Source: Butyrivibrio proteoclasticus
Lineage (GTDB): Bacteria; Bacillota; Clostridia; Lachnospirales; Lachnospiraceae
Direction: 5' to 3'
Assembly: GCF_900115735.1 (NCBI RefSeq)
Contig: NZ_FOXO01000009.1
Coordinates: forward strand, 62,001 to 126,000
Length of the DNA: 64,000 nucleotides
Program-made: the position numbers and the translations under genes
Shown: piece by piece, positions 1-64,000 of the stretch
How the letters are laid out: each line of letters starts with the position of its first letter
Numbering within the stretch: position 1 is the first letter of the stretch
Notes under the pieces: generated by a model
The model's input: the letters and a program-made list of their open reading frames with translations, nothing else
Told to the model about the DNA's origin: nothing
The model's database searches: none

Positions 1-504
1 AATGCGTCTATTGAGGCTGCAAGGGCTGGCGAACATGGTAAGGGATTTGCGGTAGTGGCATCGGAAATCAACAAGTTGGCAGGTGATACAGCGGAGGCTG
101 TAGGCCAGATTCAGGGAACAGTAGAGAATGTTCAGGCTGCATTTGAAAATCTTTTAAATGCTACCAATGAGCTTTTGAAGTTCCTTAATGAAACAGTTAA
201 GTCTGACTATGATAATTTTGTAAACGTTGCTAGGGAATATGGCAGCGATGCAGAATCTTTTGGGCAGCAGTCGGGATCAATTGCTGAAATGGTCAATACT
301 ATACGTGGTGCTATGAATGAAGTCAGCTCGGCAATTCAAAATATTACCGAGTCGACACAGGATACTGCTTCAAGAAGTTCAGAAATAACAGATACGGTAA
401 ATACGGTTTCAGGTGTTGTTGATAATGTGTCAGATATGTCTGTGCGTCAGCAGGAAATATCCAGAAGTCTCTCAAGCGTTGTAGGAAAGTTCAAACTTAG
501 ATAA
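1..504 (+). CDS. Methyl-accepting chemotaxis protein, C-terminal fragment
   Basis: The frame is open from base 1, so the gene begins before the window; 167 codons remain. The first residues, [20 protein letters not shown], are the hairpin-tip signature of chemoreceptor signalling domains, the region that contacts CheA and CheW. The rest is the descending helix of the long cytoplasmic four-helix bundle, with many Gln, Glu, Ser and Ala, as expected for the adaptation (methylation) segment. The sensory domain and any membrane segments lie outside the window, so the ligand cannot be guessed. The family is certain. A rho-independent terminator follows directly, so this gene closes its transcription unit. 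Confidence 0.93.
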
Positions 505-519
505 TGTATATAGCCTAAA

Positions 520-552
520 AGAGAGTCAGGCGAAAATTCTGACTCTTTTTTA
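520..552 (+). terminator. Rho-independent terminator after the chemoreceptor gene
   Basis: The arms AGAGTCAG (522-529) and CTGACTCT (539-546) form a hairpin followed directly by a run of T (546-551). It starts 18 bases after the chemoreceptor stop codon. Confidence 0.85.
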
Positions 553-586
553 GCGCTTTTAAGCTGTCACTGATGATAAATTGTGC

Positions 587-615
587 TTGAATTAATAAAA
601 GAAAGCTGATATATT
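587..615 (+). promoter_or_regulatory. Candidate sigma-A promoter for the EAL gene
   Basis: TTGAAT (587-592) and TATATT (610-615) are separated by 17 bases. They lie about 55 bases before the EAL gene and just after the previous terminator. The call rests on consensus match only. Confidence 0.5.
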
Positions 616-668
616 TTCATTGTTTTGTTTTTGTGTGAAATGGGTTTTGTTTTTAGAAAAGGGTTTTA

Positions 669-1379
669 ATGAATAACAAGGATGTTACGGTTGAGTATCT
701 GCTTGAGAATCCTCAGAATATAAAGTTTGCGTTTCAACCGATTATTAAACTGGAAGACAATTCAATATATGGCTACGAAGCTCTTATGAGACCTGAACCA
801 TATACACCTGTTGAGTTTATAAAAGCTGTAGCTGAGATGGATAAGCTTTATCTGATAGAAGAGATTACCAACTATTACGGAGTTAAGCATTTCATGGAGG
901 CAGGACTTGAAGGAATGCTCTTTATGAATTCTTTTCCATCGGTATGTATGAGGATTGAACAGACTAAACAGGTAGCAGCACTTGGCGGTGATACCATGAG
1001 AAATCGCCTTGTTTATGAAATGCTTGAATATACCAAGCTTGAAAAATATGCCTGGGAGATGAAAAAAGTTGCTTTTTCTATTGAAGGAGCAACTCCGCTT
1101 GTGGCTATAGATGATTTTGGAACCGGCAGCAACATAGACAAGGAGTGTCTTGATTTTTACAGACCTGATCTTGTTAAGATCGATAGGAAATTTGTATCCG
1201 GTGTGGATAAGGATTTTACCAAGCAGCATAACGTAAAAGAAATTATTGAGGAACTTAAGGCAAGAGATATAATTATTCTTGCAGAAGGAATTGAGACTCA
1301 GGAAGAATATAATTTCTTTAAGAGAATGAAAATTGACCTTGCTCAAGGGTACTTTTTAGGTGAACCTAAGATTTATTAA
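669..1379 (+). CDS. EAL-domain cyclic-di-GMP phosphodiesterase
   Basis: A 236-residue stand-alone EAL domain, expected to hydrolyse c-di-GMP to pGpG in the cytoplasm. Motifs in order: YEALMRP (the EAL signature, near residue 37), LFMNSFPS with the metal-binding Asn, YEMLEYT with a metal-binding Glu, IDDFGTG, LVKIDRKF with the catalytic Lys, LAEGIET and AQGYFLG. All the usual metal and catalytic residues appear present, so it is probably active. No GGDEF, PAS or membrane segment is fused to it, so it is at the short end of the family. It sits beside a chemoreceptor gene but has its own promoter, and its stop codon lies inside its terminator. Ribosome binding site is weak. Confidence 0.88.
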   Translation: MNNKDVTVEYLLENPQNIKFAFQPIIKLEDNSIYGYEALMRPEPYTPVEFIKAVAEMDKLYLIEEITNYYGVKHFMEAGLEGMLFMNSFPSVCMRIEQTKQVAALGGDTMRNRLVYEMLEYTKLEKYAWEMKKVAFSIEGATPLVAIDDFGTGSNIDKECLDFYRPDLVKIDRKFVSGVDKDFTKQHNVKEIIEELKARDIIILAEGIETQEEYNFFKRMKIDLAQGYFLGEPKIY

Positions 1380-1392
1380 TCTTAGGTTCTTT
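1363..1392 (+). terminator. Terminator overlapping the EAL stop codon
   Basis: The arms AACCTAAGATT (1363-1373) and AATCTTAGGTT (1378-1388) pair perfectly around a four-base loop, followed by CTTTTG. The stop codon at 1377-1379 lies in the loop and right arm, so ribosomes finishing the gene reach into the hairpin. Confidence 0.75.
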
Positions 1393-1435
1393 TGTAAATA
1401 ATTTCAAATATTATAAATTGAGGAGAAAAGCAGAT

Positions 1436-1600
1436 GTCAACTACCACGCACCTAAAGGTACGTGGCTTGCGACTCCCCTGTAGTTCGTTGCAATAACTCC
1501 TACATTTTGTCGGTGTAACTTCCGTGGGGTCGCATCATGGGACGGTTGACACCGCCCCTTACGACAAAGATTTACTCTGCCGTAACTGTATCAGGTACTT
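1436..1600 (-). ncRNA. Putative omegaRNA (reRNA) of the TnpB element
   Basis: In TnpB elements the guide RNA scaffold comes from the 3' end of tnpB and the right-end region, and its 3' tail is the flanking genomic sequence. Here the minus-strand sequence after the tnpB stop is about 135 bases with GC-rich stretches and ends in a conserved-looking hairpin (1444-1465) and GTTGAC. The guide would then be the minus-strand flank reading from about 1436 downwards and starting near ATCTGCTTTTCTCC. The exact ends are not visible. This is inference by family analogy. Confidence 0.5.
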
Positions 1601-2711
1601 GACTATCTTCAAGATAGTTGATTCCCATGCGGTACAGATTCATAGCTCCAATGCGGTCATCGTTTGATTTATAGCCACAGTTCTTACAAGTAAACAGATG
1701 CAATTTCTTATCACGATTGGCTTTTTCAATGTGTCCACATACAGGACAGCACTGACTCGTATAACGAGGGTCAACCTTAATAACAGTAGACTGATTCTGT
1801 TTAGCTTTGTAGATGAGTTTCTGTTCAAGGTCATAAAAAGACCACGATACGGAAACGTAGCGGTCTTTGGTTCTGACACACTCTGTAGCATTACGAACGC
1901 CTGACAAATCTTCAAGAACAAAGAGCGTATGCTTCGGGTTGGATTCAATGAGTGCCTTTGATACCTGATGGTTAACATCCTGCATCCAACGGTTTTCTCG
2001 CTGACCGATAGCTTTTAATCTACGTCTTGAAGATGGTGTCTGACACATTTGGAGTTCTTTACGAAGCTTAGAATAGTGAGCACGTTTCTGCTTGATGGCT
2101 TTACCGCTTACAAATCCAGACTTGTGCTTACTGTCATAAGTAGCAACGACAAAGTTTATACCTCTGTCAATACCAACGACATTACAGATGTCAGAAACAT
2201 TACTTTCTTCGACATCGTAGGTTACGGGGATATGCAAAAAATACTTACCATGCTTATTTACAAGCTTGGCAGTTCCAAACTTATAGATGTCGTGGTCAAA
2301 GTATTTTGCCATGCCTTCAGCGAAATAGGGCAACTTAACACGTCCATTCAGTGTATTTACTGAAAAGCAGTTTTGTGTAAGGGAATAATCTCTGTTCCAA
2401 ACAAGGTCATACTGTGGTTTTTTGAAGGATGGCTGAATCCACTCCTTCTGATTTTCGAGGATGGTCTTATATCTTGCAATAACAGTCTTAAATGCGGATT
2501 GAGCCATCTGAGATTTGAGTCCAAACATTTCTCGGAGTGTAGAGTACAAAGCCTTGTTAAGTGAGAACTGCTTTAGGTCGTGAGTGCGGAACACATAGTC
2601 AGATACATAATTACAGGCATCAGAATAAACAGACATGGTTTCATCAAGAAAAACCTTACTGTCTGCATTAACAGATATCTGAATTTTAGCTGTAACTGTC
2701 ATCTGTTCCAT
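1572..2711 (-). CDS. tnpB: TnpB RNA-guided nuclease (OrfB_IS605 family)
   Basis: A 379-residue protein of normal family length. It has an N-terminal OrfB helix-turn-helix-like region and a split RuvC nuclease with all three acidic residues visible: D182 in VGIDRG, E267 in VLEDLS and D352 in NDDRIGAMNL. A zinc finger is formed by CPVC (322-325) and CKNC (342-345). Known members are RNA-guided DNA nucleases that cut at sites next to a short target-adjacent motif. Nothing suggests decay: no frameshift or missing motif. It stands alone, without a functional tnpA, and divergent from a tnpA remnant at 2804-3022. It is probably expressed from the AT-rich left end at about 2715-2765. Confidence 0.93.
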   Translation of the reverse strand: MEQMTVTAKIQISVNADSKVFLDETMSVYSDACNYVSDYVFRTHDLKQFSLNKALYSTLREMFGLKSQMAQSAFKTVIARYKTILENQKEWIQPSFKKPQYDLVWNRDYSLTQNCFSVNTLNGRVKLPYFAEGMAKYFDHDIYKFGTAKLVNKHGKYFLHIPVTYDVEESNVSDICNVVGIDRGINFVVATYDSKHKSGFVSGKAIKQKRAHYSKLRKELQMCQTPSSRRRLKAIGQRENRWMQDVNHQVSKALIESNPKHTLFVLEDLSGVRNATECVRTKDRYVSVSWSFYDLEQKLIYKAKQNQSTVIKVDPRYTSQCCPVCGHIEKANRDKKLHLFTCKNCGYKSNDDRIGAMNLYRMGINYLEDSQVPDTVTAE

Positions 2712-2728
2712 AGTGTACCTCGTTGCTG

Positions 2729-2764
2729 TTTCACTAAATATATAATATAATATTTATTAGTGAA
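2729..2764. repeat. Left-end dyad of the TnpB element
   Basis: TTCACTA (2729-2735) and TAGTGAA (2758-2764) are perfect inverted repeats around an AT-only centre. On the minus strand this lies directly upstream of tnpB and would also hold its -10 region. IS605-family ends carry subterminal hairpins recognised by TnpA. Confidence 0.55.
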
Positions 2765-2803
2765 AATCAATTATTTGTAAGGCGATTTTACATGGAAAAC
2801 TAA

Positions 2804-3022
2804 GTTAAAGACATAATAATCAAAGCTTTGCAAGATGCAGGCTACGACATAGTAAAGCTTATTAAGCAACAGACCACACACTATCTATGGCAGAAATATC
2901 CAAACTTTTTATCTAAGTGTTACTGGAAGCATAAGATATTTTGGTCAGATGGTTATTTTGCTTGCAGTATAGGCGAAGTATTCTCAGCAACTATACAAAA
3001 ATATATCGAGAACCAAGGTTAA
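2804..3022 (+). pseudogene. IS200-type transposase TnpA, C-terminal remnant
   Basis: About 72 codons are open from 2804 after an in-frame stop at 2801-2803. The protein contains IKQQTTHYLWQKYP, CYWKHKIFWSDGYF and KYIENQG. This is the C-terminal half of an IS200/IS605 Y1 transposase, including the helix with the catalytic Tyr (the Y of KYIENQ). The N-terminal half with the HUH metal site is absent, so it cannot be active. It points away from the neighbouring tnpB, as in IS605. It may be the rest of a once complete element shortened by deletion, or an older IS200 copy beside which the TnpB element landed. Confidence 0.8.
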
Positions 3023-3050
3023 TGGCTACGAAATCGAAAGGGGTTTATTT

Positions 3051-4013
3051 ATGAAAATTGTTGTAGCAGATACAGACAGCGTAGGATCAGATATGGACTA
3101 TACACTCTTTGATGAGCTTGGAGAGTGTACCTATTACGATGATAAGATAACAGATGACAATGCAGCGGAAAGACTTGCAGGCGCCAAGGTGCTTATGATC
3201 AATAAAAGTGCAATATCAGACAAGATTCTTGATGCGGCTCCGGATCTTGAACTTATCTGTGAGTTTGCAACGGGATTTGATAATGCCAATATTGAAGCTT
3301 GTAACAGACATGGCGTCAAAGTGGCCAATGTAGTTGGTTATTCAACTATGTCAGTTGCTCAGCATACATTTTCACTTTTGTTTTATCTGATGGAAAATTC
3401 CAGATACTATGACGAATTCGTTAAGAGTGGAAAGTACGCTAATCAGTCTCATTTTTGTTGTCTTGATATTCCATTTAATGAACTTGATGGAAAAACTTAT
3501 GGAATTGTTGGAATGGGAAACATTGGAAGAAAAGTTGCGGAGGTAGCAACTGCCTTTGGCGCAAAGGTCATTTTTTATTCTGCTTCCGGAAAGAGCACAT
3601 GTACAGATTATGAGAGAGTTGAGTTTGATGAACTCTTATCCCGTTCAGATGTTATATCATTACATTGCCCGCTTACAGACAGAACCAGAAATCTTTTCAA
3701 TAAAGATGCTTTTGATAAGATGAAGAATAGCGCTATTCTTATAAATGTAGCCAGAGGTGCAGTGGTATGTGAGCAGGATCTTTATGATGCTCTTATAGAA
3801 GGGAAGATTGCGGCAGCAGGACTTGATGTATTAAATCCCGAACCTATGGCAAAGGATTCACCGCTTCTTAAAATACAGGACAGCGGAAAACTATTTGTAA
3901 CACCTCACATGGCGTGGGCAAGTACAGAAGCAAGAAAAAGATGCCTTGAAGAAGTAAAGAAGAACGTTGTAGCCTGGCAAAAGGGCGAGATGAGAAATAT
4001 AGTTAATCCATGA
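3051..4013 (+). CDS. D-2-hydroxyacid dehydrogenase (glycerate dehydrogenase-like)
   Basis: A 320-residue NAD(P)-dependent oxidoreductase reducing 2-keto acids to D-2-hydroxyacids, or the reverse. The Rossmann motif GIVGMGNIGRKVAEVA is near residues 150-165. The active-site set is present: Arg in VARGAVV, Glu in NPEPM, and His-Trp in TPHMAWAS. The His-x-x-Trp ending and overall length favour a hydroxypyruvate reductase/glycerate dehydrogenase-like member over lactate dehydrogenase, but the substrate cannot be fixed from sequence. It starts at an ATG behind GAAAGGGG, just downstream of the transposase remnant. It appears to be a single-gene unit. Confidence 0.85.
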   Translation: MKIVVADTDSVGSDMDYTLFDELGECTYYDDKITDDNAAERLAGAKVLMINKSAISDKILDAAPDLELICEFATGFDNANIEACNRHGVKVANVVGYSTMSVAQHTFSLLFYLMENSRYYDEFVKSGKYANQSHFCCLDIPFNELDGKTYGIVGMGNIGRKVAEVATAFGAKVIFYSASGKSTCTDYERVEFDELLSRSDVISLHCPLTDRTRNLFNKDAFDKMKNSAILINVARGAVVCEQDLYDALIEGKIAAAGLDVLNPEPMAKDSPLLKIQDSGKLFVTPHMAWASTEARKRCLEEVKKNVVAWQKGEMRNIVNP

Positions 4014-4069
4014 AAGATAGTTAATAAAATAGCGCTATAACGATTTTTGAATTTTTTTCAAAAAAGTAC

Positions 4070-4098
4070 TTGCATTTTTAATTGCAATGGGCTATTAT
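4070..4098 (+). promoter_or_regulatory. Promoter of the tRNA-Glu gene
   Basis: TTGCAT (4070-4075) and TATTAT (4093-4098) are separated by exactly 17 bases and lie 51 bases before the tRNA. The region before it is AT-rich, as is usual for stable-RNA promoters. Confidence 0.65.
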
Positions 4099-4149
4099 AA
4101 ACAAGTCGTCGCGATACAGAAGATACAGAAGCGACAAACAAACTGATAA

Positions 4150-4221
4150 GCCTCGTTGGTCAAGCGGTTAAGACGCTGCCCTCTCACGGCAGAATCAGCG
4201 GTTCGATTCCGCTACGAGGTA
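4150..4221 (+). tRNA. tRNA-Glu, anticodon CTC
   Basis: The cloverleaf folds fully. The acceptor arms GCCTCGT (4150-4156) and ACGAGGT (4214-4220) pair with one terminal G:T. The D arm is TGGTCAAGCGGTTAAGA, the anticodon stem CTGCC/GGCAG encloses loop CTCTCAC, and the T arm AGCGG/CCGCT encloses TTCGATT. The anticodon CTC reads GAG, and the TTGGTCAAGCGGTTAAGAC core is typical of tRNA-Glu. No CCA is encoded. A strong terminator follows, so it is a single-gene transcript. Confidence 0.95.
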
Positions 4222-4248
4222 TTGACTGTTTATAACAGCCCAACCCGA

Positions 4249-4282
4249 ATCCCAGATTGCTTTAGCAATCTGGGAATTTTTG
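4249..4282 (+). terminator. Terminator of the tRNA-Glu transcript
   Basis: TCCCAGATTGC (4250-4260 region) and GCAATCTGGGA pair perfectly around a TTTA loop, followed by ATTTTTG. Confidence 0.88.
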
Positions 4283-4337
4283 TGCATATCCTTGACGAAA
4301 TGTCGTTTTTGTGATATGGTCAAAATGGTAATTGCGA

Positions 4338-4366
4338 AGTGGGCTTGAAGAAAGCCCACTTTCTTT
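4338..4366 (+). terminator. Hairpin with U-rich tail in the rimP leader (terminator or attenuator)
   Basis: AGTGGGCTT (4338-4346) and AAGCCCACT (4352-4360) pair perfectly and are followed by TTCTTTATG. It lies about 60 bases before rimP and after the tRNA terminator. A terminator in this position would lie within the leader of the nusA operon, so an attenuator, possibly answering to NusA, is a reasonable reading. No alternative antiterminator pairing was worked out. Confidence 0.45.
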
Positions 4367-4425
4367 ATGTAATAATGCGTATGGTAACCATCGGGTTGTG
4401 CCATGGCATGTAAAGAGGAAAATGA

Positions 4426-4887
4426 ATGAAGAAAAATGAAATTGAAGCAAAAGTAGAGGAAATGCTTGTCCCTATTGCTAAGGCAAATGAAGTCAGCATC
4501 TACGATGTAGAGTATGTTAAGGAAGCCGGCGAATGGTATCTTAGAGCATATATCGACAGGGATGGTGGCGTTGACATCAATAAATGCGTTGATGTAAGCC
4601 ATGCACTTTCAGATGCTCTTGATGCAGACGACTTTATTGAGGATGCCTACACTTTGGAGGTTTCGAGTCCGGGACTTGGAAGACAACTCAAAAAGGACAG
4701 ACATTTTGAGAATAGTTTGGGACAGGATGTTGAGCTCAAACTTTTTAAAGCGCGTGATGGTGTCAAAGAGTTTGCCGGTACACTTAAAAGTTATGATAGC
4801 GACAGTGTAACCGTGACAATAAATGATAAAGATGAGATTTTTTCAAGAAAAGAGATATCAGTGATTAAGCTTGCACTGGATTTTTAA
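4426..4887 (+). CDS. rimP: Ribosome maturation factor RimP
   Basis: A 153-residue protein that assists late maturation of the 30S subunit. The family core is clear: VEYVKEAGEWYLRAYIDRDGG (about 28-48) followed by the signature LEVSSPGLGRQLK beginning at residue 77. The C-terminal half is the SH3-like domain. Start ATG at 4426 behind AAAGAGGAAAATGA. It is the first gene of the rimP-nusA-rnpM-rplGA-infB-rbfA-nrnA operon, whose order is conserved in Firmicutes. Confidence 0.96.
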   Translation: MKKNEIEAKVEEMLVPIAKANEVSIYDVEYVKEAGEWYLRAYIDRDGGVDINKCVDVSHALSDALDADDFIEDAYTLEVSSPGLGRQLKKDRHFENSLGQDVELKLFKARDGVKEFAGTLKSYDSDSVTVTINDKDEIFSRKEISVIKLALDF

Positions 4888-4911
4888 TCCAGGCGGAAAA
4901 AGGAGATTACG

Positions 4912-6069
4912 ATGAGTAAAGAATTAATGGATGCCCTTGACCTTTTAGAAAAGGAGAAGAACATCAGCAAAGATTCTCTGTTCGATGCAATTGAGAATTC
5001 ACTTATCACAGCCTGCAAGAATAATTTTGGCAAGGCTGAGAATATTAGAGTAGAGGTAGATAGAAATAATTGCGATTTTAAGTGCTATGCCGATAAAGAA
5101 GTAGTCGAGCTTGAAGATGATGTTATGGATCCACAGCTTGAAATTTGCCTCGACGATGCAAAGAAGATAACAAAAAAGGCAAAGATTGGTGATATCGTTG
5201 CAGTTCCTCTTAACTCAAAGGAATTCGGACGTATTGCTACTCAGAATGCCAAGAACGTTATTCTTCAGAAAATTCGTGAGGAAGAGCGTGGCGCTATCTA
5301 CAATGAGTATTTTGAAAAAGAGCATGATATCGTAACAGGTGTTGTTCAGAGATTTATCGGAAGAAACGTAAGTATTAACCTGGGACGTGCAGATGCGATC
5401 CTTAACGAGAACGAGCAGGTTAAGGGTGAAGTATACAGACCAACATCACGTATCAAAGTATACGTTCTTGAGGTTAAAAATGGATCAAAGGGACCAAGAA
5501 TTCTTGTATCAAGAACTCACCCTGATCTTGTAAAGAGACTTTTTGAGCAGGAAGTTGCTGAAATCCAGGACGGAACTGTAGAAATCAAGTCAATTGCAAG
5601 AGAAGCCGGAAGCCGTACAAAAATTGCTGTTTATTCTAACAACCCTAACGTAGATGCTGTTGGTGCATGCGTTGGTGTGAACGGCGCCAGAGTTAACCTT
5701 ATTGTAGATGAGTTAAATGGTGAAAAGATTGATGTCATCAACTGGGATGAGAATCCTGGAAATCTTATCCAGAATGCTCTTTCACCAGCTAAGATTGTAG
5801 CTGTATTTGCTGACCCGGATGAGAAGAGTGCTAAGGTAGTTGTTCCTGATTATCAGCTCTCACTTGCAATTGGTAAGGAAGGTCAGAATGCAAGACTTGC
5901 TGCAAGACTTACAGGATACAAGATTGATATCAAGAGTGAGACACAGGCTAAGGATGCTCCTGGATTCCGTATGGAAGATTATCTTGATGATGAAGATTAT
6001 GATGAGTACGAAGAAGGCGAGTATGAGGAAGGTGAAGCAGAAGCTTCCGATTCTGAAGTAGAGGAATAA
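4912..6069 (+). CDS. nusA: Transcription termination/antitermination factor NusA
   Basis: A 385-residue RNA polymerase-binding protein that controls pausing, termination and antitermination. It has the N-terminal RNAP-binding domain, an S1 domain around 130-200 (GVVQRFIGRNVSINLGR) and two KH domains, the second with LAIGKEGQNARLAARLTGY. The last 35 residues are almost all Asp, Glu and Tyr, an acidic tail a little longer than in the 371-residue Bacillus protein. It starts at ATG behind AAAAAGGAG. The gap from rimP is 24 bases. Confidence 0.97.
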   Translation: MSKELMDALDLLEKEKNISKDSLFDAIENSLITACKNNFGKAENIRVEVDRNNCDFKCYADKEVVELEDDVMDPQLEICLDDAKKITKKAKIGDIVAVPLNSKEFGRIATQNAKNVILQKIREEERGAIYNEYFEKEHDIVTGVVQRFIGRNVSINLGRADAILNENEQVKGEVYRPTSRIKVYVLEVKNGSKGPRILVSRTHPDLVKRLFEQEVAEIQDGTVEIKSIAREAGSRTKIAVYSNNPNVDAVGACVGVNGARVNLIVDELNGEKIDVINWDENPGNLIQNALSPAKIVAVFADPDEKSAKVVVPDYQLSLAIGKEGQNARLAARLTGYKIDIKSETQAKDAPGFRMEDYLDDEDYDEYEEGEYEEGEAEASDSEVEE

Positions 6070-6070
6070 T

Positions 6071-6340
6071 ATGCAGAAAAAGATTCCGATGAGAAAGTGC
6101 GTTGGATGCATGGAGATGAAGGAAAAAAAGGAGATGATCAGAGTTATTAAGTCTCCTGAAGGCGATGTGAAAATAGATTTCACCGGGAAAGCTAATGGCA
6201 GAGGAGCTTATCTGTGCAGATCAGAGGAATGTCTGAAAAAAGCATTTAAGAATAAGGGCCTTGAGAGATCTCTTAAATCATCTGTTCCTGAAGACGAGCT
6301 TCAAAAGCTTAAAAAGGAGTTAAGCGAGATTGGATTCTAA
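6071..6340 (+). CDS. rnpM: RNase P modulator RnpM (YlxR, DUF448)
   Basis: An 89-residue RNA-binding protein. It has the family signature RKCVGCMEMKEKKEMIRVIK at residues 7-26 and GRGAYLC further on, with two paired Cys and the conserved Gly-Arg-Gly-Ala-Tyr. The Bacillus homologue YlxR was described as an inhibitor or modulator of RNase P. The ATG lies two bases after the nusA stop, so translation is probably coupled. Confidence 0.92.
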   Translation: MQKKIPMRKCVGCMEMKEKKEMIRVIKSPEGDVKIDFTGKANGRGAYLCRSEECLKKAFKNKGLERSLKSSVPEDELQKLKKELSEIGF

Positions 6341-6659
6341 AGAAAAGATACTTGGTATGCTGGGGCTGTGTCAGCGGGCCGGTAAGCTAAAAAGCGGTGA
6401 ATTTGCTGTTCTTGAAGCAATCCGGAAAAAAACAGCTGTGATGGTTATTGTCAGCGAGGATGCCTCAGATAACACCAAAAAAGAATTTAGTGATAAATGT
6501 AGTTATTATAACGTTCCGTTTTATTTATATGGAAATATGGATGAACTGGGACATGCAATAGGTAAGGACGTTCGAACGAGTTTGGCTATTACTGATGCGG
6601 GATTTGCCAAGACGCTCATAAAGAACTTACTTTCAGAAAAAAGTACGGAGGAAATGTGA
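6330..6659 (+). CDS. rplGA: L7Ae-family ribosomal protein (YlxQ/RplGA)
   Basis: A 109-residue L7Ae/L30e/S12e/Gadd45 family protein, expected to bind kink-turn RNA. It contains LGLCQRAGKLKSGEF and the core AVMVIVSEDASDNTKKEF. It starts at a TTG that overlaps the end of rnpM by 11 bases, with AAAAAGGAG 11 bases upstream inside rnpM. The position between rnpM and infB is the standard place for ylxQ in Firmicutes. Confidence 0.88.
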   Translation: MDSKEKILGMLGLCQRAGKLKSGEFAVLEAIRKKTAVMVIVSEDASDNTKKEFSDKCSYYNVPFYLYGNMDELGHAIGKDVRTSLAITDAGFAKTLIKNLLSEKSTEEM

Positions 6660-9620
6660 ATGGCAAAGATTAAAATATCCGAACTTGCAAGTGAGCTTGG
6701 ATGCGACGCAAAGGAGCTGATAAGTGTTTTGCAGGAGAAAGGCATAGAGGCAAAGCGTTCGAACAGTTCAATAGAAGAAACTGATGCGGAGGTGGCTAGA
6801 AATCATTTTAAGGGTTCATCTAAGAAAATAGATGAGTCCAAAGCAGAAGAGAAGAAGGCACCTGCAAAAACAGAAACTTCTAAAGCTGACGCGGATGCGC
6901 CAAAGAAAAAGAAGAAGATTATCATGGTTACAAATGCCGGCAATTCAAAAATGGGAGGCTACCACAATAACCAGGGCGGTAATAATTCCGGTACTCAGAA
7001 TAATAACAATAACAATCAGCGCCGTGATAATAACAGAGGCGGTTATGGCAATAACCAGAATAATGGTAATAACAGAAGAGGCACTTTTGCACAGTCTCAG
7101 AATATTTACCATCCTATCAAGCCATTAACTGCTCCTTCACAGCTTGAGAGCTATAATACTCCTATTAATAAGAGCGTTACCCCAAAACCGGCTCCTAAGA
7201 AGGAAGTAGCGCCTGAAGTTCAGGAGAATAAGGTTGTTAAAGAGCAGCCTGTTCAGCAGGCAGCACCTGTTCGCAATGAATCTCCTAAGAGAGAAAATGC
7301 AGCACCTGTTCAGAATGAGAGACCTAGAGATAATAGGGATAATAGAGATAATAGAGACAACAGGGATAGCAGAGACAGCAGGGATAATAACAGAGAAAAT
7401 AACAGAGACAATAGAGATAACAACAGAGATAACAGAAATAATTCCGGAAGAAATGATCGCAATGACAGAAACGGCTTCCAGAATAGAAATAACGGACAGA
7501 ATGGCGGATTCCGTAGAGATAACAATCAGGGCGGATTTGGTCAGCGTGGTGGCCGTGACGGTCAGATGAACGGTGGACAGCCTGGTGGCAAGTTCGGCGG
7601 AAGAAATGATCGTAACGACAGAAGTGACAGAAACGATAGAAATAACAAGTTCGATAAGAATCAGAGAGGCTCGTTTGCTGATGCAGCTCCTGTAAAGGAC
7701 GGCGGAAGCCACAGAGACGAAGAGAGACGTCGTATTGGTCAGGAAAAGGATAAGAGAAATAAGAAGGATCTTGCTTATGAGCAGGAAGAGATGATGCCAA
7801 GAAGCAAGAGAGTTGGCAGATTCATTAAGCCTGAAGTTAAGAAGGTAGAGGAACCTGAAGAGCAGATCAAAGTAATTTCTATTCCTGAGAAGGTTTCTAT
7901 CAAGGAACTTGCTGAGAAGATGAAGATGCAGCCTTCAGTTATCATCAAGAAGCTCTTTATGGCTGGACAGGTTTCTACTGTAAATACAGAGCTTACTTAT
8001 GAAGAGGCTGAGAATATAGCAATCGAGTACGATATCATCTGTGAGAAGGAAGTTCCTGTAGACGTTATTGAAGAACTTCTTAAAGAGGATGAGGATGCAG
8101 CTGAGACACTTAAGAAGAGACCACCTGTTGTCTGCGTAATGGGTCACGTTGACCACGGTAAAACATCACTTCTTGATGCAATCCGTAAGACAAGCGTAAC
8201 TGACAGAGAGGCCGGCGGTATCACTCAGAGAATCGGTGCTTATACAGTATCTGTAAATGATCAGAAGATCACATTCCTTGATACACCTGGTCATGAAGCA
8301 TTCACAGCAATGCGTATGCGTGGTGCTAATTCTACAGATATCGCAGTACTTGTAGTAGCTGCTGATGACGGTGTAATGCCTCAGACAGTAGAAGCTATCA
8401 ACCATGCTAAGGCAGCTGAAGTTGAGATCATCGTAGCTGTCAACAAGATTGATAAGCCAAATGCAAATATTGATAAAGTTAAACAGGAAATGACAGAGTA
8501 TGGTCTTATTTCTACAGATTGGGGCGGAACAACAGAGTTTGTTCCTGTATCAGCTAAATCTGGTGAGGGTATTGAAGACCTTCTTGAGACAATCATCCTT
8601 ACAGCTGATATCTTAGAGCTTAAGGCTAATCCTGACAGAATGGCCAGAGGACTTGTTCTTGAGGCAAGACTTGATAAGGGACGTGGTCCTGTTGCAAACG
8701 TTCTTGTTCAGAAGGGAACACTTCATGTTGGTGACTTCATTTCTGCAGGCGCAAGCTCAGGTAAAGTTCGTGCCATGGTTGATGATAAGGGCAATAAGCT
8801 TAAAGAAGCCCGTCCTTCACAGCCTGTTGAGATCCTTGGTCTTTCTGATGTTCCTAATGCAGGTGAAGTATTCCTTGGACATGAGACTGATAAGGAAGCT
8901 AAGCAGTATGCAAATACATACCTTCAGCAGCACAAGAAAGACCTTATCGAAGAGACAAAGGCTAAGATGTCTCTTGATGATCTTTACTCCAAAATTGAGG
9001 AAGGAAGACTTCAGGAACTTGATATCATCATCAAGGCTGATGTCCAGGGGAGCGTAGAAGCCCTTAAACAGAGTCTTCTTAAGCTCTCTAATGATGAAGT
9101 TGTTGTTAAGGTTATCCATGGTGGTGTTGGTGCCATCAACGAGTCAGATGTAACACTTGCTGCTGCATCTAACGCTATCATCATCGGATTTGACGTTCGT
9201 CCTGATGCTACAGCAAAGAGCATGGCTGAGCACGAAGGCGTTGAGATCAAGCTTTACAAGGTTATCTACCAGGCAATCGAAGAGATTGAATATGCTATGA
9301 AGGGAATGCTTGCTCCTATCTATGAAGAAAGAGTTACAGGACATGCGGAAGTTCGTCAGATATTCAAGGCTTCCAAGATTGGTAATATCGCAGGTAGCTT
9401 CGTAAAAGATGGTATCATTAAGAAAGACTGCAAAGTTCGTATTTCAAGAGATGGCGAGCAGATCTTTGAAGGTGACCTTGCTTCACTTAAGAGATTCAAA
9501 GATGATGTTAAGGAAGTTAAGGAAGGCTTCGAGTGTGGTCTTGTATTTGATGGCTTCGACCAGATGCATGAAGGTGATATGGTAGAGGCTTATGAAATGG
9601 TAGAAGTACCTAGAACATAA
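6660..9620 (+). CDS. infB: Translation initiation factor IF-2
   Basis: A 986-residue GTPase that brings initiator tRNA to the 30S subunit. The N-terminal IF2_N module is MAKIKISELASELG. A second IF2_N copy lies near residue 415. The G1 motif GHVDHGKT is at 495-502, followed by DTPGHEAF (G3) and NKIDKP (G4); domains II, III and IV complete it. It is longer than the Bacillus protein because residues about 100-340 are a disordered Asn/Arg/Asp/Gly-rich linker, with tandem RDN triplets at about 221-270. The start ATG directly follows the rplGA stop codon. Confidence 0.98.
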   Translation: MAKIKISELASELGCDAKELISVLQEKGIEAKRSNSSIEETDAEVARNHFKGSSKKIDESKAEEKKAPAKTETSKADADAPKKKKKIIMVTNAGNSKMGGYHNNQGGNNSGTQNNNNNNQRRDNNRGGYGNNQNNGNNRRGTFAQSQNIYHPIKPLTAPSQLESYNTPINKSVTPKPAPKKEVAPEVQENKVVKEQPVQQAAPVRNESPKRENAAPVQNERPRDNRDNRDNRDNRDSRDSRDNNRENNRDNRDNNRDNRNNSGRNDRNDRNGFQNRNNGQNGGFRRDNNQGGFGQRGGRDGQMNGGQPGGKFGGRNDRNDRSDRNDRNNKFDKNQRGSFADAAPVKDGGSHRDEERRRIGQEKDKRNKKDLAYEQEEMMPRSKRVGRFIKPEVKKVEEPEEQIKVISIPEKVSIKELAEKMKMQPSVIIKKLFMAGQVSTVNTELTYEEAENIAIEYDIICEKEVPVDVIEELLKEDEDAAETLKKRPPVVCVMGHVDHGKTSLLDAIRKTSVTDREAGGITQRIGAYTVSVNDQKITFLDTPGHEAFTAMRMRGANSTDIAVLVVAADDGVMPQTVEAINHAKAAEVEIIVAVNKIDKPNANIDKVKQEMTEYGLISTDWGGTTEFVPVSAKSGEGIEDLLETIILTADILELKANPDRMARGLVLEARLDKGRGPVANVLVQKGTLHVGDFISAGASSGKVRAMVDDKGNKLKEARPSQPVEILGLSDVPNAGEVFLGHETDKEAKQYANTYLQQHKKDLIEETKAKMSLDDLYSKIEEGRLQELDIIIKADVQGSVEALKQSLLKLSNDEVVVKVIHGGVGAINESDVTLAAASNAIIIGFDVRPDATAKSMAEHEGVEIKLYKVIYQAIEEIEYAMKGMLAPIYEERVTGHAEVRQIFKASKIGNIAGSFVKDGIIKKDCKVRISRDGEQIFEGDLASLKRFKDDVKEVKEGFECGLVFDGFDQMHEGDMVEAYEMVEVPRT
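7321..7470 (+). repeat. Low-complexity RDN-triplet tract inside infB
   Basis: The DNA repeats 9-base units of the form AGAGATAAT/AGAGACAAC, coding Arg-Asp-Asn. The drift between units is mostly synonymous and the frame is kept, so the tract is translated. Length variation between strains would be expected here. Confidence 0.7.
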
Positions 9621-9651
9621 GTGATATAGGGGCGAAGCATTCGTATATCAC
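9621..9651 (+). promoter_or_regulatory. Hairpin between infB and rbfA
   Basis: GTGATATA (9621-9628) starts right after the infB stop and pairs perfectly with TATATCAC (9644-9651). No T-run follows and the rbfA ribosome binding site GGAGGA comes next, so it is more likely an mRNA-processing or stability element than a terminator. Confidence 0.4.
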
Positions 9652-9664
9652 GGAGGAAGCAATA

Positions 9665-10087
9665 ATGCGTAAGAACAGTAACAAAAATAAAAGAATAAAT
9701 GGCGAAGTAATGAAAGTTATTTCAGAAGCCATTCGTTATAGTAAAGATCCAAGGATCAGTCCATTTGTCTCCGTTATGGAAGTTGAAGTTGCTCCAGACC
9801 TTAAAACATGCAAGGTCTGGGTAACTGTAATGGGTGATGAAGAGGACAGACTTCGTACTCAGGAGGGACTTAAGAGTGCTTCAGGTTATATCCGCAGCAC
9901 TTTGGCAAAAGAGCTCAATATGAGATACACTCCAGAACTTAGATTCATTATGGACGACTCAATTGAGTATGCTATCAATATGTCCAAGAAGATTGATGAA
10001 GTTACAGCAAAGGACAATGAAGCAAGAGCAGCCCGCGGAGAAGAAGTAGAAGATTCTTTTGAGGACGAAGAAGATAACGAAGATTGA
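9665..10087 (+). CDS. rbfA: 30S ribosome-binding factor RbfA
   Basis: A 140-residue cold-shock ribosome assembly factor with a KH-like fold. Recognised by KVISEAIRYSKDPRISPFVSV (conserved DPR), the strand SGYIRSTLAKELNMRYTPELRF, and DSIEYAINMSKKIDEV. The C-terminal 25 residues are an acidic tail (EEVEDSFEDEEDNED). Start ATG behind CGGAGGAAG. It lies between infB and nrnA. Confidence 0.95.
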   Translation: MRKNSNKNKRINGEVMKVISEAIRYSKDPRISPFVSVMEVEVAPDLKTCKVWVTVMGDEEDRLRTQEGLKSASGYIRSTLAKELNMRYTPELRFIMDDSIEYAINMSKKIDEVTAKDNEARAARGEEVEDSFEDEEDNED

Positions 10088-10106
10088 TAGGAAAGAGTAG
10101 GTAGAT

Positions 10107-11051
10107 ATGAAGATAGATGAATTAATGCAAGGCGTAAAGACAGTAGGTATTAGCGGTCATATAAGACCAGATGGAGACTGTGTCGGATCATGCATGGGAA
10201 TGTATCTTTATCTATCCAAGAATTATCCTGATACAAGGGTGGATGTTTTTCTAGAGAGTATTCCACCTGAACTTGAATTCATTAAAAAATCAGATAAGGC
10301 TAATAAAGAATACACAACAGATGTTGAAAGTTATGATCTGTTTATTGCTCTTGATTGTGGTAAGGATCGTCTTGGTAATGCAGAAGGCTTTTTTGATGCT
10401 GCTAAGAACACTGTCAATATTGACCATCACATCAGTAATCCGGGAACAGGAAATGTGAATTATATAGTTCCTACAGCAAGTAGTGCCTGCGAGCTGGTTT
10501 ATACTGTGATCGATACTGATAAGATGGATGAAGATATTGCAAAATCTCTTTATACCGGAATGGTGACAGATACAGGTGTATTTAAGTATTCCAGCACTTC
10601 TCCAAGAACTATGGAGATAGCCGCAAAGCTTATCGGATATGGATTTGATTTTGGAAGTCTTATAGACCATGTATTCTATGAAAAGACATATCTTCAGAAT
10701 CAGATTCTGGGCAGAGCGCTTCTCGAGAGTATTCTGCTGATGGATGGAAAGTGTATTGTATCAGTTGTTTCAAGACAGACAATGGATTTTTACGGTGCTA
10801 CCAGCAATGACATGGATGGAATCGTTAATCAGATGCTTCTTACAATCGGTGTTGGTTGTTCAATATTCATGTATGAAGAGGAACCAATGACTTACAGGGT
10901 AAGCCTTCGCAGCGACGGAAGTGTAGATGTTTCGAAGGTTGCCAAGATTTTTGGCGGCGGCGGACATATGAGAGCTGCAGGTTGTACTGTCAATGGAACA
11001 CAGCATGATGTTATAAATAACATTACAAAATATATTCAGCAACAGTTATAA
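10107..11051 (+). CDS. nrnA: Bifunctional oligoribonuclease/pAp phosphatase NrnA (DHH family)
   Basis: A 314-residue DHH/DHHA1 phosphoesterase that degrades nano-RNAs and, in Bacillus, 3'-phosphoadenosine 5'-phosphate. Motifs: GHIRPDGDCVGS near residue 16, FIALDCG, the DHH motif NIDHHISNPG, and MVTDTGVFKYSST. The DHHA1 end has FGGGGHMRAAG. Start ATG behind GGAAAGAGTAGGT. It closes the rimP operon, because a terminator directly follows. Confidence 0.93.
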   Translation: MKIDELMQGVKTVGISGHIRPDGDCVGSCMGMYLYLSKNYPDTRVDVFLESIPPELEFIKKSDKANKEYTTDVESYDLFIALDCGKDRLGNAEGFFDAAKNTVNIDHHISNPGTGNVNYIVPTASSACELVYTVIDTDKMDEDIAKSLYTGMVTDTGVFKYSSTSPRTMEIAAKLIGYGFDFGSLIDHVFYEKTYLQNQILGRALLESILLMDGKCIVSVVSRQTMDFYGATSNDMDGIVNQMLLTIGVGCSIFMYEEEPMTYRVSLRSDGSVDVSKVAKIFGGGGHMRAAGCTVNGTQHDVINNITKYIQQQL

Positions 11052-11058
11052 TAATATA

Positions 11059-11092
11059 GCCACAAGATATGAGATGTCTTGTGGCTTGTTTT
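11059..11092 (+). terminator. Terminator between nrnA and truB
   Basis: GCCACAAGA (11059-11067) and TCTTGTGGC (11077-11085) pair perfectly, followed by TTGTTTT. This splits truB-ribF from the rimP operon or attenuates read-through, and shows that the TTG at 11079 is not the truB start. Confidence 0.78.
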
Positions 11093-11114
11093 GACTAAGA
11101 ATGAGAATAAGAAC

Positions 11115-12071
11115 ATGAACAAATATAATGGTTTGATAAATATATATAAGGAGCCCGGCTTTACATCTAATGATGTGGTGGCTAAACTAAGGGGAATCCT
11201 TAAGCAAAAAAAGATTGGACATACCGGAACTCTTGATCCTGATGCTGTTGGTGTTTTGGTAGTATGCCTTGGAACCGGTACAAAGCTTGTAGAGATGCTT
11301 ACAGACCATGATAAAGAATATATCGCGGTCTGCAGGCTTGGGGTTACAACTGATACACAGGATATGTCGGGAAATATTCTTAAGGAACTGCCTGTAAATG
11401 TAACAAAGGCTGAACTTCATGAGGCTGTTCAGGCTTTTGTTGGCGATTATGATCAGATTCCTCCCATGTATTCTGCTATAAAGCAGGATGGCAAAAAGCT
11501 CTATGAGCTTGCAAGAGAGGGAATTGAGGTCGAGAGAAAGCCAAGAAAGATCCATATTGGAGCAATAACTGTTCTTGATGATTCACATTTGGAAAGTGAT
11601 CATATTTTTACCATTGAGGTTAAGTGCTCAAAGGGAACATATATCAGAACTCTTTGCAATGATATTGGAGAAAGACTTGGCTGCGGAGCGGCAATGCAGC
11701 ATCTTACAAGAACAAGAGTCGGAGCGTTTAATCTGGAAACAGCTATAACTCTGGCACAGGTGGAAGAGATGCGCGATAATGGTACATTATCAGATGCAAT
11801 CCAGTCTCCTGAGTACATTTTCAGGGATCTGGACAAAATCCATGTAAAAGACAGTGCAAGAGTCCTTCTTGAAAATGGAAACAGCTTTAAGAAAGACAAT
11901 ATTTTGAATGAAGATCCGAGCGGTGTTAACGACAAGGATTTTGAAAAAGAGATGTTCACGGATGGCAACATGATAAGGGTTTATGCGGAAGACGAAACTT
12001 TTTTTGGAATCTATAAATATGATGAGAGAACAAGGATGTTCAAAGTCGATAAATTCTTTTTCGAGAAATAA
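11115..12071 (+). CDS. truB: tRNA pseudouridine(55) synthase TruB
   Basis: A 318-residue enzyme that makes pseudouridine 55 in the T-loop of tRNAs. Key motifs: NIYKEPGFTSNDVVAKLR, GHTGTLDPDAVGVLVV with the catalytic Asp (of GTLDP), and KGTYIRTLCNDIG. An open frame extends back to a TTG at 11079, but that codon lies in a terminator stem. The ATG at 11115 gives the normal N-terminus MNKYNGLINIYKEPG and is preferred, although its ribosome binding site is weak. Confidence 0.95.
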   Translation: MNKYNGLINIYKEPGFTSNDVVAKLRGILKQKKIGHTGTLDPDAVGVLVVCLGTGTKLVEMLTDHDKEYIAVCRLGVTTDTQDMSGNILKELPVNVTKAELHEAVQAFVGDYDQIPPMYSAIKQDGKKLYELAREGIEVERKPRKIHIGAITVLDDSHLESDHIFTIEVKCSKGTYIRTLCNDIGERLGCGAAMQHLTRTRVGAFNLETAITLAQVEEMRDNGTLSDAIQSPEYIFRDLDKIHVKDSARVLLENGNSFKKDNILNEDPSGVNDKDFEKEMFTDGNMIRVYAEDETFFGIYKYDERTRMFKVDKFFFEK

Positions 12072-12094
12072 TGATTTAATTGGTGGTGATTTGA

Positions 12095-13003
12095 TTGGAA
12101 ATAATAACCAGACTTGATGAACTGAATATAAATAGCAAAACTGCCATAGCAATGGGAAAGTTTGACGGTATCCATTTAGGACACAAAAAGCTTTTGGGGA
12201 AGATTCTTGAGCAGAAGCAGGATGGTCTTAAGGCCTGTGTGTTTACATTTGAACCTTCACCTGAGGAGTTCTTTGTTGGACACACGGTCAGACAGCTTTT
12301 TACCAGAAATGAAAAGAGACGTGCCTTTGAAAAACTGGGTGTTGATATCCTGGTTGAATTTCCTCTTACAGAGGCTACAGCAGCCACGGATCCTGAGGAT
12401 TTTGTAAGAGATATTCTCTGCGATGATCTGAAAGCTGTGTATATCGCTGCGGGGAGCGATGTATCTTTTGGCGATAAAGGAAGAGGAGATCAGCATCTGC
12501 TCAGAAACTTAAGCAAGGAACTTGGCTTTGAGCTTAATCTTATTGAGAAGGTTATGCTTGATGGAACAGAAGTCAGCTCTACAAGAGTCAGAAACGAAGT
12601 CGCAGACGGCAATATGGCTGAAGTAAAAAGGCTTCTTGGCACAGAGTACAGCATAAGCGGAATTGTGGAGCATGGAAGACATATTGGTCATACAATAGGA
12701 GTTCCTACAGTCAATATCCTTCCTCCAAATAATAAGCTTCTTCCTCCATTTGGAGTATATTCAAGCATTGTGGTCATAGATGATAAGGAATATGCAGGAA
12801 TGACCAATATTGGCAGGAAACCAACAATTTCTGAAAAAGAAGCAGTTGGGGTCGAGACTTATATTTATGACTTTGATGAGGATGTATATGGTAAAGGTCT
12901 TACAGTAAGATTAAAAGAGTTTTTACGACCTGAAATGAAGTTTGACAGTATTGAGGACCTTAAGCATCAGATTGAAAGTGATCTGAAAAGGGCTGCGAAT
13001 TAA
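12095..13003 (+). CDS. ribF: Bifunctional riboflavin kinase/FAD synthetase
   Basis: A 302-residue enzyme converting riboflavin to FMN and then FAD. The N-terminal nucleotidyltransferase has AMGKFDGIHLGHKKLL and VSSTRVRNEV. The C-terminal flavokinase domain has IGVPTVNILPP and GMTNIGRKPT. The TTG start at 12095 follows GGTGGTG. RibF regularly follows TruB in this cluster. No FMN riboswitch is seen upstream. Confidence 0.96.
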   Translation: MEIITRLDELNINSKTAIAMGKFDGIHLGHKKLLGKILEQKQDGLKACVFTFEPSPEEFFVGHTVRQLFTRNEKRRAFEKLGVDILVEFPLTEATAATDPEDFVRDILCDDLKAVYIAAGSDVSFGDKGRGDQHLLRNLSKELGFELNLIEKVMLDGTEVSSTRVRNEVADGNMAEVKRLLGTEYSISGIVEHGRHIGHTIGVPTVNILPPNNKLLPPFGVYSSIVVIDDKEYAGMTNIGRKPTISEKEAVGVETYIYDFDEDVYGKGLTVRLKEFLRPEMKFDSIEDLKHQIESDLKRAAN

Positions 13004-13046
13004 GATAAAAAAACGGGGAATTGGGATAGTCTAAGAGGAGAAGAGT

Positions 13047-13985
13047 ATGGAGAATCTGCAAATTGCAACGGGGGCTGTAATACCTTTTATGGTGTACATT
13101 TTTCTGGGGATGATCGCCAAAAAAAGTGGCGCTGTAAAAGAGAGTTTTTTAAAGGAATTAAATGGGGTTGTATTTAAAGTTTTTTTCCCATTCATCATGT
13201 TTAACAATCTGTATGATGTGGACTTTAGCAGGCTGAGCAATGCGGGGTATGTAGCTTTTGCATTTGTGGCTACGCTGATAGTTATATTTGCCTGCTTCTT
13301 TATTGTTCCTATTTTTGTAAAAGAAAACCCAAGGCGCGGAGTTGTGATGCAGGCAATCTTCCGGAGTAATTCGGTTCTTTTTGCCATTCCTCTTACTGAA
13401 AGCGTGTTCGGAAAAGAGGGAGCTGTAATGGCCAGCATCATGGTCGCATTTATTGTTCCTTTGTACAATATAGCTTCGGTGGCTATTCTTGAGTATTTCA
13501 GAGGAGGCAAGGTCTCTTTCCCGGTACTTTTGAAGAATATACTTAAAAATCCGCTTATTATAGGCGCTATTGCAGGTGTTGTGTTTAATATGCTTCCTGT
13601 GACCATGCCATCAAGCCTTGTAAAGCCTATAGCTGAGCTAAACAGCATGGCAACACCTCTGTCGCTATTTGTTCTCGGAGGAAGCCTTCATGCAGCAAAC
13701 ATGAAAAGAGATGTGCTTCCGCTTTGCACAGGAATATCTCTTAAGCTTGTTATCATTCCAAGTATCATGGTGACTGCTATGTCCCTGGCCGGAATAAGTG
13801 GAGCAGAGCTGTTTGTTGTATTTTGTATGTTTGCAACTCCTGTTGCTGCAGCCTCTTATCCAATGGCTCAGAGCATGGGCGGAGATGCGGATCTTGCCGG
13901 AGAATATGTGCTTGTTTCAACTCTTTTGTCAATTGTGACAATATTCTTCTGGATACTTATACTAAAGAGCTTTGGATTGATGTAA
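13047..13985 (+). CDS. AEC-family (auxin efflux carrier-like) permease
   Basis: A 312-residue membrane protein with about ten hydrophobic segments in two similar halves. It opens with TGAVIPFMVYIFLGMIAKK, has the family FRSNSVLFAIPL stretch after the first half, and ends with AASYPMAQSMGGDADLAGEY. Bacterial AEC proteins export or import organic acids such as malate, but the substrate is not readable here. ATG behind AAGAGGAGAAG. It probably stands alone: a terminator follows at 14091. Confidence 0.85.
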   Translation: MENLQIATGAVIPFMVYIFLGMIAKKSGAVKESFLKELNGVVFKVFFPFIMFNNLYDVDFSRLSNAGYVAFAFVATLIVIFACFFIVPIFVKENPRRGVVMQAIFRSNSVLFAIPLTESVFGKEGAVMASIMVAFIVPLYNIASVAILEYFRGGKVSFPVLLKNILKNPLIIGAIAGVVFNMLPVTMPSSLVKPIAELNSMATPLSLFVLGGSLHAANMKRDVLPLCTGISLKLVIIPSIMVTAMSLAGISGAELFVVFCMFATPVAAASYPMAQSMGGDADLAGEYVLVSTLLSIVTIFFWILILKSFGLM

Positions 13986-14090
13986 AAAACAAATTTCAAA
14001 AAACTAAATACTATCGGATTGGTGAAAATATACAATTATTATCCGTGGTTTATTGTGCATAAACACCAACGTAAAGACCAAATATGTAAT

Positions 14091-14133
14091 AAAAGGAGCA
14101 AAACATGACAAAATTGTTTTGCTTCTTTTTTTT
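14091..14133 (+). terminator. Strong terminator after the AEC permease gene
   Basis: AGGAGCAAAACA (about 14094-14105) pairs with TGTTTTGCTTCT (14115-14126) and is followed by eight T residues. Confidence 0.88.
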
Positions 14134-14179
14134 GTGAGAATATAAGTTAACAAGATTAGGTTGAGAAAAGAGGCTAAGT

Positions 14180-16756
14180 ATGTTTGAGATAGCGCGACTT
14201 ACAGTTGAAGGTCTTGAGAACAATATTGTTACTGATAAGAGCAATCCTCATATTTCTTACAAAGTGGCATCAGACGGACAGAATGTGCATATTACAAACT
14301 GTCATATTGTAGTGAGAGATCAGGCCGGCAAAACAATGTGGGAAACAGATACCACAGAGCAGATAGAAATATTATATGAAGGAGAAAAACTAAAACCTTC
14401 TTCTGAATATACTGTTGATGTGGCAGTAAAGTCAGACACCGGGGAAGAAGCATTTTCCTCAATAAGATTTACGACAGGGCTTATGTCAGACAAGTGGCCG
14501 GGAACATTTATTACTGATGGAAGCTATTCTTTTACGGAAAAGAAAGTATCTCCTGAGCCTATGACTTTCAGGAAAAAGATAAGGGCAGCAGGAAATGTTG
14601 TAAAGGCGTATGTGTATGCTACAGCCATGGGAATATATGAGATGTATTTCGATGGAGAAAAAGTTGGCGACAGATATTTTGCTCCCGGATTTACATCCTA
14701 TAAAAAGAGGCTACAGTATCAAACCTATGATGTAACTGAGTATTTTAACCAGGGAAAAGAAATAAATGTTGATTTCACTGTATCGGGTGGCTGGGCAGTT
14801 GGCTCTTTTATTTACAGCAGAAACAACAGATTTGCAGCAGACAGACAAGCTCTTTCAGCAATGTTTTATTTTGTCTATGACAACGGAGAGGCAGATCTGT
14901 TTGGAACGGATTCCTCATGGCTTGTAACAAGGCAGGGTAAGGTTAAAATGGCTGATCTCTATGATGGAGAAACCTTCGATAGTACGGTAAAGCTTGAGGA
15001 AAGTGCTTGGAAAAATGCCGAAGAAGAAAAGCTAAAATACAATCCACAAATAATAGCAGAGTGTGGAGCACCTGTTACAGAGCATGAAGTATTTTTACCC
15101 TTATCTGAAGATAAAAAAGGTGAAGAGATAATATATGACTTTGGTCAGAACTTTGCAGGAATTGTGCGATTCACAGTAAAGAATGCAAAGAAGGGCCAGG
15201 TCATTGAGATAAGACACGCAGAAATCCTTAATCCTGACGGGACACTTAATACCAGCTTTTTAAGAAGCGCAAAAGCAACAGTTACATATATTTGTAGTGA
15301 TGGAGAGCAGATATTTAGCCCGTCATTTACATACATGGGATTCAGGTATGTAGCAGTTAAAGGAGTAAAAAGAGAAGACTTTGAGATCAAGGCAATAGCT
15401 CTATACTCAGATATGGCTGACAGAGGAAGTTTTGAATGCTCAGATGAGATGATAAATAAACTTCAGTCAAATATACGATGGTCAACAAAATCAAACTTTG
15501 TAGACATTCCAACAGACTGTCCGCAGAGAGATGAGAGAATGGGCTGGACAGGAGACATAGCTGTCTTTAGTACAACAGCTTGCTTTAATTTCGATACAGG
15601 AAGATTTTTGAAGAAATGGCTTGGAGATGTAAGAAGTGAGCAGCTTCCTACAGGAGGTCTGCCAAACACAGTACCTGCAAACGGTTTTGGGTTCCCTGTT
15701 ACCATGCCAACTATGGCAATTGATTGGTGGGGAGATGCATGTGTACTTGTTCCATGGGCTTTGTATATGTCAGATGGCGATATAAGTGTGCTTAAAGACA
15801 ACTATGACATGATGAAAAAGTACGTTGGTGCATGCAGAAGATGGGCAGCAGCATTTAGTCTTGGAAAGAACAGATTTATCTGGCATACGCCTTCTATTTT
15901 CCATTTTGGAGACTGGGTTGCACCTGATGCACCAAAGATGCCACAGTGGCAGAAAAGAAGCAAATGGACAGCCACAGCAAGTCTTTATAACACCAGCAGC
16001 ATTCTGGCTAATGTAGCTGAAATTCTTGGGCATAATGAAGATGCAAAAGAGTATAGAAAATTATCTGAAAATGTGGCAGATGCCTATGAGTGTATTTTCA
16101 CTGATGGCAACGGCAGGCTTAAGGAAGAATTTCAGACTGCATATGTACTTCCTATACAGTTTGGAATGTTTAAGAAAGAAAACCGGAAAAAAGCAGTTGA
16201 TAACCTGGTTAAGCTTATCGAAAAGAATAATTACTGCATAGGGACAGGATTTCCGGGAACTCCATATATTCTTTTTGCCCTGGCGGATAACGGAAGAGCA
16301 GATGTGGCCTATAAGATGCTCCTTAATACAAAATGTCCAAGCTGGTTATACGAGGTAAGGACAGGAGCTACAACAATCTGGGAGAGATGGGACGGACTTG
16401 ATGAAAATGGACAGTGCCCTATAGGAGATGATGGCACTGGAAATATGATATCTTACAATCACTATGCTTCAGGAGCTGTTGGTGATTTCCTATACAAGAG
16501 AGTTGCAGGAATTGAACCTTTGGACGCCGGCTATAAAAAATTCAGGATTAAGCCTGTTCTTGGAGGAAATCTTACTTACGCCAAGGCAAAAATAGATACT
16601 TCTTATGGAGTGGCAAGCTCCGAATGGCGTATAGAGGATTCAGTATTTTCCATTGATATTGAAGTTCCTGTTGGATGTCAGTGTATTTTGGAACTTCCAG
16701 ACGGAAAGACTTTAGAGTACGGCAGTGGGCATTATAGTGCAGCTGCAAAGCTATAA
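14180..16756 (+). CDS. Alpha-L-rhamnosidase (GH78 family)
   Basis: An 858-residue protein of typical GH78 length, cleaving terminal alpha-L-rhamnose. There is no signal peptide, so it should act in the cytoplasm on imported oligosaccharides. The N-terminal part is made of beta domains with the rhamnosidase_N-type stretch AYVYATAMGIYEMYFDGEKV. The hallmark DIPTDCPQRDERMGWTGD is at 442-459 and holds the acidic active-site residues. The (alpha/alpha)6 barrel follows and a small C-terminal beta domain closes it. It leads an operon with a GPH symporter and a GH3 glucosidase: import of a rhamnosylated glucoside followed by sequential trimming is the natural reading. Confidence 0.93.
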   Translation: MFEIARLTVEGLENNIVTDKSNPHISYKVASDGQNVHITNCHIVVRDQAGKTMWETDTTEQIEILYEGEKLKPSSEYTVDVAVKSDTGEEAFSSIRFTTGLMSDKWPGTFITDGSYSFTEKKVSPEPMTFRKKIRAAGNVVKAYVYATAMGIYEMYFDGEKVGDRYFAPGFTSYKKRLQYQTYDVTEYFNQGKEINVDFTVSGGWAVGSFIYSRNNRFAADRQALSAMFYFVYDNGEADLFGTDSSWLVTRQGKVKMADLYDGETFDSTVKLEESAWKNAEEEKLKYNPQIIAECGAPVTEHEVFLPLSEDKKGEEIIYDFGQNFAGIVRFTVKNAKKGQVIEIRHAEILNPDGTLNTSFLRSAKATVTYICSDGEQIFSPSFTYMGFRYVAVKGVKREDFEIKAIALYSDMADRGSFECSDEMINKLQSNIRWSTKSNFVDIPTDCPQRDERMGWTGDIAVFSTTACFNFDTGRFLKKWLGDVRSEQLPTGGLPNTVPANGFGFPVTMPTMAIDWWGDACVLVPWALYMSDGDISVLKDNYDMMKKYVGACRRWAAAFSLGKNRFIWHTPSIFHFGDWVAPDAPKMPQWQKRSKWTATASLYNTSSILANVAEILGHNEDAKEYRKLSENVADAYECIFTDGNGRLKEEFQTAYVLPIQFGMFKKENRKKAVDNLVKLIEKNNYCIGTGFPGTPYILFALADNGRADVAYKMLLNTKCPSWLYEVRTGATTIWERWDGLDENGQCPIGDDGTGNMISYNHYASGAVGDFLYKRVAGIEPLDAGYKKFRIKPVLGGNLTYAKAKIDTSYGVASSEWRIEDSVFSIDIEVPVGCQCILELPDGKTLEYGSGHYSAAAKL

Positions 16757-16774
16757 GCAAATGCGGAGGATAAA

Positions 16775-18262
16775 ATGTTAAAAGAAATTGTCGAATCACC
16801 GGTATTAAAAACGAAAATAAAAAGTCCGGAAGTAAAACTTAATGAAAAAGCACTTGGATATCTGATCGGACCATTTTGTGCCTTGATATCAAATGCGATT
16901 TTCGGTTCATATCTAAACAGGTATTATTCCGATGTTATAGGGTGGACAGACACAGCCAGGTTTGGAACTTTTTCAGGACTTCTTCCAATTTTGTCAGTGA
17001 TTTTTGTAATCATAGGAAACCTTTTTGTTGGAAGAGTTATGGATAATACCAGAACCAATCAGGGAAAGGCAAGACCACTTCTTATTTTGTCAATGCCACT
17101 TATAGTGGTTGCCATAATAACTCTTTTCATGGTTCCCAAGGATAGCTCTCCTGTAGTTCAGATGATTTGGATAGCGGTTTCTTACAATCTCTACTACGCA
17201 ATGGCTTATCCATTTTATTACACAGCTCACAGCGCGCTGGTTTCTCTTTCAACAAGAAACAGCGATGACAGAGGGCAGCTTGCAACATTTTCAAATGCGG
17301 CAGGTGTGGCAGCGGTTGGTGTAGGTGCCAGCATACTGGTTCCGATACTTTTACAGAACTTTTTGTTTGTTCCAAAGGCTGACGGCGGAATTGATGCTGT
17401 GGCAAGTTATAACAACTGGAAAGTAGTTATGCTTGTTCTTTGTGTTTCTACTTTGATAGGCATCATTATTGAGTATTTCTTTACAAGAGAAAGAATTACC
17501 GAAGAGACTTATGGACTAGAGGAAGAAAATAAAAAGATTCCTCTTTCTAAACAGATTGAAGTATGCGTTAAAGAAAAATACTGGTGGATAATAATTCTTT
17601 ATTTCCTCCTTTTCCAGTTTGGAGGACTTGTTAAAAACGGATCAATGAATTATTACTGCACATGGGTTTTTGAAGGAATAGATGGTGGAACAGCCATGGG
17701 ACTTCTTGGAGCTATAGGCGGAATTCCTACAGGAGTTGGAATGCTTCTTGCATGGCCAATTGCCAATAAGCTTGGCAAGCAAAAAGCTGTAACACTTGGC
17801 CTTTTGATATCAGTTATCGGAGGTCTTGTAAGCTTTATAAATGTTCATAATTTCATCATCGTAACTATCGGTGTCATTTTAAAAGGTGTTGGTTCAATAC
17901 CGGCTATGTACGTGACACTGGCTCTTTTGGCAGATGTACTTGATCATCTTGAAGCCAAAAACGGATTCAGATCTGACGGATTTACCATGGCTGTTTATGG
18001 GGCGATCATGGTAGGAATGACAGGACTTGGTAACGGTATTATCAATGTATTTTTGACTGCAGCAGGATATGATGCAACTTTATCAGTCCAGAATGCTTCT
18101 GTTCAGAACATGCTTGTTCTTTGTTACCTTGGTATCGAGCTTATCTGCTACGCAATAATAGTTGTTCTCATGAGCTTTTTGAAGGTAGAAAGTCATATAG
18201 AAGAAGATCACAGGTTAATACGCGAACGTCAGGAAAAAGAAGGCGCAGCGTTAAACAAATAA
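16775..18262 (+). CDS. GPH-family glycoside:cation symporter (MelB/XynB-like MFS)
   Basis: A 495-residue polytopic membrane protein with 12 predicted segments. GPH features include the N-terminal LGYLIGPFCALISNAIFGSYL, GRVMDNTRTNQGKARPLLI in the loop after helix 2 (the family's GRxxD-type motif) and NDDRGQLATFSNA-like text after helix 4. The family imports glycosides, pentosides and hexuronides with Na+ or H+. Eighteen bases after the rhamnosidase, ATG behind GCGGAGGATAAA, so it is co-transcribed and is the likely importer of its substrate. Confidence 0.88.
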   Translation: MLKEIVESPVLKTKIKSPEVKLNEKALGYLIGPFCALISNAIFGSYLNRYYSDVIGWTDTARFGTFSGLLPILSVIFVIIGNLFVGRVMDNTRTNQGKARPLLILSMPLIVVAIITLFMVPKDSSPVVQMIWIAVSYNLYYAMAYPFYYTAHSALVSLSTRNSDDRGQLATFSNAAGVAAVGVGASILVPILLQNFLFVPKADGGIDAVASYNNWKVVMLVLCVSTLIGIIIEYFFTRERITEETYGLEEENKKIPLSKQIEVCVKEKYWWIIILYFLLFQFGGLVKNGSMNYYCTWVFEGIDGGTAMGLLGAIGGIPTGVGMLLAWPIANKLGKQKAVTLGLLISVIGGLVSFINVHNFIIVTIGVILKGVGSIPAMYVTLALLADVLDHLEAKNGFRSDGFTMAVYGAIMVGMTGLGNGIINVFLTAAGYDATLSVQNASVQNMLVLCYLGIELICYAIIVVLMSFLKVESHIEEDHRLIRERQEKEGAALNK

Positions 18263-18273
18263 GGGAGGTTAAT

Positions 18274-21200
18274 ATGAGTAAAGGTAAAAAAATATCGCTC
18301 TACAGAGGCTTGACCGCTAGTGGAGCAGCATTACTTGCTTTGTCTGTATCAGCAACAACAGTGGTAAATGATCACAGAACTGATATAGATAAGTTTCTTG
18401 GTACATCAAGTACCAAAATCGTAACAGATGGAGATGTGGATACATCAAATATGTACACATATACATCAGATTATTCCAATACAACTGAACTTGTTCAGGC
18501 TATTGCAGATGTTGGGGAGAGGATGAGTGAAGAAGGAAGTGTCCTTTTGAAAAACAATGGAGCTCTTCCACTTTCATCAGATGAAACTCAGAAAGTAAGT
18601 CTTTTAGGATTTTCAAGCTATTATCCTGTACAAGGCGGCGATATGGGCTCATCCCTCACACCAAATGTTGGTACAGATGCAGATACAGTGGATTTTGTCG
18701 GAGCACTTAAGGCAAAAGGATTTGTAATAAACACAGAGCTGCAGGATGCATATGAAAAGCTTAAAGAGACATTCAAAACTGAAGTTGAGAACTGGGGCGG
18801 AACTTCAACATACTACAACATCACTGCTCCTTCCATAGGTGCTCAGTTCACAAGTAAAGAGCCATCACAGGATGCTTTGACCGGAGCCAGCGCTTCATGG
18901 AAAGATTCACTTGCCAAGAACAATGTAATGATCATTACAATAGCAAGAAGCGGAAGTGAGAATAAAAACTACACACCGGGACAGGATGGTGTTGATTCAA
19001 CTCAGAATCTTGGTCAGAGCGATCCTCTGGGACTTTCAGATGATGAGAGAGATTTGATCCAGGCTGCTATTGATGCAAAGAATGCAAATGGCGGTAAGGT
19101 AATAGTTCTTTTAAATAACTCAAGTGCAATGGAGGTGCAGGAGCTTCAGGATAATGAGGGTGTAGATGCAATCCTTCAGATTGGACTTCCGGGCGGCTAT
19201 GGATTCTATGGAATTGCAGATATCTTAAGCGGAGAAGTTAATCCTTCAGGACATCTTACAGATACATATGCGGTAGTAGCTGCAAACTCACCTGCTGCAC
19301 AGAACTATGGTGATCTTAGATGGACAAATGCGGATGATACTCTTTATATCAACGATGCGCTTGTTGAGGCAGAGGGTATCTATACAGGATATAAATATTA
19401 TGAGACCCGTTACGCTGATGTGGTTTTAGGCCAGGGTAATGCAGCTGATGCAATTGGCAGCAGCACTGGAAATGCCTGGAACTATTCCGATGAAGTAACA
19501 TACACATTTGGTTACGGACTTTCATATACAACCTTTGAGCAGACAATCGACAGCATTGATGTTGATACTGCTGCCAGAAAAGTAACTGCTCAGGTTACTG
19601 TAACAAATACAGGTGACACAGCCGGAAAAGATGCAGTACAGCTTTATGTATCACTTCCTTATACTCAGTATGATATTGAGCACGGAATTGAAAAATCAGC
19701 TATTCAGCTCCTTGATTTTGGAAAGACGGAAAGTTTGGAGCCCGGCGCATCTGAGACAGTAACTATCGAAGCAGATATGGACTACATGACCAGCTGGGAC
19801 AGCACAGCTTCAAACGCAACGGGAACAACAGGATGCTATATCCTTGATGAAGGTGATTATTACTTCACTGTTGGCAATGGTGCTCACGAAGCACTTAACA
19901 ATGTGCTTGCAGCCCAGGGAAAAACAGTTGCTGATGGAATGACAGAAGATGGCAATGGAGAAAACGTAAAGGTTTGGACTTTGTCAGACTTTGACGGATC
20001 AACTTTTGCAACAACAAAAAATGGAACAGCTGTAGAAAATCAGCTTTCTGATATGGATCTTAACAACTGGCTTCCTGACACAGTAACCTACCTTACAAGA
20101 AATGACTGGGCAGGTACCTGGCCAAAGACTTACGAAGGTCTTACAGCAACAGATGAGATGCTGGAAGTCCTTGACAATGATACTTATGAGATCACAGCAA
20201 ACGGCGATCCATCATCAGTAGTATTTGGTGCTGACAATGGTCTTAAGCTTGCTGATCTTAAGGGAGTTACAGATATAAACGACGAGAGATGGGATCTTTT
20301 AATTGATCAGATCACTCTTTCAGAAGCAATGATCAGAACAGGTTTTGGTGGAACAAGTACAAAGACTATTGATTCTATTTCTTCTCCTGAAGTAATTCAG
20401 AATGATGGTGCAAACGGAATTTACTCATATCCACTTAGCCAGTATGCTAACACAGATACATCTTCAGATGATCCTTGTGCTATTGATGCAAATGATAAGA
20501 ATGCAGGCTACAAGGCAGGTGTTATGGCAAATGCAACAGTTATTGCCCAGACATTTAACAAGAACCTTGCTTCTGAGTATGGCGCAGTAATGGGTAACTA
20601 CTCACTTTGGTCAAACCTTACAATTTGGTGGGGAATATCAAACAACATCCACAGAGTTCCTTACAATGCTCGTAACCATGAGTATTATTCTGAGGATCCT
20701 GTACTTTCATCCTTCACTGGACTTGCTGAAGCAACTGCAGCTCAGAAATATGGTGTGATCGTAGCTACAAAGCACCTTGCATTCAATGATACAGAAGTAA
20801 ACAGAACCGGTGTTTCAGTATTTATGACAGAGCAGAAGGCTCGTGAGCAGGAACTTAGAGCAACTCAGGCTCCTATCGAGACAGGAAAAGTTCTCGGTGT
20901 AATGACAGCCTTCAACCGTGTAGGTATAACACCTGCTAATGCTCATGCAGGTCTTTTACAGAATATTCTCCATAAGGAATGGGGATTCTATGGACTTATG
21001 TCAGAAGACTTTATTATGGATCCTACTTATGTAGTATTAAAAGAAGCTGTTCAGAATGGTGTAACAATGTCATGTAATACCGGTGACAACACAATGGATG
21101 CAGTATCTTCTACATATTCTTACTGGACACTTGATAATGTTTCCAAGGATGCAACTCTTATGCAGGCACTGAAGGATTGCATGAAGATGCAGAACTATGC

Positions 21201-21366
21201 TATTGCTAATTCAAATGCAATGGATGGACTTGTTTCTAATTCCAGACTTGAAAGCGTAAGAACATGGTATGACAACCTTCTTACAGTACTTTCAATAATA
21301 TTTGGACTTGTAGTAGTATGTGGAATCGGTTTGTATGCAAATACAGCCCGCAAAAAAGAGGACTGA
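18274..21366 (+). CDS. Membrane-anchored, domain-permuted GH3 beta-glucosidase
   Basis: A 1030-residue protein; ATG at 18274 follows AAGGGAGGTT. Residues about 10-31 form an uncleaved signal anchor and about 1002-1022 a second membrane segment before a KKED tail, so both ends are tethered and the enzyme faces outside. The order of GH3 domains is inverted. The alpha/beta sandwich (SEEGSVLLKNNGALPL) and FnIII-like domain (VTVTNTGDTAGKDAVQLYV) come first, and the TIM-barrel domain follows (VIVATKHLAFNDTE, AFNRVG). The likely nucleophile is D912 in GLMSEDF. The same permuted order is known from Ruminococcus albus and Butyrivibrio fibrisolvens enzymes. The exact glycoside is uncertain. Confidence 0.9.
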   Translation: MSKGKKISLYRGLTASGAALLALSVSATTVVNDHRTDIDKFLGTSSTKIVTDGDVDTSNMYTYTSDYSNTTELVQAIADVGERMSEEGSVLLKNNGALPLSSDETQKVSLLGFSSYYPVQGGDMGSSLTPNVGTDADTVDFVGALKAKGFVINTELQDAYEKLKETFKTEVENWGGTSTYYNITAPSIGAQFTSKEPSQDALTGASASWKDSLAKNNVMIITIARSGSENKNYTPGQDGVDSTQNLGQSDPLGLSDDERDLIQAAIDAKNANGGKVIVLLNNSSAMEVQELQDNEGVDAILQIGLPGGYGFYGIADILSGEVNPSGHLTDTYAVVAANSPAAQNYGDLRWTNADDTLYINDALVEAEGIYTGYKYYETRYADVVLGQGNAADAIGSSTGNAWNYSDEVTYTFGYGLSYTTFEQTIDSIDVDTAARKVTAQVTVTNTGDTAGKDAVQLYVSLPYTQYDIEHGIEKSAIQLLDFGKTESLEPGASETVTIEADMDYMTSWDSTASNATGTTGCYILDEGDYYFTVGNGAHEALNNVLAAQGKTVADGMTEDGNGENVKVWTLSDFDGSTFATTKNGTAVENQLSDMDLNNWLPDTVTYLTRNDWAGTWPKTYEGLTATDEMLEVLDNDTYEITANGDPSSVVFGADNGLKLADLKGVTDINDERWDLLIDQITLSEAMIRTGFGGTSTKTIDSISSPEVIQNDGANGIYSYPLSQYANTDTSSDDPCAIDANDKNAGYKAGVMANATVIAQTFNKNLASEYGAVMGNYSLWSNLTIWWGISNNIHRVPYNARNHEYYSEDPVLSSFTGLAEATAAQKYGVIVATKHLAFNDTEVNRTGVSVFMTEQKAREQELRATQAPIETGKVLGVMTAFNRVGITPANAHAGLLQNILHKEWGFYGLMSEDFIMDPTYVVLKEAVQNGVTMSCNTGDNTMDAVSSTYSYWTLDNVSKDATLMQALKDCMKMQNYAIANSNAMDGLVSNSRLESVRTWYDNLLTVLSIIFGLVVVCGIGLYANTARKKED

Positions 21367-21379
21367 TAGGAGGCAGAGT

Positions 21380-21811
21380 ATGAATAAGAAATTAGGAAAA
21401 GGAATGATAACAAGCTGCATAACGTTTATCCTTGCGGTTGTTGGATTTGTAGCTTACATAATCAATACAAACACAGCGTATTTTTCAAACCTTGGAAAAA
21501 ACACTACAATTATTGCTTCACTTGCAATTGCAATAGTGGCCTTGGTCCTTTGGATGACACTTGGAGATGTATCACCTTCATGGACAGATATATTACCTGT
21601 GATCGCACCGGCTTGTCTTTTTGTTGGAGGAATTACACTTCTCAACTCAAGAATAAACGGAATGGCTGCTATTATGACATTTACCAACAATGCTCAGAAC
21701 ATGTCAGATATGTCTAGTGCAGTTGTAGCAATAGCAGCGATCATCGTAGCAGCTATAGTAGGAATTATCAGTGCATTCTTTGATGTGAAAAAAGTAGCTG
21801 AGAATAAGTAG
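21380..21811 (+). CDS. Small four-helix membrane protein paired with the GH3 enzyme
   Basis: A 143-residue protein; ATG at 21380 follows ATAGGAGGCAG, 13 bases after the GH3 stop. Four hydrophobic segments are visible: about 9-28, 43-62, 71-88 and 112-135. I recognise no named family or catalytic motif. The immediate linkage to a doubly tethered GH3 enzyme suggests a membrane partner or assembly factor, which is inference only. A strong terminator at 21872 makes it the last gene of the glycoside operon. Confidence 0.75.
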   Translation: MNKKLGKGMITSCITFILAVVGFVAYIINTNTAYFSNLGKNTTIIASLAIAIVALVLWMTLGDVSPSWTDILPVIAPACLFVGGITLLNSRINGMAAIMTFTNNAQNMSDMSSAVVAIAAIIVAAIVGIISAFFDVKKVAENK

Positions 21812-21871
21812 CGGTAAGTTCCCTCTTTCATGCGCATGCTACATCAAAAAATCGCAGAGTTAAATAATAAG

Positions 21872-21916
21872 AGGCAGGTAGTCGATGGTGAAAAGCTATC
21901 GATTACCTGCTTTTTA
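21872..21916 (+). terminator. Terminator of the glycoside operon
   Basis: GCAGGTAGTCGAT (21874-21886) pairs perfectly with ATCGATTACCTGC-type right arm (21898-21910, one mismatch/wobble inside), followed by TTTTTAT. Confidence 0.88.
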
Positions 21917-21931
21917 TAATATCATCAATCA

Positions 21932-22020
21932 CTTCAACTACATCATTCACAAAAAATGATGCAGTTGAAGCTGACAATGAGTACTATGGGGAGTATTATT
22001 TAATTGCATCATTTTATGCT
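21932..22020 (+). promoter_or_regulatory. Putative operator repeats and promoter of the fic-hsd operon
   Basis: An inverted repeat pairs CTTCAACTACATCATT (21932-21947) with AATGATGCAGTTGAAG (21955-21970), 15 of 16 positions matching. A third half-site TTGCATCATTTT lies at 22009-22020. Between them is a good promoter: CTGACA (21971-21976) and TATTAT (21994-21999), 17-base spacing. The half-sites therefore flank both sides of the promoter, as expected for a repressor operator. A self-encoded regulator, for example the winged-helix end of the Fic protein, is a plausible binder. Confidence 0.6.
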
Positions 22021-22037
22021 CGCATGAGAATTTTGCA

Positions 22038-23096
22038 ATGAGAAATTTTGATTACAGTAAAAAATGGAAAAAACTACTGATACCGGAAATAGTGGCACTG
22101 CTTACGCAGATTCATGAGTATAAAGGTGAGCAGTCATTTTTGATAGAAGCGAAGGCGGATGCACTGGCACAGTTTGTAGAGATTGCCAAGATCCAGAGTA
22201 CAGAGGCATCCAACAAGATTGAAGGTATCTATATTTCTGATGTAAGACTAAAAGCGCTAGTTAAGGATAAGACTACACCTAAGACGAGAAATGAGCGAGA
22301 GATTGCAGGATACAGGGATGTGCTTAATACAATCCATGAGAGTCATGATTACATCTCGATAAGACCGAATATGATCCTTCAGCTTCACAGAGATTTATAT
22401 AAGTTTGAAGGTTATGATATCGGTGGAAAGTATAAAGCAGCGGATAACATCATTGAGAAAGAGGATGAACAGGGCAACAAATTTATAAGATTCAGACCGG
22501 TTCCTGCATGGGAAACGCCCGAGGCAATCGAGAATCTTTGTAATGAATTTGACAAAGCTCTCGGAATCGGGACAATAGATCCGCTTCTTCTGATACCAAT
22601 GTTTATACTGGATTTTTTATGCATCCATCCGTTTAATGACGGCAACGGAAGAATGAGCAGACTGCTTACATTGCTGATGCTGTACAGGGCTGGATACATC
22701 GTAGGAAAGTACATCAGTATCGAGCATCTGATAGAAAAGACTAAGACATCATATTATGAGTGTCTGCAGGAGAGCTCTCTTAACTGGCATGAGGAAGAGA
22801 ATAATTATGTTCCGTTTGTACAGTATATGCTTGGTGTTATAGTTGCCGCATACAGAGATTTCTCTGACAGAGTAGAGACTTTGGTTACCAGCAGCCTTTC
22901 AAAACCGGAGCGCGTGGTTGAATTGATAAAAAATACTTACGGCGAGATCACGAAGTCGCAGATTATGGAGAAATGCCCTGACATAAGCCGTATAACTGTT
23001 GAGAGGGCACTGTCAGAACTTCTGTCATCGGAAAGCATAATAAAGATTGGTGGCGGTAGATATACAAAATACGTTTGGAACAGAGATAAAGGATAA
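22038..23096 (+). CDS. Fic-domain protein (AMPylator) with C-terminal winged helix
   Basis: A 352-residue protein. The Fic active-site motif HPFNDGNGR begins at H197, so AMP transfer to a hydroxyl group of a target protein is expected. An inhibitory helix lies N-terminal: SNKIEG at 58-63 fits the (S/T)xxxE(G/N) motif, placing it among class II self-inhibited Fic proteins. The last 70 residues (ERVVELIKNTYGEITKSQI...RITVERALSELLS) look like a winged helix-turn-helix and may bind DNA. It is the first gene before hsdM, 12 bases apart, so it belongs to the restriction-modification operon. Proteins of this layout recur next to type I systems. Confidence 0.9.
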   Translation: MRNFDYSKKWKKLLIPEIVALLTQIHEYKGEQSFLIEAKADALAQFVEIAKIQSTEASNKIEGIYISDVRLKALVKDKTTPKTRNEREIAGYRDVLNTIHESHDYISIRPNMILQLHRDLYKFEGYDIGGKYKAADNIIEKEDEQGNKFIRFRPVPAWETPEAIENLCNEFDKALGIGTIDPLLLIPMFILDFLCIHPFNDGNGRMSRLLTLLMLYRAGYIVGKYISIEHLIEKTKTSYYECLQESSLNWHEEENNYVPFVQYMLGVIVAAYRDFSDRVETLVTSSLSKPERVVELIKNTYGEITKSQIMEKCPDISRITVERALSELLSSESIIKIGGGRYTKYVWNRDKG

Positions 23097-23108
23097 AGGA
23101 GAACGATA

Positions 23109-24608
23109 ATGACCGGAGAACTTAAGAATAAAATAGACAGCCTTTGGGAGATATTTTGGAATGGGGGAATTACGAACCCTCTTGATGTCATTGAGCAGAT
23201 GACATATCTCATGTTCATAAAAGATCTGGATGATACAGACAACCTTCGCGCAAAAGAAGCAGCTATGCTGGGACTTTCTTACAAAAGCATTTTTGCGGGT
23301 GAAGTAGAGATTGGAGACCGCACGGTTGATGGTAATCAGCTTAAGTGGTCTACATTCCACGACTTCCCGGCGCAGAGAATGTATTCCGTTGTTCAGGAAT
23401 GGGTATTCCCTTTTATAAAGAATCTTCATGGTGACAAGAACTCCGCATACAGCAAATACATGGATGATGCAATCTTCAAGGTAAATACGCCTTTGATGCT
23501 CTCCAAGATTGTTGATGCTATGGATGAAATATATTCCATGATGGAGGAACTTCATCAGACGGACATCCGAGGAGATGTATATGAGTACCTTCTTTCCAAG
23601 ATTGCTCAGTCCGGTGTTAACGGTCAGTTCAGAACGCCGAGGCATATCATCCGCATGATGGTAGAGATGATGGACCCGAAACCAGCAGACTATATTTGTG
23701 ATCCTGCCTGCGGAACTTCTGGATTCCTTGTTACCAGCGGAGACTACCTAAGAGAAAAATATAAGAAGGAAGTTCTTCTTGATAAGCAGAATAGAAATCA
23801 TTTCATGAATGACATGTTCCACGGATATGACATGGACAGAACAATGCTCCGTATCGGCGCCATGAATATGATGACTCACGGAGTAGAGAACCCGTTTATT
23901 GAGTACCGTGACAGCTTATCCGATCAGAACCCTGATAAGGATATGTATTCCCTTATTTTGGCGAATCCTCCGTTTAAGGGTAATCTTGATGCAGATACCG
24001 TATCAACCGACCTTCAGAAGGTATGTAAGACAAAGAAGACTGAGTTATTATTCCTGGCATTGTTTGTAAGAATGCTTAAGATTGGCGGAAGATGCGCTTG
24101 TATCGTTCCTGATGGAGTGCTCTTTGGCTCTTCCAATGCACATAAGGCAATCAGAAAGGAAATCGTAGAAAATCAGCGACTTGAAGCAGTAATCTCCATG
24201 CCTTCCGGTGTGTTTAAGCCATATGCCGGTGTTTCTACAGGAATACTTATCTTTACTAAGACAGGACATGGCGGAACAGACGATGTATGGTTCTATGATA
24301 TGACTGCTGACGGCTTCAGTCTTGATGATAAGCGTACTGAAATCAAGGATAACGATATCCCTGATATCATCAGCCGCTTCAAGAATCTTGAAGCTGAAAA
24401 AGACAGAAAACGTACGGACAAGTCCTTTATGGTTTCCAAGAAGGAAATTGCTGATAACGACTATGATCTTTCTATCAACAAGTACAAAGAAGTTGAATAT
24501 GTAGCGGTAGAGTATCCTCCGACATCGGAGATTATGTCAAATATTAGAGAAATTGAGAAGCAGATCAGTCGGGAAATGGATGAGCTGGAAAAACTGCTGG
24601 CGCAGTGA
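23109..24608 (+). CDS. hsdM: Type I restriction-modification N6-adenine methyltransferase
   Basis: A 499-residue modification subunit that methylates adenine in the recognition site and forms the M2S methylase core with HsdS. An N-terminal HsdM_N helical domain precedes the methylase fold. Motif I DPACGTSGFL at 198-207 binds S-adenosylmethionine, and catalytic motif IV NPPF is at 286-289. C-terminal helices (NIREIEKQISREMDELEKLL) fit the HsdS contact. ATG behind AAAGGAGAACG, 12 bases after fic. Length is normal. Confidence 0.96.
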   Translation: MTGELKNKIDSLWEIFWNGGITNPLDVIEQMTYLMFIKDLDDTDNLRAKEAAMLGLSYKSIFAGEVEIGDRTVDGNQLKWSTFHDFPAQRMYSVVQEWVFPFIKNLHGDKNSAYSKYMDDAIFKVNTPLMLSKIVDAMDEIYSMMEELHQTDIRGDVYEYLLSKIAQSGVNGQFRTPRHIIRMMVEMMDPKPADYICDPACGTSGFLVTSGDYLREKYKKEVLLDKQNRNHFMNDMFHGYDMDRTMLRIGAMNMMTHGVENPFIEYRDSLSDQNPDKDMYSLILANPPFKGNLDADTVSTDLQKVCKTKKTELLFLALFVRMLKIGGRCACIVPDGVLFGSSNAHKAIRKEIVENQRLEAVISMPSGVFKPYAGVSTGILIFTKTGHGGTDDVWFYDMTADGFSLDDKRTEIKDNDIPDIISRFKNLEAEKDRKRTDKSFMVSKKEIADNDYDLSINKYKEVEYVAVEYPPTSEIMSNIREIEKQISREMDELEKLLAQ

Positions 24609-24650
24609 CGCAATTAGTTGAAATATGTAACCGTTTGAAGGTGTGACAAG

Positions 24651-24947
24651 TTGTTACGGGCTATTTTAGACCAATTTCCTGAAGTCGGGAAATTGGTGGA
24701 ACTATGCCAGAAGATTTGCCAACGCCGTAGAAAAGTATATAGCAAATTGAAAAAGAATAAATGGAATGTCTTAAGTAATTTACAACAACATCAAGCGGAA
24801 CAACAAAAGAACATCTTAGAGATGAGAAAGGCTATAAGGGATTATTGTGAAGCTGCTCAAAAGGTATCGGCGGAGTATCAGCAAATGGCAATAGATGCGT
24901 GTTTGCGGGAGATAGTAATACAAGTAGCAAAAAATGACACTAATTGA
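24651..24947 (+). CDS. Small helical protein of unknown function in the hsd operon
   Basis: A 98-residue open frame starting at TTG 24651 behind GAAGGTG, 42 bases after hsdM. The product is basic to neutral, Gln/Lys/Glu-rich and almost wholly predicted helical (NLQQHQAEQQKNILEMRK), with three Cys in the first 40 residues. I recognise no family. The phrase KLVELCQKICQ resembles the VEIC-type text often seen at starts of HsdS-like proteins, so it might be a fragment. It may also be a real small coiled-coil partner of the TIR-like protein behind it. No ATG start is available in the first half, which lowers confidence. Confidence 0.4.
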   Translation: MLRAILDQFPEVGKLVELCQKICQRRRKVYSKLKKNKWNVLSNLQQHQAEQQKNILEMRKAIRDYCEAAQKVSAEYQQMAIDACLREIVIQVAKNDTN

Positions 24948-24969
24948 GAGATTAGAAAGGAGAAAAAGC

Positions 24970-25629
24970 ATGACTAGAGACTATGTGGCGTCACTTCTTA
25001 ACCAAAATAATATTAAAATCGAAGAAGAAAAACGGATGAATAATGATTTAGGAGTTGTGCTGAAAACTTATGAAGGTTGTCTGATTAACATATACGATAC
25101 TGGAAAGGTAAATTGTCAAGGAAAGAATAAGGATAGAGTGGAATCACTGTTAAAATCGCCAGCTACAGTGACAAACAATAGAAAAGTGTTTGTCGTTTAC
25201 GGTCATGACATGATTGCGCGTACTCAACTTGAAGCGATGTTAAGAAGATGGGACATGGAGCCATTGATTATTGATCAATTAGTTTCATCTGGAAATACAA
25301 TAATAGAGAAACTTGAGGAATATACAGATAAAGTAAATTTGGGTATTGTGCTTGCTACACCGGATGATATTGGGTATTCAAAAAATAATGAAGATAAGAA
25401 AAAGTATCGGGTACGGCAAAATGTTGTATTGGAACTTGGTATGCTTCTAGCTAAAGTTGGAAGAGCTAAGGTGGCTATACTATTGTCACAGGCGGAAGAT
25501 ATGGAAAAACCTTCTGATATAGATGGTCTTATATATATTCCGTTTAAAGACAATGTAGAAGAAACAAAGGTCTCCCTTGCTAAGGAAATGCAGAGAAACG
25601 GATATTCATTAGATATTAGTAAATTATAA
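24970..25629 (+). CDS. TIR-like CAP12/Pycsar-effector family protein
   Basis: A 219-residue protein; ATG at 24970 sits seven bases behind AAAGGAG, better than the ATG at 24934. The C-terminal 145 residues match the TIR-like domain once called predicted nucleotide-binding protein (PF10137 type): KVFVVYGHDMIARTQLEAML at about 72-91, GNTIIEKLEEY, LGIVLATPDD, then RQNVVLELG with the candidate catalytic Glu at 155, and KPSDIDGLIYIPF. Relatives act as NAD-consuming effectors in cyclic-nucleotide defence systems. A short N-terminal domain (INIYDTGKVNCQGKNKDRVE) is of unknown role. Encoded between hsdM and hsdS, it is likely an abortive back-up to the restriction system. Confidence 0.85.
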   Translation: MTRDYVASLLNQNNIKIEEEKRMNNDLGVVLKTYEGCLINIYDTGKVNCQGKNKDRVESLLKSPATVTNNRKVFVVYGHDMIARTQLEAMLRRWDMEPLIIDQLVSSGNTIIEKLEEYTDKVNLGIVLATPDDIGYSKNNEDKKKYRVRQNVVLELGMLLAKVGRAKVAILLSQAEDMEKPSDIDGLIYIPFKDNVEETKVSLAKEMQRNGYSLDISKL

Positions 25630-25652
25630 ATTGAGATTTGTAGGGATGATAG

Positions 25653-26738
25653 ATGAAAGTTAAGATAGGAGAAATAACTAAAATTAAAACTGGAAAGCTA
25701 GATGCGAATGCTTCCTCGGAAGATGGGGAGTACCCCTTTTTTACATGTTCTAGGGAACCGCTAAAAATATCAACATATTCTTATGATTGTGAATGTGTGT
25801 TGGTGGCCGGTAATGGAGATCTGAATGTTAAATACTATAATGGCAAGTTTGATGCATATCAGCGTACATATATCATTGAAGATGATAGTTCAGGAAAATT
25901 GTACATGCCATACTTGTATTATTTCATGGAAGGCTATGTTGAAAGGCTTAGAGAACAAGCAATTGGTGGAGTAATAAAGTATATAAAACTTGGGAATCTT
26001 ACCGATGCGGTAATCGAACTTCCAGAGATTGAAAAACAAAAAGATATAGTTGAAATACTTGAAAAGGCGAAGGAGCTTTTAAATTCAAGAAAAAATCAAA
26101 TTGATATGTTAGATGGACTCATCAAAGCCCGATTTGTCGAGATGTTTGGCGATCCGAGAATAAACCCATTTGGATATGATACTGAAGAAATAGGAAAAAC
26201 ATGCAAAGTAATTACAGGAAACACACCATCTAGAAAAGTTTCTGAATACTACGGGGATTACATGGAATGGATAAAAACCGACAATATTGTTTCAGGAGTG
26301 TTAAATCCAACTAAAGCCGCAGAATGCTTATCAGAATCCGGTGCGGAAGAAGGTAGAATTGTGGATGAAAATGCCATACTAATGGCTTGCATTGCAGGAA
26401 GTATTGCCAGCATTGGAAGAGTTTGTGTGACTGACAGAAGGGTTGCTTTTAATCAGCAAATCAATGCCATTGTTCCTGAACAGTATAACACTTTATTCCT
26501 ATATACTTTGCTTCAGATTTCCAAAGATTATTTGGTAGAGGATATCAATATGGCATTAAAAGGAATTTTGTCTAAGTCAAAATTGGAGGAAAAGGTTTTT
26601 ATAGTGCCGTCAATGGAACTCCAAGATCAGTTTGCTGAATTTATTGAACAAGTCGACAAATCAAAAGTTGCCGTACAGAAGGCGTTGAATGAAACACAGA
26701 CTCTTTTCGATAGCCTAATGCAGGAATATTTTGGATAG
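25653..26738 (+). CDS. hsdS: Type I restriction-modification specificity subunit
   Basis: A 361-residue DNA-recognition subunit with two target recognition domains. TRD1 is about 1-130. The central conserved region LPEIEKQKDIVEILEKAKEL leads into a coiled coil ending near LIKARFVEMFGDP. TRD2 is about 170-310 (KVITGNTPSRK, VDENAILMACIAGSIASIG) and a second coil ends the protein. It is slightly short for the family but both halves are complete. ATG behind TAGGGATGAT. The target sequence cannot be read from the protein. Confidence 0.93.
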   Translation: MKVKIGEITKIKTGKLDANASSEDGEYPFFTCSREPLKISTYSYDCECVLVAGNGDLNVKYYNGKFDAYQRTYIIEDDSSGKLYMPYLYYFMEGYVERLREQAIGGVIKYIKLGNLTDAVIELPEIEKQKDIVEILEKAKELLNSRKNQIDMLDGLIKARFVEMFGDPRINPFGYDTEEIGKTCKVITGNTPSRKVSEYYGDYMEWIKTDNIVSGVLNPTKAAECLSESGAEEGRIVDENAILMACIAGSIASIGRVCVTDRRVAFNQQINAIVPEQYNTLFLYTLLQISKDYLVEDINMALKGILSKSKLEEKVFIVPSMELQDQFAEFIEQVDKSKVAVQKALNETQTLFDSLMQEYFG

Positions 26739-26748
26739 GAGAAAGATT

Positions 26749-27180
26749 ATGAACTGGGATGCAATAACGGGAATAGGAACAATCGGAGCTGCCTGTGTTG
26801 GAATCATTGGCATATGGTTGAATTTGTATGAAAAAACAAAGAAGTTGCTAATTAAGGCAGAGTATGCACCTCGATTTGTTATATATGCAACTAATGACTC
26901 TATGCGGACTGTAATTATAACTAGAATAGTGTTTAGCATAGATACTCATGACTTTTATGTGGATATCCGTGATGGATTGCAGGAACTCCGTATACAACCA
27001 AGCGGAGTGGATAGAATTACCTTTAATGGACGCAGCGTAGTACAGTCGTACCACAAGGCTGGAATGGAAAAGCTGTGCAATCCGGCTGATAAGATAGATA
27101 TTACCATTCATGATAATTATAAAAGAAAATACAAGATAAGAACTGATTTGACTATAGGGATGCTTGAAAGTGATTTGTAA
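26749..27180 (+). CDS. Small membrane-anchored protein in the hsd operon
   Basis: A 143-residue protein; ATG at 26749 sits behind TAGGAGAAAG, 10 bases after hsdS. Residues about 6-28 (ITGIGTIGAACVGIIGIWLN) form one membrane segment. The remaining 115 residues are soluble and beta-rich, ending KYKIRTDLTIGMLESDL. I know no family with certainty. The soluble part could be a small beta-sandwich sensor. Its place between hsdS and a HipA-like kinase suggests a defence accessory. Confidence 0.6.
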   Translation: MNWDAITGIGTIGAACVGIIGIWLNLYEKTKKLLIKAEYAPRFVIYATNDSMRTVIITRIVFSIDTHDFYVDIRDGLQELRIQPSGVDRITFNGRSVVQSYHKAGMEKLCNPADKIDITIHDNYKRKYKIRTDLTIGMLESDL

Positions 27181-27193
27181 ATGAGGTTTGCTT

Positions 27194-27292
27194 ATGACTA
27201 TCACAGCATACATGATACTTGGTGATATAAAAAGTTGTTTGAGATGTTACGAAAACTGCAAAATAGGAGCTTTTTTATGGAATATATTTTAA
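27194..27292 (+). CDS. Possible 32-residue peptide upstream of the HipA-like kinase
   Basis: ATG at 27194 follows TGAGG with a 7-base spacer and opens a frame of 32 codons beginning MTITAYMILGDIKSC, with Cys at three positions (15, 18, 22). It overlaps the start of the kinase gene by 16 bases and contains that gene's ribosome binding site, so it could couple translation. It may equally be a chance frame. Confidence 0.3.
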   Translation: MTITAYMILGDIKSCLRCYENCKIGAFLWNIF

Positions 27293-28422
27293 AACTATTT
27301 GACGTAGATTTAATTAAATTTAAAATCATTGAGAATTTGTCTGATCCTGTGTTACAGATTACATGGATAAATGAAAAGAAAAAGCATCTGCTTCCTTTAG
27401 GTATGGAACTGAGCGACAAAGGCATTGCTTCCTGGCTGAAGAACAGGACTATTCCCAAAAACCGAGCCTATGTTAATGCCTTCCTTGCAAAGTGTGGCCT
27501 TAATGCCAACAGGCCTATGGATGTAATCTCAGTTTGCAGAGGTTTATCCTTAAATGATTCATACTGGGTAGTGGAAGAAGGATTTGCAGGAACATTTGGA
27601 GATAATAATCTCTATGAGAATAATTTCAGCCGTGTGCTTGCCATGATTGCTTTTACCGGATATGGGAGCAGTGCCAGATCTTCATTGGCATCTTCTCCGG
27701 AGTTTACAACAAACGGAATGCTTCCAAAATGTTGGAGAAGAATTAGTGGGAAAGTTTATCTTTATAAAGGAGCTACATCGGGAGCATCCAATACGGGAAA
27801 TGAGCCGTATTCGGAATTATATGCATATGAGATAGGGACAGCCTTGGGTATGAATGTTGTTCCTTACAAGGTTTCAAAATGGAAGAAGCAATTGTGCTCT
27901 GCATGTGAATTGTTTACGAGTAAAGATATAGCTTTTGTTCCTATAGGTCGGGTAGTAAAAACCGGTGGGATGAGGGCAGTACGAGAGTATTATGAGAAAC
28001 TTGGATCTGAATATGTAGATGCACTTAACGATATGATAGTGTTAGATGCAGTGATCTACAATACTGACAGGCACTTTGGCAATTTCGGAGTGCTTGTTGA
28101 TAGTAAAACAAATAAGATAATAGCTCCGGCACCACTGTTTGACCATGGAAATTCCCTGTTTAATCTAGCAGGAGAAGAAAACTGGGCAGATGAGAAACTA
28201 CTTAAGGAATATGCCGAGACATTACTTCCTTGTGTATATGAAGATTATATGGAAGAGGCAAAAAAGGTAATGGACAGCAGATTAAAAGAAAAGTTAAGAA
28301 AGTTGCTGACATATAATCTGAAAAAATCAGGTGCGTATAATTATTCTTCTGATAGATTGAAATTGATCAGTAGGATGATTCAGGAAAGAGCGCGTATGAT
28401 ATTGGATGGGAAGGAGGCATAG
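27277..28422 (+). CDS. HipA/CtkA-like serine/threonine kinase
   Basis: A 381-residue protein; ATG at 27277 is seven bases behind AGGAG. The C-terminal two thirds match the HipA-like kinase fold: KVYLYKGATSG (nucleotide-binding Lys loop), the catalytic-loop text NTDRHFGNFG with D264 and N269, and DHGNSL (DFG-like, D289). The N-terminal region (ITWINEKKKHLLPLGMELSDKGIASWLKNRTIPKNR) resembles that of CtkA-like proteins. HipA toxins phosphorylate targets such as GltX and are usually paired with a HipB repressor; no HipB is next to it. It is embedded between hsdS and hsdR. Confidence 0.82.
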   Translation: MEYILKLFDVDLIKFKIIENLSDPVLQITWINEKKKHLLPLGMELSDKGIASWLKNRTIPKNRAYVNAFLAKCGLNANRPMDVISVCRGLSLNDSYWVVEEGFAGTFGDNNLYENNFSRVLAMIAFTGYGSSARSSLASSPEFTTNGMLPKCWRRISGKVYLYKGATSGASNTGNEPYSELYAYEIGTALGMNVVPYKVSKWKKQLCSACELFTSKDIAFVPIGRVVKTGGMRAVREYYEKLGSEYVDALNDMIVLDAVIYNTDRHFGNFGVLVDSKTNKIIAPAPLFDHGNSLFNLAGEENWADEKLLKEYAETLLPCVYEDYMEEAKKVMDSRLKEKLRKLLTYNLKKSGAYNYSSDRLKLISRMIQERARMILDGKEA

Positions 28423-28457
28423 CGCATGACCGCCCGATATTTTTCCACGGTCATGCG
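28423..28457 (+). promoter_or_regulatory. Perfect 10-bp hairpin masking the leader start before hsdR
   Basis: CGCATGACCG (28423-28432) and CGGTCATGCG (28448-28457) pair perfectly around 15 bases. The start codon of the leader ORF (28426-28428) lies in the left arm and a second in-frame ATG (28453-28455) in the right arm. The AAGGAGG ribosome binding site (28411-28417) stays outside. Confidence 0.65.
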
Positions 28458-28473
28458 TTTCTCGTGGCTATGA
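28426..28473 (+). CDS. 15-codon leader ORF translationally coupled to hsdR
   Basis: AAGGAGG (28411-28417) and an 8-base spacer precede ATG at 28426. The peptide reads MTARYFSTVMRFSWL and stops at TGA 28471-28473, which overlaps the hsdR ATG (28470-28472) as ATGA. hsdR itself has no ribosome binding site (the bases before it are TTTCTCGTGGCT), so its translation probably depends on ribosomes arriving from this leader. Confidence 0.6.
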   Translation: MTARYFSTVMRFSWL

Positions 28474-31400
28474 CGAACTTCGATTATCTTCAAAAAGAAC
28501 CGAAATTTGACACGTTTTCCAATGTGGCAATTGCGGCTGAGAAAATATTATATATAGATCCATCCTCCTGTATCATTAACTGTCGCAGGGCAATGGAGTT
28601 TGCAATAAAATGGATGTATTCGGTTGATGCTTCCCTTTCTATGCCTTATCAGGACAATCTGATAAGTCTTATGAGTACAGAGGAATTCAGAGATATCATA
28701 GATGAAGATCTCATGAAGCGCATGAATTTTATCCGTAAGATGGGAAATAATGCTGCTCATTCCGGCAAGAAGATTACGGAGGACCAGGCAATACTCTGCC
28801 TTGAGAACCTTCAGATTTTCTTGGATTTTGTGTGCTATTGCTATGCTGATGAATATGAAGAGCATACCTTTGACAAGTCTTTGCTGGTAAAGGGTGAAAC
28901 CGAGCAGGTCAAAAATGATTTCCCTGACGTTGATATTGAAAAACTAATTATAGAGAATTCTGCATTAAAGAAAGAACTGACATCACGACGTGAAAAGCAG
29001 GCTTTAGACTATGTTCCGAAGCCGCTGGATCTTTCTGAGTACAAAACACGAAAGATTTATATTGATGCCATGCTTATGGATGCCGGTTGGAATGAAGGCT
29101 CTGACTGGATCAATGAAGTTGAACTTCCGGGAATGCCTAATAAATCTGAAGTTGGCTATGCGGATTATGTTCTTTATGACAATTCACATAAGCCTCTTGC
29201 TGTGATAGAAGCAAAGAGGACTTGTGTAGATGTGTCAAAGGGAAGGCATCAGGCAAAACTTTATGCGGATCTTTTGGAAAAACAATACAAGAGAAGACCC
29301 TGTATTTTCTTGACCAATGGTTTCGAAACAAGAATTATAGATGGACAGTATCCTGAGAGAAAGGTTGCCTGCATTTATTCTAAGGCAGACCTTGAAAAGA
29401 TGTTCAATCTAAGAAGGATGCGGACATCTCTTGATCATATAAACGTTGATAAAAAGATTGCCGGTCGTTATTACCAGGAAGCAGCAATCAAAGCTGTATG
29501 TGATAGCTTTGATGACAAGAATCGCCGTAAAGCGCTTCTTGTCATGGCAACAGGATCTGGTAAGACAAGAACCGTAATCGAACTGTGTCATGTACTTCTT
29601 GATGCAGGGTGGATTAAGAATATTCTTTTTCTTGCTGACAGAACATCTCTTGTAACTCAGGCAAAGAGAGCGTTTGTAAACAACTATTCTTCCCTTTCGG
29701 TGACAAACCTTTGCGAAGAGAAGGATAACTATAATGCACATTGCGTTTTTTCAACCTATCAGACAATGATGAACTGCATTGATTCGGTAAAGGTTGAAGA
29801 CCAGAAGTTGTTTACTAGCGGACATTTTGACCTCGTAATATGTGACGAGGCGCACAGGTCCATTTATAACAAATACAGAGATATCTTTACCTACTTTGAT
29901 GCTCCATTGGTAGGTCTGACGGCTACACCGAAAGACGATATTGATAAGAATACTTATGAAATATTTGAATTGGAGCCCGGAGTTCCTACATACGGTTATG
30001 AGCTCGGTCAGGCTGTAACCGACGGATATCTTGTTGATTTCTTATCTGTAGAAACTAAGCTTAAGTTTATAGAACAGGGAATTGTTTATGCTGACCTTTC
30101 CGATGAAGATAAAGCTATTTATGAGAGCACATTTGAGATGGAGGACGGAGATGTTCCAGAGGCTATCAGTTCATCTGCGCTCAATTCATGGATATTCAAT
30201 GAAGATACCATCCGTCAGGTACTGCACACTGTTATGACAGAGGGCATCAAGATAGATTATGGTCAGAAGCTTGGTAAGACTATCATTTTTGCAAAGAACC
30301 ATGATCATGCGGAGAAGATTCTTGAAATCTTTAATAAGGATTATCCGCATTTGAATGGATTTGCTCAGGTAATCGACAATAGGATCAACTATGCCCAGAC
30401 TCTTATTGATGAGTTTTCGGAAGCCTCTAAGTTGCCTCAGATAGCAATATCCGTTGATATGATGGATACCGGTATCGATGTACCGGAAGTATTGAACCTT
30501 GTGTTCTTCAAGAAGGTAATGAGTTATGCCAAGTTCTGGCAGATGATCGGGCGTGGAACCAGGCTTTGTCCGGGACTTATCGACGGGGAAGACAAGAGTA
30601 AGTTTTACATTTTTGATTTCTGCGGCAACTTTGAGTTCTTCCGCATGAGCAAGGGAAAACCTACTGCTAATATGATTGCGCTTCAGGGAGCAATCTTTAA
30701 TCTGCAGTTCGAGATTACATATAAGCTACAGGATCTGGAATATCAGGTGGACAGGCTTATAGCATATCGTAATGCCTTGGTAGAAATGATGACCGGTAAG
30801 GTGCAGGAACTTCCGCGTGAAAATTTTGCGGTAAGACAGCATCTGAAGTATGTTGACTTGTATTCAAATGAGGCAAATTATCAGACGTTGACATATGAAG
30901 ATACATTGATAGTACGTGAAGAACTTGCTCCTCTGATTCTTCCGAATGATGATGAGGCAAGTGCGGTACGTTTTGATGCGCTCATGTATGGCATAGAGTT
31001 GGCATATCTTGTTGGCAAGAAGTATGGCAGAGCCCGTAGCGACTTGTTTAAACGTGTCAGGGGTATCGCAAGCGTTGCAAATATTCCGGAGATAAAGGTG
31101 CAGGCAGAACTTATCGATAAGATTCTTCATACGGATTATATCGATAACTGCGGCATCAACGAGTTTGAGGAAATCAGAGAAAAACTTCGTAATCTTATGA
31201 AGTATATTCCTCATAATAAGCTTCGTTATGATACGAATTTTGAGGATGATATCCTTGATGTTTCATGGAATGAGTCGGAGCTTGAGAATGATGATTTGAA
31301 GAATTACAAGGCTAAGGCTGAATATTATATTCGTGAACACCAGGATAATGAGGCAATCAAGAAGCTTAAGTCTAACATTCCGTTGTCTCATGACGATATA

Positions 31401-31760
31401 GAGGCACTGGAAAAGGTTCTTTGGTCTGAACTTGGTACCAAAGAAGAATATGAGCAGGAATACGGCTCTAAGCCTCTGGGTGAGCTCGTTCGTGAAATTG
31501 TCGGTCTTGATATGAATGCGGCCAAGGCTGCATTTTCAGAATATCTGGAGAGCAACAATCTTGACAGCCGGCAGATATATTTTGTGAACCAGATTGTCGA
31601 GTATATTGTTCACAATGGCATGATGAAGGATCTGTCTGTGCTTCAAGAATCTCCGTTCACAGATCAAGGCAGCGTAGTTGAGATATTTATAGATCTAAAT
31701 GTCTGGATGGGAATCCGGAAAGTTATTGAAAGCATAAATGATAACGCGATAGCGGCATAA
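28470..31760 (+). CDS. hsdR: Type I restriction endonuclease, R subunit
   Basis: A 1096-residue motor and nuclease subunit. Residues 1-130 form a DUF4145-like helical domain (INCRRAMEFAIKWMY, MGNNAAHSGKKI). The HSDR_N PD-(D/E)XK nuclease follows with ADYVLYDNSHKPLAVIEAKRT. The SF2 helicase has Walker A VMATGSGKTRT, DEAH box VICDEAHRS, GLTATP and the motif VI stretch MIGRGTRL. A C-terminal helical domain ends the protein. The start is taken as ATG 28470 rather than GTG 28464 because it overlaps the leader stop as ATGA. Complete, no frameshift; it ends the operon. Confidence 0.95.
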   Translation: MTNFDYLQKEPKFDTFSNVAIAAEKILYIDPSSCIINCRRAMEFAIKWMYSVDASLSMPYQDNLISLMSTEEFRDIIDEDLMKRMNFIRKMGNNAAHSGKKITEDQAILCLENLQIFLDFVCYCYADEYEEHTFDKSLLVKGETEQVKNDFPDVDIEKLIIENSALKKELTSRREKQALDYVPKPLDLSEYKTRKIYIDAMLMDAGWNEGSDWINEVELPGMPNKSEVGYADYVLYDNSHKPLAVIEAKRTCVDVSKGRHQAKLYADLLEKQYKRRPCIFLTNGFETRIIDGQYPERKVACIYSKADLEKMFNLRRMRTSLDHINVDKKIAGRYYQEAAIKAVCDSFDDKNRRKALLVMATGSGKTRTVIELCHVLLDAGWIKNILFLADRTSLVTQAKRAFVNNYSSLSVTNLCEEKDNYNAHCVFSTYQTMMNCIDSVKVEDQKLFTSGHFDLVICDEAHRSIYNKYRDIFTYFDAPLVGLTATPKDDIDKNTYEIFELEPGVPTYGYELGQAVTDGYLVDFLSVETKLKFIEQGIVYADLSDEDKAIYESTFEMEDGDVPEAISSSALNSWIFNEDTIRQVLHTVMTEGIKIDYGQKLGKTIIFAKNHDHAEKILEIFNKDYPHLNGFAQVIDNRINYAQTLIDEFSEASKLPQIAISVDMMDTGIDVPEVLNLVFFKKVMSYAKFWQMIGRGTRLCPGLIDGEDKSKFYIFDFCGNFEFFRMSKGKPTANMIALQGAIFNLQFEITYKLQDLEYQVDRLIAYRNALVEMMTGKVQELPRENFAVRQHLKYVDLYSNEANYQTLTYEDTLIVREELAPLILPNDDEASAVRFDALMYGIELAYLVGKKYGRARSDLFKRVRGIASVANIPEIKVQAELIDKILHTDYIDNCGINEFEEIREKLRNLMKYIPHNKLRYDTNFEDDILDVSWNESELENDDLKNYKAKAEYYIREHQDNEAIKKLKSNIPLSHDDIEALEKVLWSELGTKEEYEQEYGSKPLGELVREIVGLDMNAAKAAFSEYLESNNLDSRQIYFVNQIVEYIVHNGMMKDLSVLQESPFTDQGSVVEIFIDLNVWMGIRKVIESINDNAIAA

Positions 31761-31818
31761 AAGTTATTTGCTGTAAGTAATGATTGTTTGGTATGTGGGT
31801 TGCGGGGACCAACTATAG
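31761..31818. other. Short convergent gap between hsdR and the SGNH gene
   Basis: Fifty-eight bases separate two convergent genes. A small dyad TTGGT/ACCAA is visible at about 31789-31815 but without a T-run on either strand. I see no clear terminator. Confidence 0.4.
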
Positions 31819-33117
31819 TTACTGCTTTTCAGCAAAGAGCCTGTCTGAGTATTGTGAAAAGCGGTAGTCTGTTTTGTAGAGAGACAGAGCTTCTGCGGGG
31901 ACATAAATATTGGCGTCAGTGCCGTCTAAAAGGTGCTGTCCTATCTGAATTGAGGATGGGACAGTATTATTTATATGTATTTCTTTAAGTGATGTACAGC
32001 CTTTAAAAGCGTAGTCCTTTATCATGGATATGTCTGAGCCTACTGTGATTGAAGTGATGGTTGTGTTACCAGAGTAGGTGCTGGAGGTAAGCACACTTTT
32101 TTCTGTATTGGCGGCGTATAAAAGAGATGGCTTATCCGGAATATCTATGGCTGTTACAGATGAGTCTGACAGATAGGCCTTGAGATTCCTTATAAACTGC
32201 CTTGTATAGAGCTTCTTTCCGCTGCTGTTTAGATGGAAGTTTGTATCGTAGAACCATTCCTTATCCATGATGCTGTCATAAGGGTTCCCTATAACTTCGA
32301 TAGCAAGAGTATTTCTGAGAAAAAGGTCATAGCCATCAATAGCACTTTCAAAGTTAGATTCTTTAGCTTCTACAACTGCAGCTTTATTTGCAGGGCAGTA
32401 AGCAAAAAGAAGAGTAGAACCTTTTTGTGTAGCTTTTTTATCACATTCATTGAGGTATGAAACATAATCGGCAGGTATAACTGAAGTATCATAGGAAACA
32501 GCAGTGTTTTCATCAAAGCCATTTAGCATGGTGTTCTGTGGGAGATCATCAGCAATATCCCCATACTCATTGAATGCAGATTTTCTGTAAACAGAGTCAG
32601 GGTTGGGAGCTGAATTTGTCACAAAAAGCTTAAGTTTTTGTACTGCAAATCTTGGAAATGCAGCTGCCATTAGGGATATATTCTTTTCTGACATCATAAA
32701 GAATGGGAGCATGTAATAAGCACCGTCAAGAGCCTGCCAGGCAAAGTCACTGCCAAGATACATTGATAATGGCTGGGTGTTTTGCTCCGGGGCATAAATA
32801 ATAATATCTCCAGCATGGCAGTGGGAAATTGCCATATCAAGGACAGAAGCTGTTCCAAGAGCTGCATACATACCTAGATTTACCACTTCATATTCAGGAA
32901 AGTTCTCTTTTATCAAACTACTGTCTATATCAAATGCCATTCCACTTCCGCCAACAATGATGATCCTTTTTCCATCAGTGTTTTTTAAACGGTTATATTT
33001 GTATTTCAGTTCTCCCATGTAGCTCTTTTCATATTGGGAGGGAAGGCAAAACACTGATAGCAGTAAAACGATAGGGACTAGGAGTAATGCCCAAAGGTAA
33101 AATAGTTTCTTTTTCAT
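31819..33117 (-). CDS. SGNH-like cell-surface protein with C-terminal LRR (DltD/AlgX-like role)
   Basis: A 432-residue protein; ATG at 33117 sits six bases after AAAAGGTG, whereas the GTG at 33126 lies inside that site. Residues 4-24 form a membrane anchor. The extracellular part resembles SGNH hydrolases that work with MBOAT proteins: IIIVGGSGMAFDID supplies the Ser block, and DTNFHLNSSGKKLY supplies the Asp-x-x-His pair. The last 70 residues are a BspA-type leucine-rich repeat (ISMIKDYAFKGCTSLKEIHINN). It likely performs the outer acyl-transfer step on a glycan. Last gene of a four-gene operon. Confidence 0.75.
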   Translation of the reverse strand: MKKKLFYLWALLLVPIVLLLSVFCLPSQYEKSYMGELKYKYNRLKNTDGKRIIIVGGSGMAFDIDSSLIKENFPEYEVVNLGMYAALGTASVLDMAISHCHAGDIIIYAPEQNTQPLSMYLGSDFAWQALDGAYYMLPFFMMSEKNISLMAAAFPRFAVQKLKLFVTNSAPNPDSVYRKSAFNEYGDIADDLPQNTMLNGFDENTAVSYDTSVIPADYVSYLNECDKKATQKGSTLLFAYCPANKAAVVEAKESNFESAIDGYDLFLRNTLAIEVIGNPYDSIMDKEWFYDTNFHLNSSGKKLYTRQFIRNLKAYLSDSSVTAIDIPDKPSLLYAANTEKSVLTSSTYSGNTTITSITVGSDISMIKDYAFKGCTSLKEIHINNTVPSSIQIGQHLLDGTDANIYVPAEALSLYKTDYRFSQYSDRLFAEKQ

Positions 33118-33129
33118 ATAAAACACCTT

Positions 33130-34476
33130 TTAAAATCTAAAGTAAATAAACGCATTTTCTATGCCGGATTCTAGCTGGTACATTCTGGTAAATATTACAG
33201 CCATGGCCATTATGATAATAACTGCAGCTTTACCGATGATCTTTTTGTTCTCAAGGTATTTTGGCAAAAGATATAATGATAAAACTCCGGTAATTGTAAA
33301 CAGGATACCGACATCAAAAGAAATTCCTGCAATATAGTAAGTGTCTCTGATATTATCAAGAGCATTTGACCAGTTACGCGGAAACTGCATTATCAAAATT
33401 GCTGCAGTGGTCATGTTTTTTGCCCTAAAGAATATCCACAGGAAATTTACGATCAGGAAGTTTATGATGATTCTTATGGCTCTTGGTAATCTGCCCCTAA
33501 ATCTTTTTATAGTGGTAATGTCTTCAAGCAAAACAATAAGTCCATGACCAAGTCCCCACAAAATGAATTTAAGCCCCGCGCCATGCCATATGCCGCTGAC
33601 TATAAAAACTATGAGAGTATTAAGTACCAGACGCATCTGTCCTTTTCTATTGCCGCCAAGAGGGATGTAGATGTAGTCCGTAAGCCATCTTGTGAGGGTC
33701 ATGTGCCATCTTTTCCAAAAATCTCGCAGAGAGTCTGACAAATAAGGGTGATTAAAGTTTAGGCTAAGTTCTATACCGAATAGTTTGGCGCTTCCCCTTG
33801 CAATGTCGCTGTAACCGGAAAAGTCAGCAAAGATCTGCAAGGAAAAAAGAATTGATGCAAATAAAACTGATGGGCCGGAGGCAAGGTCTGGATTATCAAA
33901 TACTGCATCAACAAGTGGTGCAAAAAAATCTGCTACTGATACCTTTTTGAAATATCCAAGGCAAAGCAGTGTTAGTCCATCCTTTATCTGAGATGGTGAT
34001 GCTTTTTCGCAGGACTTTAGCTGTGGAATAAGCTTCCCCGGGCGCTCAATAGGACCTGCAACAAGCTGAGGGAAAAATGAAACAAAAAGAGCGTATTTAA
34101 GCAGGTTCTTTTCAGCGTGGGAGTCTTGTCTATAAACATCAATCAGATATGAGATCGTCTGAAATGTATAAAAGGAAATACCTACAGGCAGAGAAAGCCC
34201 CAGTCCAAGGTATTTGAATACAACTAAAAATGAGAGTATTAAAGTTATGCCTGTTGTAAGTAAGAAAACTGACTTTTCCTTTTCAAGCTCTTTTCCAAAG
34301 ATATAAGAAATAAGCGTTACAAGTAAAAGAATCCAAAAAGACTCAGGGCTTCCATGGAGATAAAATCCCCAGCTTGCAACAAGAAGGAGAAAGGCGCGAA
34401 ACCTGACAGGTATGTGGTTATATGAGATAAATAGAAGCGGCATGGCTCCTAAAAAACACAGAGATAGGAAATTCAT
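33130..34476 (-). CDS. MBOAT-family O-acyltransferase (AlgI/DltB-like)
   Basis: A 448-residue polytopic membrane enzyme that moves acyl groups across the membrane. It has many hydrophobic helices and the MBOAT core: SFFPQLVAGPIERPGKLIPQ, the FKRW-type segment DFWKRWHMTLTRWLTDYIYI, and the catalytic His in FIVSGIWHGAGLKFILWG. The start is set at ATG 34476, one base after the stop of the upstream 56-residue gene; an in-frame GTG at 34500 has no ribosome binding site. Co-translated with SGNH proteins on both sides, it should supply acyl (probably acetyl) groups for surface glycans. Confidence 0.9.
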   Translation of the reverse strand: MNFLSLCFLGAMPLLFISYNHIPVRFRAFLLLVASWGFYLHGSPESFWILLLVTLISYIFGKELEKEKSVFLLTTGITLILSFLVVFKYLGLGLSLPVGISFYTFQTISYLIDVYRQDSHAEKNLLKYALFVSFFPQLVAGPIERPGKLIPQLKSCEKASPSQIKDGLTLLCLGYFKKVSVADFFAPLVDAVFDNPDLASGPSVLFASILFSLQIFADFSGYSDIARGSAKLFGIELSLNFNHPYLSDSLRDFWKRWHMTLTRWLTDYIYIPLGGNRKGQMRLVLNTLIVFIVSGIWHGAGLKFILWGLGHGLIVLLEDITTIKRFRGRLPRAIRIIINFLIVNFLWIFFRAKNMTTAAILIMQFPRNWSNALDNIRDTYYIAGISFDVGILFTITGVLSLYLLPKYLENKKIIGKAAVIIIMAMAVIFTRMYQLESGIENAFIYFRF

Positions 34477-34477
34477 C

Positions 34478-34648
34478 TTACATATTCCGTCCTTTATCAC
34501 CAGTTTTTGTAGATATCACCAGATGTATTGCCGCAAGTATCAGCATTATGTTCATCAAAACCAGAGCTATTTTCAGGTAGGAGAAGCCCTTAAATAACAT
34601 AAAAAGGATAAGTATAGGAATTATGAAAAGAAGCAGTGCATTAAACAT
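34478..34648 (-). CDS. 56-residue membrane protein linking lipoprotein and MBOAT genes
   Basis: ATG at 34648 lies one base after the stop of the upstream lipoprotein gene, and the TAA at 34480-34478 lies one base before the MBOAT ATG. The product begins MFNALLLFIIPILILFMLF and has two hydrophobic segments (about 3-19 and 25-46), then STKTGDKGRNM. The one-base junctions on both sides strongly support translation. It recalls the short DltX-type or other small partners of MBOAT systems, but no homology can be claimed. Confidence 0.7.
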   Translation of the reverse strand: MFNALLLFIIPILILFMLFKGFSYLKIALVLMNIMLILAAIHLVISTKTGDKGRNM

Positions 34649-34649
34649 T

Positions 34650-36443
34650 TTAATCGCCTTCCTTGTTAAGAGCTTTATTAAGATCGTTAATGATATTCTG
34701 AGTTCGTATTTTTACGCCTTCTGTAGAGAGATGGTTGTCAGTTTCAAATAGGTATTTCCCTCTGAATAAGGAATCTGCTATATCTGAAATAACCGGTATT
34801 TCTAATGTCTCTCTAAAGTATTCATCCAGCTCTTTTCGCTTCTCAGGGGTGCTGGAATCGGAAATGGCACTTTCATTTCTGGGAGCATAGGTAAAAAAGA
34901 ATAAAATGCCTTTTTGAGTGAACTTTGAAGCCTCATTATTTAAGGAATTTATATACTCACTTGGAAAAGCATCAATGGTGTAATCCACGGGGAGGTCGTA
35001 AACCGGGGTGTCATCTGCAGCATTTGGCCTGTACAGACAATAATCTCCCTGAAGGTTGTAGCTCTTTTCCGCAATAGGATTAAAGTTCTCGTCATAGTCT
35101 GAGGGAGAGAGGTCATAGCTTTTTTCTTCGATTCCGTGCCTGCTTGAAAGGTACTGGCCAAATGCGGAAAAGACTCCGGTATAATCCCTAAGATCGAGCT
35201 TTTCTATAAGTGAATAATCCTCTTCAATCAGGTTAAAGAACTTGTCGTCAAATTTGTTCGTGACGCAAAACTGCCTTTTTGATGCGTCAAATTCCGGTGA
35301 ATCAAGAAGAATGTCCCCTGAATTCATATACTGCAAAATAAGGTCAAGCTGTGGGAGAGCGTTGGTATAAGCAAAGACGCCCATATTTGCGACCTTGTAT
35401 TCTGGCAGAGCACTTTCAAGCATGAGAGAGTCATAGCCAAATCGAGTAGAGGAGCCTGAAAAAAGAACCAGCTTTTTCATGTTTGGATAGTCACTTGAAA
35501 GCGACTGAAGGTAATCCATTTTATCAGGGAAGGTTGCGTAATAAGTTCCGGCATAGACTGGAGCTGAAGCAGCATTTATCCTGAGAGTTTTAATGCTATT
35601 ACAGTCCTTAAATGAGTAGTCGGATATTTTTTCAATATTGTCAAAGAGAATCACTTCTTCCAGCTGACAACCAGAAAATGCGTCATTTTCTATATCTTTT
35701 ATGGTAGGTGGAAGGATTACTTTTTTGATATCCAGATTCTTAAAGGAATTCTCAGTTATCTTTGTAACGACTTTTCCATCTATTTTGCCCGGTATAACAA
35801 GCTCTTTTGCCTCACCCTTAAAACCTGTTATCAGTGCATTGTCGCCCTGGACTTCATATTCAAATAGCGAAGGATCAGTCCACTTTGCCCATTGTCCATA
35901 AAGGACGGATGAACTCAGGATTTCTTTATTTATGCGGCTTCCAAGGCTGATATCATTCTCGCTGCCTTCTCTTGATGTGCTCCAGGCATATAAAGTGTAG
36001 CCATCTTTGGCAAAAGAATCTTCATATTTACAGGTGTTTATCTTTATATGACTATCATCGGGATAGTCGGTAAAAGAATAGGAATCAAGACAATAGCTTG
36101 CTTTGATAGGAGCAATAGATGTAAATATAGAAACTACGCTGGAGTATTTTACATTGTGAAGTGTTATATTATAGTAGTTGTCTATTCTTTCGATATTATA
36201 GTCGCTGTAATCGCATCCGGATATTTTGTAACCATCTTTTGGAAAAAGCTGTAAGTGAAGATCTGAATCATAGGTTGTCTCGAAACAATTTGTAGATAAT
36301 ATAAGGTCTTCATTATCTTCGATGATTATTTTTATCTTGTCTTTGGAATCGGTGGATTTAGCATTATCAGAGAAGGTACATGACGCTAAAAGAAATACGA
36401 TCATTAGAGATATTAAATTTACAAACCATATATTTCTTTTCAT
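34650..36443 (-). CDS. Lipoprotein with InlB-type repeat, BspA LRR and SGNH domain
   Basis: A 597-residue protein. Signal peptide with lipobox LASC, lipidated Cys22. Residues about 110-185 hold a Listeria-Bacteroides (Flg_new/InlB_B) repeat ending VLYGQWAKW. About 195-290 form a BspA-type LRR (ITENSFKNLDIKKVILPPTI). The C-terminal 300 residues are SGNH-like: LVLFSGSSTRFGYDS carries the Ser block and ETDNHLSTEGVK the Asp/His pair. It is therefore built like the second SGNH protein of the operon, with the LRR at the other end. It leads the operon. No ribosome binding site precedes ATG and a promoter lies directly against it. Confidence 0.78.
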   Translation of the reverse strand: MKRNIWFVNLISLMIVFLLASCTFSDNAKSTDSKDKIKIIIEDNEDLILSTNCFETTYDSDLHLQLFPKDGYKISGCDYSDYNIERIDNYYNITLHNVKYSSVVSIFTSIAPIKASYCLDSYSFTDYPDDSHIKINTCKYEDSFAKDGYTLYAWSTSREGSENDISLGSRINKEILSSSVLYGQWAKWTDPSLFEYEVQGDNALITGFKGEAKELVIPGKIDGKVVTKITENSFKNLDIKKVILPPTIKDIENDAFSGCQLEEVILFDNIEKISDYSFKDCNSIKTLRINAASAPVYAGTYYATFPDKMDYLQSLSSDYPNMKKLVLFSGSSTRFGYDSLMLESALPEYKVANMGVFAYTNALPQLDLILQYMNSGDILLDSPEFDASKRQFCVTNKFDDKFFNLIEEDYSLIEKLDLRDYTGVFSAFGQYLSSRHGIEEKSYDLSPSDYDENFNPIAEKSYNLQGDYCLYRPNAADDTPVYDLPVDYTIDAFPSEYINSLNNEASKFTQKGILFFFTYAPRNESAISDSSTPEKRKELDEYFRETLEIPVISDIADSLFRGKYLFETDNHLSTEGVKIRTQNIINDLNKALNKEGD

Positions 36444-36449
36444 GAGACA

Positions 36450-36478
36450 ATTATCTAAAAAATCACTTCTATGGTCAA
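36450..36478 (-). promoter_or_regulatory. Promoter of the acylation operon, apparently leaderless
   Basis: On the minus strand TTGACC (36478-36473) and GATAAT (36455-36450) are separated by 17 bases. Only six bases lie between the -10 box and the lipoprotein ATG, so transcription would begin at or next to the start codon. Confidence 0.5.
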
Positions 36479-36504
36479 TAAAATTCGTATAATATGGTAA
36501 CAGA

Positions 36505-36672
36505 GTGTGATTAAACGTTACTGTTCAGGCAGAAATGCGCACTAAGCTGCGCATTTCGTGAGAACTTGATACGGGAGTGAGCGCATTCCATCGACGAAGT
36601 CGATTTGGAATGAATGCGCGAAGTGGTTACTGGAGCGAGCTGTATGCGAGTGAACAGTTACGATTAAACAAG
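36505..36672. repeat. Structured palindromic element upstream of the LytTR regulator
   Basis: Three nested dyads. The outer arms are CGTTACTGTTCA (36516-36527) and TGAACAGTTACG (36651-36662), one mismatch. An inner perfect hairpin is AAATGCGCA (36533-36541) with TGCGCATTT (36548-36556). A second is GCGCATTC (36581-36588) with GAATGCGC (36612-36619), enclosing ATCGAC/GTCGAT (36590-36604). No T-run and no ORF. The overall cloverleaf-like layout suggests a MITE-like repeat or structured RNA. Confidence 0.6.
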
Positions 36673-36705
36673 TGATATCAAGTATAAGCTTATTTGGAGG
36701 TTGTT

Positions 36706-37434
36706 TTGATAAGCGTAGCAGTAGTTGATGATGATAAAAAATACAGAGAGCTTCTTTTGGAGTATCTGAAAAAATATGAGGCAGAATCAGGAAACAGGCT
36801 TCTTATTACGGAATATACTGATGGAAGTGACCTGACTACGGAGCTTTCCGGTAAGACAAGTTCAGGTTTTGATCTTATCTTATTGGACGTCGAGATGAAG
36901 TTTATGGACGGAATGGAAACTGCCCGAATAATAAGACAGTACGATAGAAAAGTTGTGATCATATTTATTACCAATGCGCCGCAATATGCCATATCAGGCT
37001 ACGAGGTTGATGCGCTGGATTATGTATTAAAGCCGGTCAATTATTTTCCTTTTTCACAGACGATCGACAGGGCGATAGGCAGGATGAAGGAGCGGGAGCA
37101 CAAATATATCTTTTTGTCAGGAAATGGCTATGCATACAAGATTGATCTATACAACCTTGTATATATTGAGGTTGAGGGAAGGGAACTTGTTTTTCATCTG
37201 AAAGAAGGAATGGAGAATTTTAGAATAACCTCTCCCATGAAAAAGATTGAGAGTAAGCTGGAAAGCAAGATGCTATTTAGGTGCAGTCAGGGATTCATGG
37301 TAAATCTTGAGTATGTGGATGAAATTGATGGAATGGATGTTATCGTGGATGGAACGAGGATCCCTGTCAGCAAGAACCAAAAACGAGCATTTGTTGATGC
37401 ACTGAATAATTATATGAGTGAAGTCAGAGGTTAG
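36706..37434 (+). CDS. LytTR-family response regulator (AgrA-like)
   Basis: A 242-residue regulator. The start is TTG 36706, five bases after TGGAGG; the earlier TTG at 36694 overlaps that site. Receiver domain 1-120 has the acidic pocket VVDDD and the phospho-Asp in LILLDVEMK, and ends with the conserved Lys in YVLKPV. The LytTR DNA-binding domain follows (YIFLSGNGYAYKIDL ... FRCSQGFMVNLEYV). It is three bases before the histidine kinase gene, forming a pair. Targets are unknown; the acylation operon runs divergently from the same 260-bp gap. Confidence 0.9.
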   Translation: MISVAVVDDDKKYRELLLEYLKKYEAESGNRLLITEYTDGSDLTTELSGKTSSGFDLILLDVEMKFMDGMETARIIRQYDRKVVIIFITNAPQYAISGYEVDALDYVLKPVNYFPFSQTIDRAIGRMKEREHKYIFLSGNGYAYKIDLYNLVYIEVEGRELVFHLKEGMENFRITSPMKKIESKLESKMLFRCSQGFMVNLEYVDEIDGMDVIVDGTRIPVSKNQKRAFVDALNNYMSEVRG

Positions 37435-37436
37435 TC

Positions 37437-38753
37437 ATGGGGATTGATTTAGGCGGGAATATCCCGCGAATATGCACTGCGGTTGCGGACTGGTGCGCAT
37501 GCGTGCTGTTTTTGCAGCATATGCAGCATAGATTTGAATTAAAAAAACATGTAGCTTTGTGCGGACTCTTTTTGCCTGTAATAGTGTTGTATATGCAGCT
37601 TACAGGCGGAAAAGATGGAATTTTGTTCAATGTGTTTATGGCTATTTCGGCAGTCATGATGTTTGGTTTTATGTTTTTGCTGAGTGGTTCAGGAGTTTAC
37701 AATTCGCTTTACTACTGCTCGAGAGCTTTTTTGCTGGCGGGTTTTTCAGCATCATTTTTTTGGCAATTGTACAGCTTTATGTCTGAACAAAACAGTAATC
37801 TGAATGCATTTTGGAAGATGATCCTGATAATGATCTGTGACTATATCATCATTTATGGGATATTTTTTCTCATGGATAAAAGCGACTTTGATGAAGGCTC
37901 TCTGGTCAGAATAAGTCCAATGGAAGCTGTAATAAGTGTGCTTGTCGCTTATTTTATCTATATCTTGTCATCTATTAGTTATGCTGGCATCAGATCCCCA
38001 TTCGGCGGCAGCTCCCAGGCAGATCAGTTTAATGTAAGGACTTTTGTTTATCTTGCGGGAGTGGCTATTCAGACAGCATATCATTACCAGCAGCGGGAAC
38101 TTTATGCGGAGAAACAGAGTATAGCTATGAGAAATATGCTCAAGATGCAGTACAACAACTACCGCATAGGAAAAGAAAGTATAGAAGTAGTAAATCAGAA
38201 ATATCATGACTTAAAGCATCAGATAGCGGTTCTTCGTGCGCAGTCTGACCCGGACAAAAGAAATGCTTACCTCGATAAGATGGAAGAAGAGATAAAAAGC
38301 TACGAAGCCCAGAACAAAACCGGCAATGAGGTCCTGGACATCATCCTTACAACTAAAGCTTTACAGTGTCAGAAAGAAAGCATTCAGTTGTCTGTTGTTG
38401 CTGATGGAAAGCTTCTTGACAATATTGACGAGATAGATATAAGCACTATCTTTGGAAATGCTATAGATAATGCAATCGAAAGTGTCAAGAAGATCAAGGA
38501 CAAAGAAAAAAGACTTATCCATGTGGTGATCTCCGGCCAAAAGGGGTTTGCTCACATCCTTATCAGCAATTGCTATGAGGGCGAGATCAAAATGGTAAAC
38601 GGACTTCCAAAGACAACTAAAAAGAATAAGGAATATCACGGTTTTGGAATAAAGGGGATAAAAGAAACTGTCCTGAAATATGACGGCAGTACCACTATCA
38701 AGGCTGAGAATGGATGGTTTGAACTTAGAATTTTGATTCCATTGAAAAAATGA
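37437..38753 (+). CDS. GHKL sensor histidine kinase (AgrC-like)
   Basis: A 438-residue membrane kinase. Residues 1-225 hold six or seven hydrophobic segments. The dimerisation helix has the phospho-acceptor His region QKYHDLKHQIAVLRAQ. The GHKL ATPase domain contains FGNAIDNAIESVKK (N box) and HGFGIKGIKETVLKY (G box). The polytopic sensor plus GHKL layout is that of AgrC-like peptide sensors, yet no AgrB protease or AgrD-like peptide gene is found within the neighbouring genes. Confidence 0.88.
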   Translation: MGIDLGGNIPRICTAVADWCACVLFLQHMQHRFELKKHVALCGLFLPVIVLYMQLTGGKDGILFNVFMAISAVMMFGFMFLLSGSGVYNSLYYCSRAFLLAGFSASFFWQLYSFMSEQNSNLNAFWKMILIMICDYIIIYGIFFLMDKSDFDEGSLVRISPMEAVISVLVAYFIYILSSISYAGIRSPFGGSSQADQFNVRTFVYLAGVAIQTAYHYQQRELYAEKQSIAMRNMLKMQYNNYRIGKESIEVVNQKYHDLKHQIAVLRAQSDPDKRNAYLDKMEEEIKSYEAQNKTGNEVLDIILTTKALQCQKESIQLSVVADGKLLDNIDEIDISTIFGNAIDNAIESVKKIKDKEKRLIHVVISGQKGFAHILISNCYEGEIKMVNGLPKTTKKNKEYHGFGIKGIKETVLKYDGSTTIKAENGWFELRILIPLKK

Positions 38754-38783
38754 TAAAATATAAGGCAGAGCAAAGTTATTTTT

Positions 38784-38812
38784 TTGACATTTTTGCCATA
38801 ATAGTATATGTT
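38784..38812 (+). promoter_or_regulatory. Promoter of the phosphoglucomutase gene
   Basis: A perfect TTGACA (38784-38789) and TATGTT (38807-38812) are 17 bases apart, 25 bases before the gene. Confidence 0.6.
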
Positions 38813-38837
38813 ATTTTTTTTATCATAGGAGGTAAAT

Positions 38838-40532
38838 ATGGATTACAAAGAAAGATATAACGAATGGCTTGAAAAGTTGCCTGAGAGTGATCCGCTCAGA
38901 GCGGAACTTTTAGAAATAAAGGACAATGACACTGAGATTGAGGAGAGATTCTTTCAGAATCTGGCCTTTGGTACAGCAGGTCTTCGTGGAAAGGTCGGAG
39001 CTGGAACTAATAGGATGAATTTCTATACTGTTGGTAAGGCTTCTCAGGGTGTTGCTGATTATATTGTAGCTTCAGGAAAAGAGAATATGGAAAAGGGTGT
39101 TATCATTGCCCATGATCCAAGACATTTTTCAAAGGAGTTTTCAAAGCTTGCAGCCAGCATCTTTGCTGCTAACGGAATTAAGGTTTATACATTCCCTGAC
39201 CTTAGACCAACTCCTGAACTTGCATTTATGATCAGAAGACTTGGAACAGTATCAGGTATAAACATTACAGCTTCTCATAATCCTAGAGAGTATAACGGAT
39301 ACAAGGCATACTGGGATGATGGATGCCAGGTTTCATCAGAGATTGCTGACGGTATGACAGAGAAGATAGAAGCTGTAGATATGTGGAACGGCATCCAAAA
39401 AGGTGATTTTGATGAGTTCGTAAAAGAGGGTAAGATTACAATCCTTGGCGAAGAATACGACAGAGAATACCTTGATAAGATCGAAGGTATGGCTATTCAC
39501 GAAGGTGATGAACTTGACCTTTCTATTCCTCTTGTATATACACCACTTAACGGATGCGGTTCTATTCCATTCAGGCAGATGCTTACAGACAGAGGATTCA
39601 ACAACTGGAAGATAGTTCCTGAACAGGAAAATCCGGATCCTGATTTCACAACTGTCGGATACCCTAACCCTGAGGACCCTAAAGCATTTAAACTATCTGA
39701 GCAGTACGGAAAAGAGTTTGGTGCAGAGCTTTTGATGGCAACTGACCCTGATTCGGACAGATTCGCTATCGAGATCAGAAATGACAAGGGAGAGTATATT
39801 CCTCTTAACGGTAATCAGACAGGATATATCCTTGTTAATTATGTCCTTGAGGGAAGAAAGGATGCCGGAACACTTCCTGCTAAGGGTGCTATGGTTAAGT
39901 CCATCGTTACATCAACTCTTTCAACAATCATGGCTAAGGCTTATGGAGTTGAGATGTTTGAAACTCTTACAGGATTTAAGAACATCTGCGGTAAGATTCC
40001 TTACCTTCACGAGAACGGCTATACATATCTCTTTGGATATGAAGAGTCTGTAGGCTACGCGGTATGCGAGGATATCCGTGATAAGGACGGAATTTCAGCA
40101 GGTATGCTTGTTGCTGAGGCAGCAGCTTACTATAGAAAACAGGGCAAGACACTCTGGGATGTACTTCAGGAAATCTACGCGAAGTATGGCTTCTTTGCAG
40201 AGGATGAACCAAACATTGTTCTCGAAGGAATCCCGGGAGCGCAGCGTATTCAGCGCATGATGAAGTGGTTTAGGGAAAATATCCCTTCTGAAGTTGCAGG
40301 AGCTAAGGTGGAAAAAGTCATTGATTATATTAACGGCTACGAGGATATCCCGGCTCAGAATGCTATAAGACTTTTCCTTGATAATGGATCATGGTTTGCA
40401 ATCAGACCTTCAGGAACTGAGCCTAAGATTAAATTCTACTTCTATTCAAACAGGGATAGCAGAGAGAATGCCCTTGAAACAAACAAAAAGATAAAAGAAG
40501 AGATATTTGCACTGATTAACAGCGTAGAGTGA
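38838..40532 (+). CDS. pgcA: Alpha-phosphoglucomutase/phosphomannomutase
   Basis: A 564-residue alpha-D-phosphohexomutase converting glucose-1-phosphate and glucose-6-phosphate, feeding glycogen and cell-wall sugar nucleotides. The phospho-serine is S146 in TASHNPREYNGYK, the metal loop is TDPDSDRFAI, the sugar-binding loop is GYEESVGY, and the phosphate loop is IRPSGTEPKIKFY. Length and PRHFSKEFSKL text match the Firmicutes PgcA type. ATG behind ATAGGAGGT. Single-gene unit. Confidence 0.94.
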   Translation: MDYKERYNEWLEKLPESDPLRAELLEIKDNDTEIEERFFQNLAFGTAGLRGKVGAGTNRMNFYTVGKASQGVADYIVASGKENMEKGVIIAHDPRHFSKEFSKLAASIFAANGIKVYTFPDLRPTPELAFMIRRLGTVSGINITASHNPREYNGYKAYWDDGCQVSSEIADGMTEKIEAVDMWNGIQKGDFDEFVKEGKITILGEEYDREYLDKIEGMAIHEGDELDLSIPLVYTPLNGCGSIPFRQMLTDRGFNNWKIVPEQENPDPDFTTVGYPNPEDPKAFKLSEQYGKEFGAELLMATDPDSDRFAIEIRNDKGEYIPLNGNQTGYILVNYVLEGRKDAGTLPAKGAMVKSIVTSTLSTIMAKAYGVEMFETLTGFKNICGKIPYLHENGYTYLFGYEESVGYAVCEDIRDKDGISAGMLVAEAAAYYRKQGKTLWDVLQEIYAKYGFFAEDEPNIVLEGIPGAQRIQRMMKWFRENIPSEVAGAKVEKVIDYINGYEDIPAQNAIRLFLDNGSWFAIRPSGTEPKIKFYFYSNRDSRENALETNKKIKEEIFALINSVE

Positions 40533-40542
40533 TATTCTTCAC

Positions 40543-40571
40543 TTTACATAATTTGTTTTCTGTGCTAATAT
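40543..40571 (+). promoter_or_regulatory. Promoter of rpsO
   Basis: TTTACA (40543-40548) and TAATAT (40566-40571) are spaced by exactly 17 bases, leaving a leader of about 115 bases before rpsO. Confidence 0.65.
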
Positions 40572-40579
40572 GTGTTAGT

Positions 40580-40691
40580 TGCTGACAAGTTTAACAGCAA
40601 TAGTAACAGAAACTACCGATACTCGGTTCTTGGATACTCCAACCTAAATCTGAGTATGTGGCGGATTCAGTAATTTTAAAGGAGAAAAGAA
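40580..40691 (+). promoter_or_regulatory. Putative S15-binding autoregulatory leader of rpsO
   Basis: The leader holds interlocking complementary stretches: ATACTC (40618-40623) can pair with GAGTAT (40652-40657), while GGTT.CTTGG near 40625 can pair with CCAACC near 40640. Overlapping pairings of this type suit a pseudoknot or switch. Different bacteria use unrelated S15 leaders for feedback control, so the role is inferred from position. Confidence 0.4.
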
Positions 40692-40958
40692 ATGATTTCA
40701 AAAGAGAAGAAAACAGAAGTAATCAGCAAGTTCGCAAGAACAGCTGGAGACACAGGTTCACCAGAAGTTCAGGTAGCTATCCTTACAGAGAGAATCAAGG
40801 AGCTTAACGCTCACCTTGACAAGAACCCTAAGGATCACCACTCAAGAAGAGGTCTTCTTAAGATGGTAGGTCAGAGACGTAGCCTTCTTGGATATCTCAA
40901 GAAAAAGGATATCGAAGCTTATCGTAAGCTCATCGCAGACCTTGGTCTTAGAAAGTAA
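40692..40958 (+). CDS. rpsO: 30S ribosomal protein S15
   Basis: An 88-residue protein of exact family length that binds the central domain of 16S rRNA. It carries [20 protein letters not shown] and [24 protein letters not shown] behind AAAGGAGAAAAG. A terminator follows, separating it from pnp, although rpsO-pnp is the usual gene order. Confidence 0.98.
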
Positions 40959-40972
40959 TCTGTTAAGAGAAG

Positions 40973-41017
40973 ACGGGATAAGGCTGATGTATTATCATCA
41001 GCCTATTCCGTTTTTTG
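40973..41017 (+). terminator. Terminator of rpsO
   Basis: AGGCTGATG pairs perfectly with CATCAGCCT, extended by GGGATA/TATTCC, and is followed by TTTTTT (from about 41010). Confidence 0.88.
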
Positions 41018-41226
41018 TATTTTTATAACAAAGATATATGGATTCAAAGTTATAATAAAGATTATGCATGCGTGATTTTTATTATGACCTTGAAAACCAT
41101 ATATCAATAATAATGTTTAAGCTGCACACGCACCTGAAGTACAAAAATTCAATGAAACAGTCGTATATGAGTATGTTTTTGAATTTGTAGATGAAGGACT
41201 GCGGATGAGCAGTAGAAGGAGAAAAA
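41018..41226 (+). other. rpsO-pnp intergenic leader
   Basis: About 209 bases without a gene. A TATAAT (41050-41055) fits a -10 box but no good -35 stands 17 bases before it. The remaining 170 bases would be a long pnp leader; PNPase autoregulates through its leader in other bacteria. No strong hairpin was found. AGAAGGAG precedes the pnp ATG. Confidence 0.4.
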
Positions 41227-43317
41227 ATGGTAAAGACTTATTCAATGGAACTTGCCGGACGTACACTTAAAGTTGAAATCGGCAAAGTAGGAAAACAGGC
41301 AAACGGATGCGCCTTCATGCAGTATGGCGACACAACAGTTTTATGTACAGCAACAGCTTCAGCAAAGCCAAGGGATGGAATTGATTTCTTCCCACTTTCA
41401 GTAGAGTATAATGAGAAGTTCTATGCTGTAGGTAAATTCCCGGGTGGATACAACAAGAGAGAGGGCAAGCCTTCTGAGAACGCTATTCTTACAAGCCGCG
41501 TTATCGATCGTCCTATGCGTCCTCTTTTCCCTAAGGATTACAGAAATGATGTAACAATCGAGACAATGGTTATGTCAGTTGATCCTCAGTGCCGTCCGGA
41601 GCTTCTTGCAATGCTTGGAGCTTCAATATCAGTTTCAATTTCTGATATTCCTTTCGATGGCCCATGTGCTATGACTCAGATCGGTATGATCGACGGTGAG
41701 CTCATCGTTAACCCTACACAGGAACAGTGGAACACAGGTGACCTTAAGCTCACAGTTGCTTCTGTTGGACAGAAAGTAATCATGATCGAGGCTGGTGCCA
41801 ACGAGATTCCTGAAGAGAAGATGAAGGAAGCTATCTACAAGGCACATGATGTTAACCTTCAGATCATTGAATTCTTCAAGGGTATTGTAGCTGAGGTTGG
41901 TAAGCCAAAGCACGAATATACAAGCTGTGCAGTTCCTGAAGAACTCTTTGCAGCTATCAAGGAAGTTGTTCCACCAGAAGAGATGGAAAAGGCTGTATTT
42001 ACAGATGACAAGCAGACAAGAGAAGCAAACATCGCTGAGATTACAGATAGACTATCAGAGAAGTTTGCTGACAACGAAGAGTGGCTTGCAATCCTTGGTG
42101 AAGCAATCTATCAGTACGAGAAAAAGACAGTTCGTAAGATGATCCTTAAAGATCACAAGAGACCAGACGGACGTGGCATAAAGCAGATCAGACCACTTTC
42201 AGCTGAGGTTGATCTTATTCCTAGAGTACACGGAAGTGCTATGTTCACTCGTGGACAGACACAGATCTGTGATGTTGTAACACTTGCACCTCTTTCAGAG
42301 GCTCAGAAGGTTGAAGGTCTTGACAACTTTGCAGCTGATAAGAGATATGTACACCAGTACAACTTCCCTGCATATTCTGTAGGTGAGACAAAGGTTTCAA
42401 GAGGACCTGGACGTAGAGAGATTGGTCACGGCGCACTTGCTGAGAGAGCACTTCTTCCTGTTCTTCCTAGCGTTGACGAGTTCCCATATGCAATCCGTGC
42501 CGTATCAGAAACATTTGAGTCTAACGGATCAACATCAATGGCTTCAACTTGCGCATCATGTATGTCACTTATGGCTGCTGGTGTTCCTATCAAGAAGATG
42601 GTTGCTGGTATTTCATGTGGTCTTGTTACAGGAGATACAGATGACGATTTCATCGTTCTTACAGATATCCAGGGACTTGAAGACTTCTTCGGAGATATGG
42701 ACTTCAAGGTAACAGGAACAAAAGACGGTATCACAGCTATCCAGATGGATATCAAGATCCACGGTCTTACAAAGCCTATCGTTGAGACAGCTATTGAGCA
42801 GTGCCGTGAAGCAAGATTCTTCATCATGGATGAGTGCATGAGCAAGGCAATTGCTGAACCTCGTAAGGAAGTATCCAAGTACGCTCCTAAGATCGTTTCT
42901 ATGCAGATCGATCCTGAGAAGATTGGTGATGTTGTTGGACAGCGTGGAAAGACAATCAATGAAATCATCGATAGAACAGGCGTTAAGATTGATATTACAG
43001 ATGACGGACAGGTTTCTGTTTGTGGAGAAGATCAGGATAAGATCAATGAAGCTGTTAACATGATCAATGTGATCGTTACAGATTTCGAGAAGGATCAGAT
43101 CTTCACAGGTAAGGTTGTAAGCATCAAAGAGTTCGGCGCATTTGTTGAGTTTGCTCCTGGCAAAGAGGGCATGGTCCACATCAGCAAGATCTCTAAAGAG
43201 AGAATCGACCATGTAGAAGATGTTCTTACACTTGGCGATACTGTAAAGGTAATCTGCCTTGGCAAGGATAAGATGGGAAGAATCAGCTTCTCAATCAAGG
43301 ATTGCCCTAAAGACTGA
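41227..43317 (+). CDS. pnp: Polyribonucleotide nucleotidyltransferase (PNPase)
   Basis: A 696-residue phosphorolytic 3'-5' exoribonuclease acting in mRNA decay. Two RNase PH cores flank an alpha domain: GGYNKREGKPSENAILTSR in the first, and RGQTQICDVVTLAPL and RREIGHGALAERAL in the second. The KH domain (KIGDVVGQRGKTINEIIDRTG) and S1 domain (FTGKVVSIKEFGAFVEFAPGKEGMVHIS) finish the protein. Complete and normal in length. Confidence 0.98.
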   Translation: MVKTYSMELAGRTLKVEIGKVGKQANGCAFMQYGDTTVLCTATASAKPRDGIDFFPLSVEYNEKFYAVGKFPGGYNKREGKPSENAILTSRVIDRPMRPLFPKDYRNDVTIETMVMSVDPQCRPELLAMLGASISVSISDIPFDGPCAMTQIGMIDGELIVNPTQEQWNTGDLKLTVASVGQKVIMIEAGANEIPEEKMKEAIYKAHDVNLQIIEFFKGIVAEVGKPKHEYTSCAVPEELFAAIKEVVPPEEMEKAVFTDDKQTREANIAEITDRLSEKFADNEEWLAILGEAIYQYEKKTVRKMILKDHKRPDGRGIKQIRPLSAEVDLIPRVHGSAMFTRGQTQICDVVTLAPLSEAQKVEGLDNFAADKRYVHQYNFPAYSVGETKVSRGPGRREIGHGALAERALLPVLPSVDEFPYAIRAVSETFESNGSTSMASTCASCMSLMAAGVPIKKMVAGISCGLVTGDTDDDFIVLTDIQGLEDFFGDMDFKVTGTKDGITAIQMDIKIHGLTKPIVETAIEQCREARFFIMDECMSKAIAEPRKEVSKYAPKIVSMQIDPEKIGDVVGQRGKTINEIIDRTGVKIDITDDGQVSVCGEDQDKINEAVNMINVIVTDFEKDQIFTGKVVSIKEFGAFVEFAPGKEGMVHISKISKERIDHVEDVLTLGDTVKVICLGKDKMGRISFSIKDCPKD

Positions 43318-43330
43318 ACTTGATTGATTT

Positions 43331-43471
43331 AACGCAAGGCTCGTGTCTACCCTATTTGATTGACGTTCTCACTCTATAGAAAACGTAGTGGTACTAAGGC
43401 GCCGAAAAACGTCGCCTAAGTACCAACGTTTTCTAAAGCAATCAAATCGGCTAGGCACTTGGCCTTGCGTT
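43331..43471. repeat. Long 141-nt cruciform between pnp and prfC
   Basis: Arms pair at four levels: AACGCAAGGC (43331-43340) with GCCTTGCGTT (43462-43471); ATTTGATTG (43354-43362) with CAATCAAAT (43439-43447); TAGAAAACGT (43377-43386) with ACGTTTTCTA (43426-43435); and GGTACTAAGGCG (43390-43401) with CGCCTAAGTACC (43413-43424), one mismatch. GTGTCTA/TAGGCAC adds a fifth block. No T-run follows, so it is not a simple terminator. Confidence 0.7.
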
Positions 43472-43560
43472 TATTTATGAGATGTCAGTTTTGGACACTT
43501 GATTGAGTACTGATTTGTGATGTGAGCAACCGGTAAATGTTTTAGTAAAAGGATTTTGAA

Positions 43561-45165
43561 ATGAGTAATACAAAAGAAACAATTAATGAGATAAATAAGC
43601 GTCGTACTTTTGCAATTATTTCCCACCCTGACGCAGGTAAGACAACTCTTACCGAGAAGTTCCTGCTTTATGGTGGAGCTATTAATATGGCTGGTAGCGT
43701 TAAGGGTAAGGCTACAGCCAGACATGCTGTATCTGACTGGATGGAAATCGAGAAACAGAGAGGTATTTCAGTTACTTCATCAGTTCTGCAGTTCAATTTT
43801 GAAGGATGTTGCATAAATATCCTTGATACTCCAGGACACCAGGACTTCTCAGAGGATACATACAGAACTCTTATGGCTGCCGACTCGGCTGTCATGGTCA
43901 TTGATGCCAGCAAAGGTGTTGAGGCTCAGACAAGAAAGCTTTTTAAAGTCTGCGCCATGAGTCATATTCCAATCTTTACATTTATTAACAAGCTCGACCG
44001 TGATGCAAAAGACACTTTTGATCTTCTTGATGATATCGAAAATAACCTGGGAATCGCTACATGCCCTATGAACTGGCCAATTGGTTCAGGTAAGAATTTC
44101 AAAGGTATCTATGACAGGCGAGAAGGTCATATAGTTACATTCTCTGAGACACAAAAGGGAACAAAGGAAGGAAAAGAAACTTTCATAGATCTTAATGATA
44201 AAGCTGCTATTGACAGTGAGATCGGACAGGATGCTTTTGAAAAGCTTCAGGGAGAAATAGAACTTTTGGATGGAGCAGGCGCTGAATATGATCTTGAAAA
44301 AGTAAGAGCAGGTGAACTTACTCCTGTGTTCTTTGGATCAGCTCTTCAGAACTTTGGTGTAGAACTTTTCCTCCATCATTTCTTAAAAATGGCCACTCCT
44401 CCTACAGGACGTAAGTCTTCAGACGGAGAGCTTATTGATCCATTTGAGAGAGATTTTACAGCCTTTGTATTTAAGATCCAGGCTAACATGAATAAAGCTC
44501 ACAGAGACAGAGTCGCTTTTATGAGAATCTGTTCAGGACGCTATGATGCTAACAACGAAGTTAAACATGTGCAGAGCGGCAAGGTTATGAGACTTTCACA
44601 GCCTCAGCAGCTTATGGCTGATGAGAGAAAGATACTTAGTGAGGCTTACGCCGGTGATATCATGGGCGTATTTGATCCGGGTATTTTCTCTATTGGTGAT
44701 ACGATCTGTATGCCAAAAGACAATGTGGTATACGAAGGAATCCCTACATTTGCTCCGGAACACTTTGCAAGAGTACGTCAGGTAGATACCATGAAGCGTA
44801 AACAGTTCGTAAAGGGTATCACTCAGATAGCTCAGGAAGGTGCTATCCAGATATTCCAGGAGTACAACACTGGACTTGAGGAAATAATTGTAGGAGTAGT
44901 TGGTGTTCTTCAGTTTGATGTATTGAAGTTCAGACTCCAGAGCGAGTACAATGTTGATATAATCCTTGAGAATCTTCCATACGAGTACATCAGATGGGTG
45001 GACAACCAGGATATCGATATGTCTACACTTGTTGGAACTTCTGATATGAAGAAGATCAAGGATATGCATGACAGACCGCTTCTTTTGTTCATTAACGAGT
45101 GGAGTGTTGGAATGACGATGGAGAGAAATAAAGGACTTATTCTTTCTGAATTTAAAAAGAACTAA
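43561..45165 (+). CDS. prfC: Peptide chain release factor 3
   Basis: A 534-residue translational GTPase that recycles RF1/RF2. G1 is SHPDAGKTTLTEK, effector region GKATARHAVSDWMEIEKQRGISVTSS, G3 DTPGHQDF and G4 NKLDRD. The length and the SDWMEIEKQRGISVTSSV text separate RF3 from EF-G. ATG at 43561 has a poor ribosome binding site (AAAAGGATTTTGAA). It follows the cruciform. Confidence 0.96.
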   Translation: MSNTKETINEINKRRTFAIISHPDAGKTTLTEKFLLYGGAINMAGSVKGKATARHAVSDWMEIEKQRGISVTSSVLQFNFEGCCINILDTPGHQDFSEDTYRTLMAADSAVMVIDASKGVEAQTRKLFKVCAMSHIPIFTFINKLDRDAKDTFDLLDDIENNLGIATCPMNWPIGSGKNFKGIYDRREGHIVTFSETQKGTKEGKETFIDLNDKAAIDSEIGQDAFEKLQGEIELLDGAGAEYDLEKVRAGELTPVFFGSALQNFGVELFLHHFLKMATPPTGRKSSDGELIDPFERDFTAFVFKIQANMNKAHRDRVAFMRICSGRYDANNEVKHVQSGKVMRLSQPQQLMADERKILSEAYAGDIMGVFDPGIFSIGDTICMPKDNVVYEGIPTFAPEHFARVRQVDTMKRKQFVKGITQIAQEGAIQIFQEYNTGLEEIIVGVVGVLQFDVLKFRLQSEYNVDIILENLPYEYIRWVDNQDIDMSTLVGTSDMKKIKDMHDRPLLLFINEWSVGMTMERNKGLILSEFKKN

Positions 45166-45192
45166 TGCTTATCATAAGTTGGAGGGGAATAC

Positions 45193-46650
45193 TTGAGAAA
45201 AGGCATTGGAAAAATTAAGAGAATAATGGCAGCAGTCCTTGTTGCCGGAGTTGTTACGACTTCTCTTACCGGTTGTCAGTATGAAAGCTTTGATGATTAT
45301 CTGGAGGCGTTAGGACTTAAAGATTCTAAACTGGATAATCCTGTTACAACTAGTGACAGCAATTATCTGTTACCTGAGACCGACATTGAAACAGATAATG
45401 CCACTAATAATCTGTCAGGCCTTGAGTCAACTGCTGAGACTACACTATTTGCTGAAAAAGGAGTAGATGAAGCCTTAAAAGAGGAGAGTTCATCAAACAG
45501 AACTTTTGATACTACATCCGGTAAGGTAAGCGATGATGATACCTTATCCAAAGCATCTGATGATAAGGATGAAATGTTAAGGGAATCAATTGGGCTTTCT
45601 CCTATTGGGATAGAGACGATAAAAAAGAGTCAGGAAGGGCTTTATGCCTATGAAAGGCTCACTGAAGCGGGGAAGACTTTGTATGTTGAGATACTTACAA
45701 TAATGCAGAATCTTGCTGTTGATGTTATTGTCTCAACTACCAGTGATGAAGCTATTGAGCAGGTTTTTGACTATGTAATGGCAGATCATCCGGAGATTTT
45801 TTATGTGGATGGATATCACTATACTAACTATACGATTGATAACGTGATCACTAAGATTTCTTTTACTGGCAACTATACTTGCAGTAAGGAAGAGGCTGAG
45901 GAGAAGAAGTTACAGATAAACGAAGCAGTTAACAGATGCCTTTCAAATGCGCCTTCTTCAGAAGATGATTATTATGCGATTAAGTATATTTATGATTACC
46001 TGATTACAAATACTGAGTATGATATAGAGTCACCTGATAATCAGAATATATGCTCTGTTTTTTTGAACGGCAGAAGCGTATGTAATGGTTATGCGAAGGC
46101 GGCGCAGCTCCTGCTTAATAAGCTTGGAATTGACAGTACGCTTGTTACAGGAACCGTAGATACCAAGAATTCAAAAGGTGTCAGACATGCCTGGAATCTT
46201 GTTAGGTGCAATGATGCATATTACTATGTAGATGTGACATGGGGAGACTCCTCTTATCAGACTACAAATGGTGAAAGTGCAGATGTAACCAAGCTTCCTG
46301 CCATAAATTATGACTATCTTAATGTCACAACATCAGATATACTTAGAAATCACACGATTTCGGATGAGATTTATATGCCTGATTGCTCAAGTATGGCTGA
46401 TAATTACTATGTCAGAGAGGATGAATATTTCACATCTGCTGAAATGTCTCTTGTAAAGGATTTGTTTGATCGCAGGTATAATGATGGAAGCAACAATGTG
46501 ACTATGAAGTGTGCTTCACAGGAAGTATATGACAGCATGTTTGCAGAGCTGATAACAGACAGAAAAGTCTTTGATTATCTGCAGGGTGATACAGCTTCCG
46601 TGTCCTACACAACATTTGCAGATACCAAGACAATCATCTTTTGGCTGTGA
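45193..46650 (+). CDS. Transglutaminase-like lipoprotein
   Basis: A 485-residue secreted lipoprotein: basic N-terminus, hydrophobic stretch and lipobox LTGC with Cys28. A Ser/Thr/Asp-rich linker follows to about residue 135. The C-terminal domain is a transglutaminase/protease-like fold with its triad C297 (SVCNGYAKA), H332 (RHAWNLV) and D347 (YYVDVTWGD). Such proteins cleave or crosslink proteins or peptidoglycan peptides at the surface; the substrate is unknown. The TTG start at 45193 follows TTGGAGGGG. It lies between prfC and the asp23 promoter. Confidence 0.82.
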   Translation: MRKGIGKIKRIMAAVLVAGVVTTSLTGCQYESFDDYLEALGLKDSKLDNPVTTSDSNYLLPETDIETDNATNNLSGLESTAETTLFAEKGVDEALKEESSSNRTFDTTSGKVSDDDTLSKASDDKDEMLRESIGLSPIGIETIKKSQEGLYAYERLTEAGKTLYVEILTIMQNLAVDVIVSTTSDEAIEQVFDYVMADHPEIFYVDGYHYTNYTIDNVITKISFTGNYTCSKEEAEEKKLQINEAVNRCLSNAPSSEDDYYAIKYIYDYLITNTEYDIESPDNQNICSVFLNGRSVCNGYAKAAQLLLNKLGIDSTLVTGTVDTKNSKGVRHAWNLVRCNDAYYYVDVTWGDSSYQTTNGESADVTKLPAINYDYLNVTTSDILRNHTISDEIYMPDCSSMADNYYVREDEYFTSAEMSLVKDLFDRRYNDGSNNVTMKCASQEVYDSMFAELITDRKVFDYLQGDTASVSYTTFADTKTIIFWL

Positions 46651-46657
46651 TGTGGAA

Positions 46658-46687
46658 TTGTGGGATTTGTGGGAATTGTGGTATAAT
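46658..46687 (+). promoter_or_regulatory. Promoter of the asp23-nusB cluster
   Basis: TTGTGG (46658-46663) and TATAAT (46682-46687) are 18 bases apart. The region repeats TGTGG(G)AATT three times between 46651 and 46681. This is the only clear promoter before the long cluster reaching pcrA. Confidence 0.55.
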
Positions 46688-46721
46688 AATTCATGATTGT
46701 GAATAAATGAGGTGACAAGTT

Positions 46722-47075
46722 ATGGGAAAAGAAATTGCAGAGATTGGATCTGTTAAGATTGCGGATGATGTAGTAGCTAGAATTGCGGCTCTTGCAGCAC
46801 TTGAAGTAGATGGCGTTTCAGCTATGGCTGGCAATTACACAAGTGACGCCCTTGAAAAGGTAAGCCGTAAGAACCTTACAAAGGGAGCTAAAGTCGTAAT
46901 AGGTGCATCACAGGTGCAGGTCGATCTGGCACTTATGATGGCTTATGGATATAATATTCCGGCAACTTGCCAGCAGGCACAGACAAGAGTAAAGGCTTCA
47001 ATAGAAAATATGACAGGCCTTGAAGTTACAGATGTTAATATCAGAATAGCTGGTATAACAATGCCTAAGGCGTGA
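46722..47075 (+). CDS. Asp23/Gls24 family envelope stress protein
   Basis: A 117-residue Asp23 (DUF322) protein. It begins IGSVKIADDVVARIAALAAL, contains GASQVQVDLALMMAYGYNIP and ends with a beta strand NIRIAGI. Members in Firmicutes lie at the membrane and relate to envelope stress; small ones such as YqhY sit before nusB, exactly as here. YqhY influences acetyl-CoA carboxylase in Bacillus. Confidence 0.93.
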   Translation: MGKEIAEIGSVKIADDVVARIAALAALEVDGVSAMAGNYTSDALEKVSRKNLTKGAKVVIGASQVQVDLALMMAYGYNIPATCQQAQTRVKASIENMTGLEVTDVNIRIAGITMPKA

Positions 47076-47103
47076 TAAAACTTTATTATAGAATAGGAAA
47101 AAC

Positions 47104-47508
47104 GTGATGAATAGAAGTTTACTGAGAGAGCAGATTTTTATGTTGCTTTTTCGTGTTGAATTTAATTCCATCGAAGAGATGGCAGAGCAGGAAGAACTTT
47201 TTACAACAGTAAGTGATGAAGAGTTCTCTAAAAAAGATGCTGATCAGATCAGGGAAAAATATGAGAAGATAGCAGAAAAGCTTCCTGAGATCGATGAGGC
47301 AATAAACAGTGCCACATCAGGATGGGATACAAAGCGTATGGCTAAGGTGGATCTTACAATCATACGTCTTGCTGTTTATGAAATAAAATACGATGACAGC
47401 GTTCCAACAGGTGTAGCGATAAATGAGGCGGTAGAACTTGCCAAGAAGTTTGGACAGGATGGATCACCTGCTTTTGTAAATGGAGTGTTAGCTAAATTTG
47501 CGCAGTGA
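47104..47508 (+). CDS. nusB: Transcription antitermination factor NusB
   Basis: A 134-residue all-helical RNA-binding factor that with NusE (S10) supports rRNA antitermination. It opens RSLLREQIFMLLFRVEF and ends with the signature VPTGVAINEAVELAKKFGQDGSPAFVNGVLAKF. Start ATG 47104. Follows asp23 by 28 bases. Confidence 0.96.
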   Translation: MMNRSLLREQIFMLLFRVEFNSIEEMAEQEELFTTVSDEEFSKKDADQIREKYEKIAEKLPEIDEAINSATSGWDTKRMAKVDLTIIRLAVYEIKYDDSVPTGVAINEAVELAKKFGQDGSPAFVNGVLAKFAQ

Positions 47509-48721
47509 ATATACAGTCACACAGGTTAATTCTTATATCAAGAATATGTTTACTCAGGATTTCCTTTTAAGGACTATCACTATAAAAGGAGAAGTGAGTA
47601 ATTTGAGGTACCACTCATCCGGACATATTTATTTTACTATGAAGGATGCCGGTGGTGCTATTTCTTGTGTGATGTTCCGTGGTGACAAGGAAAGAGGCGG
47701 CCTTTCTTTTTTGATGAAAGAGGGACAGCAGATAAAGGCCAGTGGAACAGTTGATGTATATGAAAGAGATGGGAAATATCAGCTTTACGCCAGAAAGATT
47801 GAACTTGACGGCGCAGGAGCCCTTTACGAAAAATATGAAGAGCTTAAGAAAAGGCTTGCCGAGTCCGGCATGTTTGATGAAGTATACAAACAGCCTATTC
47901 CCAGATATATAAAAACTCTTGGAATAGTTACAGCTCCTACTGGTGCGGCAGTGAGGGATATAATAAATGTGGCTACCCGTAGAAATCCGCATATTCAAAT
48001 AATTCTTTATCCCGCCATAGTACAAGGAGCAGAAGCTTCTGAGAGTATAGTCAGAGGAATACAGGCTCTGACAGAGAAAAATGTTGATGCCATGATTGTT
48101 GGACGTGGTGGAGGTTCTATAGAAGATCTTTGGGCTTTCAACGAAGAAAATGTAGCACAAGCAATTTTTGACTGCCCTATTCCTATCATTTCTGCAGTTG
48201 GTCATGAGACGGATACTACAATAGCTGATTATGTTTCTGATAGAAGAGCACCGACTCCTTCTGCGGCAGCTGAGCTTGCAGTGTACGAGTACGAGAGGTT
48301 CCTTCAGGATATAGAGGATTATGCTTTTACTCTTACTAAGAGCATGGAAAGCAGGATAAGAGCAAGGAAGCTTATAGAGGACAGGTTAAAAGAGAACCTA
48401 CGACTTTTAAGTCCTATGAATAAGGTCAGGGACAGACTTCTTAGAATTGATAAACTTGGTGATGCCCTAAACTCAAGGATGGACAGAAGGTTGTCAGAGT
48501 ACAGGCATAGATTAAATATCGATATAGAAAAGTTAAAGGGACTATCGCCACTTGACAGACTAATGGGCGGATATTCTTATGTCTCAAATGGGGCAGGAGA
48601 TAATGTCAAAAGTATTGGATCGGTCAAGGAAGGCGATGAACTTAACATATACGTTACAGATGGAATCATAAGAAGTACTGTTGTTGGAACAAAGGAAATA
48701 TCGTATGGCAAAGAAAAGTGA
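47498..48721 (+). CDS. xseA: Exodeoxyribonuclease VII large subunit
   Basis: A 407-residue catalytic subunit. The N-terminal OB fold (YTVTQVNSYIKNMFTQD, GEVSNLRYHSSGHIYFTMKD) binds single-stranded DNA. The conserved core has GIVTAPTGAAVRDIINVATRR, IVGRGGGSIEDLWAFNEE, and the metal-binding HETDTTIADYVSDRRAPTPSAAAE. The C-terminal helices contact XseB. The TTG start at 47498 overlaps nusB by 11 bases with GGAG upstream. Confidence 0.96.
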   Translation: MRSEYTVTQVNSYIKNMFTQDFLLRTITIKGEVSNLRYHSSGHIYFTMKDAGGAISCVMFRGDKERGGLSFLMKEGQQIKASGTVDVYERDGKYQLYARKIELDGAGALYEKYEELKKRLAESGMFDEVYKQPIPRYIKTLGIVTAPTGAAVRDIINVATRRNPHIQIILYPAIVQGAEASESIVRGIQALTEKNVDAMIVGRGGGSIEDLWAFNEENVAQAIFDCPIPIISAVGHETDTTIADYVSDRRAPTPSAAAELAVYEYERFLQDIEDYAFTLTKSMESRIRARKLIEDRLKENLRLLSPMNKVRDRLLRIDKLGDALNSRMDRRLSEYRHRLNIDIEKLKGLSPLDRLMGGYSYVSNGAGDNVKSIGSVKEGDELNIYVTDGIIRSTVVGTKEISYGKEK

Positions 48722-48938
48722 GAACACAGAAGAAAAGAAGCTTACAGTAGAAGAAGCATTTTCTGAGATAGAGAAGAAAATACAGGCTCTTGATAAAGAA
48801 GATATTTCTTTAGAGGATTCTTTTAAAGAATATCAGGAGGGAATGGAACTTCTAAAGTATTGTCATGAGGCTATCGAGAAAGTTGAGCAGAAGGTTCAAA
48901 AAATAGCAGCAGATGGCAATCTGGAGGATTTTGAATAA
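48705..48938 (+). CDS. xseB: Exodeoxyribonuclease VII small subunit
   Basis: A 77-residue helical partner of XseA, with the family core TVEEAFSEIEKKIQALDKEDISLEDSFKEYQEGMELLKYC. ATG at 48705 lies behind AAAGGAAATATC and overlaps the end of xseA by 17 bases; a longer in-frame start at 48681 has no support. Confidence 0.93.
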   Translation: MAKKSENTEEKKLTVEEAFSEIEKKIQALDKEDISLEDSFKEYQEGMELLKYCHEAIEKVEQKVQKIAADGNLEDFE

Positions 48939-48939
48939 G

Positions 48940-49884
48940 ATGAGCACAGCAGATTTTGAAAAGCGCCTGACTGAAAAGGCAGCTTTTGTTTCAGATATTA
49001 TTAAGACTTTTCTTCCCAAAGAGGAAGGCTATGCAGCGAAGGTTTTGGAGGCGATGAATTACAGCCTCATGGCTGGCGGCAAGAGAATCAGACCTATAAT
49101 GATGTTTGAATCTTATAGACTGTTTGCGGGAGATTTAGCAGATGATAGCGTTATAAAACCTTTTTTAGCTGCCATAGAGATGATCCATACGTATTCGCTT
49201 GTTCATGATGATCTTCCTGCTATGGACAACGATGAATACAGAAGAGGACGTAAGACTACCCATGCTGTATACGGTGCAGGAATGGCTACACTTGCAGGTG
49301 ACGGACTTTTAAATTATGCTTTTGAAACAGCTATTTTGGGTGCCATGTCAGGAAAAGAACTCTCTGATTATGACGCAGATACTAAAAACAGATATCTGGC
49401 AGCTTTGAATATTCTTGCCACAAAGGCCGGTGTCTACGGAATGGTTGGCGGTCAGTGTGCTGATATTATGGCAGAGAATTCAACAGACCTCTCAGATAGT
49501 GAAAAGAAGGATGTGCTTTTTTATATTGACGAGAACAAGACAGGAGCTTTAATAGAAGCGAGTCTTATGGTTGGAGCTGTTTTAGGCGGAGCTGACAGAT
49601 TACAGGTTGAAAAAATGGAAAAAATCGGAAGCAATGTAGGAATTGCTTTCCAGATCCAGGATGATATTCTTGATATTGAGGGAACTCTTGAAGAACTTGG
49701 AAAACCCATAGGTTCTGATGAGAAGAATGGAAAGAGTACCTATGTGAGTCTCTATGGAATTGAAAGTGCCAAGGCAAAGGTAAAAGAGCTTACTGATGAG
49801 GCCACAAAGAGTCTTGAAGACATGAATTTTGATGATTCATTTTTAGATGAATTATTTCAGTATATGATCTACAGAAAGAAGTAA
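48940..49884 (+). CDS. ispA: Polyprenyl synthetase (farnesyl/geranyl diphosphate synthase)
   Basis: A 314-residue trans-isoprenyl diphosphate synthase. The first Asp-rich motif is in VHDDLPAMDNDEYRRG, the second in QIQDDILDIEG, and GGKRIRP binds diphosphate. The two-residue insert in the first DDxxxxD motif is typical of bacterial FPP synthases. ATG at 48940 follows CTGGAGGATTTTGAATA, right after xseB. With dxs it supplies isoprenoids for undecaprenyl carriers and quinones. Confidence 0.93.
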   Translation: MSTADFEKRLTEKAAFVSDIIKTFLPKEEGYAAKVLEAMNYSLMAGGKRIRPIMMFESYRLFAGDLADDSVIKPFLAAIEMIHTYSLVHDDLPAMDNDEYRRGRKTTHAVYGAGMATLAGDGLLNYAFETAILGAMSGKELSDYDADTKNRYLAALNILATKAGVYGMVGGQCADIMAENSTDLSDSEKKDVLFYIDENKTGALIEASLMVGAVLGGADRLQVEKMEKIGSNVGIAFQIQDDILDIEGTLEELGKPIGSDEKNGKSTYVSLYGIESAKAKVKELTDEATKSLEDMNFDDSFLDELFQYMIYRKK

Positions 49885-49942
49885 TATCTATAGTTTGCAG
49901 AATAATCTGCTGTAGTATAACGAAATTAGGTAGGTGGAAGTT

Positions 49943-51793
49943 ATGCTTCTAGATGATATAAACAAAACAGGCGACATAAAGAATATTCCACAGTCTAAGT
50001 ATCCGGAGCTGGCGCAGGAAATAAGAGATTTTTTGATTGAAAAGATTTCTGTTTCAGGTGGCCATTTGGCATCTAATCTTGGAACTGTAGAATTAACCAT
50101 GGCTCTTCATGTTGCTCTTGATCTTCCGAAAGATAAGATAATATGGGATGTAGGACATCAGTCATACACTCACAAGATTCTTACAGGAAGAAAAGATAAA
50201 TTTGATACCTTAAGACAGTTTGGTGGAATGAGCGGTTTCCCTAAACGCTGCGAATCAGACACAGACTGTTTTGATACAGGACACAGTTCAACTTCTATTT
50301 CTGCAGGTCTTGGAATGGTAAAGGCAAGAGACCTTAAGAAAGAGGATTATACTGTAGTGTCTGTCATTGGCGACGGATCACTGACAGGTGGGCTTGCTTA
50401 TGAAGCGCTAAATAATGCAGCAAAACTTGAGACCAATTTCATTATTATTCTCAATGATAATGAGATGTCTATTTCTGAAAGTGTTGGAGGTATGAAAAAA
50501 TACCTCAATTCAGTGCGTACAGCGGAAGGTTATCTGAATCTGAAAGAGGATGTTTACGCCCAGCTTCGAACCAATACAAAAGTGGTTGATAATATCAGAA
50601 GGGCAAAAAACAGCTTTAAACAACTCTTTGTACCGGGAATGGTATTTGAAAACCTTGGAATTACATACTTAGGACCTGTTGATGGGCATAACACAGCAGA
50701 GCTTGTGAAGGTTATAAAAGAGGCCAAAAAGGTCAAAAAAGCAGTTATGATCCATGTCATGACCAAGAAAGGCAAGGGATATGAACCTGCAGAGAGACAT
50801 CCTGCGAGATTCCATGGCACCGAACCATTCATTGTCGAAAATGGTCTTCCAAGAAATCCTAGGACTACATCTAACTATCAGGATATTTTCAGCACAGTTA
50901 TGTGCAAGCTTGGTGACAGGGATGAAAAGGTGGTTGCTATAACTGCGGCTATGGCCGACGGAACAGGACTTAAGAGATTCAGGAACATGTATCCTGACAG
51001 ATTTATTGACGCAGGAATTGCAGAGGAGCATGCAGTAACTTTTGCAGCGGGAATGGCAGCCGGTGGCTATAAGCCTGTTTTTGCAGTTTATTCCTCATTC
51101 CTTCAGAGGGCATATGACCAGATATTGGAGGATGTATGTCTTCAGAAGCTACCAGTTGTTTTCGCAATTGACAGAGCGGGACTTGTAGGAAGCGATGGTG
51201 AGACCCATCAGGGAATATTTGATTTGTCCTATCTTTCATCTATGCCTAACATGACTATCTGTGCTCCCAAGAATAAATGGGAACTGTCAGATATGCTCAA
51301 GTTTGCCGTGAACTATGGAGCACCGATTGCAATCAGGTATCCGAGGGGCAATGCATATGATGGTCTTAAGGAGTTCAGAGCTCCTGTGGAAGCTGGCAAG
51401 TGTGAAGTTATCTATGAAGAAAAAGATATATGTCTTTTTGCACTTGGCTGCATGGTAAAGATTGGTGAAGAAGTAAGAAAAATACTTAAAGATAATGGCT
51501 TAAAATGCACTCTTGTTAATGCGAGATTCGCAAAGCCGATAGATACTGATTATATTCACGTTGCATCTTCAAACCACAAACTCTTTGTTACTATGGAAGA
51601 GAATGTGGCAAGCGGTGGCCTTGGCGAGAAGGTTAGAGCCTATATTGATGAAAACAGGCTGGATTGCAACGTATTACAGATTGCTATACCTGATAAATTC
51701 GTAACCCACGGAAATGTTGATAAACTCAGAAAAGAACTTGGAATTGACGCACAGTCTATAGCAGACAGAATCATGAAAGAGATACAAAGGTAA
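49943..51793 (+). CDS. dxs: 1-deoxy-D-xylulose-5-phosphate synthase
   Basis: A 616-residue thiamine-diphosphate enzyme joining pyruvate and glyceraldehyde-3-phosphate, the first step of the MEP pathway. The ThDP/Mg motif is GDGSLTGGLAYEALNNA; the catalytic Glu lies in IAEEHAVTFAAGMA; GLVGSDGETHQG marks the second domain. ATG 49943 is preferred over GTG 49934, which lies in the AGGTGG ribosome binding site. Confidence 0.97.
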   Translation: MLLDDINKTGDIKNIPQSKYPELAQEIRDFLIEKISVSGGHLASNLGTVELTMALHVALDLPKDKIIWDVGHQSYTHKILTGRKDKFDTLRQFGGMSGFPKRCESDTDCFDTGHSSTSISAGLGMVKARDLKKEDYTVVSVIGDGSLTGGLAYEALNNAAKLETNFIIILNDNEMSISESVGGMKKYLNSVRTAEGYLNLKEDVYAQLRTNTKVVDNIRRAKNSFKQLFVPGMVFENLGITYLGPVDGHNTAELVKVIKEAKKVKKAVMIHVMTKKGKGYEPAERHPARFHGTEPFIVENGLPRNPRTTSNYQDIFSTVMCKLGDRDEKVVAITAAMADGTGLKRFRNMYPDRFIDAGIAEEHAVTFAAGMAAGGYKPVFAVYSSFLQRAYDQILEDVCLQKLPVVFAIDRAGLVGSDGETHQGIFDLSYLSSMPNMTICAPKNKWELSDMLKFAVNYGAPIAIRYPRGNAYDGLKEFRAPVEAGKCEVIYEEKDICLFALGCMVKIGEEVRKILKDNGLKCTLVNARFAKPIDTDYIHVASSNHKLFVTMEENVASGGLGEKVRAYIDENRLDCNVLQIAIPDKFVTHGNVDKLRKELGIDAQSIADRIMKEIQR

Positions 51794-51798
51794 TATTT

Positions 51799-52713
51799 AT
51801 GGCAAAAGAAAAATCAAGACTTGATGTCCTTTTAGTTGACAGAGGCTTTGCTCCTTCAAGAGAAAAGGCAAAGGCACTTATCATGGCGGGTGATGTTTTT
51901 GTCAACGGACAAAGAGAAGATAAACCCGGAACAACCTTCGATGAGGCCAAGATTACAAGCCTTGAGGTGAAGGGGGATACGCTTCCTTATGTTAGCAGAG
52001 GCGGACTCAAGCTTGAAAAAGCAGTTAATAATTTTGGCTTTTCTTTAGAGTCAAAAGTATGTATGGATATAGGGGCATCCACAGGTGGATTTACAGACTG
52101 CATGCTGCAGAATGGAGCCACAAAGGTTTATTCAGTGGATGTTGGGCATGGACAGCTTGACTGGAAGCTTAGAAGCGACGAGAGAGTTGTCTGCATGGAA
52201 AAAACAAACTTCAGGTATATGGTTAGGGATGATATACAGGATGATCTTGATTTTGCATCCTGTGATGTTTCTTTTATCTCACTTACCAAGATACTTCTTC
52301 CGGCCAGAAGGCTCTTAAAAGATAATGGAGAAATGGTATGCCTTATCAAACCGCAGTTTGAAGCGGGCAAAGATAAAGTGGGCAAAAAAGGCGTAGTCAG
52401 GGACCCTAAAGTTCATGAGGAAGTAATTCACAGGATCATGGACTTTGTAGGAATAGCAGGGTTTGACGTTCTCCACCTTGATTTTTCTCCTATAAAGGGA
52501 CCCGAGGGAAATATTGAGTACCTTATACATATAAGGAAAAATCCTGAAAAGAATGATGTGGCAGGGGAACTGTCAGAGGCTGATGGCGAAAAGAAGTTAT
52601 CTGAAGTTGTTCTTGAAAAAAGTGGAATATCCCATGAACCTGATATGGAGAGTCTCATAGCAGAAACTGTTCTCAGAGCTCATGGAAAACTTGATAAAAA
52701 TGCTGGGGAATAA
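51799..52713 (+). CDS. tlyA: TlyA-family rRNA methyltransferase/hemolysin
   Basis: A 304-residue protein: N-terminal S4 RNA-binding domain (SRLDVLLVDRGFAPSREKAK) and FtsJ-like methyltransferase with the SAM loop DIGASTGGFTDCML. TlyA in mycobacteria 2'-O-methylates 16S and 23S rRNA; Firmicutes homologues (YqxC) lie beside dxs, as here. The tail has an extra 35-residue segment after the usual end. Five bases after dxs. Confidence 0.92.
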   Translation: MAKEKSRLDVLLVDRGFAPSREKAKALIMAGDVFVNGQREDKPGTTFDEAKITSLEVKGDTLPYVSRGGLKLEKAVNNFGFSLESKVCMDIGASTGGFTDCMLQNGATKVYSVDVGHGQLDWKLRSDERVVCMEKTNFRYMVRDDIQDDLDFASCDVSFISLTKILLPARRLLKDNGEMVCLIKPQFEAGKDKVGKKGVVRDPKVHEEVIHRIMDFVGIAGFDVLHLDFSPIKGPEGNIEYLIHIRKNPEKNDVAGELSEADGEKKLSEVVLEKSGISHEPDMESLIAETVLRAHGKLDKNAGE

Positions 52714-52715
52714 AG

Positions 52716-53558
52716 ATGCACAATTTTTGCATTGTCACGAATAGAAGCAAGGATGTCAATCTTGACATCACAAACTACATTAAAGAATATCTTGAAAAGA
52801 ACGGAAAAGAATGTGTTATCGCAGAGAGCACAAAAATCCGCGATGACAAGCACACAGGTAAAGAGTTTCAAAGCTCTATACCGGAAGATTCAGACTGTTG
52901 TATAGTGCTTGGAGGAGACGGAACCATGCTTCAGGCTGCAAGAAGTGCAGCCCGCCTTGATATTCCTCTTATTGGTGTTAATCTTGGAACACTGGGATAT
53001 CTTGCTGAAGTTGAAAAGAGTGGTATTGACGACGCTCTTGAGAGGATCCTTGCAGGAAAGTATGAGATAGAAGACAGGATGATGCTCTATGGAAGCATGA
53101 ATGGTCAGGAGGGGTATTGTCTAAACGATATCGCAATTACCAGATATTCATCTATCAAAGCCGTAGATTATGAGATCTATGTCAATGATCTTTTGCTGTG
53201 CAATTACCACGCAGATGGAATCATAATCTCTACTCCGACAGGTTCAACCGGCTACAATATGTCAGCAGGTGGCCCAATCGTTGAGCCTTCTGCAAATATG
53301 ATATTGATAACGCCTATCTGCCCTCATACGCTTAATTCCAGAAGTCTTGTTTTATCAGCGGATACCAAGATTGAAGTTGGAATTGGCGGCTTCAGGGACG
53401 GTATAAACCAGAAGGTTGTAGCTTCTTTTGATGGAAGCGGAATAATAGAGATGACTACCGGAGACAGGATTGGTATAAAGAAATCCAGTAAGACTACTAA
53501 AATCTTAAAATTAAACAGAGTAAGCTTTTTGGAAGTACTGGGGGAAAAATTCAGATAA
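52716..53558 (+). CDS. nadK: NAD kinase
   Basis: A 280-residue ATP/polyphosphate-NAD kinase making NADP. It has GGDGTMLQAARSAA, the NE/D-type substrate stretch YCLNDIAITR, and TPTGSTGYNMSAGGPIVEP. The ATG lies two bases after the tlyA stop. Gene order tlyA-nadK-argR-recN is conserved in Firmicutes. Confidence 0.96.
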   Translation: MHNFCIVTNRSKDVNLDITNYIKEYLEKNGKECVIAESTKIRDDKHTGKEFQSSIPEDSDCCIVLGGDGTMLQAARSAARLDIPLIGVNLGTLGYLAEVEKSGIDDALERILAGKYEIEDRMMLYGSMNGQEGYCLNDIAITRYSSIKAVDYEIYVNDLLLCNYHADGIIISTPTGSTGYNMSAGGPIVEPSANMILITPICPHTLNSRSLVLSADTKIEVGIGGFRDGINQKVVASFDGSGIIEMTTGDRIGIKKSSKTTKILKLNRVSFLEVLGEKFR

Positions 53559-53585
53559 AAAAGTATTAAGGAGAGGGGAATCGTA

Positions 53586-54041
53586 ATGAAAAGAAACAGA
53601 CATGATAAGATAATTGAGATCATAGCTTCTAACGTTGTTGAGACTCAGGAACAGCTTGCGGCTCTTTTGAAAGAAGCAGGATATGACGTTACACAGGCTA
53701 CTGTATCAAGAGATATAAGACAGATGAAGCTTGCCAAGCAGGCAACAGAGGATGGCAAGTATAAATATGTATACACTACTGCTGACAGCGATGCTATGCA
53801 GGATAAATATGTAAGTGTGTTAAGAGCAGGATATGTCAGCATGGACGTTGCACAGAATCTGCTTGTAATAAAGACAGTGTCAGGAATGGCTATGGCGCTT
53901 GCAGCAGCTATTGATGCTTTGGATTTTCCACAGATAGTTGGATGTATTGCTGGCGATGACACTATAATGATTGCTATTAAGACCAGTGAAGAGGCAGTTG
54001 AAGTTATGGAAGAACTGCGTACTCTTATGGGAAGAAACTAA
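53586..54041 (+). CDS. argR: Arginine repressor ArgR
   Basis: A 151-residue repressor. The winged helix is NVVETQEQLAALLKEAGYDVTQATVSRDIRQMKL. The C-terminal hexamerisation and arginine-binding domain holds the GDDT motif (CIAGDDTIMIAI). Its targets are arginine biosynthesis and catabolism genes, none of which is in this window. ATG behind AAGGAGAGGGG. Confidence 0.95.
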   Translation: MKRNRHDKIIEIIASNVVETQEQLAALLKEAGYDVTQATVSRDIRQMKLAKQATEDGKYKYVYTTADSDAMQDKYVSVLRAGYVSMDVAQNLLVIKTVSGMAMALAAAIDALDFPQIVGCIAGDDTIMIAIKTSEEAVEVMEELRTLMGRN

Positions 54042-54087
54042 AAAAAGTTTTTAGCATGGCGGGGTCCTCTTTTGTGAGGAGAAAAAT

Positions 54088-55782
54088 ATGTTATATAGTT
54101 TACACGTAAAGAATCTTGCTCTTATAAAAGAGCAGGAAATTGAGTTTTCCAAGGGACTTAACATTTTAACCGGAGAGACAGGTGCAGGTAAATCAGTGAT
54201 TCTGGGATCTGTCAATCTGGCACTTGGCGCTAAGGCTGATGGGAGTCTTATCAGAACCGGAGAAGAATATGCGCTTGTAGAGCTTGTTTTTGGAGTTGAA
54301 AATGAACTTCAAAAGAAGCTTCTTTTGGATATGGATATTCCTGTTGAGGAAGACGGAAACGTTGTGATTCAGAGGAAAATCATGCAGGGACGCAGCATCT
54401 CCAAGGTTTGCGGCGAGACAGTGACCACAAGGCAATTAAAAGATATTGCCAGTGTTCTTATCAATATTCATGGACAGAATGATCATCAGGAACTTCTTCA
54501 CAAGAAGAAACATATGGAGATTCTTGATGATTATTGTTTGGACAAATTGAAGCCTCTTTTTGAAAAGCTCTCAACTGAGTATTCAAAGTTAAAAGAACTT
54601 GAGAAGAGCCTTGAAAGTACCAATATTGATGAGGCAGCAAGACTGCGAGAGCAGGAGCTTCTTGAGTTTGAGACAGGTGAAATATCAGATGCCGAAATAG
54701 TTGTCGGCGAGGATGAGAAGCTTGAGACCAAGTATCACAAGATGGTGAACAGTCGCAAAATTTCTGAGGCTGCCTGTGTGGTATCTTCTATGACCGGGTC
54801 AGGAGATGGCGATGAAAATGCGTCAGATATGATTGGAAGAGCAGTCAGGGAATTGTCGTCAGTTGTTTCCTACGACAAGGATTTAGAGGACCTTCTCTCA
54901 CAGCTTTCTGATGTGGAGAATCTTTTGACTGATTTTAATCATGCTCTTTCAGGCTACCTTGATGATCTTGAATTTGATGATGAGGATTTCAGGACAACAG
55001 AGGAGAGGCTCAACACCTTAAATCATCTGAAGGATAAATATGGCGGTACTTTGGAAAAAGTTCTTGAGTACTACAATGAAAAGATGTCCCGCCTTGAGAC
55101 ATTAAGTGATCTTGATGCCAATAGAAACAAGATGATAGCTGATATAGCGGCTCAAAAGGAAAAAGTTCTTTCTCTGTGCAAAAAGATATCAGATATCAGA
55201 AAAAAGCAGGCTTTAGTTTTACAGGAAAGCTTAAAAGATGCTTTGATAGACCTTAACTTCATTGATGTCAAACTTGAAATAAGGATTACCAGTGACGAGG
55301 ATAAGATATCAGCACGAGGTTATGATGATGCACAGTTTATGATATCAACTAATCCTGGTGAGAGCCTTAGAGCTATGGACCAGATAGCAAGTGGCGGTGA
55401 GCTTTCAAGAATTATGCTCGCCCTTAAGACAGTGGTTGCAGATAAGGATGATATCAGTACACTTATTTTTGATGAAATAGATGCGGGAATAAGTGGGAAG
55501 ACAGCCTGGAAAGTATCCAAAAAACTTGGAGAACTGTCAAAGGAACATCAGATCATATGCATTACGCATCTTCCTCAGATTGCAGCAATGGCTGATACTC
55601 ATTTCATGATTGAAAAAGGTCTTGAAGATGGAAGAACTGTAACAAATATTTACAGACTTAAGGAAGATGATGGTACAAAGGAACTTGCAAGACTCCTTGG
55701 TGGAGATGAAGTGACAGCGGCAAGCCTGCAAAATGCGAGAGAAATGCGACAGCTAGCGGAAGAAACTAAACGAGGAAAATGA
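54088..55782 (+). CDS. recN: DNA repair protein RecN
   Basis: A 564-residue SMC-like ATPase acting early in double-strand break repair. Walker A is LTGETGAGKSVIL, the central part is coiled coil (about 150-390), and the C-terminal half has the signature MDQIASGGELSRIMLALK, Walker B TLIFDEIDAGISGKTA and the LPQIAAMADTHF stretch. A small dyad TCCTC/GAGGA (54066-54081) overlaps its ribosome binding site. Confidence 0.97.
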   Translation: MLYSLHVKNLALIKEQEIEFSKGLNILTGETGAGKSVILGSVNLALGAKADGSLIRTGEEYALVELVFGVENELQKKLLLDMDIPVEEDGNVVIQRKIMQGRSISKVCGETVTTRQLKDIASVLINIHGQNDHQELLHKKKHMEILDDYCLDKLKPLFEKLSTEYSKLKELEKSLESTNIDEAARLREQELLEFETGEISDAEIVVGEDEKLETKYHKMVNSRKISEAACVVSSMTGSGDGDENASDMIGRAVRELSSVVSYDKDLEDLLSQLSDVENLLTDFNHALSGYLDDLEFDDEDFRTTEERLNTLNHLKDKYGGTLEKVLEYYNEKMSRLETLSDLDANRNKMIADIAAQKEKVLSLCKKISDIRKKQALVLQESLKDALIDLNFIDVKLEIRITSDEDKISARGYDDAQFMISTNPGESLRAMDQIASGGELSRIMLALKTVVADKDDISTLIFDEIDAGISGKTAWKVSKKLGELSKEHQIICITHLPQIAAMADTHFMIEKGLEDGRTVTNIYRLKEDDGTKELARLLGGDEVTAASLQNAREMRQLAEETKRGK

Positions 55783-55783
55783 A

Positions 55784-56443
55784 ATGACTATCGATAATGA
55801 TGATCTTTTAAATAGTGTTATGGCATCACTTGGGAGAATAGATACAATATCTCTGTCAGATATGCCAAACATAGACCTATATATGGATCAGCTTACAACT
55901 TTCATGGATGAGAGGCTAAAAAAGACTACAAGGTATCCGGATACTGATAAGATACTGACAAAGACCATGATCAATAATTATGCCAAGAACAATCTTTTAC
56001 CTCCTCCTGTAAGGAAGAAGTATTCAAAAGATCATCTGATATTGCTCATTTTTATTTATTACTATAAGAGCATATTGTCTATAAATGACATACAGACACT
56101 TATTGAGCCTTTAAAAGAAAGATTTCATATAAGTGACGATGAATTTAATTTAAGTAAGATCTACGAAACTACCTATGAGCTTCAGAACGAAGAGCTTGAG
56201 CCTGTGATGGAGGATCTTAAAAAGAAGTATGCACGTTCATTGGAGACATACGAAGATGCGGATATTTCTGAAGAAGAGAGAAAACGCATGCAGATGTTTT
56301 CTTTTATAACTCTTTTATCCTATGACGTTTATGTGAAAAAACTTTTGATAGAGAAGATACTTGATAATGTTGTCCTTGACGAAAAAGAAAGTAGCAGTAA
56401 AAAAGACAAAGCAAAGGACAAGAAGAACAAAAATAAGGAATAA
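55784..56443 (+). CDS. DUF1836 protein (MerR-like helix-turn-helix)
   Basis: A 219-residue protein of the DUF1836 type. The conserved start of the domain is DKILTKTMINNYAKNNLLPPPVRKKYSKDHLILLIFIYYYKSILSINDIQ (fragments read in order), resembling a MerR-like recognition helix followed by helices. The C-terminus is a Lys/Asp-rich tail (SSKKDKAKDKKNKNKE). The ATG follows the recN stop by one base, so translation is coupled. Regulatory role is likely but no target is known. Confidence 0.78.
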   Translation: MTIDNDDLLNSVMASLGRIDTISLSDMPNIDLYMDQLTTFMDERLKKTTRYPDTDKILTKTMINNYAKNNLLPPPVRKKYSKDHLILLIFIYYYKSILSINDIQTLIEPLKERFHISDDEFNLSKIYETTYELQNEELEPVMEDLKKKYARSLETYEDADISEEERKRMQMFSFITLLSYDVYVKKLLIEKILDNVVLDEKESSSKKDKAKDKKNKNKE

Positions 56444-56449
56444 GATTTA

Positions 56450-58951
56450 ATGGGAATTTACGATACACTTAATGCGCAGCAGAAAAAAGCTGTGCTTCAG
56501 ACGGATGGACCTGTGTTGATTCTTGCCGGAGCCGGTTCAGGAAAGACAAGGGTTTTAACGCACAGGGTTGCCTATTTGATAGATGAATGTAATGTCAATC
56601 CCTGGAATATCATGGCAATCACCTTTACCAACAAGGCAGCAGGTGAGATGCGTGAGAGGGTTGATAAGATTGTAGGATTCGGAGCAGAGAGCATCTGGGT
56701 TTCAACTTTTCACTCAAGTTGCGTAAGAATTCTTAGAAGATATGCTGACAGACTTGGCTATGGAAATAACTTCACTATCTATGATACAGATGATTCCAAG
56801 TCTCTTATGAAAGACATTTGTAAAAAATATCAGCTTGAAACTACAACACTTAAGCTTCGCGGTATCATGGGAAGCATTTCAAAGTGTAAGGACAATCTGG
56901 TTACAACCAATGAGTATGCATTAAACACTCAGAATGATTTTAACAAGGTTCGAATCTCCAAGGCTTACACAGAGTATCAGAATGCTCTTAAAAAGAACAA
57001 TGCAATGGATTTCGATGACCTGATTTTTAATACTGTTGAGCTCTTTAAAAAGAATCCTGATGTTCTTGAATATTATCAGGACAGATTCCGCTACATCATG
57101 GTGGACGAGTATCAGGATACCAATAATGCCCAGTTTGAGTTCATTAGGCTTCTTGCAGATAAATACAGGAACCTATGCGTAGTGGGTGATGATGATCAGA
57201 GTATCTATCGCTTTAGAGGAGCCAATATCAGGAATATTCTTGACTTTGAAAAGGTATATCCTGATGCGACTGTCATAAAGCTTGAGCAGAATTACCGCTC
57301 AACACAGCAGATCCTTGATGCAGCCAATGCAGTTATCGGAAACAACTACGGGCGTAAGGAAAAAGCTCTTTGGACAGAAGAAAAAGATGGTGAGAAAGTT
57401 CACCTTCGTCAGTTCGATACTGCATATGATGAGGCAGAGTTTATTGCTTCAGACATAGGAAAACTTAAGAGAAGCGGCAAGCTTTCTTACAGCGATACAG
57501 CTGTTTTGTACAGAACAAATGCACAGTCAAGACTTATAGAAGAGCGATTTGTCCATGAGGGAATTCCTTATGACATCGTTGGTGGTACGAATTTCTATTC
57601 CAGACGAGAGATAAAAGATCTTTTGGCTTATCTTAAGACTATTGATAACGGCAGAGATGACATTGCAGTTAAAAGAATAATAAATGTGCCCAAGAGAGGA
57701 ATTGGCGCTACTACACTTGAGTATGTGCAGAATTATGCGGATGAGAGGCAGATAAGCTTCTTTGATGCCCTGTGCGAAGCTGACCAGATAATGGCCGTTA
57801 GCAGAAGCGCTTCAAAGCTAAAAGACTTTGTGACTATGATAAGGGCTTTTAGGACAAAGCAAAAGTCCTACTCTTTGGAAGAACTTCTTAAAGATGTTAT
57901 AGACATTACAGGCTATATGGACTTTTTGAAGACTCTTGATGACGACGATGACAGCGGAGATAACGACAGAGCTGCCAACGTGGACGAGCTTATTTCCAAG
58001 ATTGCGGCCTATGAGGAAAGTGATGAGGTTGAGGAGCCAACTCTCTCAGGATTTCTCGAAGAAGTTGCCCTTGTTGCTGATATAGACAGAATCGGAGAGG
58101 ATAATGAGAAGGTTCTTCTTATGACTCTTCACAGTGCCAAGGGACTTGAGTTTGAGCATGTTTATCTGGCAGGAATGGAGGAAAATGTTTTCCCTTCATA
58201 TATGACTTTGCAGACTGAAGATTCTGATCCTGAGGGAATAGAGGAAGAGAGAAGACTTGCCTATGTTGGAATAACCAGGGCAAAGAGAAACTTAACTCTT
58301 ACAGCGGCAAAGCGCAGAATGGTAAGAGGAGAGACCTGGTTTAACCAGCTCAGCAGATTTGTAAAAGAGATTCCCGGTGAGTATTTAGACAGGGAGAAGC
58401 CAGAGTTTGATAAGCCGGCATTTCTTTTTGATGATGGCGACTCGATAGATGAGTACGAAGGTGTTGAGGATACCTATGGAACTTCTGGAAGATATAGTGA
58501 TGAGGATGATTCCTATCGCAGTTCCGGAAGATACGGCAATGGAGATTCCTACGGGAAATCAGGCGGATATTCCGGTATTGGCGTAAAGTCATCCTACCAG
58601 AATAAGAACTTTGGAAGCGATAATGGCGCGTCCCAGCTTTCTAACAGCTACAAGATAAAAGCAAAGCCTGCTCCCAAAAAGCCAAGGGCTGTACCACAGA
58701 GTAAGCCATATATCGCAACAGCAGCCAAGACCCATGTTAAGGGCTCACTTGCAGGTATCTCCAAAGGCATGCCTATGAAAACAGCAAAGCCTGAATATGA
58801 GACAGGAGACAGAGTTTCTCATATCAAATATGGTATTGGCACAGTCACTTCTTTGGAAGAAGGACCTAGAGATTACAAGGTAACAGTTAATTTTGACGAT
58901 TGCGGACAGAAGATCATGTATGCCGCTTTTGCAAAATTAAAAAAGATGTGA
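56450..58951 (+). CDS. pcrA: ATP-dependent DNA helicase PcrA/UvrD
   Basis: An 833-residue SF1A 3'-5' helicase for repair and plasmid replication. Motif I is AGAGSGKTR at 26-34, motif II VDEYQDTN, motif III VVGDDDQSIYRFRGA, motif IV EQNYRST, motif V LMTLHSAKGLEF and motif VI EERRLAYVGITRAKR. Residues about 655-720 form a low-complexity Tyr/Gly/Ser/Asp linker before the C-terminal Tudor-like domain (GDRVSHIKYGIGTVTSLEEG) that binds RNA polymerase in Bacillus. It ends the asp23 cluster. Confidence 0.97.
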   Translation: MGIYDTLNAQQKKAVLQTDGPVLILAGAGSGKTRVLTHRVAYLIDECNVNPWNIMAITFTNKAAGEMRERVDKIVGFGAESIWVSTFHSSCVRILRRYADRLGYGNNFTIYDTDDSKSLMKDICKKYQLETTTLKLRGIMGSISKCKDNLVTTNEYALNTQNDFNKVRISKAYTEYQNALKKNNAMDFDDLIFNTVELFKKNPDVLEYYQDRFRYIMVDEYQDTNNAQFEFIRLLADKYRNLCVVGDDDQSIYRFRGANIRNILDFEKVYPDATVIKLEQNYRSTQQILDAANAVIGNNYGRKEKALWTEEKDGEKVHLRQFDTAYDEAEFIASDIGKLKRSGKLSYSDTAVLYRTNAQSRLIEERFVHEGIPYDIVGGTNFYSRREIKDLLAYLKTIDNGRDDIAVKRIINVPKRGIGATTLEYVQNYADERQISFFDALCEADQIMAVSRSASKLKDFVTMIRAFRTKQKSYSLEELLKDVIDITGYMDFLKTLDDDDDSGDNDRAANVDELISKIAAYEESDEVEEPTLSGFLEEVALVADIDRIGEDNEKVLLMTLHSAKGLEFEHVYLAGMEENVFPSYMTLQTEDSDPEGIEEERRLAYVGITRAKRNLTLTAAKRRMVRGETWFNQLSRFVKEIPGEYLDREKPEFDKPAFLFDDGDSIDEYEGVEDTYGTSGRYSDEDDSYRSSGRYGNGDSYGKSGGYSGIGVKSSYQNKNFGSDNGASQLSNSYKIKAKPAPKKPRAVPQSKPYIATAAKTHVKGSLAGISKGMPMKTAKPEYETGDRVSHIKYGIGTVTSLEEGPRDYKVTVNFDDCGQKIMYAAFAKLKKM

Positions 58952-59041
58952 GTATGTCACAATTCTCAGTGAAGTAATGAATGAGCTGGGAATTATGGTA
59001 TACTGATATTAATAAATTTTTCTTATAGAAAGGGGTTACTT

Positions 59042-59308
59042 ATGGAAGTAAAAACAAAGATCGATGACATTATTGAAATGACACGTATTAACGAACTTCT
59101 CGACAAGAGAGAGGCTGCAAATGCTAAGAAGCCTTCCAACGTGATCCTGTGGTGTTTGGCTGTTCTTGGTTCTATCTCAGCGGTTGCGATCATTTCTTAT
59201 CTTGTTTATCGCTACATGACACCGGCATTTGAAGATGATTATTATGATGATGACTTCGATGATTTCGAAGATGACTTCGACGACGATGACTTCATCAAGG
59301 AAAGTTAA
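59042..59308 (+). CDS. Small single-pass membrane protein with poly-Asp tail
   Basis: An 88-residue protein: about 30 soluble residues (VKTKIDDIIEMTRINELLDKRE), one membrane helix at about 32-57, then a C-terminal tail that is almost wholly Asp, Glu, Phe and Tyr from residue 60. I do not recognise a named family. ATG at 59042 lies behind AGAAAGGGGTTACT. It sits 10 bases before rlmD and may share its transcript. The tail is repetitive at the DNA level (GATGAYTTC units). Confidence 0.7.
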   Translation: MEVKTKIDDIIEMTRINELLDKREAANAKKPSNVILWCLAVLGSISAVAIISYLVYRYMTPAFEDDYYDDDFDDFEDDFDDDDFIKES

Positions 59309-59318
59309 GAATTAAAAA

Positions 59319-60731
59319 GTGAAGAAAAAAGAAGTTTATACAGGAATAGTAAAAAGGGTTGAATTCCCTAATAAAGGAATAATAGAAGCTCCTGACGGGA
59401 AGATCGCTGTTAAGGGCGTTCTTCCCGATCAGAAAGTTTCAGTACAGATACAGAAAGTAAGAAACGGTAAGGCAGAGGGAAGACTTTTGGAAGTCTTAGA
59501 AGAAGCTCCTGACTGTATTGAAAGCCCATGCATTCATTTCGGAAAATGCGGTGGCTGCAGTTACCTTACAATGCCTTATGTTAAGGAACTAGGCCTTAAG
59601 GAACAGCAGGTAAGAAGCTTACTTAAGCCTGCAGTAGAAAGAAATACTACAAGGTTTACCTGGGAGGGCATCAAAGTAAGCCCTATTAAGTTTGCCTACA
59701 GAAATAAGATGGAGTTCTCATTTGGCGATGAAGTCATGGGAGGCCCCCTTTGTCTTGGCATGCACAAAAAAGGAAGCTTTTATGACATTGTAACTGTCAG
59801 CGGCTGCAGAATTGTCGATGATGATTACAGGGCTATCCTTTCAGCAACACTGGATTATTTTTCACCTATGTATGATAGAAAAGAGATTTCTTTTTACCAT
59901 AGGATGAAACAGGAGGGCTACTTAAGGCATCTCCTTGTGAGAAAGGCAGTCAGAACCGGAGATATCCTGGTTGACCTTATTACAACAACTCAGGAAGAAC
60001 ATGATCTTACAGGCTTTAAGGAAGCTCTTTTAAACCTTGAGCTTGGAGGCAGGATCACAGGAATCCTTCACACAAAGAATGATTCCCTTGCCGATGCTGT
60101 AATTGATGAAGGCACTGAGATCTTATATGGTCAGGACTTTTTCTATGAGCAGCTTTTAGGCCTTAAGTTCAGAATCACTCCTTTCTCATTTTTCCAGACT
60201 AACAGCTTAAGTGCTGAGGTTCTGTATCAGACAGTAAGAGGCTATATTCAGAGTCTCTACGATCAGAAGAACATAAAGCAGGACGGAGTTATTTACGACC
60301 TCTATTCAGGAACCGGTACAATTGCCCAACTCCTTGCACCTGTTGCCACAAAGGTCATTGGTGTTGAGATCGTTGAGGAAGCTGTTGAGGCTGCAAAAGA
60401 GAATGCAAAGCTTAACCACCTCGATAACTGCGAATTCATCGCAGGCGATGTGCTTAAAGTTCTAGATGATATCGAGGTAAAGCCTGATCTTATTATCCTT
60501 GATCCGCCTCGTGACGGTATAAATCCTAAGGCTCTTACTAAGATCATAAATTATGACGTAAACTACATTATTTACGTCTCCTGTAAACCAACTTCCCTTG
60601 CCCGCGACTTGGAGATACTACAGCAGAATGGCTACATGATGAGCCGCGCCGTTGCTGTGGATCAATTCCCGTGGACAAGCCATGTAGAAACCGTCGTTCT
60701 CTTAACGAAAACGACTGATAAGGAAGTTTGA
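59319..60731 (+). CDS. rlmD: 23S rRNA (uracil-C5)-methyltransferase RlmD/RlmCD type
   Basis: A 470-residue TrmA/RumA-family enzyme. N-terminal TRAM domain 1-60; [4Fe-4S] cysteines C66, C71, C77 and C80 in CIESPCIHFGKCGGC plus one later; SAM-binding VIYDLYSGTGTIAQLL; catalytic Cys in YVSCKPTSLARD; and LDPPRDG. Start GTG 59319 has no strong ribosome binding site. Members methylate U1939 and/or U747 of 23S rRNA; one enzyme does both in Bacillus. Confidence 0.93.
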   Translation: MKKKEVYTGIVKRVEFPNKGIIEAPDGKIAVKGVLPDQKVSVQIQKVRNGKAEGRLLEVLEEAPDCIESPCIHFGKCGGCSYLTMPYVKELGLKEQQVRSLLKPAVERNTTRFTWEGIKVSPIKFAYRNKMEFSFGDEVMGGPLCLGMHKKGSFYDIVTVSGCRIVDDDYRAILSATLDYFSPMYDRKEISFYHRMKQEGYLRHLLVRKAVRTGDILVDLITTTQEEHDLTGFKEALLNLELGGRITGILHTKNDSLADAVIDEGTEILYGQDFFYEQLLGLKFRITPFSFFQTNSLSAEVLYQTVRGYIQSLYDQKNIKQDGVIYDLYSGTGTIAQLLAPVATKVIGVEIVEEAVEAAKENAKLNHLDNCEFIAGDVLKVLDDIEVKPDLIILDPPRDGINPKALTKIINYDVNYIIYVSCKPTSLARDLEILQQNGYMMSRAVAVDQFPWTSHVETVVLLTKTTDKEV

Positions 60732-60790
60732 GTTTAGAGAACGCTGTTGTTCTGGCTCGCATGCTTGCATGCGAGAGCAGAACTTCCTTG
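60721..60790 (+). terminator. Large hairpin at the end of rlmD
   Basis: Outer arms AAGGAAGTT (60721-60729) and AACTTCCTT (60782-60790); inner arms GTTCTG (60750-60755)/CAGAAC (60779-60784) and CTCGCATGC (60757-60765)/GCATGCGAG (60768-60776). It overlaps the rlmD stop. No T-run follows, so it may be a processing or barrier structure rather than an intrinsic terminator. Confidence 0.5.
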
Positions 60791-60950
60791 TGAAATAGTG
60801 GTGGGAGTCAAAGGGACGACGTCAGAAGGCTAACGCTGTTGTTCTGGCGAGATAACAATTATATGACTAATTTGCAGTCCGCTGTTCTTGGCGGACTGCT
60901 ACTATTCTTTCATTCGAAAGACAGGTAGTGATAATTTCTAATCTTTTCGC
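60732..60950. other. Gene-free stretch after rlmD with direct repeat and hairpin
   Basis: AACGCTGTTGTTCTGGC occurs twice as a direct 17-base repeat (60741-60757 and 60833-60849). A second hairpin GCAGTCCGC (60875-60883)/GCGGACTGC (60892-60900) is followed by TACTATTCTTTC and could terminate transcription weakly. No ORF was supported. Confidence 0.5.
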
Positions 60951-60981
60951 TGCTGATATTCCAAAGTTTAACGACATATAG

Positions 60982-61065
60982 CATGTTTTCTGCTGCTTAT
61001 GACATGATTTTTGCTGCTTGTGGCATGATATCTGCTACTTATGGCATGATTTCTGTTACTTGTGC
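60982..61065. repeat. 21-nt tandem repeat, four copies
   Basis: CATG recurs at 60982, 61003, 61024 and 61045, exactly 21 bases apart. The consensus is CATGATTTCTGCTGCTTATGG with two to four changes per copy. The period is a multiple of three, but a stop in the first copy and lack of a start argue against coding on the plus strand. Confidence 0.75.
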
Positions 61066-61106
61066 AATTTCGGTGATAGTGTCAGTTGATTTTAGTGAGG
61101 TGAACT

Positions 61107-61475
61107 CTGCCTATATTCCAAGGCCTGTTGATATAGGCAGTTGATCATTATAAATAAAATGTGGTGGTGTCTGCCTATATTCCTAGTGTTGCTTGTGTAG
61201 GCAGTTGATTTTAGGGGATCAGTTCTGCCTATATCCTGAGTATCGCTTGTGTAGGCAGTTGATTTTGAGGGATCAATTCTGCCTATATCCCAAGTATTGC
61301 TGCTATAGGCAGTTAATTTTACGTTGGACAAACTGCCTATATGGCGGGAATGGCAAATGGTAGCAGAAAATTGCTGCTTAAAATCAATGCCTATATTGCA
61401 AGAGAACTGGATTTAGGCAGAACAGCGATTGATAATTGCAATGCCTATATTGGCGGATGGCTGCATAGTGGCAGT
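61107..61475. repeat. 54-nt tandem array of dyads, seven units
   Basis: The left arm CTGCCTATAT or ATGCCTATAT starts at 61107, 61171, 61225, 61279, 61333, 61387 and 61441. After a first 64-base step, every step is exactly 54 bases. A right arm TATAGGCAG or a decayed form lies 25 bases after each left arm (24 in the first unit, where arms are a perfect 10 bp at 61107-61116/61131-61140). The inter-dyad part is like AGTTGATTTTAGGGGATCAGTT. The last three units are most diverged. Confidence 0.8.
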
Positions 61476-61572
61476 ATGACTGGTGAAAAAACAGAAAGTA
61501 AAAGCAAAAATAAGCAATAGAAACAACAAGTAAAAGAAGAAACAAGTAAAAAACAAAAAGGAGAAATAAAAA

Positions 61573-62376
61573 ATGATAGGACTAAAGAAATACTTAATTG
61601 CAGAAGAGAAAAGACTAAAGAAAATCAAACAGGGTGTAGATAAAAGACTTGTTGAAGTGCCTGAAGGCAATCTTAGGATAACATCATCCGGCAAACATAT
61701 TCAGTACATGCATTGCAAAGAAAAGGATGGTAAGTATCAAAAACAAGGAGAATACCTAAAGAAAGAGGATATGCCTCTTGTTAGAAGACTGGCTCAAAAG
61801 TCTTATGACCAGAAGATGAAAAAGCTGGTAGATAGGAGACTTAAGCAAATCCAGATCATCAGTAAAGAGTATTCGGAAGATGAGCTTGAACTTATCTATA
61901 CCAATATGAACGTCAATAGGCAGGCTCTGGTTACACCTGTTGAAAAGACATGGGAGCAGAAAGTGGCTGATTGGAAAGCAATCCCATATACAGGGAAAGA
62001 GTTTGAGGAAGGTGCACCTGAAATATATACCAAAAAAGGAGAGAGGGTAAGATCAAAGTCAGAAAAGCTGATTGCAGATACTTTATTCGATTTGGGAATT
62101 GAATATAAGTACGAATGCCCAATATATCTAAAAGGATACGGACAGATATATCCGGACTTTACAATTCTCAGTCGCAAGACTGGGAAAGAAATGTATTGGG
62201 AGCATGATGGAAGAATGGATGATCCTAAATATTCTGAAAAAGCAGTAAGGAAGATAAATTCGTATATCTATAATGGAATAATACCCGGGGATAGGCTAAT
62301 GCTTACATTCGAGACATCAAACACAGTGCTTAATGATAGAATCATAAAGAAAATGATTGATAATTTCTTGCTATAA
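61573..62376 (+). CDS. Putative PD-(D/E)XK nuclease-like protein
   Basis: A 267-residue protein. The first 130 residues are Lys-rich and helical (LIAEEKRLKKIKQGVDKRL). The C-terminal part has the order expected of a PD-(D/E)XK fold: RSKSEKLIADTLFDLGIEYKYECPI, then YPDFTILSRKTGKEMYWEHDG, then RLMLTFETS. The Glu in KSEK, the Asp in YPDF and the Glu of EHDG could be the acidic set, with no clear Lys, so activity is uncertain. Similar proteins occur in clostridial accessory regions. ATG behind AAAAAGGAGAAAT. It stands alone downstream of the 54-nt array. Confidence 0.6.
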   Translation: MIGLKKYLIAEEKRLKKIKQGVDKRLVEVPEGNLRITSSGKHIQYMHCKEKDGKYQKQGEYLKKEDMPLVRRLAQKSYDQKMKKLVDRRLKQIQIISKEYSEDELELIYTNMNVNRQALVTPVEKTWEQKVADWKAIPYTGKEFEEGAPEIYTKKGERVRSKSEKLIADTLFDLGIEYKYECPIYLKGYGQIYPDFTILSRKTGKEMYWEHDGRMDDPKYSEKAVRKINSYIYNGIIPGDRLMLTFETSNTVLNDRIIKKMIDNFLL

Positions 62377-62439
62377 TACTTAGAGAAAAGCATGTTGGCC
62401 TTTTAGTAATAAACGAATGTTGGAAGGAACAATAAAACA

Positions 62440-62669
62440 ATGAAAGTACTTGTAATCCCAGATATACATTTAAAACCTCGGATTTTTGACAGAGCATCAG
62501 AAATCCTTACAGAAAAAAATCAGATTGCATTTATATATCGGATTGATAATGAACTATGTACAGACTGCAGTATAAAGATGTGGAGGCTTTTAGGAAAGAA
62601 ATCTATACGAAGGTGATTGGCCACACTCCGGTTATGAAACTGATTTTCAACAAATTAAATATATGCTGA
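62440..62669 (+). pseudogene. Broken metallophosphoesterase gene
   Basis: ATG 62440 behind TTGGAAGGAACAAT starts MKVLVIPDIHLKPRIFDRAS, the first metal motif (DxH) of a calcineurin-like phosphoesterase. The frame then leaves the family. A second frame, entered near 62565, reads YKDVEAFRKEIYTKVIGHTP and continues to the stop at 62669, giving the family's GHTPV motif near the end. The middle (GDxxD and GNHD motifs) is missing, so there is an internal deletion plus frameshift. Confidence 0.75.
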
Positions 62670-62674
62670 GATTA

Positions 62675-62708
62675 GTGGTTGTTGCATTTTTTGCAGCAAC
62701 CATTTTGT
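62675..62708 (+). terminator. Terminator after the broken phosphoesterase gene
   Basis: GGTTGTTGC and GCAGCAACC pair around TTTTTT, followed by ATTTTGT. It is still intact although the gene before it is not. Confidence 0.7.
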
Positions 62709-62809
62709 ACATTTGTAAAAATGATATAGTTCCGATGATAGGCGAAATGATGCTATAATATCATAAGATATACGGAAATATTGAGACTTCATTTATTAGG
62801 TGAACAAAT

Positions 62810-63247
62810 ATGCTAAGAATATATTTTGGTGAAAAAGAAGATGTAATGCATGGACCATCATGGTTCAGATTTAATTATGATGAAGAATGGCTGGCAGATC
62901 CTTTTGTGGAAGAAATGATGACAGATATTGATAAGTCACATTATAAGGGAGGACAGCTGATAGAAAGTGATGTTTTAGGACCAATTCCACCAGAGAAACT
63001 ATCCGGTGGATTGCAAACTCTGATTTGCATTTATAAAAGACCTGATCTTGTTTTTAATGCCACAAGCTGTGGCGAAGACTGTGCAAAATGGCTTGCAGAG
63101 ATTGGCAGAAGAGAGGATATCACCATTAATCTTAGGTATTATATGCCCTTTGATGATTGCAACGATATAGAGATTGAAATTCTTAATGATAATATCAAAG
63201 TAACAAATGCCAAGGATTATATGCATGAAGCATTAAAATATGTTTGA
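62810..63247 (+). CDS. DUF4869 protein
   Basis: A 145-residue protein of the Firmicutes DUF4869 type: LRIYFGEKEDVMHGPSWFRF at the start, DEEWLADPFVEEMMTDIDKS, LGPIPPEKLSGGLQTLICIY, and FNATSCGEDCAKWLAEIG. No function is established. It precedes a small P-loop protein by 21 bases; this pairing recurs in clostridia and suggests they act together. A TATAAT at 62754-62759 may be the -10 box, though its -35 is poor. Confidence 0.75.
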   Translation: MLRIYFGEKEDVMHGPSWFRFNYDEEWLADPFVEEMMTDIDKSHYKGGQLIESDVLGPIPPEKLSGGLQTLICIYKRPDLVFNATSCGEDCAKWLAEIGRREDITINLRYYMPFDDCNDIEIEILNDNIKVTNAKDYMHEALKYV

Positions 63248-63268
63248 TGACTAGGAAGTATTTTATAT

Positions 63269-63775
63269 ATGAAGAATAAACATCATGTAGTTGTTGAATC
63301 AAAACGACTAAAATATGAATTTGATATAAAGAGGAATATTACTGTTATTCAAGGCAATAGCGCTTCTGGAAAGACTACTCTTTTGGATCTATTGGGGACG
63401 CATTCTAGATATGGAAAAGAGAGTGGCATTAGTGTACAGTCAGATGTTCCTTGCGTGGTATTTGGTGGAGATGCTAGTCTTTGGAAGACTATTTTGGAAG
63501 CTTATCAAGATAGCATAGTGTTTATAGATGAAGATTACCCATTTATATATTCCAAAGATTTTGCAGAGTTGGTACAGGCTTCTTCAAATTATTTTGTTTT
63601 GATTACAAGACAGCCTCTATATAATCTGCCGTATAGTGTTCAGGAAATCTACGGCATCAGAACAACAGGTAAATACCACTATCCAGAGCAAGTTTATCAT
63701 GAGTTTTACAGAATTTATGATGATTCAAATGAAACACTGGATAAAGAAGTTCTAGTATCTATGCAGTATGTTTAA
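63269..63775 (+). CDS. Small P-loop ATPase partner of the DUF4869 protein
   Basis: A 168-residue ATP-binding protein. Walker A is VIQGNSASGKTTLLDLL near residues 27-43. A hydrophobic strand ending in Asp-Glu, DSIVFIDEDYPFI, is a good Walker B. ABC/AAA-like signature motifs are not visible and it is short, so it may be a truncated or minimal form. ATG at 63269 has no strong ribosome binding site (GACTAGGAAGTATTTTATAT). Function unknown. Confidence 0.7.
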   Translation: MKNKHHVVVESKRLKYEFDIKRNITVIQGNSASGKTTLLDLLGTHSRYGKESGISVQSDVPCVVFGGDASLWKTILEAYQDSIVFIDEDYPFIYSKDFAELVQASSNYFVLITRQPLYNLPYSVQEIYGIRTTGKYHYPEQVYHEFYRIYDDSNETLDKEVLVSMQYV

Positions 63776-63900
63776 ATTGTCTGCGGTAGTACCGCATGTG
63801 GAGTGCGTAGTATTGCGGTTAAGGAAAAATACATAAAGCCGACAAGAGTGTTTGAACTGGAAGATGGTGTCGGCATTTATAGAAACAGGAGAAGATGAAG
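63776..63900. other. Gap before the choloylglycine-hydrolase family gene
   Basis: One hundred and twenty-five bases with two dyads: GCGGTAGTACCGC-like text near 63784-63800, and GCCGACA (63838-63844) with TGTCGGC (63870-63876 region). Neither has a T-run. AGGAGAAG lies 10 bases before the next ATG. Confidence 0.4.
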
Positions 63901-64000
63901 ATGTGTACAGCAGCAACTTATTATGCAAAGGATCATTATTTCGGACGCAATCTGGATCTGGAATTTTCTTATCACGAAGAGATCACTATTGTGCCAAGAA
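63901..64000 (+). CDS. Choloylglycine hydrolase/penicillin V acylase family, N-terminal fragment
   Basis: The gene runs off the window after 33 codons: MCTAATYYAKDHYFGRNLDL and on to EEITIVPR. The Met-Cys start (Cys2 becomes the N-terminal nucleophile), FGRNLDLE and the VPRN-type strand are characteristic of linear amide C-N hydrolases, that is bile salt hydrolases and penicillin V acylases. The choice between them cannot be made from this fragment. AGGAGAAGATGAAG precedes the ATG. Confidence 0.85.
   Translation, partial: MCTAATYYAKDHYFGRNLDLEFSYHEEITIVPR

Follow-up and report, generated by a model that had tools for sequence, protein, structure and literature searches.

A hairpin between the Shine-Dalgarno sequence and start codon of hsdR in Butyrivibrio proteoclasticus is best read as the remnant of a dispersed palindromic element

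How is the restriction subunit of a type I system translated when its start codon has no Shine-Dalgarno (SD) sequence of its own? The question is raised by an HsdMSR type I locus at 23109-31760 of the window (the whole stretch of 64,000 nucleotides of Butyrivibrio proteoclasticus DNA analysed here), in which a gene for a HipA-like kinase lies directly before hsdR (Table 1). An AAGGAGG now stands 8 nt from the ATG of a short leader ORF and 52 nt from the ATG of hsdR, and an earlier note on this DNA had proposed that the leader, with its start codon held in a hairpin, gates hsdR expression. On direct reading, the parts named in that proposal are all present: AAGGAGG, the kinase stop, the 10-bp perfect stem with the leader ATG inside it, and the 15-codon leader, whose stop TGA (28471-28473) overlaps the hsdR ATG at 28470 as ATGA. 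A scan for SD matches of at least 4 nt at -19 to -4 found none before hsdR, and in the predicted fold the leader ATG is fully paired inside a stable stem. The question is whether these parts form a dedicated switch or have another source.

Table 1. Features of the type I locus and of the junction upstream of hsdR (positions in the window)
Feature	Position	Strand	Evidence or reading
hsdM	23109..24608	+	Pfam N6_Mtase 5.5e-65, HsdM_N; same operon-like locus
hsdS	25653..26738	+	Methylase_S 3.2e-28
HipA-like kinase gene (ORF from TTG; ATG of MEYILKLF ~27277)	27235..28422	+	HipA_C 22.8 bits
AAGGAGG, Shine-Dalgarno (SD)	28411..28417	+	read here as displaced hsdR SD
HipA-like kinase stop TAG, at stem base	28420-28422	+	direct sequence reading
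Stem left arm CGCATGACCG; contains leader ATG; read as 5' end of element remnant	28423..28432	+	aligned with long forms
Leader ORF MTARYFSTVMRFSWL, 15 codons, ATG 28426-28428, ends ATGA on hsdR	28426..28473	+	
15-nt loop of window hairpin	28433..28447	+	long forms: spacer 95 nt longer, stem encloses three inner hairpins
Stem right arm CGGTCATGCG	28448..28457	+	direct sequence reading, inverted-repeat scan
3' tail TTTCTCGTGGCT; corresponds to long-form TTTCTCGTAGCT 3' of right stem arm; no SD	28458..28469	+	alignment
hsdR, type I restriction subunit	28470..31760	+	Pfam ResIII, EcoEI_R_C, HSDR_N; PADLOC REase_I 1e-154

The two stem arms, of 10 nt each, are 100% complementary and form the sole inverted repeat of at least 8 nt in 28380-28500. 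The 76 nt from 28405 to 28480 fold at -27.5 kcal/mol (z -2.5), a stability reached by one of 200 shuffles, and the spacer between the SD and hsdR alone folds at -20.3 kcal/mol, compared with -10.5 (sd 2.7) for 300 dinucleotide shuffles; by these predictions, the stem is unlikely to have arisen by chance. The exact hairpin occurs at a single site of its own genome in both BLAST and pattern searches, which rules it out as an exact multi-copy repeat of that genome, and the 96-base junction had no match in a plasmid search.

A scan of named genomes returned 452 stretches encoding HsdR relatives. The best 80 of these were kept, and up to 170 nt before hsdR could be read in 78 (L069 and L086 begin at a contig end that falls within hsdR). 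Among these best 80 of 452, six of the 78 readable loci have the hairpin junction in common (L013, L014, L016, L019, L021 and L030). An SD of at least 4 nt at -19 to -4 was found in 70 of the 72 hairpin-free loci (the exceptions being L028 and L080) and in none of the six hairpin loci. The 14 loci whose HsdR is at least 94% identical in the best segment comprise the six with the hairpin and eight that have an SD and no hairpin, a distribution that runs largely against the leader control proposed earlier.

Together with the window and three further junctions (G024/L009, G070/L095 and G078/L098), the six make up ten junctions for comparison. The stem arms recur in nine related junctions, and an ATG stands 8 nt after GGAGG in all ten because it sits in the stem arm. 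The reading frame that opens there has 15 codons in the window and in L098, where both sequences are the same, and in L013 it reads MTAR and then stops (4 codons). It has 13 codons in L019, 18 in L014, where it extends past the hsdR ATG, 19 in L016, L030, L009 and L095, and 22 in L021; in the last five, the long forms described below, its stop starts 73-82 nt before hsdR. Since neither the length (4-22 codons) nor the end of the leader is conserved, the leader ORF is probably incidental. Of the features that the earlier note had tied together, the stem arms are thus shared by relatives, the leader peptide and the ATGA overlap (two of ten junctions, the window and L098) are not, and a dedicated leader switch is mostly not supported by the comparison.

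The junctions differ in length as well. In short forms, GGAGG and the hsdR AUG are 51-52 nt apart, whereas the distance is 147 nt in five long forms (L016, L030, L009, L095 and L021), in which the stem encloses three further hairpins. What lies there between the SD and the AUG of hsdR is an element of about 136 nt, composed of an outer palindromic stem and three inner hairpins. It is nearly perfect in L021 (z -10.2, 14-bp outer stem), where the 147-nt spacer folds at -85.3 kcal/mol compared with -39.6 (sd 3.6) for shuffles, and where the order is hsdS-SD-element-hsdR with no kinase. In alignment, the short forms L014 and L019 retain letters from inside the element (CTCGAAAG, CTCGAAAGCCTGC) between intact arms, and they therefore look like products of internal deletion; the window, L098 and L013 represent a third short type, and little of the element sequence is left in the loop of the window. 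The 3' end of the kinase gene is of type GATGGGAAGG in the short forms of the window, L098, L013 and L014 and in the long form L009, and of type CTGAACTGAAAGG in the short form L019 and the long forms L016, L030 and L095. As long and short forms accompany both types, shortening most simply occurred more than once, and the reverse order, from short to long, seems less likely from these sequences. As a separate observation, hsdR lies in two overlapping ORFs in the long-form genome G024 (L009:8233-11590) and looks broken there. In G064, a truncated element follows a kinase 3' end (L096:1501-1551), and at the thresholds applied this genome gave no match for either the kinase or hsdR.

The exact inner hairpin was absent from 200 family genomes and from viral contigs; as it did not serve as a family marker, a covariance model was used. 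Model R1 was built from five long junctions, with L016, L030 and L021 in its alignment, and model R2 was rebuilt on 32 matches, with L016 and L021 in its alignment; the scores of 131.9-134.4 bits that R2 gives to L016, L030 and L021 are matches by construction, as R1 held all three and R2 held two of them. With R1, at least 55 of 299 family genomes, nearly all of different genera, had a match with E no higher than 0.001. With R2, copies were found in all 40 genus genomes searched (2-17 each at E 0.01 or better, with 13 in this genome) and, at a cut-off of E 1e-4, in at least 26 of 391 class genomes, comprising 14 of the family (six of the genus, this genome included) and 12 outside the family. 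The family and class counts are lower bounds, since 11 candidates per genome were scored in the 299-genome search and 8 in the 391-genome search, and the model E-values are rough, their nearest control being the 365 of 391 class genomes with no hit at E 1e-4. Rfam searches of L016, L021 and L001 returned nothing at E up to 1, 12 further loci had no match at the gathering score, and no description of the element was found in the open-access literature searched, judged from titles and abstract openings. The element family may thus be undescribed; it is a more interesting find than the hsdR hairpin and is worth following.

In an alignment of 80 copies (79 distinct rows), paired cells amount to 91.3%, compared with 55.2% when shuffled and 37.5-43.8% in slid controls, and 48 of 49 pairs change on both sides among the distinct rows, in alignments (A6 and A7) that were fitted to the structure later counted. 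Further pair types do not exceed those of shuffles in the 80-copy set, where 166 of 500 reach the observed value. The sequence of the outer stem differs between copies yet stays complementary, and the conserved letters include a UC on either flank of hairpin 1; hairpin 2 has GGC..UC..GCC, and the tip of hairpin 3 has GCAA. Complementarity also continues into the flanks beyond the element, at a mean of 4.14 of 12 positions, the maximum of 2000 shuffles being 3.75. In three copies (L147, L193 and L214), the outer palindrome runs 10-14 nt into otherwise unique flanks. At L204:1740-2017 (G000:C50:10739-11016), two copies face opposite ways with 11 bp between them, an arrangement like that of REP pairs.

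Relative to the genes beside them, the copies point either way, and many lie just 3' of genes or within operons, for example etfB-etfA; by a crude stop-to-stop ORF rule, in 35 of the 80 the right end is at most 26 nt from the end of an opposite-strand ORF, an overlap of up to 3 nt being accepted. Family models identify neighbours as YchF (L214), EF-Tu (L165) and, below curated cut-offs, the beta and alpha subunits of electron-transfer flavoprotein (etfB and etfA; L211), and five copies (L183, L190, L201, L207 and L209) have a tRNA-Lys at a distance of about 60-70 nt. The neighbour of L154, which we take to resemble rubrerythrin, had no NCBIfam match at 1e-20.

At etfB-etfA, the model hit five of 30 loci, four times in the gap and a fifth time (L265) more than 1 kb away. 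In the 16 loci where the etfB stop was located by script, the gap measures 173-174 nt with a hit (n = 4), 25-46 nt without one (n = 9), and 188-205 nt with no hit and another palindromic insert (n = 3). The gap insert of L259, L264 and L274 is flanked by GTGATAT...ATATCAC and is unmatched by R2 at E 0.01. The EtfB encoded at empty sites with a gap of 43-46 nt (L252, L253 and L254) matches the query at 100% identity, and that of the filled sites at 99-100%. This is direct presence/absence variation between close relatives; it does not in itself give a direction, gain or loss, and the empty sites could reflect deletion. No hit of the element model at E up to 0.1 was found in 25 Y1_Tnp loci from six of the seven genomes searched. 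As no transposase was linked to the element in these loci, we infer its mobility from presence and absence.

MITE-like or IS200/IS605-derived palindromic elements are non-coding, have terminal inverted repeats and show presence/absence variation. The element is like them in all these respects; unlike theirs, its outer stem varies from copy to copy while remaining complementary, and no parent transposase was found. It is likewise similar, as a small dispersed extragenic palindrome, to the REP or GTAG-tagged palindromic repeats, which measure 20-40 bp and often lie within 20 bp of gene 3' ends in the genomes described in passages of PMC3733652, and a GTAG stands near the right end in 18 of 80 copies. 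Unlike these repeats, however, it has about 130 nt with three inner hairpins, and GTAG is not general in it (near the left end in 2 of the 80). Its model has no match in the 25 Y1 transposase loci searched for IS200/RAYT linkage. The main text of PMC3733652 contains no mention of Clostridi, Lachno, Firmicutes or three genus names.

Taken together, these comparisons suggest that the window hairpin is most likely a remnant of the dispersed palindromic element, the window copy being best read as what an internal deletion left. In an ancestor of the window allele, an element of about 136 nt would have landed downstream of the SD and ahead of the start codon of hsdR; an internal deletion would then have left the outer stem as the present hairpin, and the orphaned SD would now serve an ATG inside the element arm, from which the leader ORF would have arisen. 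The window copy would belong to the family by descent, via the intermediates L014 and L019, which R1 finds at E 0.0092 and E 0.04, respectively. The R2 model has no match to the window hairpin copy; the one hit that it has in the window at E up to 1 is away from the junction, at 60748-60784 on the minus strand, where it covers part of hairpin 3 only (E 0.12) and is possibly a fragment of another element copy.

Two other ideas about the origin of the junction were rejected. A mobile cassette of element and kinase does not agree with L021, which has the element without the kinase, or with G059 (L102), which has a kinase 82% identical without an element or hsdR match. That the outer arms are an inverted copy of the hsdR start, with which they share ATGACC, was rejected as the main idea because L154, which lies elsewhere, has nearly the same arm (with adjoining letters, CAAGCCATGCCCGCTCA, resembling CAACGCATGACCGCTCG in L021).

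If the hairpin is such a remnant, the retained outer stem would shorten the distance from SD to AUG in the manner of a split ribosome-binding site, and HsdR would still be made; from the folding models, we tentatively take it as the likeliest route, at somewhat less than even odds, that the stem bridges the displaced SD to hsdR. Reinitiation after the leader stop or the kinase stop would be a second route, and leader reinitiation is possible in the window and L098. The spacer folds below the shuffle mean in all ten junctions (weakest in L019, at -15.2 versus -12.9, sd 2.5). Provided that the outer stem forms, L021 is left with an effective spacing of 11 nt, L014, L019, L016, L009 and L095 with 13 nt, and L013 with 19 nt; the isolated spacer fold of the window gives 3 nt, and the main 12-pair stem by itself would give 13 nt. 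The exterior nucleotides number 11-13 in seven of the ten junctions (shuffled means 9.1-12.3) and 3 in the window and L098, which 20 and 32 of 300 shuffles reach, respectively. For most junctions, the effective spacing does not fall below that of shuffled spacers, and a shortening beyond chance was not seen. A tight bridge is not fitted by L013, with its 19 nt, or by L030, which folds into five domains and in which, by eye, an A-C mismatch breaks the stem.

When 230 nt of upstream context are included, the predicted folds do not favour the outer stem in L019, L016, L009 and L095, the right arm there being paired to the start of hsdR, and do not clearly favour it in L030 and L013; most of the SD is paired in the window fold and also in several junctions with this context. 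Such pairing of the right arm with the hsdR start (GTCAT with ATGAC) could, in these models, switch hsdR on or off, or it may be a by-product.

In genes 25 and 38 of phage T4, structure between SD and AUG restores a working distance, cutting the spacing from 27 to 11 nt and from 22 to 5 nt, respectively, as given in passages of PMC3014915. The hsdR junctions are like these split ribosome-binding sites in placing structure between an SD and a distant AUG, with similar predicted spacings; unlike the T4 genes, their structure is an element dispersed across Clostridia, and shuffled spacers give similar values. A wider and still more tentative reading is that Clostridia harbor an undescribed family of mobile DNA elements of about 130 nt, which would be kept as palindromes at the DNA level (G-U cells not in excess of A-C cells in the larger alignment, a variable outer stem that remains complementary, and inner hairpin loops that are conserved) and are presumably recognised as folded single-stranded DNA by an enzyme of the host or an unlinked one. 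Because such elements fold out, one that separates an SD from its start codon could still give a working split ribosome-binding site, and hsdR would then be translated through a domesticated mobile element.

Several alternative explanations need to be weighed against descent from the element. One is that the short hairpin is an old control hairpin of hsdR into whose loop the three inner hairpins were inserted later. The stem common to short and long forms agrees with this, and the outer palindromes that run into unique flanks in L147 and L193 would fit insertion into existing palindromes; however, the short forms L014 and L019 keep element-internal letters, hairpin-free alleles run straight from SD to ATG, and the arm with its adjoining letters resembles the copy at L154, all of which makes an old control hairpin very unlikely. 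The family as a whole might instead be a structured regulatory RNA of 3' untranslated regions and operon junctions, with the hsdR copy acting as an RNA control, as the strong covariation and the many copies directly downstream of genes or within operons, etfB-etfA among them, would suggest. In the first 32 rows, G-U cells indeed outnumber A-C cells (51 and 28 among 1437), but over 80 rows they are no longer in excess (86 and 80 among 3599 cells in paired columns), unlike what selection on RNA pairing would give. As G-U cells are as few as A-C cells in this larger set, the counts suggest maintenance of palindromes in the DNA and not of RNA helices, again in alignments fitted to the structure counted. 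Copies in both orientations relative to neighbouring genes and an etfB-etfA site that is empty in close relatives likewise argue against a regulatory RNA, which we consider unlikely.

The two remaining alternatives concern the window junction itself. Under the control proposed in the earlier note, the leader is translated from AAGGAGG and HsdR by termination-reinitiation at ATGA, with the stem imposing a delay until ribosomes that end the kinase gene open it. The proper SD, the 8-nt spacing, the ATGA overlap, the fully paired leader ATG and an hsdR without an SD all agree with such a switch, and L098 retains the same leader; nevertheless, leader length and stop differ in the other eight of the ten junctions, hsdS rather than the kinase lies upstream in L021, and relatives manage without leader and hairpin, so that we regard the switch as improbable. 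That the hairpin is a transcription attenuator or terminator between the kinase gene and hsdR is more doubtful by far: the stem is G+C-rich and is followed by TTTCTC in the window and GTTTTTC in L013 and L098, but the T run is weak, and a terminator scan, which admits loops of 3-8 nt only and would not take the 15-nt loop of this hairpin, finds no site in 27200-28700.

Hairpins that limit access to the start sites of type II restriction endonucleases, such as that of Cfr9I, are described in passages of PMC12707154. The window is similar in having a hairpin at the start of a restriction gene; unlike the type II case, it combines a type I hsdR with a probable inserted element. The same passages report that hsdR transcription is delayed by 1 h on subculture, a transcriptional and not a translational delay, and that ClpXP removes HsdR, and they do not describe an inserted element in a type I operon.

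If the hairpin is an element remnant, an apparent restriction-control switch becomes the landing site of a dispersed element, which cautions that conserved-looking leaders in single genomes are easily over-read. Members of the element family are present in many Clostridia of gut and rumen, frequently at gene 3' ends or inside operons, and if the stem does bridge the SD to hsdR, the junction would be a natural case of mobile palindromes tolerated inside ribosome-binding sites.

Several observations concern the neighbouring genes. The kinase scores below the Pfam cut-off of 30.5 for HipA_C and matches PADLOC PDC-M03A at 4.6e-17, and its relatives on plasmid and phage records are 26-49% identical. 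A Fic protein is encoded at 22038-23096, directly before hsdM (PADLOC SoFic 9.7e-38), and a TIR-domain protein at 24934-25629, between hsdM and hsdS (CAP12-PCTIR_TIR; PADLOC PDC-S35 1.7e-93). Neither the 98-aa ORF at 24651-24947, before the TIR-domain gene, nor the 149-aa ORF at 26731-27180, between hsdS and the kinase, has a Pfam or PADLOC family match, and L009 has a different ORF in place of the latter. In addition, a fragment of a Y1_Tnp (IS200-like) gene is present at 2846-3016 of the window (G000:C41:64846-65016).
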